The notes under the pieces are model-generated. The model did not search any database. It saw only the letters and a program-made list of their open reading frames with translations, and had not been told where the DNA came from. Of a stretch of DNA of 38,417 nucleotides, positions 1 through 38,417 are shown piece after piece (positions within the stretch are counted from its first letter, which is position 1; each line of letters starts with the position of its first letter). Source of the stretch: Candidatus Zixiibacteriota bacterium (GTDB lineage Bacteria; Zixibacteria; MSB-5A5; DG-27); NCBI GenBank assembly GCA_030605835.1, contig JAUWHO010000010.1, forward strand, positions 1-38,417, given 5' to 3'. The translations under genes were made by a program, and so were the position numbers.

Positions 1-214
1 GCCAGCCAAATCTCCCCCTTAGGCACCCTCTGCCCGGCCCACCCCCCGGGCCCGGGGGCCGATACCCCGGAAGAATCCCCCGTCGTGCCCCCCCCCCCCC
101 CCCCCCCCCCCGAATAGGCTGGGCTTTCTAGCCCAGCTTTCCAACCTGCATCGCCTCAAATACCTATCTACTACCACTAATTACTGTCTACTGTCTGCTG
201 TCTACTCTTCCCCG
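1..214. other. Intergenic: poly-C tract, palindrome, hairpin and pyrimidine array
   Basis: No gene is visible. The stretch holds a 16-bp perfect palindrome of C and G runs at 43-58, a run of 24 C at 88-111, a GAATAG-introduced hairpin (arms GCTGGGCT and AGCCCAGC, 118-137) and the pyrimidine-rich array described separately (about 160-240). The C run could be a real homopolymer or an assembly error. Confidence 0.7.
112..137 (+). repeat. GAATAG-hairpin repeat, copy 1
   Basis: GAATAG at 112-117 is followed by a perfect 8-bp stem (118-125 with 130-137) and a TTCT loop. It is the first copy of a family in which the arms vary but pairing and the TTC centre are kept. A diverged copy with the same downstream words (AGCTTTCCA, CCTGC) lies at about 3249-3290. 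Confidence 0.7.
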
Positions 215-240
215 TTATCTGTCTGCTCTCCCCTGTCTCC
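160..240 (-). repeat. Purine-rich 7-8-mer array at a gene 3' end (copy 1)
   Basis: Read on the minus strand, this is a degenerate tandem array of units such as GTAGACAG, GCAGACAG and GGAGACAG. It overlaps the 3' end of the fibronectin type III gene: the last eight or so codons and the TAA stop (215-217) lie within it. Six such arrays occur in the window, all just downstream of minus-strand genes or a gene relic. Confidence 0.65.
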
Positions 241-2131
241 TGAAAAGGGGTACGGAGTATCCGACGGCATTGGAGCGGCTTGACAGTCCTCCCTTGTCGT
301 GGGTGTAAAGCCGGTAGCAGTAACTCTGTCCCTTGATCAAATCCGGGTCGATAAACTCCCCGCTGTCCTGGTCAGTTTCTATCGTCAGCAAAAGGTCATC
401 GTCGCCGACGCTGGCGGTGTCGCTCCCGTCTAATCTGTATAGGCGGTACGATTCGAAATCGTTTTCATCATTTAAGCTCCAGGTCAGTTTCAAGGAATCG
501 GAGTTGACCAGCTGGGGAGTTAAGAGTATGGAGGCCTCCGGGGGTGTATTCTCCAGGGTGGTGCCGGAAACCAGGTTGGAGGCCGAAAAGAGTCCCCCCT
601 GGTCGTATGTCATCACCCGGTAATAGTAGGTCGAATCCCCGGCCAGGGTCGAATCCTTATAATAGGTGCTCTCCCGAGGGGCAAAGACCTTTATTAGAAT
701 CGAGTCAGAGAAGTCGCTCTGCTCCGCCCTGAAGAGCTGATAGTTGGCGAAATCTTCATCTTCGTTCTGGCTCCAGGAGAGGTTCAGTGTCCACCAGTTC
801 TCCCCGTAAGGTTGGTAGAGGACCGAAGGCTCCGGAGGTGAATTCTTGCCGGTGCGGGCGGAGTCCTCGTTGGAGGCGCTGTAGAGACTGTGATTGTCGA
901 AGAGGTAAACGACGTAGTGGTAGTAGATGTCCTCCACCAGGTTGGAATCGGTGTAAGTCGTGGTGCTGGGATCGTTGAGGGAGGTCACCAGGGTGGAGTT
1001 CAGATCCACTCCCGAGGAGGTAAAACGGTATATCGAATAGAAGGCGAACTGCTCGTCGTTCGACCTCGACCAGTGCAGGATGATCACCCCTCGACTCTCT
1101 GGAGGGGCATAGGGCTTGAAGAGGTGAACCGCATCGGGAGGGTTTCGGATCGTCACTGCGCCGGTGCCGACCAAATCGGTGGCAACATTCCCGGCTCGAT
1201 CGATGAAATGCCCCACGATCGGCTCATCTTCGGTCTCCAGGCCGATGGGAATGACGTAGTCGTGTTCGTAGATTCCGTCGTCAGACTCAGAATCGCCGAA
1301 GCTGCCGTCATCGTATAGCTTTATGCCGGTGACTAGTTCTCCTATGTCGACGCTGGCCTCCCCTTGAGTCTCCCCGCTCTCTAAGAGGAGATGCAGGGTG
1401 TCGCCAACTTGCAGAACCGCCCCTCCGGAGTTCTCACTAACCCTCAGGATTGAGGCCTTGGTGTCCAAGGTTATGGAATCGTGATAATGAGAGAGGGTCG
1501 GATTTCCCAACAGATCCCGAAACTTGGCATAGACCCTCTTTTCGCCGTCGCCGCTGGTGAGAAACCAGCTCCGGGTGGAGGCGAAATTGATCCAGACTCC
1601 ATCGGTGAAGGTCGAATCGTTGGAGAGCATAACATGATCGGTGCCCGGGGGAGCTATCAGGCTCAAGGTGACGGCGATCGTGTTGGTGAACTCGCTGCCG
1701 TTTTCGATCAGAACCCCGAAAGCGTCCGGGACGGCTTCAACCCGCCTGGATTTGTAACCCTCGAAACCGGAGGAATCGACACAGGAGATCTGATAGAAGT
1801 AACTTTGACCGTTGACCAGACCGTTATCGGTAAACTCCCTCGTGGCGGTGGAGTCAACCAACTCCGAGTGAGCATTGCTGGAGTCGGAGCGGTAGATTCT
1901 GAACCGGTAAGTGCTGCTATCTGAGACCTCCCAGGAGAGTTTTACCGACCGATCGCCCACCAGCGCCGTCAGATTCTGGGGAGTCGGCGGCAGATCGCTC
2001 ACCCCCTCCTCGGAGGAGAGAGGATCGAGCTTACGCCCGCAATTCGAAAGGGAAGAGACCAGACCAACCGCCAGAAAGAGAACGGCGACTGCAACAACGC
2101 TATTGAACCTTTTCCTCAGAATCTCTTGCAT
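215..2131 (-). CDS. Fibronectin type III repeat lipoprotein
   Basis: A 638-residue exported protein of unknown specific role, probably cell-surface or periplasmic. Residues 1-30 form a signal peptide ending at Cys31 (SLSNC), a weak lipobox. A fibronectin type III domain spans about 50-135; three more lie near 335-430, 435-530 and 535-628, each opening with a Pro-rich segment and carrying the W and YYYRV-type strand signatures. Between them (about 220-330) is a region with VGDTLHLLLE and DDGIYEHDY that resembles the choice-of-anchor domains of envelope proteins. The start codon lies inside the end of the upstream PEGA gene (16-bp overlap), implying translational coupling. The last residues (FRRQGRADR) are encoded by a purine-rich array, so the native C-terminus has probably been replaced. 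No enzymatic motif is seen. Confidence 0.85.
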   Translation of the reverse strand: MQEILRKRFNSVVAVAVLFLAVGLVSSLSNCGRKLDPLSSEEGVSDLPPTPQNLTALVGDRSVKLSWEVSDSSTYRFRIYRSDSSNAHSELVDSTATREFTDNGLVNGQSYFYQISCVDSSGFEGYKSRRVEAVPDAFGVLIENGSEFTNTIAVTLSLIAPPGTDHVMLSNDSTFTDGVWINFASTRSWFLTSGDGEKRVYAKFRDLLGNPTLSHYHDSITLDTKASILRVSENSGGAVLQVGDTLHLLLESGETQGEASVDIGELVTGIKLYDDGSFGDSESDDGIYEHDYVIPIGLETEDEPIVGHFIDRAGNVATDLVGTGAVTIRNPPDAVHLFKPYAPPESRGVIILHWSRSNDEQFAFYSIYRFTSSGVDLNSTLVTSLNDPSTTTYTDSNLVEDIYYHYVVYLFDNHSLYSASNEDSARTGKNSPPEPSVLYQPYGENWWTLNLSWSQNEDEDFANYQLFRAEQSDFSDSILIKVFAPRESTYYKDSTLAGDSTYYYRVMTYDQGGLFSASNLVSGTTLENTPPEASILLTPQLVNSDSLKLTWSLNDENDFESYRLYRLDGSDTASVGDDDLLLTIETDQDSGEFIDPDLIKGQSYCYRLYTHDKGGLSSRSNAVGYSVPLFRRQGRADR

Positions 2132-2892
2132 AGCTTGACCGTCAACTCTCCCTCTTTTAAGCTGAAGTCCCCTCCAACTTGCAGGTCCACCTTCTGGTCC
2201 GGGAAAAAAACGAGAGCGTCGATGACATTGTATGCCCAGACTGCGGCGGTCACTATCAGCAGATTGCGTTTCAGGGTCTCAGCATCGTAAGCCTTCTGGT
2301 GTTTATCCTCTAAGATGAGCCTGAGTCGGTTTCTCTCCTCGATGCTTCTGGCAGCCTGGTAATCACTAAGCGCCACCTCATATTTGTCTTCGCGATCCTG
2401 ATAGCGGAGTTCGGCTATGACTGAAGTCAGAACTGCTCCGTATCCCAAGGTGGAGATGATCACGCCCCGGGTCTTCTCCCCGGAGTAAAACTGTCCCCAG
2501 CCCGGCAGGATCAGTGACCTCCAGGCGGCTTTGAGGGGGGTTCTCGATTTCAGCTTTATGGTCAATCGACCCTGACTCGCCTGGGGGAAGGATAGTCTCC
2601 GCGAGTAAGTCTCGTATCCCGGCTTGGTGGCTTTGACGGAGTACGTTCCGACAAGCTGGTGTCTGACCAGAAAGGGGGTGGTGGCCACCAGGTCGTATTC
2701 CCCGGAGAAGTGGACCGTCGCCCCCGGGGGGTGGGACACAATCTCAAATCCCCCGGAGCCTTCTGGTATCGTCCCGCTCTCCTCAGCCTGTGACCAGCAT
2801 GAACCGTTCAGAAAAAGGACGAATGAGGTTAAAAGCAGGCTTCCCAGGAGCCACCGTGGACAATAGACTGTCCGTTTCCTTGACATAATCAA
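2116..2892 (-). CDS. PEGA-domain envelope protein with DUF5683-like C-terminus
   Basis: This 258-residue protein has an N-terminal signal sequence (about residues 10-35). A PEGA domain follows at about 48-117 (GGFEIVSHPPGATVHFSG, YSVKATKPGYETYSRRLSF). The C-terminal half has two hydrophobic segments around SLILPGWGQFYSGEKTRG and LLIVTAAVWAYNVIDALVFF, the pattern of DUF5683-type membrane proteins of Bacteroidetes-like genomes. PEGA domains are usually found in surface-layer or cell-envelope proteins. It is the first gene of a two-gene unit with the fibronectin type III lipoprotein. A 7-bp inverted repeat lies just upstream. The biochemical role is unknown. Confidence 0.85.
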   Translation of the reverse strand: MIMSRKRTVYCPRWLLGSLLLTSFVLFLNGSCWSQAEESGTIPEGSGGFEIVSHPPGATVHFSGEYDLVATTPFLVRHQLVGTYSVKATKPGYETYSRRLSFPQASQGRLTIKLKSRTPLKAAWRSLILPGWGQFYSGEKTRGVIISTLGYGAVLTSVIAELRYQDREDKYEVALSDYQAARSIEERNRLRLILEDKHQKAYDAETLKRNLLIVTAAVWAYNVIDALVFFPDQKVDLQVGGDFSLKEGELTVKLCKRF

Positions 2893-2903
2893 ACCACATT
2901 ACG

Positions 2904-2928
2904 GGGCAGACTATACCCCCCTCTGCCC
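2904..2928. promoter_or_regulatory. Inverted repeat upstream of the PEGA gene
   Basis: GGGCAGA (2904-2910) and TCTGCCC (2922-2928) form perfect 7-bp arms around an 11-bp centre. On the minus strand the centre contains TATAGT, a possible -10 box about 10 bp from the start codon of the PEGA gene, but no good -35 is seen. It could be an operator or a chance hairpin. Confidence 0.3.
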
Positions 2929-2984
2929 GAAATTGCCCTGTATTCTTTTATCGGAAACTTGGGAGGAATGTTAAATACAGGAGG

Positions 2985-3013
2985 TTGACGGCAAGCAGAG
3001 AGGTGCCTATATT
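2985..3013 (+). promoter_or_regulatory. Sigma70-type promoter, TTGACG-17-TATATT
   Basis: The -35 box TTGACG (2985-2990) and -10 box TATATT (3008-3013) are separated by exactly 17 bp. If it fires, the transcript would run through about 780 nt before the lipoprotein gene at 3799, so it drives either a very long leader or a separate small RNA. Confidence 0.6.
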
Positions 3014-3798
3014 ATTTGCTTGAGGTAGGCGACAACTATGGTCACGGGCATGCAAGCTGGCAATAACACCTGACAGATGACCAGAAATGCCCGGCCATTC
3101 TTTGGAGCAATCTCTGAGTGATAGGCTGGGGTTTTCAGCCGGAGGCCTGCTCCAGGGCAGCAGGGTCGCCCAAAGCAGTCAAGCAGATCAGCCTCTGGCT
3201 GACAAGCCCAGCAAAAAGGACAACGATTCTGAGCTGTTTGTTTTGCTTCAATAGGCTGCGTTTTCTAACCCAGCTTTCCACCTGCCTCCTCGACTGCTGG
3301 TATCAGCCATACGGTCGTACGACTCGCAGGAGCTCGTCTGAGACGCCCCCTTCGATGCCCAAAACCAAAGACGGTTACCAGCGCTGTCGGGAGTTTCCTT
3401 CCGACAGCAACAATCAGGCGGTGGTACAACCCCCGTGGAAAACCTGGGGCGGCATGTGAAGTTCAGAATCCGCACATTCCGGAGCAGTGTCAGAATCTGT
3501 GTCCTCAGTATCTAACGGGCAACAGAGCTATGAGCCAACTCTGGGCTGCGCTCGGCTTGATTTCAGAGGCTTCTGACTTGGCAAGACTCAATACTCTGGG
3601 GTTAACAACCACCAACCCAGAGGCGAGAGATTCAGCGGACACCGCCCTATCGCCTAACTTTACGCCTTGTCCCCCAACGAGATAGACGAAAGCCGGAATA
3701 GTCCACAGGAACGGGAACAGGGTTTGCGAATATGAACTTCGGGGCAGCCGTGAGTATCCGCCATAAGAAACCTGTAAAGAGTCGCGGGAGTTCGAAAG

Positions 3799-5085
3799 AT
3801 GAAGGCAAAAGGGTGCTTCCCCATAATCTATAAGACCATCCTGGTGCTGAGCCTGGGCCTTTTTCTACTGCTATCTCAATCCTGCAGCAAGCAGCCAGTT
3901 GAGCCAGAACCAGAGCTGCAGCTCCAGGGGGATCCGGAACCAGAGCCAGACCCACCCGACCGAAAAGCGGGCAGCATGCCGATCATCGTTCAGTATAACC
4001 AACCCTCCAATACACTATCAGATGATGATCTGGTTGAGATCGCCACCAGGTACAGGGCGGTCAGTGATGCAAAGACGGTCTTTACAACGGCCCAGATGGC
4101 CCGACTCCGGGAGGTCAACCCCGAGATTACTATCCTCAGGTATCTTAATTTCGCCGCAGTACACGGGGACAGCTCCATCCAAAGAGTCCTTGATGAACAT
4201 CCTGAATGGATCCTGAGGGACGAAAACGGTAACCCGGTCCCCACACACGGGCCTGAAACTGGCATGATGATGGACCCCAGCAGCGAAGGCTGGAGGGGTT
4301 ATCTTGCTGACAAGGCCACCCAGTTCGTGACTCAAAAGGGTTACGACGGCATCATGGGGGATTGTGTCAAGATGGTGAATGAACTGGATCCCGACTTCAC
4401 CGGTATAAACACCAGAACCGGGCAGCCCTACACCACCCAGGAATACCGGGATGACCAATACCAGATTGTGCTCAGCGTCAAGGAGGCGCTGGGGCCGGAC
4501 AAGCTTCTGGTGCTCAACAACATCCAGAGGGGCTCGGGTTACTTCGAGGAGGAACCGTATCGTTTTCTGGAGACATCTGACGGCGTCGCTGCCGAAGGCT
4601 TCAGAGGGCCACCGCGATGGCCGCTGGACAGATACCTTACTGAAGAGGCATGGATCGATAACGTCGAGATGATGCTCGATGTCCAATCAAGACAGAAGGC
4701 CATCGTAGCTGTGATAAAGTTCCACAAAGACGTCGTCAATAGTCAAGAGCGATTGCGGGATTACGAGCTCTTCATGTTCACAACCTTTTTGATGGGTATG
4801 GGGGATTCCTGCTACTATACCGCCACAATTCATGACCCCGAAGACCCCTACAGTGATATGAGCCTTTACTTTGACTACTGGGAGATTGACCTCGGAGAAC
4901 CGTTAGATCCTTATGAAAGCAACGGCTCTCACTACGAAAGGGAGTTTGAGGAGGGCAGGGTGATTGTCAACCCCACCGAAAGCCCCGCCACAGTTTACTT
5001 GGGCGGAGATTTCAGGACGTTAGAAGGAGAGACCGTCTCCGAAGTCACCTTGGACGCGCATACCGGCACAATCCTTTTGAAATAG
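3799..5085 (+). CDS. Putative glycoside-hydrolase-like (GHL15-type) lipoprotein
   Basis: A 428-residue protein with an N-terminal signal and a lipobox at Cys29 (LLLSQSC), then an acidic Pro/Glu linker (residues 32-52). Residues about 58-335 look like a TIM barrel of the hypothetical glycosyl-hydrolase family GHL15: PIIVQYNQ at the first strand, ITILRYLNF, then the conserved HPEWILRDENGNPV and the acidic motif GYDGIMGDCVKM. A beta-sandwich tail (EGRVIVNPTESPATVYLGG) is typical of the C-terminal domain of alpha-amylase-like proteins. The substrate is unknown; an extracytoplasmic polysaccharide is likely. GGGAG precedes the ATG by nine bases. It stands alone, divergent from the PEGA gene. Confidence 0.8.
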   Translation: MKAKGCFPIIYKTILVLSLGLFLLLSQSCSKQPVEPEPELQLQGDPEPEPDPPDRKAGSMPIIVQYNQPSNTLSDDDLVEIATRYRAVSDAKTVFTTAQMARLREVNPEITILRYLNFAAVHGDSSIQRVLDEHPEWILRDENGNPVPTHGPETGMMMDPSSEGWRGYLADKATQFVTQKGYDGIMGDCVKMVNELDPDFTGINTRTGQPYTTQEYRDDQYQIVLSVKEALGPDKLLVLNNIQRGSGYFEEEPYRFLETSDGVAAEGFRGPPRWPLDRYLTEEAWIDNVEMMLDVQSRQKAIVAVIKFHKDVVNSQERLRDYELFMFTTFLMGMGDSCYYTATIHDPEDPYSDMSLYFDYWEIDLGEPLDPYESNGSHYEREFEEGRVIVNPTESPATVYLGGDFRTLEGETVSEVTLDAHTGTILLK

Positions 5086-5194
5086 ACACTCACTCCCAGG
5101 CCACCACCTCTGTGGCGTCAATCACATCCAGGCCGATCCGTAGGACAACCCCTATGGGGTGCCCACAAAGGGCTACGGTGTCTACAAATAGCTA

Positions 5195-5217
5195 GGGTGG
5201 GAGTTGTACCCCCACCC
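5195..5217. repeat. TTG-centred hairpin of the interspersed family
   Basis: GGGTGGG and CCCACCC form an imperfect hairpin around AGTTGTACCC. It lies next to a pyrimidine array (5243-5290), so this copy has the same hairpin-plus-array architecture as the elements near 12.6, 13.3, 23.4 and 33.3 kb. Confidence 0.55.
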
Positions 5218-5242
5218 TTTGATGCCCAGCAGTTCAACTACC

Positions 5243-5290
5243 GCCTACCTACTATCTGCTATCTACTGTCTACTGTTTGCTGTTTGCTTG
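5243..5290 (-). repeat. Purine-rich 7-8-mer array at the mltG 3' end (copy 2)
   Basis: On the minus strand the units read GCAAACAG, GTAGACAG, GTAGATAG and GCAGATAG. The array begins 1-2 bases after the mltG stop codon (5292-5294). Unit length alternates between 7 and 8, so it is not a simple microsatellite. Confidence 0.65.
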
Positions 5291-5291
5291 A

Positions 5292-6317
5292 TTACGACTT
5301 TCGGCGGGCTCTCTTCGCCCGGATGCGGGCATTGTTGTGCTCTCTGAGAGTATTTGAGAAGATATGGCTGCCGTCACCCCTGGCGACGAAATAGAGGTAT
5401 CGCACCTCTGCGGGATAGAGCGCCGCCCTAATCGAAGCCATGCCCGGATTGGCGATCGGCCCCGGCGGCAGACCCCGATATCTATAAGTGTTGTAACGTG
5501 AATCCACCTGCAGGTCTTTAGTATAAAGCGGTCGGCCCAGATCCGGCAGGACATAGATCACCGTGGGGTCGCACTGCAGAAGCATCCTTCTTTTCAAACG
5601 GTTGTGATAGACTGCGGAGATTAACGGTCTCTCCTGAGCCAAGCCGGTCTCCTTCTCTATCATCGAGGCCAGGGTGACGATCTGATGAGGCGTGAAACCC
5701 AAATCCCGACAACGTTCCCGCAAGCTGTCAACGAAAGCCTGGTTGAACCTCGACAGCATGATCTCGATCACGCGCCTCGGTTTCTGCTCCCAGTAGAAAT
5801 TGTATGTGTCCGGAAAGAGGTAACCCTCCAGTCCGGGAATGGCCCACATCGGTCTCTCGATTTCGACTCCCAGTTGATGGGCAACGGTATCGCTGTAAGC
5901 CAGGGAAACGAATTCGGCGGAGTCAAGCTCCACCTCTTTTTTGAGGATGGAGGCGATCTCCTTTATGGTCAATCCCTCCGGGATGGTGACGAATATGGTG
6001 GCGTTGCCGCCCTTTCCCAGAAGGCTGTAAATATCGGCAATGCTCCTGGTTTTCGAGAAATCGTATTTGCCGGCTTTGATACTCTTGCTCTTTCCTAAGA
6101 CCTGGCCGAAGAAGACAAACCTCGGCTCTTCCCCGATAACGCCTTTGCCTCTGAGGAGGCAAGCCACCTCGGTCAGGGCTAGACCTCGAGGGATCTTCAA
6201 GTAATCCAGCTCCTCGAAAGCCTCACCCCTTTTGATGGGACGGTAGTAGAGGTGGCCCAAGATGACCACGCAGAACAGAATGAATCCGATCAGGAGTTTT
6301 ACCAGGAGCTTGATCAT
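5292..6317 (-). CDS. mltG: Endolytic peptidoglycan transglycosylase MltG
   Basis: MltG cuts nascent glycan strands at the inner membrane and helps set glycan length. The 341-residue protein has one N-terminal membrane anchor (residues 4-24), a LysM-like region (about 40-110) and a catalytic YceG domain. Signatures include the catalytic Glu motif ASMIEKET (about residue 220), YHNRL, LQCDPTVIY, YNTY and the C-terminal LYFVARGDGSHIFS followed by EHN. Its length matches the family. It overlaps ruvX by 4 bp (ATGA), implying translational coupling; neighbouring mltG and ruvX genes are also known in Bacillus (yrrL and yrrK). The stop is followed directly by a purine-rich array. Confidence 0.95.
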   Translation of the reverse strand: MIKLLVKLLIGFILFCVVILGHLYYRPIKRGEAFEELDYLKIPRGLALTEVACLLRGKGVIGEEPRFVFFGQVLGKSKSIKAGKYDFSKTRSIADIYSLLGKGGNATIFVTIPEGLTIKEIASILKKEVELDSAEFVSLAYSDTVAHQLGVEIERPMWAIPGLEGYLFPDTYNFYWEQKPRRVIEIMLSRFNQAFVDSLRERCRDLGFTPHQIVTLASMIEKETGLAQERPLISAVYHNRLKRRMLLQCDPTVIYVLPDLGRPLYTKDLQVDSRYNTYRYRGLPPGPIANPGMASIRAALYPAEVRYLYFVARGDGSHIFSNTLREHNNARIRAKRARRKS

Positions 6318-6727
6318 CTGGAGTCGAGGTAGCTCTGCAGGATCTCGGCGGCGGCTAAGGAATCGACTTTCCTTTTGTGCCTTTTCAGTCTGAATTCCGC
6401 CTGACGCATTTTTTTAAGCGCAACCTGGGTGGTCAATCTCTCATCGTAACCTTTTACCGGCACCGAGAGTTCCACGCTCAGTTTTTGGAGGAAAAGCTTT
6501 ACCTCTTTGGTTTTGGCGCTCTCGCTCCCTTTCAGGGTCGTAGGTATGCCCACTACCACCAGACCGACCTGTTCGGAACGGATGAGTTCACTCAAGTGTC
6601 GGAGGAGCTCTTTCTGGTTTCGAGCTCTGTATGCCGGCAGCGGTAGAGACAATCTCCCCTCGGGGTCGGAGATGGCCAGGCCGAAGTTGTGCTCCCCGTA
6701 ATCTACTGCCAGGATGCGAGAGTTCAT
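6314..6727 (-). CDS. ruvX: Holliday junction resolvase-like protein RuvX/YqgF
   Basis: A 137-residue RNase H-fold nuclease, implicated in pre-16S rRNA maturation and possibly in Holliday-junction resolution. It carries the expected motifs: the N-terminal acidic DYGEHNFGLAIS, the central GIPTTLKGSE and the C-terminal YDERLTT followed by DSLAAAEILQSYLD. Length is normal. The gene sits 23 bp downstream of the NUDIX gene and overlaps mltG by four bases, so the three form one minus-strand operon. Confidence 0.93.
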   Translation of the reverse strand: MNSRILAVDYGEHNFGLAISDPEGRLSLPLPAYRARNQKELLRHLSELIRSEQVGLVVVGIPTTLKGSESAKTKEVKLFLQKLSVELSVPVKGYDERLTTQVALKKMRQAEFRLKRHKRKVDSLAAAEILQSYLDSR

Positions 6728-6750
6728 ATTCGGGTGACTTCGCCGTCAGC

Positions 6751-7443
6751 TTAGACCGGTCTACCAAACAGCTTCGAGAGGGCTCGGCGATGGGCTTTGA
6801 AGGCGATATTGGCGGGAAGCTTCTGATGTGAGAAAAAGCCGATGTCGGAGGCGTCGTCTCCGGGTTTCAGCTCCCCACCGACCACTTCGACGTTGTGGAG
6901 AATCAAGACCACCTTGGTGCGGGGATCGTCTCCGGCCTCATACACTCCGAAGATGTCTTTGACCTCCACTTTCAGGCCGGTTTCCTCTTCGAGCTCCCTC
7001 TTGGTGCAGTCTTCCGGGCTTTCGTCATTCTCCATGAAGCCGGCCGGGAGAGTCCACCCCCCTTTGCGGGGTTCATATTTTCTCTTCACCAGGAGGACCT
7101 TGCCCTCCTTGAGGATGACACCGCCACAGGCGGGGACGGGGTTGTTATACCAGACGAAGTCACAGTCGGGACAGGCCCAGCGGTGGCGGTCGTCGGAGAA
7201 CTTCTCCTCCAAGGGAGTGGCACAGTAAGGACAATAGCGGTATCTCTTCTCCATTGCGACAGAGTCGGACTCGCCCCCGGCAGGCTGGTGCAATCCTGAC
7301 TCATCTTCAGGCTTGAATACAACCGTTTTCTCCTTTTTACGATTGTAAACCTTTGTGGGTTCGTGCACCCTGGTTGCAGGGTTTCTGTCCCAACTGCGGC
7401 GGATCTTAGGTCGCTCGATCTCTATTTTCTCTTTTCTCTTCAT
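6751..7443 (-). CDS. Zinc-ribbon NUDIX hydrolase with N-terminal basic extension
   Basis: A nucleoside-diphosphate-linked pyrophosphohydrolase of unknown substrate. After residue 64 it is a standard zinc-ribbon NUDIX protein: CPYC and CPDC knuckles (about 70-95), then VPACGGVIL and a complete Nudix box (G-x5-E-x7-REL-EEE-TGL). The first 40 residues are extra: a basic module with ERPKIRRSWDRNPATRV and KVYNRKKEK, a pattern also seen as free small proteins, so this looks like a fusion. The upstream start is supported because promoter, leader and N-terminal codons are conserved in the truncated copy at 7881-8024. An internal start at Met64 would give the usual-length enzyme. First gene of the operon with ruvX and mltG. 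Confidence 0.88.
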   Translation of the reverse strand: MKRKEKIEIERPKIRRSWDRNPATRVHEPTKVYNRKKEKTVVFKPEDESGLHQPAGGESDSVAMEKRYRYCPYCATPLEEKFSDDRHRWACPDCDFVWYNNPVPACGGVILKEGKVLLVKRKYEPRKGGWTLPAGFMENDESPEDCTKRELEEETGLKVEVKDIFGVYEAGDDPRTKVVLILHNVEVVGGELKPGDDASDIGFFSHQKLPANIAFKAHRRALSKLFGRPV

Positions 7444-7464
7444 ACAATCTTCAGAATCGTCTGA

Positions 7465-7492
7465 AAGATACAGAAAATTAAGCGGTTTTCAA
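7465..7492 (-). promoter_or_regulatory. Promoter of the NUDIX-ruvX-mltG operon, TTGAAA-16-TATCTT
   Basis: On the minus strand the -35 TTGAAA (7487-7492) and -10 TATCTT (7465-7470) have a 16-bp spacer. The same boxes and spacing recur in the duplicated copy at 7997-8024, which supports function. The predicted leader is only about 15 nt. Confidence 0.65.
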
Positions 7493-7511
7493 GGCAAACT
7501 GTAAAAGATTG

Positions 7512-7611
7512 CCCCCAGCGGATTCCCGATTCTGTGCACGGCCACAACGGGACGGGCGATACCCTCTGAGTTCACCGTGACTCTCCCGGTCCAGATGGAC
7601 ACCGCTGGGGG
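7512..7611. repeat. Perfect 10-bp inverted repeat 80 bp apart
   Basis: CCCCCAGCGG (7512-7521) and CCGCTGGGGG (7602-7611) are exact reverse complements flanking 80 bp with no gene. This could bound a small mobile remnant or form a long hairpin. No transposase or target duplication is seen. Confidence 0.4.
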
Positions 7612-7794
7612 GCTATTCAACTAAACATCTAAGAAATACGTGATTTGGCAAATTTGTCAACTGAAAAGCGAAATTCAATTCAGGGGGAACCAAGGGAAAT
7701 GGTGAACTACAGACAACGTGACAGCAGGATGACCAACAGCCGGAAACTCCTCGCACCGCTGCAAATTCAGAGGTTACCGACAATAGGCCATGCA

Positions 7795-7884
7795 TCACTC
7801 CTTGTCTTTGTACCTATTTTTCTTTATCGCCCGAATGATTGGCTGGAGCTCCTTAATTATTCTCTCTTGTTGTTCCTTTGTCAT
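7795..7884 (-). CDS. Possible 29-residue peptide coupled to the truncated NUDIX copy
   Basis: A 29-codon frame (begins MTKEQQERIIKEL, ends RYKDKE) whose ATG overlaps the stop of the preceding 31-codon frame as ATGA. The peptide is charged and predicted helical. The coupling and the conserved promoter upstream suggest it may be translated, but it matches no family I recognise, and it could be what remains of a decayed gene. Confidence 0.35.
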   Translation of the reverse strand: MTKEQQERIIKELQPIIRAIKKNRYKDKE

Positions 7885-7976
7885 TTGGATGAATCCCTCA
7901 CCTTGGTGCTTGGATCTCCGTCCCAGGTGCGCCTGACTTTGGGACGCTCGATCTCTACTTTCTCTCTTCTTTTCAT
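7881..7976 (-). CDS. 31-residue peptide, truncated duplicate of the NUDIX N-terminal module
   Basis: The frame starts MKRREKVEIERPKVRRTW and continues DGDPSTKV before stopping after 31 codons. It is colinear with the first 30 or so residues of the NUDIX protein (MKRKEKIEIERPKIRRSW, then DRNPATRV). Substitutions are mostly conservative (K/R, I/V, S/T), as expected if the peptide was under selection for some time. Leader and promoter are duplicated too. It may be a free-standing version of the basic module or the start of a decaying duplicate. Confidence 0.45.
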   Translation of the reverse strand: MKRREKVEIERPKVRRTWDGDPSTKVRDSSK

Positions 7977-7996
7977 ACAGTTTTAAAATCGTGTCA

Positions 7997-8024
7997 AAGA
8001 TATGAAAATTTAAGCCGTTTTCAA
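7997..8024 (-). promoter_or_regulatory. Duplicated promoter, TTGAAA-16-TATCTT
   Basis: The -35 TTGAAA (8019-8024) and -10 TATCTT (7997-8002) match the NUDIX promoter box for box with the same 16-bp spacer, while flanking bases have diverged. Confidence 0.55.
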
Positions 8025-8099
8025 GCCAAATTGGGAGCTTTCTTCTGTTGGGGGATCAATCATCCCTCTTGCTGAGTTTGTCAGCGAGGGCCTGTTCCG

Positions 8100-8545
8100 C
8101 CTGCCCGCCTCAGGCGGGCTTGCCTGCTTTAGGCAACTCTGTTGCCCTCGGGCAGGCCTTGAGCGGCAAAGCCCAGCCTATCCACGTTTTCGTCCACTCA
8201 AATAGAATAAACACCTCGGAATAGACGGGGCATTCATGCCCCGGACCGACCTGTTGGTCATGGATGCCCTCATCCGTGACCTTTTGGGTATCGGACGGGG
8301 CGTCCGATACCAACAGCAAGAGGCTTAGACCGTGTTGCCGGGCTGGAAAGCACCGCCTGGGGAGACCTATTCCCTATCTACGGTTCACCATATACAACAC
8401 CAGAGGGTAGCCCAGTGGCCTCCCGCCAAAGACGGGCCACCTCTGGTGGCCGCCACCGGGAATCAACGGGGCATTGGTTTGACCCGTATGGGGAGTTAAA
8501 CTCCTGCCCTTTTCTGCCGAATAGCCGGGGCATTCGTGCCCCGAA
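8100..8545. repeat. Island of short palindromes (REP-like)
   Basis: At least six hairpins lie within 450 bp: GCCCGCC/GGCGGGC (8103-8119); CTGCCCG/CGGGCAG spanning about 8101-8156; GGGGCAT/ATGCCCC introduced by GAATAG (8221-8242); an 11-bp perfect stem GGTATCGGACG/CGTCCGATACC (8287-8311); GGGGAGTT/ACTCCTGCCC (about 8488-8513); and GAATAG plus CGGGGCA/TGCCCCG (8519-8543). The last two form the same two-hairpin composite as at 12.6 kb. Confidence 0.7.
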
Positions 8546-8708
8546 GCGGGTGTTCGAAAGTGGAAGAAAAAAGTGCTCCCTCTGCACCCGAAAGGGACAC
8601 AGAGGGAACGGGAGGTTCCAATGCGTACGAAATCAATAATAAGAGCCGTCTCTCATTTTGTCAAGCAAAAAACATCCGGACTTGGCGTCCAGTTGACTTA
8701 TACAACAA

Positions 8709-10958
8709 TCAAGGCCCGCTCACTTTCAAGACCACCAGTGTCATATCATCGTACTGAGGGAAATCCTGAACGTGAGATCTGACCTCGGAGATCAGTTGGT
8801 CTTTCAACTCCTCGGCGTGGAGGTGCCTGAGCTTACAGAGAGTCTCGAGCAATCGCTTCTCCCCGAACTCCTCCTCCTGCATGTTCAACGCCTCGGTGAT
8901 CCCGTCGGTGTAAAGAACCAAAAGATCGTTGGGCTTTAAGTCCAACTGCCCGGAAGTATAAGTTGCCTCCTCGAAAGCACCCAGAATCAAACCCCCGGTC
9001 TCAAGATACTGGATGGTGCCATCCTCCCGAATCAGGATGGGGTAGTTGTGTCCGGCATTGCAATACTTGAAAGAGAGAGTTTCGGTGTCGAGCTCTCCGA
9101 AAAAGAAGGTGACATAGCGGTTCTGAGTGCCGCTTTGGACCAAAAGTCTGTTCAGATTGGCGACCATCTCCTCTACCTCCTTTGACCTTCCAGCCTCGCT
9201 GTGAAGGATCGCCTGGAGTCGCGCCATCATCAGGGCGGCCGCCACTCCCTTGCCGGTCACATCCCCCACTACCAGACACAGCCTTCCGTCTCCGGGGAGA
9301 AGGTAATCGTAGTAGTCCCCCCCCACTCTGCGGGAGGGATTGGTGTAGCCGACGATCTCGAGATTGGAATACTCAGGATCCGATCTCGGCAGAAGGTCCA
9401 TCTGAATCTGTCGGGCTAAGTTCAGCTCCTCCTCCAGACGCTGTTTCTCGATCGACTCCGCATAGAGTGTGGCGTTGTTCATCGCCACCACAATCTGATT
9501 GGCGAGGATGGCGAGCATCGTCAGCTCCTCATAGGCGTAGCGGAAGCCGGTGACCTTCTTGCTCAATCCCAGAAAGCCGACCAGCTTGCCCTTCTCCATC
9601 AGGGGCACAAGCAGAAAGCTGTCGAGTTCCTGCAGTTTTCTGTGAAGGGGGGAGGGATCGTCCTTGACCGGCAGCTCTTCCACGAAGGTGGGCCTTCCCT
9701 TTTCCGTCAAAGCCTGGCATAAGTCCCGGTCGCCCTCCAGCTCCGTGGCCTCGGTGTAGCTCTCTTTACGCCAGTAGAGTCTCATCACGCCCTCTCCGCC
9801 AGAGGCGGATTCGTCTGTGAACACCGCAACAGAGGCGGTCTCCACCTGCAGCTCCTCTCTGAAGGTGCTGAGGATGGTTTCCACCAGTTCGGAGAAATCA
9901 AGCAGGGTGATGACTTCCCTGGAGAAGCGCTCCATTATGTTGCGATAATCGCCTCGTCCGGCGACGAAGAGCCGGGTGATCAAGTCGTTGACCTTGTTCA
10001 TGATCGGCTGGAAGAAAAGCAGCGCCACCACCAGAAATACCACTTCCAGAAAGGGGACCTTTTGACCCAGTATGTTCGCAAGCAGGTTGCCAAACTGCCT
10101 CAAGATCAAAAGGTAACCACCAATGATAATACCGGAGGAGATAGAATAGACCAAGCTCTGCCTGACGATGAGCCGCACATCCAAGAAGCGATGCTTGACG
10201 ATCGCCCAGGCGATAGAGCCGGGTCCCACCAGGAGAGCCAATATGATGAGCGTATATTTCAGATCCAGCTTCAAACGGAGCCCGAAGATGGTGGGGATTA
10301 TCACCGCCAGAACATACAGCCCCACGGCGGAGATGACGCCCAAAATGATCACTCGCACCTGTCGCTTCAGGCTGGGAACCGGCATACGGCGATAGCCTCT
10401 ATAGAGGAATGTCACCGCCAAGAGAACGTATAAAAGGTTGGTGAAGGAGAAGAATTTCTCGTGCACCTCCAGTGCAAATCCGAAAAGAATCGTCACCAGC
10501 TTCAGAAGGAAGGTGAGATACTCGAAAAGGACGTTGGCCACCGGGGTGCCGGCGCTGGTGTCCAACAGGGACAGAATCTTGTCCGGCTCCGAGAAGAGAA
10601 CCGTCAGGAAAAGGTGCAAAATGTGAGGTAAGAAAAGGGCATAGACCGCCCGCGGATGTTTCTTGCGGAAGGGGCTCTCCACCGGAAAGGTCATGGAGAA
10701 AAGCACCAGCGCCGGAAAGAAAAGCTCCCAGACGAAAAAGAGATTGTAAAACCACAGCGGCAAAAGCCGGGAGGAGGGTTCCAGAGCGGTCTGGTAGAAG
10801 GCTCCCAGAAGGGGGCCAGTGGCGGCGCAGAAGAGCATAAAGGCGGTGATGCGATTGACCCTACCCCGGGGATTCTCCTTCAGGATGATTATCCCCAGAA
10901 GCAACAGAACGATCCCGCTTATGTAATAGACGATCGAGACTATACTTTCCAGATTCAT
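8709..10958 (-). CDS. Membrane-bound PP2C-family serine phosphatase (RsbU/SpoIIE type) with GAF domain
   Basis: This 749-residue protein probably dephosphorylates the STAS antagonist encoded upstream in response to a signal. The N-terminal 290 residues hold about eight hydrophobic segments, resembling the 7TM sensory region of some histidine kinases. A GAF-like domain follows (about 350-500), then a short coiled coil with RQIQMDLLPRS, the usual lead into SpoIIE-type phosphatases. The PP2C metal motifs are intact: RVGGDYYDY, VVGDVTGKGVAAALMM, LYTDGITEA and QYDDMTLVVL. It lies 25 bp downstream of the RsbW-like kinase gene. The ligand sensed is unknown. Confidence 0.92.
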   Translation of the reverse strand: MNLESIVSIVYYISGIVLLLLGIIILKENPRGRVNRITAFMLFCAATGPLLGAFYQTALEPSSRLLPLWFYNLFFVWELFFPALVLFSMTFPVESPFRKKHPRAVYALFLPHILHLFLTVLFSEPDKILSLLDTSAGTPVANVLFEYLTFLLKLVTILFGFALEVHEKFFSFTNLLYVLLAVTFLYRGYRRMPVPSLKRQVRVIILGVISAVGLYVLAVIIPTIFGLRLKLDLKYTLIILALLVGPGSIAWAIVKHRFLDVRLIVRQSLVYSISSGIIIGGYLLILRQFGNLLANILGQKVPFLEVVFLVVALLFFQPIMNKVNDLITRLFVAGRGDYRNIMERFSREVITLLDFSELVETILSTFREELQVETASVAVFTDESASGGEGVMRLYWRKESYTEATELEGDRDLCQALTEKGRPTFVEELPVKDDPSPLHRKLQELDSFLLVPLMEKGKLVGFLGLSKKVTGFRYAYEELTMLAILANQIVVAMNNATLYAESIEKQRLEEELNLARQIQMDLLPRSDPEYSNLEIVGYTNPSRRVGGDYYDYLLPGDGRLCLVVGDVTGKGVAAALMMARLQAILHSEAGRSKEVEEMVANLNRLLVQSGTQNRYVTFFFGELDTETLSFKYCNAGHNYPILIREDGTIQYLETGGLILGAFEEATYTSGQLDLKPNDLLVLYTDGITEALNMQEEEFGEKRLLETLCKLRHLHAEELKDQLISEVRSHVQDFPQYDDMTLVVLKVSGP

Positions 10959-10983
10959 GTTCAGCCGACCCTGTCGACAAAGG

Positions 10984-11457
10984 CTATTCTGCCAGAGGCA
11001 GACCCGCCTCTGACGAGCTTGATCTCCTCGTAGTCTGAAAGGACTTATACATCTTCAAGATCGTTCCCCCTTCAGGTGCGAAGGAGAAGTCGAGCCGATC
11101 CATCAAAGACTTGATGATGAAAATTCCTCTTCCGACCTGTTTTAAGAGATTGTCTCCCTCCACCGGGTTGGGGATCTCAGAGAGGTCAAAGCCCCTTCCC
11201 TGGTCTTCGACCTGCACTTCGACGGTGCCACTCTCCACCTTCACCCGCACCGTGATCTTTTTTTTCAGGTCGCATTTATTGCCGTGGAAGATGGCGTTAT
11301 TGACGGCCTCGCTGACCGAGATGGCGACATCGGCTAAATCACTCTCGTTCATGCCGGCCTCTTTCAGTCTCGTCTCCAGGAATCTGTCCACCTCCACCAG
11401 ATAGTCCTGGGAGCTGGGAATGACGATGCGGTTCTTACTCTTCTGAACTTCGGGCAT
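10984..11457 (-). CDS. RsbW/SpoIIAB-like anti-sigma serine kinase
   Basis: A 157-residue GHKL-fold ATPase of the anti-sigma-factor kinase type, which would phosphorylate the STAS protein and sequester a sigma factor or another target. The N box is SEAVNNAIFHGN, the G1 box VEDQGRGFD and the G2 box GRGIFIIKSLMD, all intact. It lies between the STAS gene (139 bp upstream, across a terminator-like hairpin) and the phosphatase gene (25 bp downstream). No sigma factor gene is nearby, so the target is unknown. Confidence 0.9.
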   Translation of the reverse strand: MPEVQKSKNRIVIPSSQDYLVEVDRFLETRLKEAGMNESDLADVAISVSEAVNNAIFHGNKCDLKKKITVRVKVESGTVEVQVEDQGRGFDLSEIPNPVEGDNLLKQVGRGIFIIKSLMDRLDFSFAPEGGTILKMYKSFQTTRRSSSSEAGLPLAE

Positions 11458-11523
11458 AAGATCAGCTCCTGAGAGCGTCTCCTTGAGCTCACTGAAGAGA
11501 GATGAGTCTCAAACTGCCTCTTA

Positions 11524-11554
11524 ACAAAAAAGGTAGGCTCTCTCAACCTACCTT
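11524..11554 (-). terminator. Intrinsic terminator or attenuator between the STAS and kinase genes
   Basis: On the minus strand, AAGGTAGG and CCTACCTT form a perfect 8-bp stem (11547-11554 with 11530-11537) with a 9-nt loop, followed by a run of T (complement of the A run at 11525-11531). It would end part of the transcription after the STAS gene, giving more antagonist than kinase. Confidence 0.65.
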
Positions 11555-11596
11555 CGAAATCGATATCTTCTGTCTATCCCAGAGAGGAGAGCATCA

Positions 11597-11932
11597 TCAA
11601 AAGCTACCCACCGCCTCCTCAACCGAGTCATAGTTTTCGAACACCGTGATCAGCTTGGTAATGGTCAAGAGAGATTCGATCTTCTCGGTGACATTGGCGA
11701 GTTTTAACTCTCCGCCATTGTTGCGCAAGGTGGTCAGGCCGGATATCAGGATTCCCAATCCGGTGGAGTTCATCCAGTCGACCTTGGCCAGATCGATAAC
11801 CACATTCTTCTTGTTCTCTTTTATGAGGTCGTGCAGGTGGTCGTGCAACAAGGTGGCGTCCGGTCCCCCCATGATTTTTCCTTTGGGTTCCAACACTGCC
11901 ACATCTCCGACCTGGTGGCTAGATAGCTTCAT
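11597..11932 (-). CDS. STAS-domain anti-sigma factor antagonist (RsbV/SpoIIAA-like)
   Basis: A 111-residue single STAS domain. The phosphorylatable serine motif DWMNSTGLGILISG is present (about residues 51-64), as are the first strand VAVLEPKGKIMG and the C-terminal helix. In partner switching the unphosphorylated form binds the kinase and frees its target. Encoded upstream of the RsbW-like kinase and the PP2C phosphatase, so the three likely form one signalling module. Confidence 0.92.
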   Translation of the reverse strand: MKLSSHQVGDVAVLEPKGKIMGGPDATLLHDHLHDLIKENKKNVVIDLAKVDWMNSTGLGILISGLTTLRNNGGELKLANVTEKIESLLTITKLITVFENYDSVEEAVGSF

Positions 11933-12017
11933 CTCAATTATCTCCTTCTGATTTGGACATCTGTTTCTACGTATAGCGGATTCGAGAGTTTCGATATCCT
12001 CCTCTTTTTAGGCGGTC

Positions 12018-12491
12018 TCAACCCTTGAGCCTGGAGGCCACCAGCTCGGCCATCTCTCGATTCTCGGCGGAGGAGAGTTGGGTTCCGATCCAATCGTATT
12101 CGGAGTCGGTCAGACCAAACTTCGATAATATCCTTGCCCTCTCCCGGTTCTTGGCCTCCAGTAACTGCTGCACTCTCTCGGTCAGCTCCGGATGCTGTTT
12201 TGCGAAGCTGCTATCGGGGCTGGCGAGATACAAACTGTCGGGGGAGAGAAAGTCTCCCCATTTGCGGGAGTATCTGACATCCAACTGCAAAAGCCCCAAG
12301 AAGGCACCGGCAAAGGCTTCGGCCTGTACGGCAGTGATTTTTCCATCCGCTGGAGGCGAATACGGTTTCAGCATCACCTCCATGGTGGTTCTCTTTTCCG
12401 CGGACTCTTTTTCCCCACAGGATGTGCCGATAATCAGAGCCACCGAGATTCCGGCGAGTATGAAAAAAAGCTTTGAATTGAGAGAGAACAC
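12018..12491 (-). CDS. Small exported or lipoprotein of unknown function
   Basis: A 157-residue protein with a hydrophobic N-terminus ending IIGTSCGEKES; Cys25 may be lipidated, although the -3 position is Gly rather than the usual Leu. The mature part is helical and rich in charged residues (LTERVQQLLEAKNRERARIL, then GLTDSEYDWIG). I do not recognise a family. The gene precedes the STAS gene by 85 bp on the same strand and could share its transcript. Confidence 0.75.
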   Translation of the reverse strand: MFSLNSKLFFILAGISVALIIGTSCGEKESAEKRTTMEVMLKPYSPPADGKITAVQAEAFAGAFLGLLQLDVRYSRKWGDFLSPDSLYLASPDSSFAKQHPELTERVQQLLEAKNRERARILSKFGLTDSEYDWIGTQLSSAENREMAELVASRLKG

Positions 12492-12596
12492 GCTTCAGCC
12501 TATGATCTCAACGATTGAGGCACCATCACCTCCGGAAGCAATAATATGACTACAAGTCTATCTTTGTCAAGGAGAAAAACGGCTTGCGATTACAGC

Positions 12597-12660
12597 CGCT
12601 CCGGGACACAAACGCCCCGGCTATTCGGCTGAAGGGGGCAGGAGTGCAACTCCCGCCCCA
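12597..12660 (-). repeat. Two-hairpin composite repeat at a gene 3' end
   Basis: Minus-strand order: GGGGCGGGAGT/ACTCCTGCCCC hairpin, CTTCAGCC, GAATAG, then CCGGGGCGTTTGTGTCCCGG and GAGCGG. The plus-strand region at 8488-8550 has the same order and spacing with different loop and arm bases. Confidence 0.65.
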
Positions 12661-12667
12661 GCTGGAG

Positions 12668-12740
12668 AGTATTCCCTGTCCCCTATCTCCTGTTCCCTGC
12701 TTCCTGTTCCCTGTCCCCTATATACTATTTCCTATCTCCT
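12668..12740 (-). repeat. Purine-rich 7-8-mer array abutting a stop codon (copy 3)
   Basis: On the minus strand the units read GGAGATAG, GGAAATAG, GGGGACAG, GGGAACAG and GGAAGCAG. It begins immediately after the TGA (12741-12743) of the upstream gene. Confidence 0.7.
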
Positions 12741-13193
12741 TCAATCCCTCCTGGTTAATTCTTCTATCTCTTCCTCCAACTCCTCTATGATCTCATGGTT
12801 CGCAGTGTAAAAACCGGTCTTCTTGACCGAGAGAATTCCCTGCGCCTCCAGTTGCAACATCACCTGTTCAACCTCTGTTGACAATTGGTGACGCGCGAAG
12901 TTCTCCCCCAGCACATTCTCCAACTCCTCCAGGGTGAAATCCATCAAGCCGGCATCCCACAACTTCTTAACCGCCGCCAGGACATAAGCCATATCAGCGT
13001 AAAGCTTCACTCTGGATAGCCTCGCTGGACCACAGCTAGGACATGATTGAGCTTTGGGGGATTGTTCAGCCTCTGGGAGAGATTGCCTCTCTGATAACGG
13101 CTGGTATTTTTTACCTTTCATATGAAAATAGATAATGATAGCAGCAAATACGGCCACGAATACTAACAGCACTATTATCTCATCGGTCTGCAT
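12741..13193 (-). CDS. Small single-pass membrane protein with a CPSC motif and helical tail
   Basis: A 150-residue protein with one N-terminal membrane segment (residues 7-24, IVLLVFVAVFAAIIIYF), a linker with SCPSCG, then a soluble region that may be a winged-helix-like fold (DFTLEELENVLGENFARHQL, then LEAQGILSVKKTGFYT) and an acidic helix (IIEELEEEIEELTRRD). A single Cys pair makes a full zinc site unlikely without a partner. Family not recognised. The stop abuts a purine-rich array. Confidence 0.65.
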   Translation of the reverse strand: MQTDEIIVLLVFVAVFAAIIIYFHMKGKKYQPLSERQSLPEAEQSPKAQSCPSCGPARLSRVKLYADMAYVLAAVKKLWDAGLMDFTLEELENVLGENFARHQLSTEVEQVMLQLEAQGILSVKKTGFYTANHEIIEELEEEIEELTRRD

Positions 13194-13289
13194 AAATAGG
13201 CCTCAGAAGCTGAATTGCGGTATCACTAAGCTCAAATGACAGCCAATGAATTCAGGATGTTCCACTTTCAGCTTTCGTTAATCGAGAGG

Positions 13290-13332
13290 GGTTATACCCC
13301 TGCCCGAGCTTGGACCGGCTCCGGGGCACGAA
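13290..13332 (-). repeat. GAATAG-hairpin repeat with second hairpin
   Basis: On the minus strand GAATAG and AC introduce GGGGTATTCGTGCCCC with the TTC-centred loop, followed by GGAGCCGG and a second hairpin around GGGGTATAACCCC. It is the hairpin half of a composite whose array half (13333-13410) reaches the upstream stop codon. Confidence 0.65.
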
Positions 13333-13410
13333 TACCCCGTCTATTCTCCCTGTTACCTGTCCCCTATTCCCTATCTCCTATCTCCTGTTCCCTGTTTCCT
13401 GTTCCCTATT
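13333..13410 (-). repeat. Purine-rich 7-8-mer array containing a stop codon (copy 4)
   Basis: On the minus strand the units are GGGAACAG, GGAAACAG, GGAGATAG, GGGAATAG, GGGGACAG and GGTAACAG. The TAG stop of the upstream membrane protein (13406-13408) is part of a unit (AATAGG), so the array supplies the stop. Confidence 0.7.
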
Positions 13411-13840
13411 CGGTTTTCTCGCCTCTGGTCACTCTCCGGTAGGTGTAGACCAGAACCAGACCGCTCCCGAGGCGGTTCAGGAGGTCAACGATAATCTGCC
13501 CCAGGGCAATGGCTCCCGGAATAGCTATCTTGTAATAGACGATGCAATCCTTAAGCAAATCGCCGATCAAGAACAGAAAAGCACCCACCAATATCCCACG
13601 CAAGTAGATATTCTCCGGCAACTGTGGCAGGGCTTTGGAGTAAAGGTAAACAACCACAAAACTGATGATGAAGCTTATTAAAACCAACACCAGAGGGAAA
13701 TTGGTAGAGGGCTTTTTGAAGAGTATGCTGCTGGTCTCGTAATCAGCGGCGTTGACCTTTTCCTGAACCAGATCCAAGACTCCACCCAAGATTATGGTAG
13801 CGACCATGAAGACCAGAGTGGTAATGACTACAGCTTTCAT
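13406..13840 (-). CDS. Four-helix integral membrane protein of unknown function
   Basis: A 144-residue protein with four predicted membrane segments (about residues 3-24, 48-68, 82-100 and 105-132) and a basic C-terminus (YTYRRVTRGEKTE). No catalytic or binding motif is visible and I do not recognise the family. The stop codon is provided by a purine-rich repeat, so the original C-terminus may have been altered. Confidence 0.7.
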   Translation of the reverse strand: MKAVVITTLVFMVATIILGGVLDLVQEKVNAADYETSSILFKKPSTNFPLVLVLISFIISFVVVYLYSKALPQLPENIYLRGILVGAFLFLIGDLLKDCIVYYKIAIPGAIALGQIIVDLLNRLGSGLVLVYTYRRVTRGEKTE

Positions 13841-13985
13841 TTCCGTATTCCTTTTAGGACAATTTATCTTTTCGGTAGAATTCGCTCAAAGGGAACAAAC
13901 TGAAGCTCCTCTCCTTGACACATCCTATTTCAGAATTGACACCCAGCGGTGAAGATATCCAAAGACCGGTGAGTTTTCAACCCAA

Positions 13986-14894
13986 TTATGACTCCATGAT
14001 TCCATACATCTGATCCGGCGCCAGCTTCTCGGGAAAACGCTTCCGGAGCTTCAAGCGGGCATCGTAACAGAGATGGCAGGCGTCTATGTATGAATCCTCG
14101 TGCTCCAGATTGTACTTTCTGACCAATTCTGCCGGCCCGCCGGTCATGAGCAGTCCGATTATCGGCTCTGATTGGGGGCGATAACCTCTCACTATCTCCG
14201 AAAGTGGGGTCTTCTTGAAATTACCCAAGGTGACACCTTGACAGATGTGGATATAACCCAGAGAGTCGAGATGCACCCTCCCCAGTTTCTCGAAGTCTTC
14301 ATCCGGGCACTCGTTGAAACTATCCCACGGTTTCCGGGGAAGGCCTTCAACGAGCTTTTCCACCGCGCGGCCTTTGAAGCGCACACCGCCGCCGACTATC
14401 GGCTCCCCCTTCTCTTTCATGCTCTTTTCCAGTGAGTCCTCGGGCTTCTCCAGATTCAGGAAGTCGACGGGCAAGCCCAGTTTCCTGGCGGCTTCGGCGA
14501 CGATGGTGGCGCAGCTGTTTTTGGGGTCATCGTAGTGGAGCTCGTCGTTGCTCACGGAGAGAGCGTCAATGCCGATTTTCTTTATCGCCACAAGCCACTC
14601 CGTGGCATCCTCCAGAGCGGTCCCGAAGTAGCCGTTGGTGACAATTCCAACCTTGAAACCCCTCTGTTTTGCAATCTCCATCCCCTTGAGCATAATCGGG
14701 TAATAGAGAAAAGGCTCCCCGCCCTCGAAGAAGATAATCTCGACGGTGCCAATCTTCTCAGCTTCATCGCAAACCTCTCGAATCTCGTTTAGAGTAAAAG
14801 TCCCGCTAGCGAATGGGCTCCCCCAGGTGAAACAGTGGTCGCACTCGTAGTTGCAGGTGTAAGTCAAAAGAAAATGTAGGCCGGTTAGATTCAT
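13986..14894 (-). CDS. Radical SAM protein
   Basis: A 302-residue radical SAM enzyme of unknown substrate. The iron-sulfur motif CNYECDHC (CX3CX2C) lies at residues 14-21, followed by the GGEP motif (FFEGGEPF) that contacts SAM. A C-terminal CHLC may hold an auxiliary site, but no full SPASM set is seen. The start is supported by a short leader, 22 bp after the HIT gene, so the two are likely cotranscribed. No peptide substrate or maturation partner is evident nearby. Confidence 0.88.
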   Translation of the reverse strand: MNLTGLHFLLTYTCNYECDHCFTWGSPFASGTFTLNEIREVCDEAEKIGTVEIIFFEGGEPFLYYPIMLKGMEIAKQRGFKVGIVTNGYFGTALEDATEWLVAIKKIGIDALSVSNDELHYDDPKNSCATIVAEAARKLGLPVDFLNLEKPEDSLEKSMKEKGEPIVGGGVRFKGRAVEKLVEGLPRKPWDSFNECPDEDFEKLGRVHLDSLGYIHICQGVTLGNFKKTPLSEIVRGYRPQSEPIIGLLMTGGPAELVRKYNLEHEDSYIDACHLCYDARLKLRKRFPEKLAPDQMYGIMES

Positions 14895-14916
14895 TTTACC
14901 TCTCCGATTATTTCCG

Positions 14917-15357
14917 TTAGAGTTTCTCTTTTATCTTACGGATAATCTCCGCCGCCGCCTCCTCTGTAATCTTTACAGGTTTGTACTTCTTGTCCCAGAT
15001 GGGCCAGTGCGGATCGAGATTGTCGTCTAAGTATCTCGGTATGAGGTGCCAGTGCAGGTGAGGAACGCTGTTCCCCAAAAGCTCATAATTCAGTTTGTGG
15101 GGATGGAGGCGATCGTATATCGCCTCCGCCAGACGATTTAGATCCTCACAGAACAGCCGGCGCTCTTCTGTCGACAAGCGGAACAGTTCCGTGACGTGGC
15201 CTCTGTTGTAAATCAGCTCGCAGTAACCTCGACAGATCTGATTGGAACTCAGAATCGCAGTTGACACTTCCAAATCTGCAATCTTGCGGGGATGACTCTC
15301 AAGTTCCCTGCTCAAGATCTTCTGACACAAAACGCAGTTCTCACAGAAATCAGCCAT
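14917..15357 (-). CDS. HIT-family hydrolase with N-terminal Cys cluster
   Basis: A 146-residue histidine-triad protein that hydrolyses or transfers nucleoside monophosphates from an unknown dinucleotide or nucleotide conjugate. The catalytic triad motif is VPHLHWHLIPRY (about residues 98-109). An N-terminal CENCVLC could bind zinc, as in several HIT proteins. It precedes the radical SAM gene by 22 bp on the same strand. Confidence 0.88.
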   Translation of the reverse strand: MADFCENCVLCQKILSRELESHPRKIADLEVSTAILSSNQICRGYCELIYNRGHVTELFRLSTEERRLFCEDLNRLAEAIYDRLHPHKLNYELLGNSVPHLHWHLIPRYLDDNLDPHWPIWDKKYKPVKITEEAAAEIIRKIKEKL

Positions 15358-15416
15358 ATACCACCTTCCCGACAGGTTGGATTATCACCATTTCTTTCCC
15401 TCCAGGGTAAACAGCT

Positions 15417-16628
15417 CTACCTCTCCTCGACTTTCGCAGCTTTGGGACGGTAGATAAATCTGGGGATGCTCTGGGCTCCGGTGATGAATCTCAATTTAGG
15501 CTCTCCGGGTCTGTAAATCTCCTCCGAGAAGGAATAATACTTCGAGATCAAGTTTGTTCAGAGGTTCCCCACCTCGGTCTCGGCGCGGTCGTCCAGGATG
15601 ACGGCGGAGTAACGACGTTGAGTAATGGCTTCATACAGATCCTTTGGCATCCCCTTAAAAGGAACCCCGGCGTCATAAACGTTGGGCAGCTCTTTTAAGG
15701 CGGCAGCGTGGGCGCTCATACTTCCCTTGGCCATATAATCCAAGTGGCTGTGATAAGAAACTAAAACTTCGCCCCCTCGGAGGTTATGTCCACCCCATAA
15801 GATGAATAACATCACTGCTAAGAGGAAAGGAAAATTTCCAAGCAAGTCCTTGATCGGATAGGTCAAGAGCACTGGGTAAGAACGTGGCGTGGAGGCCGGG
15901 ATTTTGAAGAGGTAAAACCAGGACCATCCCTGACTCTTTGCGCTCAAGAACATGAGGAAGCCTGCACAGACTACTACACTTGTAATGCTGAAGATGAGAG
16001 CATCTCTCCTCCGACTCAAACAGATAGGTATCACCATGAAGGGGAGAAAGACAAAAGCGCTCTGTTTGGTGAGAAAGCTGGCGCTGAAAAGAACTGCGGA
16101 CAGAACTACTCCCCCGGTGCCGGCATAGTATCTCAGAGTGTAAGCAGAGAAGAGAATCAGAAAGATCGCTAAAGAATCGACCCGACCGACATCGTACCAA
16201 TTTCCGACCACGCCGAAAGAGGCCGCAAACAGCCCGCAACCGATCCAGGAGGCCAAACTGCTTTTGGTTTCGTTCGAGATGATGCGATATATCAGAATCG
16301 AGCTTCCCAGAAAACTCAGAATAGAAATAATCCGCAGGGCAAGAAAGCCCTCTCCGAAAAGCTTCATCAAGAGGGCTCCGAGGTAGTAGAATAGGGGCGT
16401 ATAAAGGAAGGCCACGAAAGTCGCCTTCGGCTCCGCATAAATCTGCTTCCCCTGCAAAATGTTGATGCTATGATGGAGCACTCCCCCCTCTACCCACTCC
16501 AGCGGAAAGGGAAAACGGAGGTGGGAAACAAAAATGACGAGTAGACTGAAGAAATTACAGATAATAAAAAGAGCCAGAATGGAGTGGAGAACCCTTTCCA
16601 GCCCGACGGATTTCGAATCCAGATTCAA
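15417..16628 (-). pseudogene. Decayed membrane glycosyltransferase (GT39-like) with in-frame TGA
   Basis: The open frame 15558-16628 encodes 356 residues of a polytopic membrane glycosyltransferase of the dolichyl-phosphate mannosyltransferase-like (GT39/PMT) type: an early loop with EWVEGGVLHH, then about eight membrane segments. At about residue 280 it jumps directly from a membrane helix to a C-terminal soluble segment (GEVLVSYHSHLDYMAKG), so the last helices seem to be missing. The frame stops at TGA (15558-15560). Reading through gives 46 further codons with a family-like tail (KYYSFSEEIYRPGE, then FITGAQSIPRFIYRPK) and a TAG at 15417-15419. I infer an internal deletion plus a nonsense mutation. 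It lies 36 bp after grpE. Confidence 0.7.
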
Positions 16629-16664
16629 AGTGTTTCTAAGCTTCTGGCGCTGCCACCTTGTGCA

Positions 16665-17321
16665 TCAGTCGCCCTCGCTGGGGTGCTGGTTCTGCTCTTC
16701 GGAGGTCTCGGAGCTATCGTCTGCGACTGTCGGCTGTTTCTCTTTCCCTCTGGAGACCACCACCTTGGAGTGGCGAATCACCTTCCCATTCAGCATGTAT
16801 CCTCTGTTGACCTCCTCTAAGATCACTCCCTCCTCAACCCCCTCCGAGGCCATCTGCACCACCGCCTCGTGCAGCTCCGGGTCGAACCTTTCTCCTTTGG
16901 CCTCGATCGGCTCCAGACCGTAACGCCCCAGGAGGTTTTGAAGGTTGGAGTCGATCATCTCCATCCCTTTATGGAAGCTCTCGAAGTCATCCGTGGTTCT
17001 GGCGCTCTCCAAAGCGCGTTCGAAATCGTCCAGGATGTGGAGCAATTGAGAGATCAGATCCTGGTTGGCACCTCTTATAACTAAAGCGAACTCCCGCGAG
17101 ACTCTCTTTTTGTAGTTGTCGAATTCCGCCGCCAGACGGAGGAAGCGATCCTCCCTCTCCTCCAGGAGTCTTTCAGCCTCCTCCAGCTTCTTCTCTAAGG
17201 AGAGCTCTTCTTTGACCTCCGCTTCCGATACGGAGGCCCCTTGGGTCTTTTGGTCTGGACTTAGCTCTGTCTTACCTTGATTTTGTTCAGACTTTTTTCG
17301 CTTGTCCTTTTTCTTGGTCAA
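16665..17321 (-). CDS. grpE: Nucleotide exchange factor GrpE
   Basis: GrpE releases ADP from DnaK in the heat-shock chaperone cycle. The 218-residue protein has a charged N-terminus, a long coiled coil (about 50-95; LEEAERLLEEREDRFLRLAA) with the signature EFDNYKKRVSRE, a four-helix part (LDDFERALE) and the beta-domain signature GEKFDPELHEAV-like GERFDPELHEAV with GYMLNGKVIRHSKVVVS. The C-terminus is acidic. The start lies 2 bp after the hrcA stop, so translation is probably coupled. dnaK and dnaJ, which commonly follow, are absent here. Confidence 0.97.
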   Translation of the reverse strand: MTKKKDKRKKSEQNQGKTELSPDQKTQGASVSEAEVKEELSLEKKLEEAERLLEEREDRFLRLAAEFDNYKKRVSREFALVIRGANQDLISQLLHILDDFERALESARTTDDFESFHKGMEMIDSNLQNLLGRYGLEPIEAKGERFDPELHEAVVQMASEGVEEGVILEEVNRGYMLNGKVIRHSKVVVSRGKEKQPTVADDSSETSEEQNQHPSEGD

Positions 17322-17323
17322 GT

Positions 17324-18373
17324 CTATTCACCAGGTTTTTGTGGTCCCGACAGCACCGCCGAGAGGAGCTTGGCGGTGTAGTCCACGATCGACACTAACT
17401 TCGAATAGGGCATCCTCGTCGGACCGATCACCCCGATGGTTCCCTTCACCTCTCCGGCAGAGTAGTTGGAGGTCACCAGACTGATGGTCTCGACTTCCTC
17501 GCACTCCGCCTCCCTGCCGATGGTTATGGTGATCCCCTCCTTGATTCCCTGACTGGAGACCAGTTCCACCAGGGTTTTCCGGGTCTCTATCAGTCTCATC
17601 AGGGAGAAGAGCTTCTCCCGGTCTCGGAATTCCGGCTGGTTGACCAGATTGGTGGTGCCGCCCAGGTGGACACCTTCGGGATCGATATCCTTCAGCATGT
17701 CGCTGGAGTAATCTAAGAACATCTTAATCAGTTTGGGGTCGGCCTCGAAGACCTCCTTGGTCCTCTGGCGGATGGTCTTTCTTATCTCCCCCAGACTTAA
17801 GCCCCCGAGCCTCTCGGTTAAAGCTCTGGAGGTGGCTTCGGCGGCTTCGGGGGTGAATCGGGATTCGACCTCCAGAAGCAGGGAGCGAACCAGACCGCCC
17901 CTGATGGTGAGCACCACCAAGACCTTGTTGTCCGCCACCGGCAGCATGTCTATGCGAGACAGCACTCCGGATTCGAAGCAGGGGGCAATGGTGACCCCCA
18001 GTTGTTTGGATACATAACCTAACACCTGAGAAGTCTGCTCTAAGATTCTCTCGATGTTCCCGCCTTCGGTGGCAAGCTCCTGGCGGATGGCCTCCTGCTG
18101 TTCAGTCGAGAGAACTTCCGGCTTCAGGAGGGTGTCGACATACTGGCGGTAGCCGAGGTCGGTGGGGACCCTCCCCGCGGAGGTGTGGGGCTGACTCACC
18201 AGCCCGGTCTCCTCTAAGTCCTGTAAGGTATTGCGGATGGTGGCGGCGCTCACCCCCAGTCTGCATTTGTTCGCCAAAACCCTGGAGCCGACCGGCTCCG
18301 CGGTGGCGATGTAATGCTCTATCAGCGCCCGCAGAACCCCCTTTTCTCTTGCAGTCAGATTCCCGAAAGCCAT
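17324..18373 (-). CDS. hrcA: Heat-inducible transcription repressor HrcA
   Basis: HrcA represses heat-shock operons, usually at the CIRCE element. The 349-residue protein has the N-terminal winged helix (TAREKGVLRALIEHYIATAE, with ATIRNTLQDLEETGL as recognition region), the GYR-Y signature and the C-terminal IGPTRMPYSKLVSIVDYTAK block. Length is normal. It is followed immediately by grpE. No CIRCE copy is seen upstream; a different palindrome overlaps the promoter. Confidence 0.97.
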   Translation of the reverse strand: MAFGNLTAREKGVLRALIEHYIATAEPVGSRVLANKCRLGVSAATIRNTLQDLEETGLVSQPHTSAGRVPTDLGYRQYVDTLLKPEVLSTEQQEAIRQELATEGGNIERILEQTSQVLGYVSKQLGVTIAPCFESGVLSRIDMLPVADNKVLVVLTIRGGLVRSLLLEVESRFTPEAAEATSRALTERLGGLSLGEIRKTIRQRTKEVFEADPKLIKMFLDYSSDMLKDIDPEGVHLGGTTNLVNQPEFRDREKLFSLMRLIETRKTLVELVSSQGIKEGITITIGREAECEEVETISLVTSNYSAGEVKGTIGVIGPTRMPYSKLVSIVDYTAKLLSAVLSGPQKPGE

Positions 18374-18394
18374 GGACTTAATCTACTGTTCCTT

Positions 18395-18414
18395 TTTGAC
18401 TAAAATATGTCAAA
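18395..18414. promoter_or_regulatory. Palindromic operator candidate over the hrcA -10 box
   Basis: TTTGAC and GTCAAA (18395-18400 and 18409-18414) flank an 8-bp AT-rich centre and cover the -10 box. It is not the CIRCE sequence (TTAGCACTC-N9-GAGTGCTAA). It could be the local HrcA site or the site of another repressor. Confidence 0.5.
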
Positions 18415-18429
18415 TCTTCGCATTGTCAA
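18402..18429 (-). promoter_or_regulatory. hrcA-grpE promoter, TTGACA-16-TATTTT
   Basis: On the minus strand the consensus -35 TTGACA (18424-18429) and -10 TATTTT (18402-18407) are separated by 16 bp, about 30 bp before the hrcA ATG. Confidence 0.7.
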
Positions 18430-18587
18430 GTTAGACCGAACGGGGGATAGGGTATCATATATTGTCAAATCCTGGCGAGAAGAGAGGGGAGAGAATAGAA
18501 CCATAGAAATTGACAAAATTCAAGGTGTGGCAGGAACTTCTTAATCCTCATCCTGCATTCAGTGAAGGAATCGAGGTAATATGACAG

Positions 18588-18740
18588 ATGGGGAGATTGT
18601 TCATATTAGTGATTCTGTATTTTGCGGTGATAGTATCACTAGGGAGAAGCAAGATTCTCCCTCAAAATGTGGGCGATTGGCAACACTGGAACAGCGAAGG
18701 TATTGAAGTCAATGTCAGCTTTTATTGTTTAAGCTTCTAG
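18588..18740 (+). CDS. Possible degenerate DUF2905-like small membrane protein
   Basis: A 50-codon frame beginning MGRLFILVILYFAVIVSLG, one membrane segment right at the N-terminus, then SKILPQNVGDW and a polar tail ending FYCLSF. DUF2905 proteins start MGR, have the same early helix and carry a short Leu-Pro-x-(D/N)-(I/V) motif after it. The second DUF2905 helix is missing, so this may be a truncated or decayed copy. GAGG lies 11 bases upstream of the ATG. Confidence 0.35.
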   Translation: MGRLFILVILYFAVIVSLGRSKILPQNVGDWQHWNSEGIEVNVSFYCLSF

Positions 18741-18763
18741 GAATTATTAGTGAAGTATCCGCT

Positions 18764-20236
18764 TTACGGGGAGCGTCTAATTGAATACTCGTAATGTTTC
18801 AGGTTCTCCCCCGCCCCCCTACCATAGTAATGCCATTTGGGGAAATTGAAATCAGAGGTAATGGACCTTGGCAACAAGAGAACCGCCTTCAGGAATGATT
18901 CCAGGTCAGGGATATTGTAGAGGTTAACCTCAAATCCCCATTTATCTATCTGATCCAGAAGCTGCCGCATATAAGGTGTCTTCCAATTAACGGAGAAGCG
19001 ATTTATCCCCCACCCTCTAAAAATATCGAGCATCTCCTTGGCTTTGTCGGGAACACTCAATATAATCGGGGTGAGGAAATCAATGGGGCACTGCTTTATC
19101 GCCCTAGGATAAGCTTTTGCCAGTTTACGAAAACGATCTTCCTGGAGTACCTCGACATTCCCATTGAACCATAACTGGGAGCTATCAAAACCGGAAGCCT
19201 TGAGCACCTCAACAATCTTGTCGATCAGTAGACCCCCTTCCTTGAGGTCAAGCTTCAAGGACTTGTCCATCTTCTTATGTAGTTTCAATATATGCTCTAG
19301 GAGAAGGAACTCCTCATGCTCCTGCATGGGGGTTCTCTCAAACGAATCATGCCGGAGTATTAAGTTGTCCCCATCCGGATCCATGCGCACATCGTATTCT
19401 GCCCAATGTATGTTGGAGGCGAGGAACTGCCTGAGGTTAGCCTCATCGTTGGCACCGTGCCAAACAAATTGCACGTGGCTTGGCAATGCCCTTTCGGGAA
19501 TCAACTCGGTTATGTCGTAAACCTTTCCACTCATCGTGCTACCGGGTAATCTTTTTCGCTTGGACTCAAAGATGGTATTGGCATGGAGTAGTAGAATCTC
19601 TCGGTATTCATCAATTTCCGAGACCGCCCTCAGGTTTTCAGGTTCGTTGTCCACGAATGCGAAAATACGATAACCGCCCTTTTGAAAATGACGCAGACCA
19701 GCAACCTTGCCCTCCGAGACCTTCATATCCCATCCATATGGGTTCATGTAAAGGAGGTCATCCGTAAAGCTGACCTTGTATTCTTCACCAAGCTTATTTA
19801 GAGAGCGCAGGGTATCGTTCCTGATGGACTCTGGTCTTCCGGTGTTCAAACCAACGTATGTGTTGGGCTGTATTTGAAACCACCGTATTACCTCCACAAC
19901 TCCTAAAAATGGGCGATGTGACTCCAAAATCGAAGTGGAAGACCAGCGATGCTCCAGGTACCAGTCGAAAATCTCCTTACTTTGCTGTCCTGGGATCTTC
20001 AACTGGCCTAAGAGTTCCTCCACTTGATTTTCATTAAAATTAATGTCAGACAGCTTTAAATCTTTAAAAAAGGCGGTGGAGTGACTCTTATCAAATAATT
20101 TAAGGATACGCAAAATCATATAGCGCATATCCAGAATAGTCCCATCAATATCGAAAACAAGCAGTAGCTTTTGTTCGGGATAAAGATCCCTCGTCTTCTG
20201 GTAATGCCGGGCTAGCTTCCTCATCCAGTTTTTCAT
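18764..20236 (-). CDS. HAD hydrolase fused to a menorin/FAM151-like (GDPD-fold) domain
   Basis: A 490-residue two-domain protein. Residues about 20-245 form a HAD phosphohydrolase: LLLVFDIDGTILDMR (DxD), the second motif GLNTGRPESIR and the DNEPENL motif IV. Residues about 255-480 resemble the menorin/FAM151 (DUF2181) branch of the GDPD TIM-barrel superfamily: FVWHGANDEANLRQFL, WAEYDVRM, ILRHDSF, SLKLDLKEGG and LWFNGNVEVL match the family order of HAVN, EADV, AHPP, KLDFK and WNADI. The fold suggests phosphodiester or phosphomonoester chemistry, but the substrate is unknown. It is a lone gene; codon usage appears more AT-rich than its neighbours, which may mean recent acquisition. Confidence 0.7.
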   Translation of the reverse strand: MKNWMRKLARHYQKTRDLYPEQKLLLVFDIDGTILDMRYMILRILKLFDKSHSTAFFKDLKLSDINFNENQVEELLGQLKIPGQQSKEIFDWYLEHRWSSTSILESHRPFLGVVEVIRWFQIQPNTYVGLNTGRPESIRNDTLRSLNKLGEEYKVSFTDDLLYMNPYGWDMKVSEGKVAGLRHFQKGGYRIFAFVDNEPENLRAVSEIDEYREILLLHANTIFESKRKRLPGSTMSGKVYDITELIPERALPSHVQFVWHGANDEANLRQFLASNIHWAEYDVRMDPDGDNLILRHDSFERTPMQEHEEFLLLEHILKLHKKMDKSLKLDLKEGGLLIDKIVEVLKASGFDSSQLWFNGNVEVLQEDRFRKLAKAYPRAIKQCPIDFLTPIILSVPDKAKEMLDIFRGWGINRFSVNWKTPYMRQLLDQIDKWGFEVNLYNIPDLESFLKAVLLLPRSITSDFNFPKWHYYGRGAGENLKHYEYSIRRSP

Positions 20237-20659
20237 ATTCTTTCCTCGTCTGCAAAATCGAACAATACTTCTTTGATAATATTCATCGACAGATTATCTT
20301 TTGGACAACAATTCAGAACGCTGCATGCAGGAGAGTGTTAACATCGATGTTGGTTTTGCTCTCGTTTGCTTGATTTTTCAACTTCCCCAGAGCCATAGAC
20401 TCAAAATGTCAAGAAACTTGTTTTTTCAAATAAAAATAACCTAACAAAATAAACCGAATTTAGCAGTTGTCAAGCGCTTTTTGTGCTCAGTTTATGATCT
20501 CTCTGGCGCTGCTTGTTCCAGAAAAAGTTTGCCTTTTCGTCATGAAAGATTATATTTATTTATAATAGGGGATGTTTTTGAAGAACTTCCTGACGTTATC
20601 TGTCAAGATGATGAGTCTTCGCTGAAAACTAAACCAAAACCTTAACCGAAGGAGCAGCC
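20237..20659. other. AT-rich divergent intergenic region
   Basis: No gene is seen. The right half carries the promoter of the first carboxypeptidase (20529-20556). No clear promoter for the divergent HAD gene was found. It is distinctly more AT-rich than the coding sequence on its right. Confidence 0.6.
20529..20556 (+). promoter_or_regulatory. Promoter of the first M14 carboxypeptidase, TTGCCT-16-TATATT
   Basis: The -35 TTGCCT (20529-20534) and -10 TATATT (20551-20556) have a 16-bp spacer about 105 bp upstream of the ATG. The tandem paralogue has TTGCTT-16-TATATT at 23533-23560 at a similar distance; the boxes are conserved while spacer and leader are not, which supports function. Confidence 0.6.
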
Positions 20660-23269
20660 ATGCCCTTGAAAACTGTCAAGCTTCCCAAGTGGGGGCTGCT
20701 GGTGGTCTTTCTGACTGCCGTCTTGCTCGTAGGGGGCACCTATGCGAAAACCATCTACAAGCAGGTGGAGGTCTACCCCCCGACTAAGGAGGATTTGAAG
20801 GAGTTCTTGCGGATGGGATTCGACCCCTCGGATGCGATGATATACGACGAGGGCAGAAGGGTGGTAGTGCCCTTAAACGACCGCGAGATGGAGCTTCTGA
20901 AATCAAGTGGTCTGGAATACCGGGTCTTGATCGAGGATCTGGAAAGCTACTACAGCTCCCAGTTCCTGGTGACCGCTGACATGGGGCCCTACACCTCCTT
21001 TTCGGAGATGGTCGATTCTCTGACCAACCTCCACAATCACCATCCCAACATCACCACCGATCTGATTGTCCTCGGCTATGGTCATGACGGCAACGAAGTT
21101 TACGCCATGAAGATCTCCGACAACCCGAACCTGCAGGAGGACGAACCGGAGGCACTTTACACCGGGCTGCATCACGCCAGGGAACCGATCTCCATGGAGA
21201 ACATTCTCTACTTCATGGCCTATCTCTGCAACAACTACGGAAGCGACCCGGACGTCACCTATCTGGTGGACAACCGCCAGCTGTGGTTCATACCTTGTCT
21301 CAATCCGGACGGTTATCTCTACAACGAGCTGACCAATCCCAGTGGGGGCGGGATGTGGCGGAAGAACCGTCGCGACAACGGCGGGGGAGTCTACGGCGTC
21401 GACCCGAATCGCAACTACGGTTACATGTGGGGATACGACAACCGCGGCTCCAGTCCCTATACCTGGTCGGACACCTATCGCGGCCCTTACGCCTTTTCAG
21501 AGCCGGAGAATCAGGCGGTGAGAGATTTCGCTTTGGAGCACGACTTCTCGGTGGCCATGAATGACCACACCCACGGCTACTACTTCCTCCTCCCCTGGGG
21601 ATACGAGGATATCTTCTGTGAGGAGCACGAGATGTTCAGAGGCATCGGAGAGGAGGCCGTCAGCCTGCTCTCACCTGGCAACTACGATCTGGGTACTGCG
21701 TGGCAGTGTCTTTACAACGTCAATGGGGAGGCTAACGACTGGTACTTCCACGATCTTGGAACCTTCGCCTACACTCCGGAGATCGGGGAATCTTTCTGGC
21801 CCGGCGGCTCAAGAATCCTGCCCCTCTGCGAGGAGATGCTGCCGGTCAATCTCTTCTTCGCTGAGATTGCCGACAATCCCTGGCAGATGATGAGAGTGTG
21901 GGCGCCCACCATCGATCCTCTCGGAAGCCAACCGAGCGGCAACTACACCGTCAGCTGGACTCTCCCCGGCGGTGACCTCTATCCGGACAAATACGAGCTG
22001 CAGGAGATGACCGGACCCTCTACTATCACCGACGATGCCGAGTCCGGTTCCGACAACTGGGTCTTCAAGAATTTCTCCCGGTCGAGCTCTCGTTCCTACA
22101 GTGGCAGCTATAGCTTCTGGTCCGGCTATCAGAACAGTTACAATGCCACCACGACCTCCCTGGTCCCCTTTAGGGTACAAAGCGGCACCCAGCTCAGCTT
22201 CCGTTTGTGGTATAGGATAGAGTCCGGCTACGACTTCGGCTTTGTGGAAGTCTCCACCGACGGCCACGACTGGGAAGTCTTGGACAGCTTCACCGGAACC
22301 AACACCTCCTGGCCTTTAAAGACCTACAACCTTAGCTCTTACGCCGGCCAGAATCTGTTCGTCCGTTTCCGTCTGGACACCGACATCGGATCTACCAGCT
22401 ACGGAATGTATGTTGACGACATCCACCCGGTCGACATTTTCGATAACGTCATCACTCTCTCCGACAACATCACCGAAAACTATTACGATGTCACCGGCAG
22501 AACTCCCGGAACCTACTATTATCAGGTCCGGGGCCACAACCGCACCGGCTGGGGCAATTTCTCGCCTCGGGAGGAAGCGATCGTAACCCAGGGCGCACTG
22601 GTTACCATTGAGCTCACTCCTCATCAATACTACGTTGCCCGCGGCGAGAGACTGACTTACACTGCGGAGGCCACTAACCAAACCGGCCAGTCCCAGTCCT
22701 TCGATTACTGGGCTATGGTGACCTTGCCCAACGGCAACCCCTACGGTCCCGTTTACGGACCCAAGAACTATAGTCTGAGCCCCCACCAGAGCGGCCAGGG
22801 AACCGTGGGCAAGAGAGTCCCCATGGGAGCACCTATTGGCGTCTACACTTACACCGGCAACGTGGGAGATTATCCTGACGATGTCTGGGACTCAGATGAG
22901 TTCGACTTCGAGGTGACCGGAAAGGCCGGCGCCACATCTGGCTCCAATGAGTGGGAAGTGGTCTACACCGACGGATTCTGGGGGAGCAGTCAGGAGGCCT
23001 TGCCGAAAGAGTTCGCTCTCTCAGGCAACCATCCCAATCCCTTCAACGCCCGGACGGTAATTGAGTATCAGTTGCCTGTAAGTGGTCACGTCAAGCTCGA
23101 AATATACAACCTCTTCGGACAAAAGCTTGAAACTCTGGTGGATACCGAGCAGGAGGCTGGATACCGGTCAGTTAGCTGGGATGCTTCAGAGGTCTCCTCC
23201 GGTCTCTATTTCTACAAGCTGACTGCTGGAGACTTCACCGAAGTTAAGAGCATGACCTTGCTGAGATAG
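20660..23269 (+). CDS. Secreted M14 zinc carboxypeptidase with C-terminal sorting domain (paralogue A)
   Basis: An 869-residue exported metallopeptidase that should remove C-terminal residues from peptides outside the cell. A signal peptide (1-29) precedes a propeptide-like region. The M14 domain (about 105-400) keeps the zinc ligands His172 and Glu175 (HHAREP), His303 (NDHTHGYYF), the Arg-rich substrate site (WRKNRR, DPNRN) and the catalytic Glu374 (TPEIGESFWPG). Next come an immune-inhibitor-A/MAM-like beta-sandwich (about 450-600; DDAESGSDNW), a fibronectin-like strand set, a diverged Ig-like domain (about 645-755) and the T9SS type A-like sorting domain (about 780-869; FALSGNHPNPFN, GLYFYKLTAGDFTE). 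GGAGCA precedes the ATG. Paralogue B follows in tandem. Confidence 0.94.
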   Translation: MPLKTVKLPKWGLLVVFLTAVLLVGGTYAKTIYKQVEVYPPTKEDLKEFLRMGFDPSDAMIYDEGRRVVVPLNDREMELLKSSGLEYRVLIEDLESYYSSQFLVTADMGPYTSFSEMVDSLTNLHNHHPNITTDLIVLGYGHDGNEVYAMKISDNPNLQEDEPEALYTGLHHAREPISMENILYFMAYLCNNYGSDPDVTYLVDNRQLWFIPCLNPDGYLYNELTNPSGGGMWRKNRRDNGGGVYGVDPNRNYGYMWGYDNRGSSPYTWSDTYRGPYAFSEPENQAVRDFALEHDFSVAMNDHTHGYYFLLPWGYEDIFCEEHEMFRGIGEEAVSLLSPGNYDLGTAWQCLYNVNGEANDWYFHDLGTFAYTPEIGESFWPGGSRILPLCEEMLPVNLFFAEIADNPWQMMRVWAPTIDPLGSQPSGNYTVSWTLPGGDLYPDKYELQEMTGPSTITDDAESGSDNWVFKNFSRSSSRSYSGSYSFWSGYQNSYNATTTSLVPFRVQSGTQLSFRLWYRIESGYDFGFVEVSTDGHDWEVLDSFTGTNTSWPLKTYNLSSYAGQNLFVRFRLDTDIGSTSYGMYVDDIHPVDIFDNVITLSDNITENYYDVTGRTPGTYYYQVRGHNRTGWGNFSPREEAIVTQGALVTIELTPHQYYVARGERLTYTAEATNQTGQSQSFDYWAMVTLPNGNPYGPVYGPKNYSLSPHQSGQGTVGKRVPMGAPIGVYTYTGNVGDYPDDVWDSDEFDFEVTGKAGATSGSNEWEVVYTDGFWGSSQEALPKEFALSGNHPNPFNARTVIEYQLPVSGHVKLEIYNLFGQKLETLVDTEQEAGYRSVSWDASEVSSGLYFYKLTAGDFTEVKSMTLLR

Positions 23270-23292
23270 AGTTCTTGAATTCCTTGAACAGG

Positions 23293-23325
23293 AAAGCCGT
23301 CGGAATATTTTCCGGCGGCTTTTCT
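23293..23325 (+). terminator. Intrinsic terminator after carboxypeptidase A
   Basis: AAAGCCGTCGGAA and TTCCGGCGGCTTT form a long stem with a short loop, followed by TTTCT. It is homologous to the terminator at 33204-33239; here the A run on the left is only three bases, so it should work mainly for the plus strand. Confidence 0.8.
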
Positions 23326-23376
23326 ATTCTCTCGGGATAGCTATTCCAGGACAGGAATCTCTTTCCTAAAGAGTTT

Positions 23377-23396
23377 GTCGGGCAAGAATGCCCGAC
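23377..23396 (-). repeat. GAATAG-hairpin repeat in the duplicated flank
   Basis: GTCGGGCA and TGCCCGAC form a perfect 8-bp stem with an AGAA loop (TTCT on the minus strand); on the minus strand GGAATAGG precedes it. The sister copy at 33300-33319 has one arm mismatch. Confidence 0.7.
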
Positions 23397-23398
23397 CT

Positions 23399-23445
23399 AT
23401 TCCGGTTTCCAGTTTCCGGTCCCCTGTTCCCTGTTTCCTTCTTGA
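23399..23445 (-). repeat. Purine-rich 7-8-mer array beside the aldolase relic (copy 5)
   Basis: Minus-strand units include GGAAACAG, GGGAACAG and GGGGACCG. It lies directly 3' of the aldolase-gene relic, the same relation as copy 6 to the intact aldolase gene. Confidence 0.6.
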
Positions 23446-23454
23446 GGGGCGCCG

Positions 23455-23516
23455 AGGCTGAAAAACAATCTCCTCCGCAGGGAACTCCACGGTTCCCTTA
23501 GCTCGGAACACAATCG
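23455..23516 (-). pseudogene. Relic of the 3' end of the class II aldolase-like gene
   Basis: Minus-strand translation gives IVFRAKGTVEFPAEEIVFQP, alignable to the C-terminus of the aldolase-like protein (IIAFRAKGTATFVAEQIVRQP minus its first residue). The nucleotide match extends over about 60 bp (AACAATC, CCGC, GGTTCC, TTAGC, CGGAA in order). The frame then runs on without the native stop. The upstream part of the gene is missing, so this is a fragment carried by a segmental duplication. Confidence 0.65.
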
Positions 23517-23532
23517 TAGGTCGAAAGATTGT

Positions 23533-23560
23533 TTGCTTTTTTATAGACAGATGTTATATT
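23533..23560 (+). promoter_or_regulatory. Promoter of the second M14 carboxypeptidase, TTGCTT-16-TATATT
   Basis: The -35 TTGCTT (23533-23538) and -10 TATATT (23555-23560) have a 16-bp spacer, about 105 bp upstream of the ATG, matching the layout before paralogue A. Confidence 0.6.
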
Positions 23561-23664
23561 TAGTCTGAAGGACTTCCAGAGAAGGACCTCCTTGTTTGTC
23601 TCTCTTACGAAACCATGAATCCTTTTGTCGAAGCTAAACTCTAACCCTAACCAAAGGAGCAATC

Positions 23665-26277
23665 ATGCCCTTAAGAAGTGCCAAGCTTTCCAGGTGGGGG
23701 CTGTTGGTGGTCTTTTTGATTGCCGTCTTGTTTGTGGGGGGAACCTATGCGAAAACCATCTATAAAGAGGTGGAGGTTTACCCTCCAACCAAGGAGGACT
23801 TAAAACAGTTCTTGCGGATGGGATTCGATCCCTCGGATGCGATGATATACGACGAGGGCAAAAGGGTAGTGGTTCCCTTAGACGATCGGGAGATGGAGCT
23901 TCTGAAACAAACCGGTCTGGACTACCGGGTCCTGATTGAGGATTTAGAGAAACATTACAGCTCTCAGTTCCTGGCAACCGCCGACATGGGACCCTACACC
24001 TCCTTTTCGGAGATGGTTGACTCTTTGACCAACCTCCACAATCACCATCCGGACATCACCACTGATCTGATTGTGATAGGCTACAGCCATGAAAACAACC
24101 CTGTCTACGCCATGAAGATCTCTGACAATCCCAACCAGCAGGAGGACGAACCGGAGGCCCTTTTTGAGGGAATGCAACACGCCCGGGAGCCGATCTCGAT
24201 GGAGAACCTTCTCTACTTCATGGCCTATCTCTGCAACAACTATGGCGAAGACCCGGAGGTGACCCATCTGGTGGATGAACGCCAGTTGTGGTTCATACCC
24301 TGCGTCAACCCCGATGGTTATCTCTACAACGAGCAGACCAACCCCAATGGGGGTGGTATGTGGCGCAAGAATCGCCGCAACAACGGCGGCGGCTCCTACG
24401 GCGTGGACTGTAACCGCAATTGGGGCTACAAGTGGGGATACGACAACTATGGTTCCAGTCCCGATCCCTGGTCGAATACCTACCGCGGTCCCTATGCCTT
24501 CTCGGAACCGGAGAACCAGGCCTGCAGCACCTTTGCCATGGAACACAACTTCGCCACGGTGATGGACGACCACACTTATGGTTACTACTTCCTCTCTCCG
24601 TGGTGCTATGACGACTTCTTCACCCCGGATCAGGACATGTTCGTGGGTCTCGGGGAGGAGGCGGTCGAACTGCTTCTGCCCTCCAATTACCGGCGCGGCT
24701 GTAGCTGGCAGGTGCTCTATAACTCCAACGGAAACGGCAAGGATTGGTATTACGGGAGAACGGGAGCCTTCACCTTCACCCCGGAGATCGGGGAGTCGTT
24801 CTGGCCCGGCGGTTCGCGGATCATCCCGCTGTGCGAGGAGATGCTACCGGTTAACCTTTTCTTCGCCGACGTCTGCGCCAATCCCTGGCAGATGGTAAGA
24901 GTCAGACCACCGGCTATCGATTCCCTCGGAACTGTTCCGAGTGGCAACTACACCGTCAGTTGGAACATAACCTCCGGAGATACCCTTCCCGATAAATACG
25001 AGCTTCAGGAGATGACCGGGCCTTCCACCATCACCGACGACGCCGAGTCCGGCTCCGGCAACTGGCATTTCAAGAGCTTCTCCAGATCCAGCTCCCGTTC
25101 TTACAGTGGGAATTACAGCTTCTGGTCCGGCTACGCCAACTGCTACAACGCCACCATGACCTCCATGACTCCCATCAAGGTTGAAAGTGGCACCCAGCTT
25201 AGTTTCCGCCTCTGGTATCAGATAGAGACTAACTACGATTTCGGCTTTGTGGAGGTCTCCACCGACGGTTACAACTGGGACATTTTGGATACCTATACCG
25301 GCAGCAACACCTCCTGGTCTCTGAAGACCTACAATCTAGGCTCCTACGCCGGTGAATATCTCCAGGTCCGCTTCCGCTTCGAGACCGACGCCGGATACAC
25401 CAGCTACGGGATGTACATTGACGACATATACCCGGTGGACGTTTTCGATAACGTCATCACGCTGTCGGACAATATCACCGAGGACTATTACGAGGTCACC
25501 GGCAGGACTCCGGGAACCTATTATTACCAAGTCCGGGGACACAACCGCACCGGCTGGGGCCATTACTCCCCACGGGAGGAGGTAATCGTAACTGAAGGTA
25601 CGATTGTCAGCATTGAGCTTGTCCCTGATGATCCGCCGGTTGTGGTTCCACAAGGTGGATCCTTCGGCTACACCGGCACCGTCACCAACAACACCGACGA
25701 GGTTCAATACGTCGACATCTGGATCATGGCCTACGTCCCGGGGATGGGGTGGCACGGACCCTTCAAGAACTACAACAATGTGAGATTCAGCCCCGATCAG
25801 GTCCGCAGCGCTCATCTCAACCAGAGAGTTCCCAATGTGGCACCGGTGGGAGACGGCTACCTCTATTGTGGCTACGTGGGGGACTATCCCTCCACGGTGA
25901 TAGATTCCTCCTGCTTCCCGTTCGAGGTCATCGCCGGCGTACCAACCGAAGCCGGTGAGGGCGGTTGGGTTCAGAATGGCTCATTCCTGGAGGGAGATTT
26001 CGCTGACCTTCCCTCTGAGTTTGCCCTTTCGAGCAATTATCCCAATCCCTTCAATGCCAGCACCGTGATCAGCTATGAGTTGCCGGCAACCAGTTACGTC
26101 AAGCTGGAGGTGTACAACCTCTTCGGACAGAAAGTTGCCACATTAGTGAACGGCAAACAGCAGGCAGGATACAGGTCTGTCACCTGGGATGCTTCAAAGG
26201 TTTCTTCGGGTCTCTATTTCTACAAGCTGACCACTGCTGATTTCAGTGAGACCAGGAGAATGATGCTAGCCAAATAA
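23665..26277 (+). CDS. Secreted M14 zinc carboxypeptidase with C-terminal sorting domain (paralogue B)
   Basis: An 870-residue tandem paralogue of the preceding gene, nearly identical over the first 130 residues. Zinc ligands His172, Glu175 (QHAREP) and His303 (DDHTYGYYF) and catalytic Glu374 (TPEIGESFWPG) are retained. Differences cluster around the active-site entrance (SPWCYDDFF in place of LPWGYEDIF), suggesting a changed substrate preference. The C-terminal half differs in one important way: its Ig-like domain (about 645-755; IELVPDDPPVVVPQGGSFGY) is of the type shared by the propeller and beta-helix genes downstream, not the type in paralogue A. The sorting domain ends GLYFYKLTTADFSETRRMM. 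Confidence 0.94.
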   Translation: MPLRSAKLSRWGLLVVFLIAVLFVGGTYAKTIYKEVEVYPPTKEDLKQFLRMGFDPSDAMIYDEGKRVVVPLDDREMELLKQTGLDYRVLIEDLEKHYSSQFLATADMGPYTSFSEMVDSLTNLHNHHPDITTDLIVIGYSHENNPVYAMKISDNPNQQEDEPEALFEGMQHAREPISMENLLYFMAYLCNNYGEDPEVTHLVDERQLWFIPCVNPDGYLYNEQTNPNGGGMWRKNRRNNGGGSYGVDCNRNWGYKWGYDNYGSSPDPWSNTYRGPYAFSEPENQACSTFAMEHNFATVMDDHTYGYYFLSPWCYDDFFTPDQDMFVGLGEEAVELLLPSNYRRGCSWQVLYNSNGNGKDWYYGRTGAFTFTPEIGESFWPGGSRIIPLCEEMLPVNLFFADVCANPWQMVRVRPPAIDSLGTVPSGNYTVSWNITSGDTLPDKYELQEMTGPSTITDDAESGSGNWHFKSFSRSSSRSYSGNYSFWSGYANCYNATMTSMTPIKVESGTQLSFRLWYQIETNYDFGFVEVSTDGYNWDILDTYTGSNTSWSLKTYNLGSYAGEYLQVRFRFETDAGYTSYGMYIDDIYPVDVFDNVITLSDNITEDYYEVTGRTPGTYYYQVRGHNRTGWGHYSPREEVIVTEGTIVSIELVPDDPPVVVPQGGSFGYTGTVTNNTDEVQYVDIWIMAYVPGMGWHGPFKNYNNVRFSPDQVRSAHLNQRVPNVAPVGDGYLYCGYVGDYPSTVIDSSCFPFEVIAGVPTEAGEGGWVQNGSFLEGDFADLPSEFALSSNYPNPFNASTVISYELPATSYVKLEVYNLFGQKVATLVNGKQQAGYRSVTWDASKVSSGLYFYKLTTADFSETRRMMLAK

Positions 26278-26329
26278 CCGTGCTTGGGGGTGGGGTTCAG
26301 TCCCTGCCCTCCGCGATTCGGAGGTATTT

Positions 26330-28179
26330 GTGATGAAAAGAGAAAACCTCTTGACGATCGTTCTGGGTCTGCTGTTGGTGTCAACAGCGGTCGCCGTTGA
26401 ACCGGGCGATACCCTGTGGACACGCACCTACGGGGGGAGTGACCTTGATTATGGTTATTCCGTCCAACAGACCGCTGACAGCGGGTATATCATCGCCGGC
26501 ACCACCAAATCCTTCGGCGCCGGTAATTATGATTTCTACCTGCTGAAAACTGACCCTTTAGGCGATACTGTCTGGACCCGCACCTACGGCGGGAGCGACC
26601 TGGACTATGGCTATTCCGCGGTACAGACCACTGACGGCGGGTATGCCGTTGTCGGCAGGACCAAGAGCTTCGGTGCAGGCAATTACGATGTCTACCTGGT
26701 GAAAACCGATGCTAACGGTGATACTACCTGGACGCGCACCTACGGCGGGGGTGACCGTGATGAAGGCCAATCAGTCCAACAGACACCGACGGCGGGTATA
26801 TTATCGCTGGCTACAACGACCCCTGGGGCACAGGTATTATGGATGTCTACCTGGTGAAGACCGATGCTCAGGGCGGTGTCTTGTGGACACGCACCCATGG
26901 ACCGGAGGATGACTATGAGTGTGCTTACTCCGTCCAGCAGACCGTTGACGGCGGCTATATCGTCACCGGTAGTACCGCTTCCTCCCAGACAGGCGATACA
27001 GATCTTTACTTGCTGAAGACCGACGCCAACGGCGATAGCCTGTGGGCACACACCTACGGAGGCGACCAATGGGATGAAGGCTATTCGGTCCAACAGACCG
27101 CAGACGGGCAGTACATCGTCGCTGGCTATACCGAATCCTTCGGTGCGGGCAGCATGGATTTCTACCTGTTGAAGATCGATACCGATGGCGATACCCTCTG
27201 GACACGCACCTACGGCGGCAGCGGCCGCGATGAAGGTCGGTCAGTGCACCAGACTACTGACCGTGGGTATATGATCGCCGGTTATAGCTGGTCCTTCGGC
27301 GCCGGCCAGTCTGATTTCTATCTGGTCAAGACCGATGCCAACGGCGATACCCTCTGGACACACACCTACGGGGGGACTCGCTGGGACTATGGTCGTTCCG
27401 TCCAGCAAACCATTGACGGTGGGTATATCGTTACCGGTTATACGGATTCGTTCGGGGCAGGCGAGAAGGACCTCTACCTATTGAGAATTGCTGGCCAAGC
27501 CCCGGAACCCGATGTCTCAATCGAGATAATACCTGATGATCCTCCTCCGGTGACGGTGCCTCAAGGTGGAAGATTTGGCTTTACCGGAACCTTGACCAAC
27601 AACACCGAGGAGCCCCAGGTTACCGATGTGTGGACGATGGCGGTCGGGCCGGAGAAAGCAGTTTACGGACCATTCAAGGAGTTTCACAATCTGGGGCTTG
27701 CGCCTTACCAGACCCGCACCGCTCACTTCAGTCAGCGCGTCGCTAATCTGGCGCCTTTGGGATTCTATGACTACATCGCCTACTGCGGGGATTATCCCTC
27801 GATGGTGGTTGATTCCTCCTTCTTCCAGATAGAGGTTGTTGAGGGTGTTGGGTCAAGCCAAGGCGGCTGGGTCCTGACCGGGTCCTTCCTGGAAGGAGAT
27901 GTGGCAGATATCCCCTTCGAGTTTGCACTCCTGAGCAATTACCCCAATCCCTTCAATGCCGGCACCGTGATCAGCTACGAGCTTCCGACAACCGCTCACG
28001 TCAAGCTGGGAGTATACAACCTCCTCGGCGAGATGGTTGCGACTCTGGTGAATGGAGTGGAGGAAGCAGGCTACAAGTCGGTCACCTGGGATGCTTCTGA
28101 GGTCTCCTCCGGCATCTATTTCTACAAGCTGGCCGCTGGAGACTTCACCGAAACCAAGAGGATGATACTGGTGAAGTAA
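26330..28179 (+). pseudogene. Secreted seven-repeat propeller protein A, split by a one-base frameshift
   Basis: Two frames (26330-26857 and 26839-28179) are one gene. A base is missing near 26780-26790: the sequence reads CAGACACCGAC where the repeat demands CAGACCACCGAC. Restoring it gives a 616-residue protein (the intact paralogue at 31319 has 619). It has a signal peptide (about 1-22) and seven repeats of about 51 residues with the pattern GDTLWTRTYGG, SVQQTxDGGYIxAGYT, SFGAG and YLVKTDAN, which suggests a seven-bladed beta-propeller. An Ig-like domain (VSIEIIPDDPPPVTVPQGG) and a sorting domain (NYPNPFN, GIYFYKLAAGDFTE) follow. GGAGG precedes the ATG. The frameshift may be real or a sequencing error. 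Confidence 0.85.
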
Positions 28180-28224
28180 CATTCACAACAGATTAAGCAG
28201 ATTAAACAGATTTCACACTCACTG

Positions 28225-28259
28225 GGGCAGGAGTTCAACTCCTGCCCTTTCTCTTTCTT
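28225..28259 (+). terminator. TTC-centred hairpin with T-rich tail after propeller A
   Basis: GGGCAGGAGTT and AACTCCTGCCC are perfect 11-bp arms around a single C (28225-28247), followed by TTTCTCTTTCTTC. It belongs to the interspersed hairpin family and here has the features of an intrinsic terminator. Confidence 0.6.
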
Positions 28260-28370
28260 CGCGGAGAGGGGCAAGGACCGTTAGTCTGCGTGCCACGTTT
28301 GTGCCCGATAATTGGGTCTTGACCGATCTCAAGATATCTGAAAAAAGTTCAAAAAAGCGTGTTTTTTTTC

Positions 28371-28399
28371 TTGACAAGAGATGGCGCGCGCCTTATTTT
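28371..28399 (+). promoter_or_regulatory. Consensus promoter of the TrmB-type regulator, TTGACA-17-TATTTT
   Basis: The -35 TTGACA (28371-28376) and -10 TATTTT (28394-28399) are separated by 17 bp. The spacer contains the self-complementary GGCGCGCGCC. A run of eight T precedes the -35. Confidence 0.7.
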
Positions 28400-28408
28400 G
28401 GACATGCA

Positions 28409-28434
28409 ACTACTATCCGGTGTGATATAGTAGT
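28409..28434. promoter_or_regulatory. Perfect palindrome at the transcription start of the TrmB-type gene
   Basis: ACTACTAT and ATAGTAGT are exact 8-bp inverted arms with a 10-bp centre. They begin about 10 bp after the -10 box, where a bound repressor would block initiation or early elongation. Autoregulation by the downstream TrmB-type protein is the simplest inference. Confidence 0.55.
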
Positions 28435-28455
28435 AGTAAACTCTGGAGACCTCCT

Positions 28456-29331
28456 ACGAAAAACTCTACCTCTATCAGCAGTCTTCAAGCCCTGGGCCTT
28501 AACGCCTATGAAGCCAAGGCTTACCTTGCGTTGCTCGAAAGGAATACCCTGACTGCGACAGAGGTCGCCAACCTCGCGGGCATACCTCGAGCCAGGGTCT
28601 ACGAAACCCTACAGACTCTACTGACTAAGGGGCTTTGTGTGCTCAGACCGGGAAGATTCAAGACATATGGCGCTGCGAATCCTACAGCCGTTAAGGAAGC
28701 ATTACTGCCCGGCACTCAGCGTAAAATAGACACCGAACTTGAAACTCTTCAAGAAGAGCAAAGGAAGCTTGTATTGAAAAAGAAGAAGATGTCATCTGAT
28801 GCCGACGATGTGATTAATAGTCTTGTCCCGATGTATGAAAAGGGTCTCTCTGACCATTCTCCTCTCGAATATATTGAAATCATAAAAGACCCTTATCAGA
28901 TGCATAAGAAATTTGTGCAGCTGATCGCGGAAACCAGGGAAGAGCACTTAGCTTTTGTGAAACCTCCATATTCCGGCGCCAGAGAAAGGATTGAAGAACA
29001 CTTTACGCAACAGGTTGAGCCCCTCCGACAGGGAATAAGAATTAGAGGTATTTATGAGATCCCAAAGGACAAAGAAGAAATCGAATGGTGGTTTAAGACC
29101 ATAGATACGGCTGCCAAGCATGGGGAAGAGGCGCGGGTGATAAAAGAGTTGCCGATGAAAATGGCTATTTTTGATGAGAGAATTGTCATGTTGGCGTTGG
29201 AAGACCCGGTTTCCAAGCAGATCTCTCTCACCACACAAATTGTTGAACACCGCTCTTTAGCGAAAGGCTTAAAGGTACTGTTTGAGACATTCTGGGAGCA
29301 GGCTGAAGATTACCACATTCTCAAAGGTTAA
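28456..29331 (+). CDS. TrmB-family transcriptional regulator
   Basis: A winged-helix regulator with a C-terminal effector domain, probably responding to a sugar or other metabolite. In-frame codons upstream of the TTG at 28531 encode the canonical first helix (ISSLQALGLNAYEAKAYLALL), so the protein starts earlier. The best start by position is ACG at 28456, seven bases after GGAG (291 residues); no ATG, GTG or TTG lies in frame before the helix. Either ACG is used or an ATG has mutated. The helix-turn-helix is TATEVANLAGIPRARVYETL, then a coiled linker (about 95-125) and a C-terminal domain with KELPMKMAIFDERIVMLALE, as in other TrmB proteins. It divides the secretion island and may control it. 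Confidence 0.85.
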   Translation, partial: TKNSTSISSLQALGLNAYEAKAYLALLERNTLTATEVANLAGIPRARVYETLQTLLTKGLCVLRPGRFKTYGAANPTAVKEALLPGTQRKIDTELETLQEEQRKLVLKKKKMSSDADDVINSLVPMYEKGLSDHSPLEYIEIIKDPYQMHKKFVQLIAETREEHLAFVKPPYSGARERIEEHFTQQVEPLRQGIRIRGIYEIPKDKEEIEWWFKTIDTAAKHGEEARVIKELPMKMAIFDERIVMLALEDPVSKQISLTTQIVEHRSLAKGLKVLFETFWEQAEDYHILKG

Positions 29332-29343
29332 GGAGGTGATTCT

Positions 29344-29391
29344 ATGCAAATAGATTCACAAGGAGGTTGCTCGCGCATCGGAGAAAGCTGA
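29344..29391 (+). CDS. Possible 15-residue leader peptide
   Basis: MQIDSQGGCSRIGES follows an unusually strong ribosome-binding site (AAGGAGGTGAT, five bases upstream of the ATG region) that overlaps the TrmB-type stop codon. It is followed by a hairpin (29408-29425) and then the beta-helix gene. It could be a coupled micro-ORF, or the ribosome site may be a remnant. Confidence 0.3.
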   Translation: MQIDSQGGCSRIGES

Positions 29392-29407
29392 AACAATCAA
29401 CCGAGAG

Positions 29408-29425
29408 TCCCCGGTTTGCCGGGGA
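29408..29425 (+). promoter_or_regulatory. Hairpin in the leader of the beta-helix gene
   Basis: TCCCCGG and CCGGGGA form a perfect 7-bp stem with a TTTG loop, ending about 18 bases before the ATG of the beta-helix gene. There is no T run, so it is not an intrinsic terminator; it may affect RNA stability or processing between the regulator and the secreted-protein gene. Confidence 0.45.
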
Positions 29426-29443
29426 AAGAGAAAGAAGGTAGAA

Positions 29444-31270
29444 ATGAAAAGGTCAGTGTTTTTCACAGTTCTAGTATCAGCGGTCCTCTTATTGCCGCTG
29501 ACGGCTTCTGCCACCATCATCAACATCCCCGAGGACTATCCCACCATACAGGAGGGGATAGACCACGGGGCGGACGGTGACACCGTCCTGGTGCAGCCCG
29601 ACACTTACTTTGAGAACCTTAACTTCAACGGGCATAATGTGGTCTTAGCCTCGCTGTTTTTGATGACCGGGGATACAGCTTATGTATCCAGCACCATAAT
29701 CGACGGAAACCAAGAGACTTCGGTCATTATCTTTGAAAGCGGCGAAGACAGCACCGCGCAGGTCGTGGGATTCACAATTCAGAATGGATCTGCCGAGAAC
29801 GGGGGCGGGATTTACTCGGTGAGCTCTGACCCCACGATAACCAACAACAGAATTAGCGGAAATTCAGCTGTCAATTACGGCGGCGGGATTTATTGCCTTG
29901 AGTCCGATGTCAGCATCACCGACAACACAATCAGTGAAAATTTGGCCGGTCCCCGTGGTGGTGGAATACATTGTGAGGGTATTTCAAACATAACAATAGC
30001 TAACAACACCATCAGCGGTAATACCGCTATGCAATTACCCAGTTTGGGCCACGGCGCCGGGATTTCCTGCAAAGATGGTCCTGTTGTCACCATCAGCGAA
30101 AATGACATCAGCGGAAATTACGCCTACGTGGCGGCCGGCGGAATCTGGAGCAATTGCAACAGCACCATTGTAAAAAACACCATCACCGGAAATATAGCCG
30201 AAAAAAATAACGGCGGCGGGATTGCTTGCTTCTACGCCTTTGAGGTCATCAACAACACCATCACACGAAATTCGGTTGCAGACCTGGGCACCGGCGGTGG
30301 GATTTTCAGTAGTCGTGCCACTCCGATCGTGACCAACACTATCGTGTATGAGAATTATGCCCCGCCCGGGTACCAGGATGAACTTGCAGGCACCTTCGTA
30401 GTCACCTATAGCGACATTAAAGGCGGCTGGTCAGGAACCGGAAATATCGATGAGGACCCACTTTTCGTCGATCCCGGAAACGGAGACTTCCACTTGCAGT
30501 GGGGTTCACCCTGCATAGATGCGGGTGACCCCGCATCCCCTCTGGACCCCGACGGCACCAGAGCTGACATTGGCGCGTTGTACTTCCACCAAGCCATTCT
30601 CTCCATCGAGATAATAGCTGATGATCCTCCTCCGGTGACGGTGCCTCAAGGTGGCAGCTTTGGCTTCACCGGAACCCTCACCAACAATAGCGAGGATCCC
30701 CAGGTTACTGACGCCTGGACGATGGCTGTTGGCCCGCAAAAGGAAACTTACGGCCCATTCAAGGACTTGAGCAATCTAGAGCTGGGACCCTATGAGACCC
30801 TCAGCGCTCACTTCTATCAGCGGGTGCCAAATCTCGCGCCTTTGGGATTCTACGACTATATCGCCTACTGCGGAGATTACCCCTCCACGGTGATGGATTC
30901 CTCCTTCTTCCAGGTTGAGGTGATCGCTGGTGCATCCAGCGGCGGAGAGGATTTAGGCTGGGTTCTCACCGGCTCTTTCTCGGAGGGAGAGTTTACTGAT
31001 CTTCCTTCCGAGTTTGCGCTTTTGAGCAACTATCCTAATCCGTTCAACGCCCAGACGGTAATCAGCTATGAGTTGCCGGTAAGCGGCCACGTCAGACTGG
31101 AGGTATACAACCTCTTCGGACAGAAGGTGGCCACGCTGGTAGATAGGCAACAAGAGCCGGGTTACAAATCTATGACCTGGGATGCCTCCGAGATCTCCTC
31201 GGGTCTTTACTTCTACAAGCTCACCGCCGGAGACTTCAGCGAAAGCAAGAGGATGATCCTAGTCAAGTAA
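29444..31270 (+). CDS. Secreted right-handed beta-helix protein with C-terminal sorting domain
   Basis: A 608-residue exported protein. A signal peptide (1-23) is followed by a parallel beta-helix (about 26-385) opening with INIPEDYPTIQEGIDHGADG, the usual cap of the pectate-lyase-like/DUF1565 families. About eight coils carry repeats such as NTISGNTA and GGGIYC, and the helix ends with DPLFVDPGNGDFHL and SPCIDAGDP. Such proteins bind or cleave polysaccharides, but no lyase catalytic triad can be assigned by eye. The Ig-like domain (about 383-500; IEIIADDPPPVTVPQGGSFG) and sorting domain (about 520-608; NYPNPFN, GLYFYKLTAGDFSE) are nearly the same as in the two propeller proteins. Confidence 0.92.
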   Translation: MKRSVFFTVLVSAVLLLPLTASATIINIPEDYPTIQEGIDHGADGDTVLVQPDTYFENLNFNGHNVVLASLFLMTGDTAYVSSTIIDGNQETSVIIFESGEDSTAQVVGFTIQNGSAENGGGIYSVSSDPTITNNRISGNSAVNYGGGIYCLESDVSITDNTISENLAGPRGGGIHCEGISNITIANNTISGNTAMQLPSLGHGAGISCKDGPVVTISENDISGNYAYVAAGGIWSNCNSTIVKNTITGNIAEKNNGGGIACFYAFEVINNTITRNSVADLGTGGGIFSSRATPIVTNTIVYENYAPPGYQDELAGTFVVTYSDIKGGWSGTGNIDEDPLFVDPGNGDFHLQWGSPCIDAGDPASPLDPDGTRADIGALYFHQAILSIEIIADDPPPVTVPQGGSFGFTGTLTNNSEDPQVTDAWTMAVGPQKETYGPFKDLSNLELGPYETLSAHFYQRVPNLAPLGFYDYIAYCGDYPSTVMDSSFFQVEVIAGASSGGEDLGWVLTGSFSEGEFTDLPSEFALLSNYPNPFNAQTVISYELPVSGHVRLEVYNLFGQKVATLVDRQQEPGYKSMTWDASEISSGLYFYKLTAGDFSESKRMILVK

Positions 31271-31273
31271 GAG

Positions 31274-31300
31274 TGATTTGGGGTGCGGTTCAGTCCGCGC
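31274..31300 (+). repeat. TTC-centred hairpin in the propeller B leader
   Basis: GGGGTGCGG and CCGCGCCCC flank TTCAGT. The propeller A leader has the related GGGTGGGG-TTCAGT-CCCTGCCC at about 26287-26310. Both sit between the upstream stop codon and the start ATTTGTGATG/GTTTGTGATG, so the leader hairpin is conserved while its arms have changed. Confidence 0.55.
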
Positions 31301-31318
31301 CCCTGACAACAATGCGAG

Positions 31319-33178
31319 GTGTTTGTGATGAAAAGAGTCCTCATTTCAGCGTTAATCCTAGTTCTGCTATTTGCGTCAACGGCGCTTGCCCAGGAACCGG
31401 GCGATACCTTGTGGACACGCACATACGGGGGGAGTGCCACGGACTACTGCTATTGCGTCCAGCAGACCTCCGATGGCGGATATGTCGTCGCTGGCTATAC
31501 CGATTCCTTCGGTGCAGGTGGTAGGGATTTCTACCTGGTGAAGACCGATGCCAACGGTGATACCCTGTGGGCACGTACGTATGGAGGCAGTGCCACCGAC
31601 TATGGCTACTCCGTCAAGCAGACCTCCGATGGCGGGTATATCATCGCTGGCTATACCGATTCCTTCGGTGCAGGTTATGAGGATGCATACCTGGTGAAGA
31701 CCGACGCCAACGGCGATACCTTGTGGACACGTACGTACGGCTGGAGCACTGGCAAGGAAAGGGCTCACTGCGTCCAGCAGACCTCCGATGGCGGGTATAT
31801 CATCGTCGGCTATACCTATTCCTACGAAACCTATCATTACGATTTCTACCTGGTGAAGACCGACGCCAACGGTGATGCGCTGTGGACACGTACGTACGGG
31901 GGCAGTGGCACCGAGAAGGCTGAATCCGTTCAGCAGACCACTGACGGCGGCTACATCGTCGCTGGCTATACCAGTTCCTTCGGGGCAGGTCTGGTCGATG
32001 CCTGGCTTGTCAAGATCAGTGCCAACGGCGATTTTCTCTGGGCACAGAGTTACGGCGGGGCTGGCTGGGATTACGCTTACTCCGTTCAGCAGACCACTGA
32101 CGGCGGGTATATTCTCGCTGGCTATGAAGATTCCTTCGGTGCCGGCGGTAAGGACGTCTGGTCGATCAAAACCGACACTTACGGCGATACTCTATGGACC
32201 CGCACCTATGGCGGGAGCGGCGATGATAGGTCTTACTCCAGCCAGCAGACGACCGACGGCGGATACGCCATCGCCGGCTGTACCAACTCCTTCGGAGCAG
32301 GTGGCTTTGACGTGTGGCTGATCAAGACCGATGCCGACGGTGATACCTCGTGGACACGTACCTACGGAGGGAGTGCCAGCGATAGAGCTGAATGCGTCCA
32401 GCAGACCAGCGACGGCGGGTATATCGTGTCTGGCGCAACCTCTTCTTTCGGTGGAGGTGGTAACGATTTCTGGCTGTTGAGAATGGTTGGCGAAGCACCG
32501 CAACCGGACGTCTCCATCGAGATAATACCTGATGATCCTCCAGTGACAGTGCCGCAAGGTGGCAGCTTTGGCTTCACCGGAACCCTGATCAACAATACCG
32601 AGGATCCCCAGATAACGGATGCCTGGACCGTCGCCATCGGGCCGCAGAAAGAAGTCTATGGGCCCTTCAAGGAGTTCTACGACTTTTACCTTGATCCCGG
32701 GGAAACCCGTAGTGCCCACTTCAATCAGCGTGTGCCTAATCTGGCGCCTTTGGGATTCTACGACTATGTTGCCTACTGTGGGGATTACCCTTCGACCGTG
32801 GTCGATTCCTCCTACTTCCAGATTGAGGTTGTGGCTGGGCCGCTAACCAAAGCTGGTGAGGCCGGTTGGGTTCTCACCGGGTCGTTCCTGGAGGGAAAGT
32901 CCAGTGAGCTTCCCTGCGAGTTTGCCCTTTCAGGCAACTACCCCAACCCCTTCAATGCCAGCACCGTGATCAGCTACGAGCTTCCGGTGAGCGGTCATGT
33001 CAAGCTGGAGGTATACAACCTCTTCGGACAGAAGGTGGCCACGTTAGCAAACAGCAAACAGCATTCAGGATACAGGTCAGTCGTGTGGGATGCCTCGGAG
33101 GTCTCTTCCGGCCTCTATTTCTACAAGCTCACTGCCGGAGATTTCACCGAGGTCAAAAGGATGACCTTGCTGAGATAA
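31319..33178 (+). CDS. Secreted seven-repeat propeller protein B with C-terminal sorting domain
   Basis: A 619-residue intact paralogue of the frameshifted gene at 26330. After a signal peptide (1-24) there are seven consecutive repeats of 51-53 residues (about 28-388), each with GDTLWTRTYGGS, VQQTSDGGYIIAGYT, SFGAG and a YLVKTDAN-like strand. The count suggests a seven-bladed beta-propeller adhesin or binding scaffold; repeats of this type are common in FCB-group surface proteins. An Ig-like domain (about 395-505; VSIEIIPDDPPVTVPQGGSF) and a sorting domain (about 530-619; FALSGNYPNPFN, GLYFYKLTAGDFTE) complete it. An alternative in-frame Met at 31325 lies closer to GAGG. It is the last gene of the island, before a bidirectional terminator. 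Confidence 0.93.
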   Translation: MFVMKRVLISALILVLLFASTALAQEPGDTLWTRTYGGSATDYCYCVQQTSDGGYVVAGYTDSFGAGGRDFYLVKTDANGDTLWARTYGGSATDYGYSVKQTSDGGYIIAGYTDSFGAGYEDAYLVKTDANGDTLWTRTYGWSTGKERAHCVQQTSDGGYIIVGYTYSYETYHYDFYLVKTDANGDALWTRTYGGSGTEKAESVQQTTDGGYIVAGYTSSFGAGLVDAWLVKISANGDFLWAQSYGGAGWDYAYSVQQTTDGGYILAGYEDSFGAGGKDVWSIKTDTYGDTLWTRTYGGSGDDRSYSSQQTTDGGYAIAGCTNSFGAGGFDVWLIKTDADGDTSWTRTYGGSASDRAECVQQTSDGGYIVSGATSSFGGGGNDFWLLRMVGEAPQPDVSIEIIPDDPPVTVPQGGSFGFTGTLINNTEDPQITDAWTVAIGPQKEVYGPFKEFYDFYLDPGETRSAHFNQRVPNLAPLGFYDYVAYCGDYPSTVVDSSYFQIEVVAGPLTKAGEAGWVLTGSFLEGKSSELPCEFALSGNYPNPFNASTVISYELPVSGHVKLEVYNLFGQKVATLANSKQHSGYRSVVWDASEVSSGLYFYKLTAGDFTEVKRMTLLR

Positions 33179-33203
33179 GCTCTCAGGATTCATTAGACAC
33201 GCA

Positions 33204-33239
33204 AAAAAGCCGTCGGAGCTCTCCTCCGGCGGCTTTTCT
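33204..33239. terminator. Bidirectional intrinsic terminator between propeller B and the aldolase gene
   Basis: AAAAGCCGTCGGAG and CTCCGGCGGCTTTT form a long stem; the plus strand ends in TTTTCT and the minus strand in six T. It can stop both convergent transcripts. A homologous but weaker copy follows carboxypeptidase A. Confidence 0.85.
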
Positions 33240-33299
33240 ATTCCCTCGGGATGGTTACTCTAGGATAGGAATCTCTTTCCTAGGATTGTCAGAGAGTTT

Positions 33300-33362
33300 G
33301 TCGGGCAAGAATACCCGACCTATTCCGGTCTCCTGTTTCCTCTCACCTGTTCCCTGTTACCT
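33300..33362 (-). repeat. GAATAG hairpin plus purine array at the aldolase 3' end (copy 6)
   Basis: On the minus strand, 14 bp after the aldolase stop, units GGTAACAG, GGGAACAG and GGAAACAG lead into GGAATAGG and the hairpin GTCGGGTA/TGCCCGAC (33300-33319, one mismatch). This is the whole composite element in its usual position downstream of a gene. Confidence 0.7.
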
Positions 33363-33375
33363 CTTTAGAGTATCA

Positions 33376-34461
33376 TCAAGGCTGGCGAACAATCTGTTCC
33401 GCAACAAACGTCGCGGTTCCTTTAGCGCGGAAGGCAATTATGAATTCCCCTGCTTTCTCGTAAGCCAAATCGGCGATCTTTTCTAAATGTTTTTTAGGTA
33501 GATCGTCGATCTCTTGCTTGAATTGCCTATTGGCAAATTTCATGTCCTTTCCGGCTTTCTTTGCCCATTTTCCCATCTCCTCCACCAGATCCTGAGGTAA
33601 CCCTTGGTGGGCGACATTTTGCCACTCGGTGCCGACGTTCCCCTTCCTGATTCCGTAGTCTGCAAATCTCCCTAAAAGGTGAGGCGGCGTCCCGGTGATG
33701 CCGTGCTGGGCGATGCGGATCCCATCATCTTTGATGGCCTCGTAAATCTCGCCGGTTCGCTCCAGGTCGATGAATATCTTTTCTCCCTCCAGATAGTTTC
33801 CGTGCTTGGAGCCGTTGTTTATCGCCAGGAGATTGGGCAAGATATCGTTTTCCTTCAGTCCGTTGATGAAAGAGGTGGCCTCTTCGACGGTGGTGATCTC
33901 ACCTTCACTTCCTGCAGATTTTATCTCCCCGACCTCCACCTCCAGCCCCATGTTAAGGTCGACCACGTGTTTTGCCAATCGAGAGGTAACGGTGATGTTG
34001 TCCTCCAGTTCATTGAAGGAGGCATCGATGGCAAAGGAGGTGTACCCGGCATCAATTTCGGCTTTCAGCAACTCCTCGGTCTCAGCTATCTCCTCTTCTC
34101 TGTTAGTTTTCACAGTGAGATGATCTCCGTGGATGAAGAAGGGGTCGGTGTAGTTGAGCCTCTCGGCGTAGTCAGCGACAGCCTCGAAGAAATCTGCAGG
34201 GGTCATCCCAGTGTAACCACCTTGAAGATTGCACTCTGATTTGGCCAACTCGTAAGCGACCACGGCCTCCAGCTCCTTCGCCGCCCTCATAATCCCGGGG
34301 ATGACGTGCTTGATGCGAGTATTACACGCCATCACTATGCAGGCTTGATCTTTGAGGGCATTGAAAATGAGCTTGGAAGAGAGCAGGCAGACCTTGCTTT
34401 TTGAGCCGACTTTCTCCTTTATACGATCCGGCCTTAGATCTAACAGTTTCCTCTGTAACAT
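33376..34461 (-). CDS. Class II fructose-bisphosphate aldolase-like protein
   Basis: A 361-residue zinc-dependent aldolase homologue. Class II signatures are present: FIHGDHLTVK (zinc and catalytic His/Asp), SFAIDAS, GLEVEVGEIKS, LAINNGSKHGNY and IAQHGITGTP, the last two being the zinc-histidine and phosphate-loop regions. It is a diverged branch (class IIA enzymes read HxD at the first motif and VHGGSG-like at the last), so the substrate may not be fructose-1,6-bisphosphate. A piece of its 3' end is duplicated at 23455-23516. It converges with propeller B. Confidence 0.85.
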   Translation of the reverse strand: MLQRKLLDLRPDRIKEKVGSKSKVCLLSSKLIFNALKDQACIVMACNTRIKHVIPGIMRAAKELEAVVAYELAKSECNLQGGYTGMTPADFFEAVADYAERLNYTDPFFIHGDHLTVKTNREEEIAETEELLKAEIDAGYTSFAIDASFNELEDNITVTSRLAKHVVDLNMGLEVEVGEIKSAGSEGEITTVEEATSFINGLKENDILPNLLAINNGSKHGNYLEGEKIFIDLERTGEIYEAIKDDGIRIAQHGITGTPPHLLGRFADYGIRKGNVGTEWQNVAHQGLPQDLVEEMGKWAKKAGKDMKFANRQFKQEIDDLPKKHLEKIADLAYEKAGEFIIAFRAKGTATFVAEQIVRQP

Positions 34462-34520
34462 AATTTCCCTACTTTCGAAACTTGTTATCCTGTGGAAAAC
34501 CCTATGTCGGTGAAAAAACC

Positions 34521-34540
34521 AGGGTAGCCCAGTGGCCTCT
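34521..34540. repeat. Copy of a 19-bp word shared with 8404-8422
   Basis: AGGGTAGCCCAGTGGCCTC occurs exactly at 8404-8422 and at 34521-34539, both intergenic on the plus strand and both followed by a palindromic stretch. Part of the word (GGGTAGCCC) is itself an imperfect palindrome. It is probably a fragment of another interspersed repeat. Confidence 0.5.
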
Positions 34541-34563
34541 GCCGCTGGGAATTCTCTATCAAA

Positions 34564-35247
34564 TTAGATATAACCTTTCAAATAAGCAAGAACCACCGCA
34601 TAGAGTAATGTCGGCAAGAGATTCGCCACTTTGATTTTCTTAATCTCAAGAAGCTGGAGACCTATCCCGACGATCAAAAGCCCGCCTGCTGCCGACATCT
34701 CGTTTATGATATTCTCCCGCAGGAGAAACTGCAGTTGACCTCCCAGCAGTGTCAAACTTCCTTGAAAGAACAGCACTGTAAGGAACGAGAAAAGAACCCC
34801 GATTCCCAAGCCCGAGGAAAGGATCAATGAGGCGAAACCATCGAGGACAGATTTGATGTAGAGCAGGTCGGCTTTTCCCGACATCCCGTCCTCCAGAGAA
34901 CCGACAATTGTCATCGGGCCAACACAAAAAAGAAGCGAAGCGGAAACGAATCCCAAAACGAAATTCCCCGACTCCGATTTGACTCTCCTTCTTAGATACT
35001 CGCCCACCTTTTCTAACGCCTCTTCGATTTTCAAAAGCTCCCCGGTAATTCCACCCAGGACTAAGCTCCCAATCAAGATCAGGACACTCTCGGTCTTCAG
35101 CGCCATCTGAATGCCGAGTAGTATCGTGACCAGGCCCATTGCTTGCAGGACGATTCTCTTGATGTTCTCCGGCAGCCTGTGTCCGACCCAGAGACCGATA
35201 CCGGAGCCGACAATGACGGTGGCAGTATTTACGAGGGTTCCCTTCAT
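34564..35247 (-). CDS. DUF554-family membrane protein
   Basis: A 227-residue polytopic membrane protein of the DUF554 (YdfK/YqgA-like) family with unknown transport or channel function. Family hallmarks are the start MKGTLVNTATVIVGSGIGLW, GHRLPENIKRIVLQAMGLVT, the central FCVGPMTIVGSLEDG and the C-terminal GGLLIVGIGLQLLEIKKIKVANLLP. Six or seven membrane segments are visible. It lies alone between intergenic palindromes. Confidence 0.92.
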   Translation of the reverse strand: MKGTLVNTATVIVGSGIGLWVGHRLPENIKRIVLQAMGLVTILLGIQMALKTESVLILIGSLVLGGITGELLKIEEALEKVGEYLRRRVKSESGNFVLGFVSASLLFCVGPMTIVGSLEDGMSGKADLLYIKSVLDGFASLILSSGLGIGVLFSFLTVLFFQGSLTLLGGQLQFLLRENIINEMSAAGGLLIVGIGLQLLEIKKIKVANLLPTLLYAVVLAYLKGYI

Positions 35248-35289
35248 TACCTTCTCAAGGTGAAATTGCGCCTATCCTGATTTACCGGT

Positions 35290-35354
35290 GGCGGTGACAA
35301 ATTCACCGCCCTATGCCAGCCTATCTGTTGGTTGCGGACGCCCTCGTCCGTAAC
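35290..35354. repeat. Two adjacent hairpins of the interspersed family
   Basis: GGCGGTGA/TCACCGCC (35290-35310, loop CAAAT with the TTC edge) and GTTGCGGACG/CGTCCGTAAC (35331-35354, loop CCCT, one mismatch). The second resembles the sequence at 8268-8282 (GGATGCCCTCATCC). Confidence 0.6.
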
Positions 35355-35360
35355 CTGCAC

Positions 35361-36620
35361 TTAGACGTGTTTCCTCGGATCCGTGATTTTTCCCTCTACC
35401 GCCGAAGCCGCTACCGTCGCCGGGCTGCAGAGATAGACTTCTGCGCCTTTCCCAAGTTTGGCGAGGAAATTCCGGTTGGAGGTCGAAAGCAAAATGTCCC
35501 CTTTACCCAAGACTCCATGATGACCGGCGGTGCAGAGTGAACAACCGGGATTTGCCACCATCGCCCCGACATCCATGAAGATCTCGTAGAGCTCTTCCTT
35601 CAACATCTGCCGCGCAACCTCCATCGTCGCCGGAACGACTATCAGCCTGACATCGGGATGAATTTTCCCGGCCTTCCTTATGATTTCTGCGGCTACTTTG
35701 AAATCCTCGAAACGCCCGTTGGTGCAACTGCCGATGAAACCCTCGTTGAAGAAACGCCCCTCCACCTCCTCCACCGGGACGACGTTGTCCGGCGTGTGAG
35801 GGCAGGCAATCTGGGGAACCAAACCCTTGACCTCAATCTCAATCTCTTCTTGATATGAAGCATCCTTATCCGATTCCACGATCGAGATTTCGCCACATCT
35901 CTCTTTCAAGAAGTCCAGCGTCTCCCCTGTCGGTTTGATGAAAAGGATTTTGCCGTTAGCCTCCGTCAGCATACTACCTAAGGTCAATCGTCCCGCCAGG
36001 GAGAGATTGTCAATCGTCTCCCCGTAATACTCCACCGATTTATAGTTCAGCTTATCGGTGCCGATCTCCTTGAGGAGTTTTAAGGTCAAATCCTTCGCCG
36101 AGGTTGGCTTTTTGTATTGCCCTTTGACGGTGATCTTGATCGTATCGGGCACCCGGAACCACAACTGCCCGGAATGCCAGACGGCAACAACATCAGTCGT
36201 TCCCGCTCCGGAGGCAAACGAGCCGACTGCTCCCAAGAGGTTCATATGACTGTCAGTGCCGACCACCACCGAACCGGGCCTAATCATCCCCCTCTCTAAG
36301 AGGACATGTTGCCCAATGCCAGTATTGACGTCGAAGAGGTTTTTGATCCCCTGCTTTTTGGCGAACTCCCGACAGAGAGCTTGATTCTGGGCAACTTTCA
36401 GGTCTTTGGCGGGGGCCTGATAGTCGAAGGTCATGGCGATCTTATCGGGGTCTTTCACCTTGCCGCCGTTGGTGAATTTTTCGAACTCCAAAACCACATT
36501 AGGGCCGCCGAAATCCCTGACCACCGCCATATCGATCTCTGCCCAGACGCGATCTTGTGTCTTGACCTCCTGTTTGGAGGCTCTAGCGAGGATCTTTTCA
36601 ATTACAGTTTTTCCAGCCAT
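35361..36620 (-). CDS. Aconitase-superfamily large subunit (3-isopropylmalate dehydratase/homoaconitase type)
   Basis: A 419-residue large subunit of the LeuC/HacA type, an iron-sulfur dehydratase that isomerises a hydroxy-acid. Iron-sulfur ligand regions are present: VVGTDSHMN, FIGSCTNGRFEDF (first Cys) and ANPGCSLCTAGHHG (the Cys pair). These enzymes need a small subunit (LeuD/HacB), which is not in the window. The gene is divergent from the citryl-CoA lyase-like gene, each with its own promoter. The actual substrate (isopropylmalate, homocitrate, citrate or another) cannot be decided from sequence. Confidence 0.88.
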   Translation of the reverse strand: MAGKTVIEKILARASKQEVKTQDRVWAEIDMAVVRDFGGPNVVLEFEKFTNGGKVKDPDKIAMTFDYQAPAKDLKVAQNQALCREFAKKQGIKNLFDVNTGIGQHVLLERGMIRPGSVVVGTDSHMNLLGAVGSFASGAGTTDVVAVWHSGQLWFRVPDTIKITVKGQYKKPTSAKDLTLKLLKEIGTDKLNYKSVEYYGETIDNLSLAGRLTLGSMLTEANGKILFIKPTGETLDFLKERCGEISIVESDKDASYQEEIEIEVKGLVPQIACPHTPDNVVPVEEVEGRFFNEGFIGSCTNGRFEDFKVAAEIIRKAGKIHPDVRLIVVPATMEVARQMLKEELYEIFMDVGAMVANPGCSLCTAGHHGVLGKGDILLSTSNRNFLAKLGKGAEVYLCSPATVAASAVEGKITDPRKHV

Positions 36621-36713
36621 GTTTGCTCACACTTTCTTATCAATGAAATCTTCTATTAACAACCGTCGAATGTGGGCATGAAACAGCACCGTGAATAACT
36701 TCCAAATCGCTTC

Positions 36714-36742
36714 AATAAAAGTGATTGTTCTCTTCCTGTCAA
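36714..36742 (-). promoter_or_regulatory. Promoter of the dehydratase gene, TTGACA-17-TTTATT
   Basis: On the minus strand a consensus -35 TTGACA (36737-36742) and -10 TTTATT (36714-36719) are separated by 17 bp, about 95 bp before the ATG. Confidence 0.55.
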
Positions 36743-36809
36743 TTTGTAAATAGAGGTCAGGAGGACGGTCGCCACGTGGCACAGTGACTACAAGCAAAAA
36801 GCACCGCTA

Positions 36810-36838
36810 TTGACACCTGATGGAGGTCGATTTATTAT
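36810..36838 (+). promoter_or_regulatory. Promoter of the citrate synthase-like gene, TTGACA-17-TATTAT
   Basis: Consensus -35 TTGACA (36810-36815) and -10 TATTAT (36833-36838) with a 17-bp spacer. The predicted transcript starts about 25 nt before the coding sequence and includes the GGAGG at 36861-36865. Confidence 0.75.
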
Positions 36839-36870
36839 GGTTCGGAACTTAAAAAGCTTAGGAGGTAAAA

Positions 36871-37638
36871 TTGGCTACCGAGAAATGGCCGACTGCAATA
36901 ACCGATATCGAACCCGGCAAAATCCGTCTGCGAGGTTACGACATCACCGAGTTGATGGAGAAACTGACCTTCGCCCAGACGATCTTTCTGACCCTGAGGG
37001 GGGAGTTGCCCAATGACGCCGAAGCCAAGATGATGGAGGCGATCCTGGTCTCCTCCGTTGACCACGGGGTGACACCACCTTCAGTCTTGGCGGCTCGAAC
37101 CGTGGCTTCCGGCGGCAATCCCTTGAACGCCGCCGTCGCCGCCGGGGTTTTGGCGATCGGGGATGTCCACGGCGGCGCCATCGAGCAATGCGCCAGGATA
37201 TTGCAGGAGTGGGCTTCGAAAGACGAGGAAGTGGGCAAGTTAGGTGCCGAGCTGGTCAGAGAGTTTTTGTCAAAGAAGAAAAGGCTACCCGGCTTCGGGC
37301 ACCGTCTGCACACCACCGACCCTCGGACGGTAAAGCTTTTCGAAATTGCCGATGAATTAAACTTCGCCGGTCGCCATATGCAGCTGGCCAGGGAGGCGGA
37401 AAAACAGTTCGAGATTCAGAAGGGAACGAAGCTGCCAATCAACGTCGACGGCGCCATCGGAGCGGTCATCTCTGATATGGGCTTCGACTGGAGATTGGGA
37501 AAAGGGTTTTTCATACTCTCCCGGGTAGCAGGCTTGATCGCCCACATCTACGAGGAGACCACCAGGTTCAGGCCGATGCGCCGCTTGGGGGACACCAACT
37601 ACGAATACGACGGCCCCGCCCCTCGCAAAATAGGATAG
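36871..37638 (+). CDS. Short citrate synthase-family enzyme, probably citryl-CoA lyase
   Basis: A 255-residue member of the citrate synthase fold, far shorter than true citrate synthases (about 370-430 residues) but close to citryl-CoA lyase of reverse-TCA bacteria, which splits citryl-CoA into acetyl-CoA and oxaloacetate. The catalytic residues are conserved: HGGA (GDVHGGAIEQ), GFGHRLHTTDPR and NVDGAIGAVISDMGF (Asp). The start is TTG at 36871, set by GGAGG five bases upstream. A consensus promoter lies directly upstream. The neighbouring aconitase-type gene suggests citrate or isopropylmalate chemistry. A citryl-CoA synthetase gene is not seen here, so the direction and substrate are open. 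Confidence 0.85.
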   Translation: MATEKWPTAITDIEPGKIRLRGYDITELMEKLTFAQTIFLTLRGELPNDAEAKMMEAILVSSVDHGVTPPSVLAARTVASGGNPLNAAVAAGVLAIGDVHGGAIEQCARILQEWASKDEEVGKLGAELVREFLSKKKRLPGFGHRLHTTDPRTVKLFEIADELNFAGRHMQLAREAEKQFEIQKGTKLPINVDGAIGAVISDMGFDWRLGKGFFILSRVAGLIAHIYEETTRFRPMRRLGDTNYEYDGPAPRKIG

Positions 37639-38062
37639 CTGTTTTTCACCGGGATTTGAACCTCTCTGCATTTTCCACTCAGGGCTGTTTTTGAAAGATC
37701 TGAATTTGGATGTGGCCTGGTAGCAGGAAGCTTTAGCTTTCCACAAGTTAAACAAGTCAACGGCACTCGCCTCTCAGCTTCTGTGAATGACGCCATCCGT
37801 AGTGGCTGGGATTCATCCCACGAGAAATCGGGGTAGGAGTTCAACTCCCACCTCAGCGACAGAGGGGGGCGAGAGTCCAACTCTCGCCCCAGCAAAAAAG
37901 CGATGAGTACCAGTAGCGTTCTTGCGCTACAAGCAGGTCCTTGCTCTACTTGAGCAGGTTCATCTTCTTCGTCAACGTGTTATCGCCGACGGTGAGCTTG
38001 CAGAAGTGGACACGCATCAATCTCGTATGACCATTTGTCCAAAAATGATAAATCGGGGAGGG
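37639..38062. other. Intergenic region with three hairpins
   Basis: No gene is seen. It has TGGGAT/ATCCCA around TC (37807-37820), GGTAGGAGTT/AACTCCCACC (about 37832-37852) and a perfect 11-bp stem GGGGCGAGAGT/ACTCTCGCCCC with a CCA loop (37866-37890). The remainder (37891-38062) is unassigned. Confidence 0.6.
37866..37890. repeat. Perfect 11-bp hairpin of the interspersed family
   Basis: GGGGCGAGAGT and ACTCTCGCCCC with a CCA loop, next to a second hairpin of the GGAGTTCAACTCC type. It is followed by AGCAAAAAAG, so it could serve as a minus-strand barrier for the downstream convergent gene. Confidence 0.6.
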
Positions 38063-38417
38063 TTAAATATGGAATTCCACCACGTCCCCGTCACAGAGAA
38101 CATAGTCCTTCTGGACCTTCTGTCCGTCGTAAACCTTCTTGCCCCAGATGCGAGCGCAACTGAGCTTCTCGGCGAAATCCTTGTGGATCTCACGAGCCAT
38201 ATCTAAAACGTTCTCTCCCCTCTTCAAGATTACCGGGTCTTCGTAATCCGGCTCCTTGCCGGGCGACTTGGTGTAACAGCGAATGATCTGCAGAAGCTCC
38301 AGCACCCCGGCCTTGAACTCCCCCAGGTTCACTAACTTCTCCACTGAGATCGGTATTATGGGAAACTTCTCATGAAAGAACTCCCTCAACATCTCAAGAT
38401 TATCACCACTGTCGAGG
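38063..38417 (-). CDS. C-terminal TGS domain of a DRG/Obg-type GTPase (partial)
   Basis: The frame is open to the window edge, so this is the 3' end of a larger gene. The visible 117 or so codons match the C-terminus of DRG-family GTPases: PIIPISVEKLVNLGEF, the linker IIRCYTKSPGKEPDYEDP, then the TGS domain (VILKRGENVLDMAREIHKDF, ARIWGKKVYDGQKV, LCDGDVVEFHI). TGS domains bind RNA or partner proteins in ribosome-associated GTPases. The G domain should lie beyond position 38417. DRG-like proteins are mainly archaeal and eukaryotic but occur in several uncultured bacterial phyla. Confidence 0.85.
   Translation of the reverse strand, partial: LDSGDNLEMLREFFHEKFPIIPISVEKLVNLGEFKAGVLELLQIIRCYTKSPGKEPDYEDPVILKRGENVLDMAREIHKDFAEKLSCARIWGKKVYDGQKVQKDYVLCDGDVVEFHI

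Follow-up and report, generated by a model that had tools for sequence, protein, structure and literature searches.

The window, a stretch of 38,417 nucleotides from a Candidatus Zixiibacteriota genome, encodes a single protein in which a HAD phosphatase is joined to a menorin-like TIM barrel of the GDPD superfamily. Relatives of this fusion are rare and scattered among prokaryotes, and at part of the loci their genes lie near genes of inositol metabolism or UgpC-like sugar importers that are lacking from control regions of the same genomes. The activity, substrate, order of steps and role that we infer are, on balance, probably those of a cytoplasmic, bifunctional, UgpQ-like enzyme that scavenges organic phosphate and inositol.

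A preliminary description of this DNA had proposed a complete HAD phosphatase fused to a menorin/FAM151-like domain. The ORF runs on the minus strand from ATG to stop and encodes 490 amino acids with no internal stops, and the five motifs named for the C-terminal half (HGAND, EYDVRM, LRHDS, SLKLDLKEGG and WFNGNVE) are all found in its product. Judged by eye, the protein has no obvious signal peptide. The features of the locus are:

18764..20236, minus strand: HAD and GDPD/menorin-like fusion protein, one ORF of 490 aa, with 31 full-length relatives
19499..20236, minus strand: HAD phosphatase domain, residues 1-246
20138..20152, minus strand: HAD motif I, D29-I-D31-G-T33
19841..19843, minus strand: HAD motif II, T132
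19706..19708, minus strand: HAD motif III, K177
19649..19651, minus strand: HAD motif IV acid, D196 (in DNEP)
18767..19498, minus strand: GDPD-superfamily/menorin-like TIM barrel, residues 247-490
19445..19462, minus strand: W259-H260-G-x-N263-D264, with H260 standing, by motif order, where GDPDs have the catalytic His of HRG
19391..19399, minus strand: E280-x-D282, matched by hhalign to the metal-binding E-x-D of GDPDs
19346..19351, minus strand: H296-D297, with H296 matched by hhalign to the second GDPD His
19241..19255, minus strand: K328-x-D330-x-K332, matched by hhalign to the GDPD E-x-K
18830..18859, minus strand: C-terminal family signature T460-S-DFNFPKWH469
20237..20659, no strand: AT-rich divergent intergenic region, GC 36.6%

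The phosphatase assigned to the N-terminal half was borne out. The domain has the Rossmann-like fold and the DxD, S/T, Lys and acidic motifs I-IV of the HAD superfamily, to which it belongs, and carries a helical insertion (residues 38-106) between motifs I and II. Modelled alone with AF2 it reached a pLDDT of 92.7, and the model matched HAD phosphatases broadly in Foldseek (E 8.5e-6) and VIA, the mannitol-1-phosphate phosphatase MtlD among them, with none singled out as the closest family. PF03767 matches all 32 family members (best E 2.4e-8), and PF03767, PF00702 and PF13419 match 31-32 of the 32; on the window protein each scores below its cut-off (21.2 bits against 27 for PF03767). The fold and motifs are thus those of known HAD phosphatases (PF03767 acid phosphatase B, the MtlD phosphatase domain, CbbY, phosphoglycolate phosphatase), but identity to these is 9-18% among the matches listed.

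Profile searches and structure prediction of the C-terminal half, as the preliminary description had suggested, returned a GDPD-superfamily barrel with a conserved active site. The whole protein was modelled with a pLDDT of 88.6, falling below 50 from residue 466 onward and so within the C-terminal signature, which is near-invariant in the family alignment. The best Foldseek matches of the full model are GDPDs (3ks6_B, E 3.5e-8), and VIA superposed the barrel on GDPDs with Z 19.9 and an rmsd of 2.6 over 203 residues. When the barrel was compared by hhalign with 16 canonical GDPDs drawn from genomes carrying the fusion family, the probability was 96.5% (E 7.8e-10), and E280/D282, H296, D330 and K332 were paired with GDPD catalytic columns, D330 with the Glu and K332 with the Lys; H260 lies outside the aligned range. 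The TIM barrel and the order His, E-x-D, His, E/D-x-K place the domain in the GDPD/PLC-like phosphodiesterase superfamily. A canonical GDPD identity was rejected by sequence and kept at the level of the superfamily on the VIA and hhalign results: PF03009 matches none of the 32 members at E<=1, and WHG replaces HRG. Sequence searches of solved structures gave chance-like matches only, and a search of NCBIfam yielded nothing useful.

The best Pfam family for the barrel half is PF10223 (Menorin), which matches 16/32 members with a best E of 8.3e-5, a score estimated at about 23 bits and thus apparently under the Pfam threshold. The window protein itself scores 13.8 bits against a gathering score of 25, below the level for family membership, and at E<=1e-3 the family search found PF10223 in none of 58 related genomes and in no control genome. 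The barrel motif order H-(E-x-D)-H-(K-x-D-x-K) is one that we take menorin/FAM151 proteins to share. The earlier assignment therefore holds for the motifs and the best match and falls short for the window protein's own score; the sequence justifies the label "menorin-like" but does not prove the protein to be a menorin.

The residues expected of both active sites are conserved. In the 32-row alignment D29, D31, T132, K177 and D196 of the HAD half are invariant, as are H260, E280, D282, D330 and K332 of the barrel; H296 is kept in 30/32 rows (N in L019, D in L031). Three divergent members beyond this alignment retain the five HAD residues, motif I included, but have damaged barrels: L148 (8094-9521, minus strand) has lost nearly all barrel catalytic residues, L147 (8387-9874, minus strand) carries D282H and H296R, and L055 (6759-8297, plus strand) carries H260Q. 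Their barrel halves are possible pseudoenzymes, to judge from these replacements. The phosphatase half is thus the more constrained. The two-step reaction of a diesterase and a phosphatase proposed at the outset is plausible where both sites are intact, and cannot apply to every member.

A search of genome contigs gave 35 loci, 31 of them with full-length relatives of the fusion at 48-67% identity. In all 31, which come from other genomes, the two halves stand in one frame without internal stops, and we rejected an assembly or frameshift artefact on this ground. The record titles of the relatives name Aminicenantes, Acidobacteria, Nitrospirota, Desulfobacteraceae, Syntrophaceae, Chloroflexi, Planctomycetota, a cyanobacterium, Spirochaetes, Marinimicrobia, TA06 and two archaeal bins, and the fusion is not special to the Zixiibacteriota genome of the window. 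It is rare and patchy, being present in 2/396, 2/400, 7/295 and 4/345 genomes of the phyla sampled and in 3/132 of the window's own phylum, where each count includes the centre genome. The family tree requires several changes for Chloroflexota and Nitrospirota. Viral contigs and plasmids gave no match. The patchy distribution and low GC of the gene are consistent with the horizontal transfer suggested earlier, which we consider likely but not proven, as bins may contain foreign contigs. A barrel-only homologue, an ORF of 260 aa with its barrel residues intact, occurs in L057, from the window's own class. Two remnants were also seen: L032 (7881-8426) holds about the last quarter of the gene inside a long contig, and L035 (8001-8377) holds residues 185-246 and 423-487 only, in two frames, adjoining an intact inositol-1-phosphate synthase and methyltransferase.

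The genes next to the relatives point to the likely pathway of the enzyme. Linkage was scored at 41 loci, 40 of which show the gene by phmmer; L035 has fragments only and was counted because its neighbours are syntenic. Controls were regions of the same genomes. Sixty were taken, of which L128, the same contig as L007, was dropped since it contains the fusion gene. Of the 59 used, many are contig ends of less than 17 kb, and the 60 total 664 kb against 499 kb for the loci. About 80 neighbour entries were annotated, some proteins twice, from 397 listed ORFs and a further set. Inositol genes (myo-inositol oxygenase (MIOX), inositol-1-phosphate synthase, iolG/E/D) were found at 11/41 loci and at 0/59 controls (p 2e-5), with reference queries picked after the neighbourhoods had been viewed. 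Dropping the loci that supplied queries left 8/38 (p 3e-4), and also collapsing near-identical lineages left 5/35 (p 0.006); the two linkage tables used stand at 7/37 and 5/35. The stretch around the gene lacks an inositol gene at the other 30/41 loci, and neither of two out-of-sample loci (L147, L148) has one.

MIOX occurs in 2/22 genomes searched, adjoining the fusion gene each time; it lies upstream in L006, downstream in L015. Inositol-1-phosphate synthase and a methyltransferase lie near the gene at five loci, four from Nitrospirales (L005, L009, L030 and L035, the last with its decayed remnant) and one cyanobacterial (L014), where a glycosyltransferase accompanies the pair. The iolG/E/D genes are found at L024, L025, L027 and L033; those of L033 and the iolG of L024 pass curated cut-offs, and those of L025 and L027 do not. 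L025 has the order gene, iolG, iolE, iolD-like, with iolD truncated at the contig end. In L024 iolE, iolG, a binding protein, two permeases, an ATPase, a 311-aa ORF and the fusion gene follow one another on one strand. This 311-aa protein, which stands after the importer genes, recurs in L026 (L024, 7073-8008; L026, 3-968; both plus strand), has no Pfam match, and its frame overlaps the start of the gene. Searches of whole genomes found iolD above cut-off in 11/41, mostly on contigs other than that of the gene. The L007 genome has such an iolD on a different contig, and upstream of its fusion gene lies an aldehyde dehydrogenase (5503-6957, plus strand) that could be IolA-like. The window genome has no MIOX and no iolD above cut-off, and its inositol-1-phosphate synthase is unlinked.

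UgpC-like CUT1 sugar ABC importers with at least two components stand at 9/41 loci and 0/59 controls (8/40 with the query locus dropped, p 4e-4). UgpC model scores, against a cut-off of 432 bits, were 451.8 for L005, 408.9 for L022 and 399.8 for L028, and in L028 a canonical GDPD lies between the importer and the fusion gene. A UgpC-like ATPase also adjoins the gene in out-of-sample L147. This Ugp-type scavenging context, in which the gene is encoded with a CUT1 importer, is absent from the window. ABC genes in L023 were rejected as a sugar importer, being of the amino-acid type, and are excluded from the counts.

Phosphate genes were found near the gene at 5/41 loci and 0/59 controls (p 0.01) with the query loci included; with these dropped, Pst linkage stood at 2/38 against 0/59 and was not significant (p 0.15). 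As a statistic the phosphate linkage is no more than suggestive. The arrangements include PsiE-gene-PstS-PstC-PstA in L010 and, in L018, a PhoR/PnpS-like kinase, a porin (Porin_O_P), the gene and an aquaglyceroporin (MIP), beside PstS and PstC. PstA lies near the gene in L012 and L031, a PstS-like fragment in L003, and a PhoR-like kinase with a PstC-like permease about 6-7 kb from the gene in out-of-sample L148. L008 was rejected as a pst locus: its genes (872-2420, minus strand), about 5.6 kb from the fusion gene, are phnK and phnL of C-P lyase, a link to organic phosphorus. In two Syntrophobacterales/Syntrophaceae bins the gene is followed directly by one for a conserved protein of some 820 aa (L019, 9820-12279; L031, 9542-12013; both plus strand), to which no Pfam family matched at E<=1e-5.

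In the scheme that we propose, an inositol-containing phosphodiester would enter the cell through a Ugp-like ABC importer. The GDPD/menorin-like barrel, with a divalent metal, would cut the diester to a phosphomonoester, either inositol phosphate or glycerol phosphate, and the HAD half would then dephosphorylate the monoester to phosphate together with inositol and glycerol. These products may feed inositol catabolism through iol genes or MIOX, or be reused. The leading candidate substrate is glycerophosphoinositol, the deacylated head group of an inositol lipid, which would jointly explain the importer, the phosphate genes, the aquaglyceroporin of L018 and the inositol genes. If correct, microbes known mostly from metagenomes would have a one-protein route by which lipid head groups yield phosphate and inositol.

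Three other readings each cover part of the data. The UgpC-like importers, the canonical GDPD of L028, the aquaglyceroporin of L018 and the Pst/PsiE/PhoR context would all be expected of a general glycerophosphodiester scavenger that unites UgpQ and a glycerol-3-phosphatase in a single chain and does not favour inositol head groups. We give this reading a modest chance, as it leads one to expect neither the inositol genes at 11/41 loci against none of the controls nor the position of MIOX beside the gene in both genomes that carry it. The retention of the five HAD residues in every full-length row examined, alongside the degraded barrels of L148, L147 and L055, could instead mean that the protein is mainly a phosphatase of inositol phosphate or another polyol phosphate, in which the barrel binds substrate or has a regulatory function and keeps little or no activity of its own. 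The match to MtlD and the inositol-1-phosphate synthase at five loci agree with such a role. We think it unlikely, given five barrel residues invariant in the main alignment and the intact barrel that occurs by itself in L057.

The linked inositol-1-phosphate synthase would be as compatible with biosynthesis as with catabolism, and the synthase and methyltransferase of the Nitrospirales loci, with the same pair beside a glycosyltransferase in the cyanobacterial locus, could reflect synthesis or turnover of an inositol lipid or solute (for example, recycling of a di-inositol or glycerol-inositol phosphate solute) instead of scavenging. Other loci, with their importers, phosphate-starvation genes, MIOX and iol genes of catabolism, make this the least probable of the readings. 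Scavenging of inositol phosphodiesters is the most economical account and our best reading.

The HAD, GDPD and Menorin families are known; a search of the open-access literature returned no account of the bacterial menorin-HAD fusion, of where it occurs or of its inositol context, in keeping with the earlier suggestion that the fusion may be undescribed. The barrel shares its fold (Z up to 19.9) and its E-x-D, H and E/D-x-K columns with GDPDs (PF03009; UgpQ/GlpQ), and the gene resembles UgpQ in its genomic company of ABC importer and phosphate regulon, but it differs in having no PF03009 match, HG for HRG, D330 for Glu, and the HAD fusion. In E. coli, PhoB and CRP control ugpBAECQ and also psiE (PMC4415409). 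Where an importer is linked, the likeness to ugpBAECQ lies in the pairing of a CUT1 importer with a cytoplasmic phosphodiesterase, in a setting that responds to phosphate and carbon. In the fusion, by contrast, the phosphatase step is joined to the diesterase, inositol genes are neighbours, and the importer is Ugp-like but not proven to be Ugp. Menorin/FAM151 proteins (PF10223, formerly DUF2181) share the barrel motif order and are the best Pfam match, whereas the fusion is sub-cut-off, prokaryotic, cytoplasmic-looking and HAD-fused and has a C-terminal DFNFPKWH...GRGxG signature.

FAM151 proteins were placed in the PLC-like phosphodiesterase superfamily by HHpred in a study that gives their substrates as unknown (PMC6965129). 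FAM151B is required for mouse retinal function, and worms need menorin for their dendrites to branch (PMC6965129). It is possible, though we put it forward tentatively, that a rare transferred prokaryotic family carries out both phosphate-release steps on inositol phosphodiesters within a single chain and that its barrel corresponds in prokaryotes to the menorin/FAM151 branch of animals. If so, FAM151 proteins would gain a definite candidate reaction, the hydrolysis of inositol phosphodiesters. The strong clue from the genomic setting of this prokaryotic relative supplies substrates on which FAM151B and menorin can be tested.

In the window the gene is solitary, as first described, although many of its relatives have inositol, sugar ABC transporter or phosphate genes nearby. 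Its GC of 45.8% and GC3 of 0.548 are the lowest among the 17 window ORFs measured, which upholds the lower GC claimed for it. A promoter-like site, TTGACA-16-TATTTT, is directed toward the gene at 20473-20446 in the intergenic region; it is a consensus match, of which 7 were observed against 4.3 expected from shuffles. The neighbours are an hrcA-like gene and a divergently transcribed M14 peptidase. Downstream, 16665-18373 (minus strand) holds grpE-like and hrcA-like ORFs, both recognised by eye. On the other side, two closely similar ORFs of about 870 aa each lie in tandem (20660-23269 and 23665-26277, plus strand), and the nearer encodes an M14 zinc carboxypeptidase that also carries a MAM domain and a tail for Por-type secretion.

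Follow-up and report, generated by a model that had tools for sequence, protein, structure and literature searches.

The window analysed here is one complete contig of 38,417 bp from a 2.68-Mb draft genome of a Zixibacteriota bacterium, which is 96% complete. It contains an island in which two carboxypeptidase genes, CpA and CpB, are followed by the propeller gene propA (26330-28179), a TrmB-like regulator, a beta-helix protein (29444-31270), a second propeller gene, propB, and a minus-strand aldolase-like gene. The open reading frame of CpA (20660-23269, plus strand) encodes an M14 zinc carboxypeptidase with a MAM-like domain and a C-terminal sorting domain (Pfam Peptidase_M14, InhA-like_MAM and Por_Secre_tail). 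Its paralogue CpB (23665-26277, plus strand) is mostly 76-88% identical to it at the nucleotide level up to residue ~640 and about 50% identical thereafter (0.85 falling to 0.54), where CpB continues into a propeller-type Ig/sorting region. This sharp difference (22580-23269 against 25585-26277) indicates that one of the two genes exchanged its whole Ig/sorting region.

A second internal duplication relates 25625-28165, comprising the CpB tail and propA, to 30617-33164, comprising the tail of the beta-helix gene and propB, with 71% identity over 2.6 kb. propA is read in two overlapping frames (26330-26857 and 26839-28179), the likely result of a frameshift or an assembly error. The sorting region has probably been a site of repeated recombination within the island. 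propB (31319-33178, plus strand) was defined from its open reading frame, Pfam domains and tail comparison; it now lies beside the aldolase gene and bears the 3' end that is resident there.

The sequence directly behind CpA, 23270-23513, matches 33179-33438 behind propB, a stretch of about 240 bases found at two places about 10 kb apart. BLASTN aligns window positions 23008-23513 with 32917-33437 (396/522 identical, 76%, with 17 gaps; E=2e-103) in a single unbroken alignment, which runs from the end of the sorting domain through the terminator, CTCGGGAT, AGGAATCTCTTTCCTA, a hairpin, CCTATTCCGG and a pyrimidine array into the tail of the aldolase gene. The initial annotation had described the CpA 3' flank as repeating the propB flank in the same order, and this continuous alignment bears it out; the peptides quoted there are also correct on re-translation.

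The similarity extends significantly beyond the terminator and hairpin. Against 1000 dinucleotide shuffles, the terminator part on its own scores 35 (null 8.6 +/- 1.6), the spacer part from CTCGGGAT to TTCCTA scores 21 (7.8 +/- 1.9) and the aldolase tail scores 29 (7.8 +/- 1.5, maximum 15), each above every shuffle. The spacer carrying CTCGGGAT and AGGAATCTCTTTCCTA (23326-23369) is locus-specific, being matched in the genome only at propB, and a whole-genome search found the propB flank as the only other place with a full-length match to the block. When the propB end is compared with the genome, the matches of nearly all other sorting genes break off 14 bases ahead of the stop codon, or near or at it, and CpA alone runs on through the terminator and spacer.

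Two elements within the block are dispersed repeats. The GTCGGGCA hairpin (23377-23396), recognised by its fold, has ~15 similar places in the genome, the pyrimidine array (23406-23440) has many, and taken together the two recur at about 45 places. Both are present at the CpA and propB flanks, and the hairpin joined to CCTATTCC is found in the genome at these two flanks only. The nearest relative compared, candidate division Zixibacteria bacterium DG_27 (LIZU01000001.1; same genus, 52% complete draft), has neither the hairpin nor the array at its aldolase junction. Because they are dispersed genome-wide, the two elements are not independent evidence of duplication and on their own have little weight; it is the remaining parts of the block that count. 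Their dispersal is also the one point in favour of the idea that the similarity is a chance string of repeats that gathered behind sorting-domain genes. That idea is scarcely credible, since the whole block occurs at two places only and the piecewise shuffles and whole-genome searches together rule out such an origin.

The aldolase part of the block identifies its source. The intact gene (33376-34461, minus strand) encodes a class II fructose-bisphosphate aldolase-like protein (Pfam F_bP_aldolase, E=4e-33) that is 91% identical in DG_27, and a genome search found it to be the single member of this family in its own genome, which excludes a second aldolase as the origin of the copy. It is paired with a DUF554-like gene, often together with an aconitase-like gene, across many Zixibacteriota (33376-36620 in the window), and the conservation of this pairing suggests a shared pathway. 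Behind CpA, 23452-23513 (minus strand) retains the last ~20 aldolase codons, as seen from alignment, shuffles and translation, so that ~62 nt of the aldolase 3' end are contained in the copy; the duplicated block did take in the C-terminus of the neighbouring gene, as had been proposed.

The translation of this stub, IVFRAKGTVEFPAEEIVFQP, corresponds to the ending IAFRAKGTATFVAEQIVRQP of the intact gene. Its stop codon is gone, in-frame stops lie just upstream and there is no gene body. With DG_27 as the third sequence, the changes specific to the stub are distributed 3, 3 and 2 over codon positions 1, 2 and 3 in a small sample of 54 sites, compared with 1, 0 and 2 for the intact aldolase and 1, 1 and 7 for DG_27 over the same sites. 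An even spread over codon positions together with the loss of the stop codon is what is expected of a pseudogene fragment. The stub thus combines significant partial homology, an intact source gene, a lost frame and, over the 54 sites, no sign of purifying selection, and the aldolase part of the block is probably a non-functional, decaying remnant. The IVxQP ending common to the stub and the intact gene appears in none of the relatives' aldolase tails that were read, DG_27 included, and the outgroup tails proved too diverged to polarise the changes in the stub.

The direction of copying is indicated by DG_27, in which the comparison covers the aldolase side; the carboxypeptidase region lies outside this draft, so the comparison bears on neither CpA nor CpB. 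DG_27 is syntenic with 33390-38417, with aldolase, DUF554-like, aconitase-like and citrate-synthase-like genes at 83-87% nucleotide identity, and at the aldolase 3' end it has a sorting-domain gene that ends in TEVKRMTLLR* and has the same terminator stem behind it. The junction of sorting-gene end, terminator and aldolase is therefore present outside the source genome, which makes the CpA side the copy.

The DG_27 contig begins inside this junction gene, and the comparison is limited to its C-terminal region. There the gene's nearest match is propA, at 78% over 469 bp and as much as 93% in 60-nt windows, and the two have the two-residue deletion EVVEGVGSSQGGW in common. propB is the better match in the last ~20 codons only, with 0.81 in the final window, where propA reaches 0.69. 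The proposal of the initial annotation that the propeller B/aldolase junction is ancestral consequently holds in part: the single aldolase, the synteny with DG_27 and the stub changes beyond third positions support the aldolase side as the source, but an ancestral propeller B body is not supported, as the DG_27 gene has a propeller-A-type Ig/sorting region and resembles the propeller B/CpA kind in its last codons and flank only. The safe statement is that the ancestral unit consists of the 3' end, the terminator and the aldolase gene, and that different gene bodies have been joined to this end. At least three gene bodies carry one and the same junction end: propeller B, CpA and the DG_27 gene, which has a propeller-A-type region.

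Among relatives, the arrangement of an aldolase beside a sorting gene was found in DG_27; in the other Zixibacteriota families inspected, DUF554 adjoins the aldolase and the nearest sorting domain on the 3' side is, where there is one, kilobases distant, none being directly adjacent. The reverse order of events, in which CpA stood beside the aldolase first and the segment from CpB to propB was later inserted between them, splitting off the tail, would account for the same resident 3' end on CpA and propB. It is improbable, given the propeller-A-type sorting gene at the aldolase of DG_27 and given that a plain insertion leaves no second copy of the spacer and aldolase tail.

The copied terminator stem (23290-23325, plus strand; -29.1 kcal/mol, z -8.1) aligns with the source-side stem at 33205-33237, which was identified from fold and sequence, and plus-strand folding is good for the CpA, propB and DG_27 stems alike. 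The bases before the stem are AGGAAA at CpA, AAAAAA at propB and GAAGAG in DG_27. The DG_27 junction beside an intact aldolase also lacks an A run, so a gain at propB is as likely as a loss at CpA, and the earlier suggestion that the fossil-side terminator had lost this run is not upheld. The copied stem, predicted from its fold, may serve as the terminator of CpA.

At the right-hand junction between the copied block and the CpB 5' region (23514-23522), aldolase homology ends at 23513, and from about 23522 onwards the sequence aligns with the CpA 5' region. The CpB and CpA 5' regions are clearly related near the start codon and marginally so in the distal part (p 0.002-0.004), and at the junction the two parents resemble each other only weakly, in TGC(C/T)TT(C/T)T. 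Such a layout fits a tandem duplication, and it would also arise from a one-sided copy ending anywhere in the CpB 5' region. At the left end, a changepoint scan finds 54/108 neutral mismatches in the coding end and 11/77 in the flank, a drop that makes the copied flank look younger than the paralogous genes. The shift lies near the terminator, so the scan gives no support to a left boundary within the sorting domain.

An alternative is a single tandem duplication from the carboxypeptidase 5' region to the aldolase C-terminus that made CpA, CpB and the fossil at once, the present order having come about later by deletion and insertion through sorting domains. The meeting of the aldolase homology with the start of the CpA/CpB 5' homology speaks for it, and the divergence of the fossil tail (73% identity between the CpA and propB sides) is compatible with such an older date. 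Against it, divergence in the 3' spacer (77% identity without the dispersed elements, 85% to the right of the terminator) is clearly lower than at the CpA/CpB fourfold sites (58%) or in the 5' flanks (53% with MAFFT, 74% in a gap-rich alignment), whereas between species the junction spacer and the aldolase fourfold sites agree (63% against 62%). The ranking places the 3' block below the gene bodies and 5' flank in divergence, with the fossil tail intermediate, and the distal 5' homology is marginal; a single duplication is on balance unlikely.

Dating by neutral divergence gives conflicting readings among spacer, fossil tail, fourfold sites and 5' flanks, and the young look of the block could come from selection on the terminator or from homogenised dispersed elements. 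The presence of the hairpin and array at both flanks, but not in DG_27, points to copying after the two species had split, unless DG_27 lost these elements. That the copy is younger than the CpA/CpB split can be proposed from these comparisons with low confidence.

The reading preferred here, with a probability of roughly 0.85, is that 23270-23513 copies the 3' junction at which a sorting-domain gene meets the aldolase-like gene, and that this copy sits at the end of CpA and carries a decaying aldolase stub. How its two ends formed we infer as follows. The left end would have arisen by recombination between the paralogous 3' ends of CpA and of the sorting gene then beside the aldolase; the sorting domains are homologous there, the divergence changepoint however falling near the terminator, outside the sorting domain. 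The right end would lie inside the aldolase C-terminus, joined illegitimately to the CpB 5' region. Both could have been made in one step of homology-facilitated illegitimate recombination, or by a tandem duplication of ~10 kb, reaching from the 5' region of CpB into the aldolase C-terminus, with a later collapse between CpA and the first of the propB copies.

Sorting-gene ends elsewhere in the genome offer a lead, though not proof, on whether ends are swapped more generally. CpA has 142 matches in the genome, mostly in the C-terminal region. For the tail comparison 60 sorting-gene ends were taken by region from the genome, and among the 65 ends compared, 28 pairs have flank sequence in common, in register, beyond the stop codon; the last 30 nt are 0.81 identical in these pairs, against 0.68 +/- 0.12 in the others. 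Three loci (L108, L118 and L146) have ~440 bp of 3' flank in common, 87-89% identical and reaching into the start of the following gene, and in L118 and L146 the last ~60 coding bases are also common, at 95%. Duplicated next genes account for part of this sharing, as does the short dispersed TTCACAGCAGATTAA element found immediately behind the stop codons of several genes with sorting domains (28180-28210; L117, L119, L134 and L166). It is tentatively suggested that sorting-domain genes form a dispersed recombination substrate, in which genes exchange their 3' ends, terminator and flank included, as blocks, islands of secreted proteins grow and pieces of core genes are captured.

Within this repeat-rich island of an uncultured phylum the block serves as a marker of direction, and it indicates that sorting-gene 3' ends can move with their flanks and take pieces of core genes along. 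Gene order and the type of C-terminal domain therefore do not count as independent evidence when orthology is judged in such islands. A literature search found no papers on Zixibacteria together with the term 'sorting domain'. The case alone leaves known mechanisms unchanged, and nothing in it calls for a new type of mechanism; it is an ordinary but clear trace of recombining secretion-tag genes.

Like a truncated pseudogene at the edge of a segmental duplication, the aldolase stub is a partial copy with start and stop missing, unconstrained change and a duplicated flank; it differs in comprising ~20 codons only and in having a flank from a different gene family, with recombination probably guided by the paralogous ends of that family. 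Homology-facilitated illegitimate recombination is a known one-sided mechanism (PMC3240628) and has been proposed for arrays of T6SS immunity and orphan genes in V. cholerae (PMC5361080). The present locus would agree with it in having one putatively paralogous end, one end apparently without homology and a leftover gene piece downstream, whereas here the process is inferred from one genome and from paralogous loci ~10 kb apart. In Porphyromonas gingivalis, surface proteins that have repeats in common are reported to undergo domain rearrangement, described as strain variation (PMC5266723). The two systems are alike in that repeated parts of exported proteins serve as recombination substrates, and they differ in that the exchange here is between paralogues of one draft genome and carried the end of a foreign gene along.
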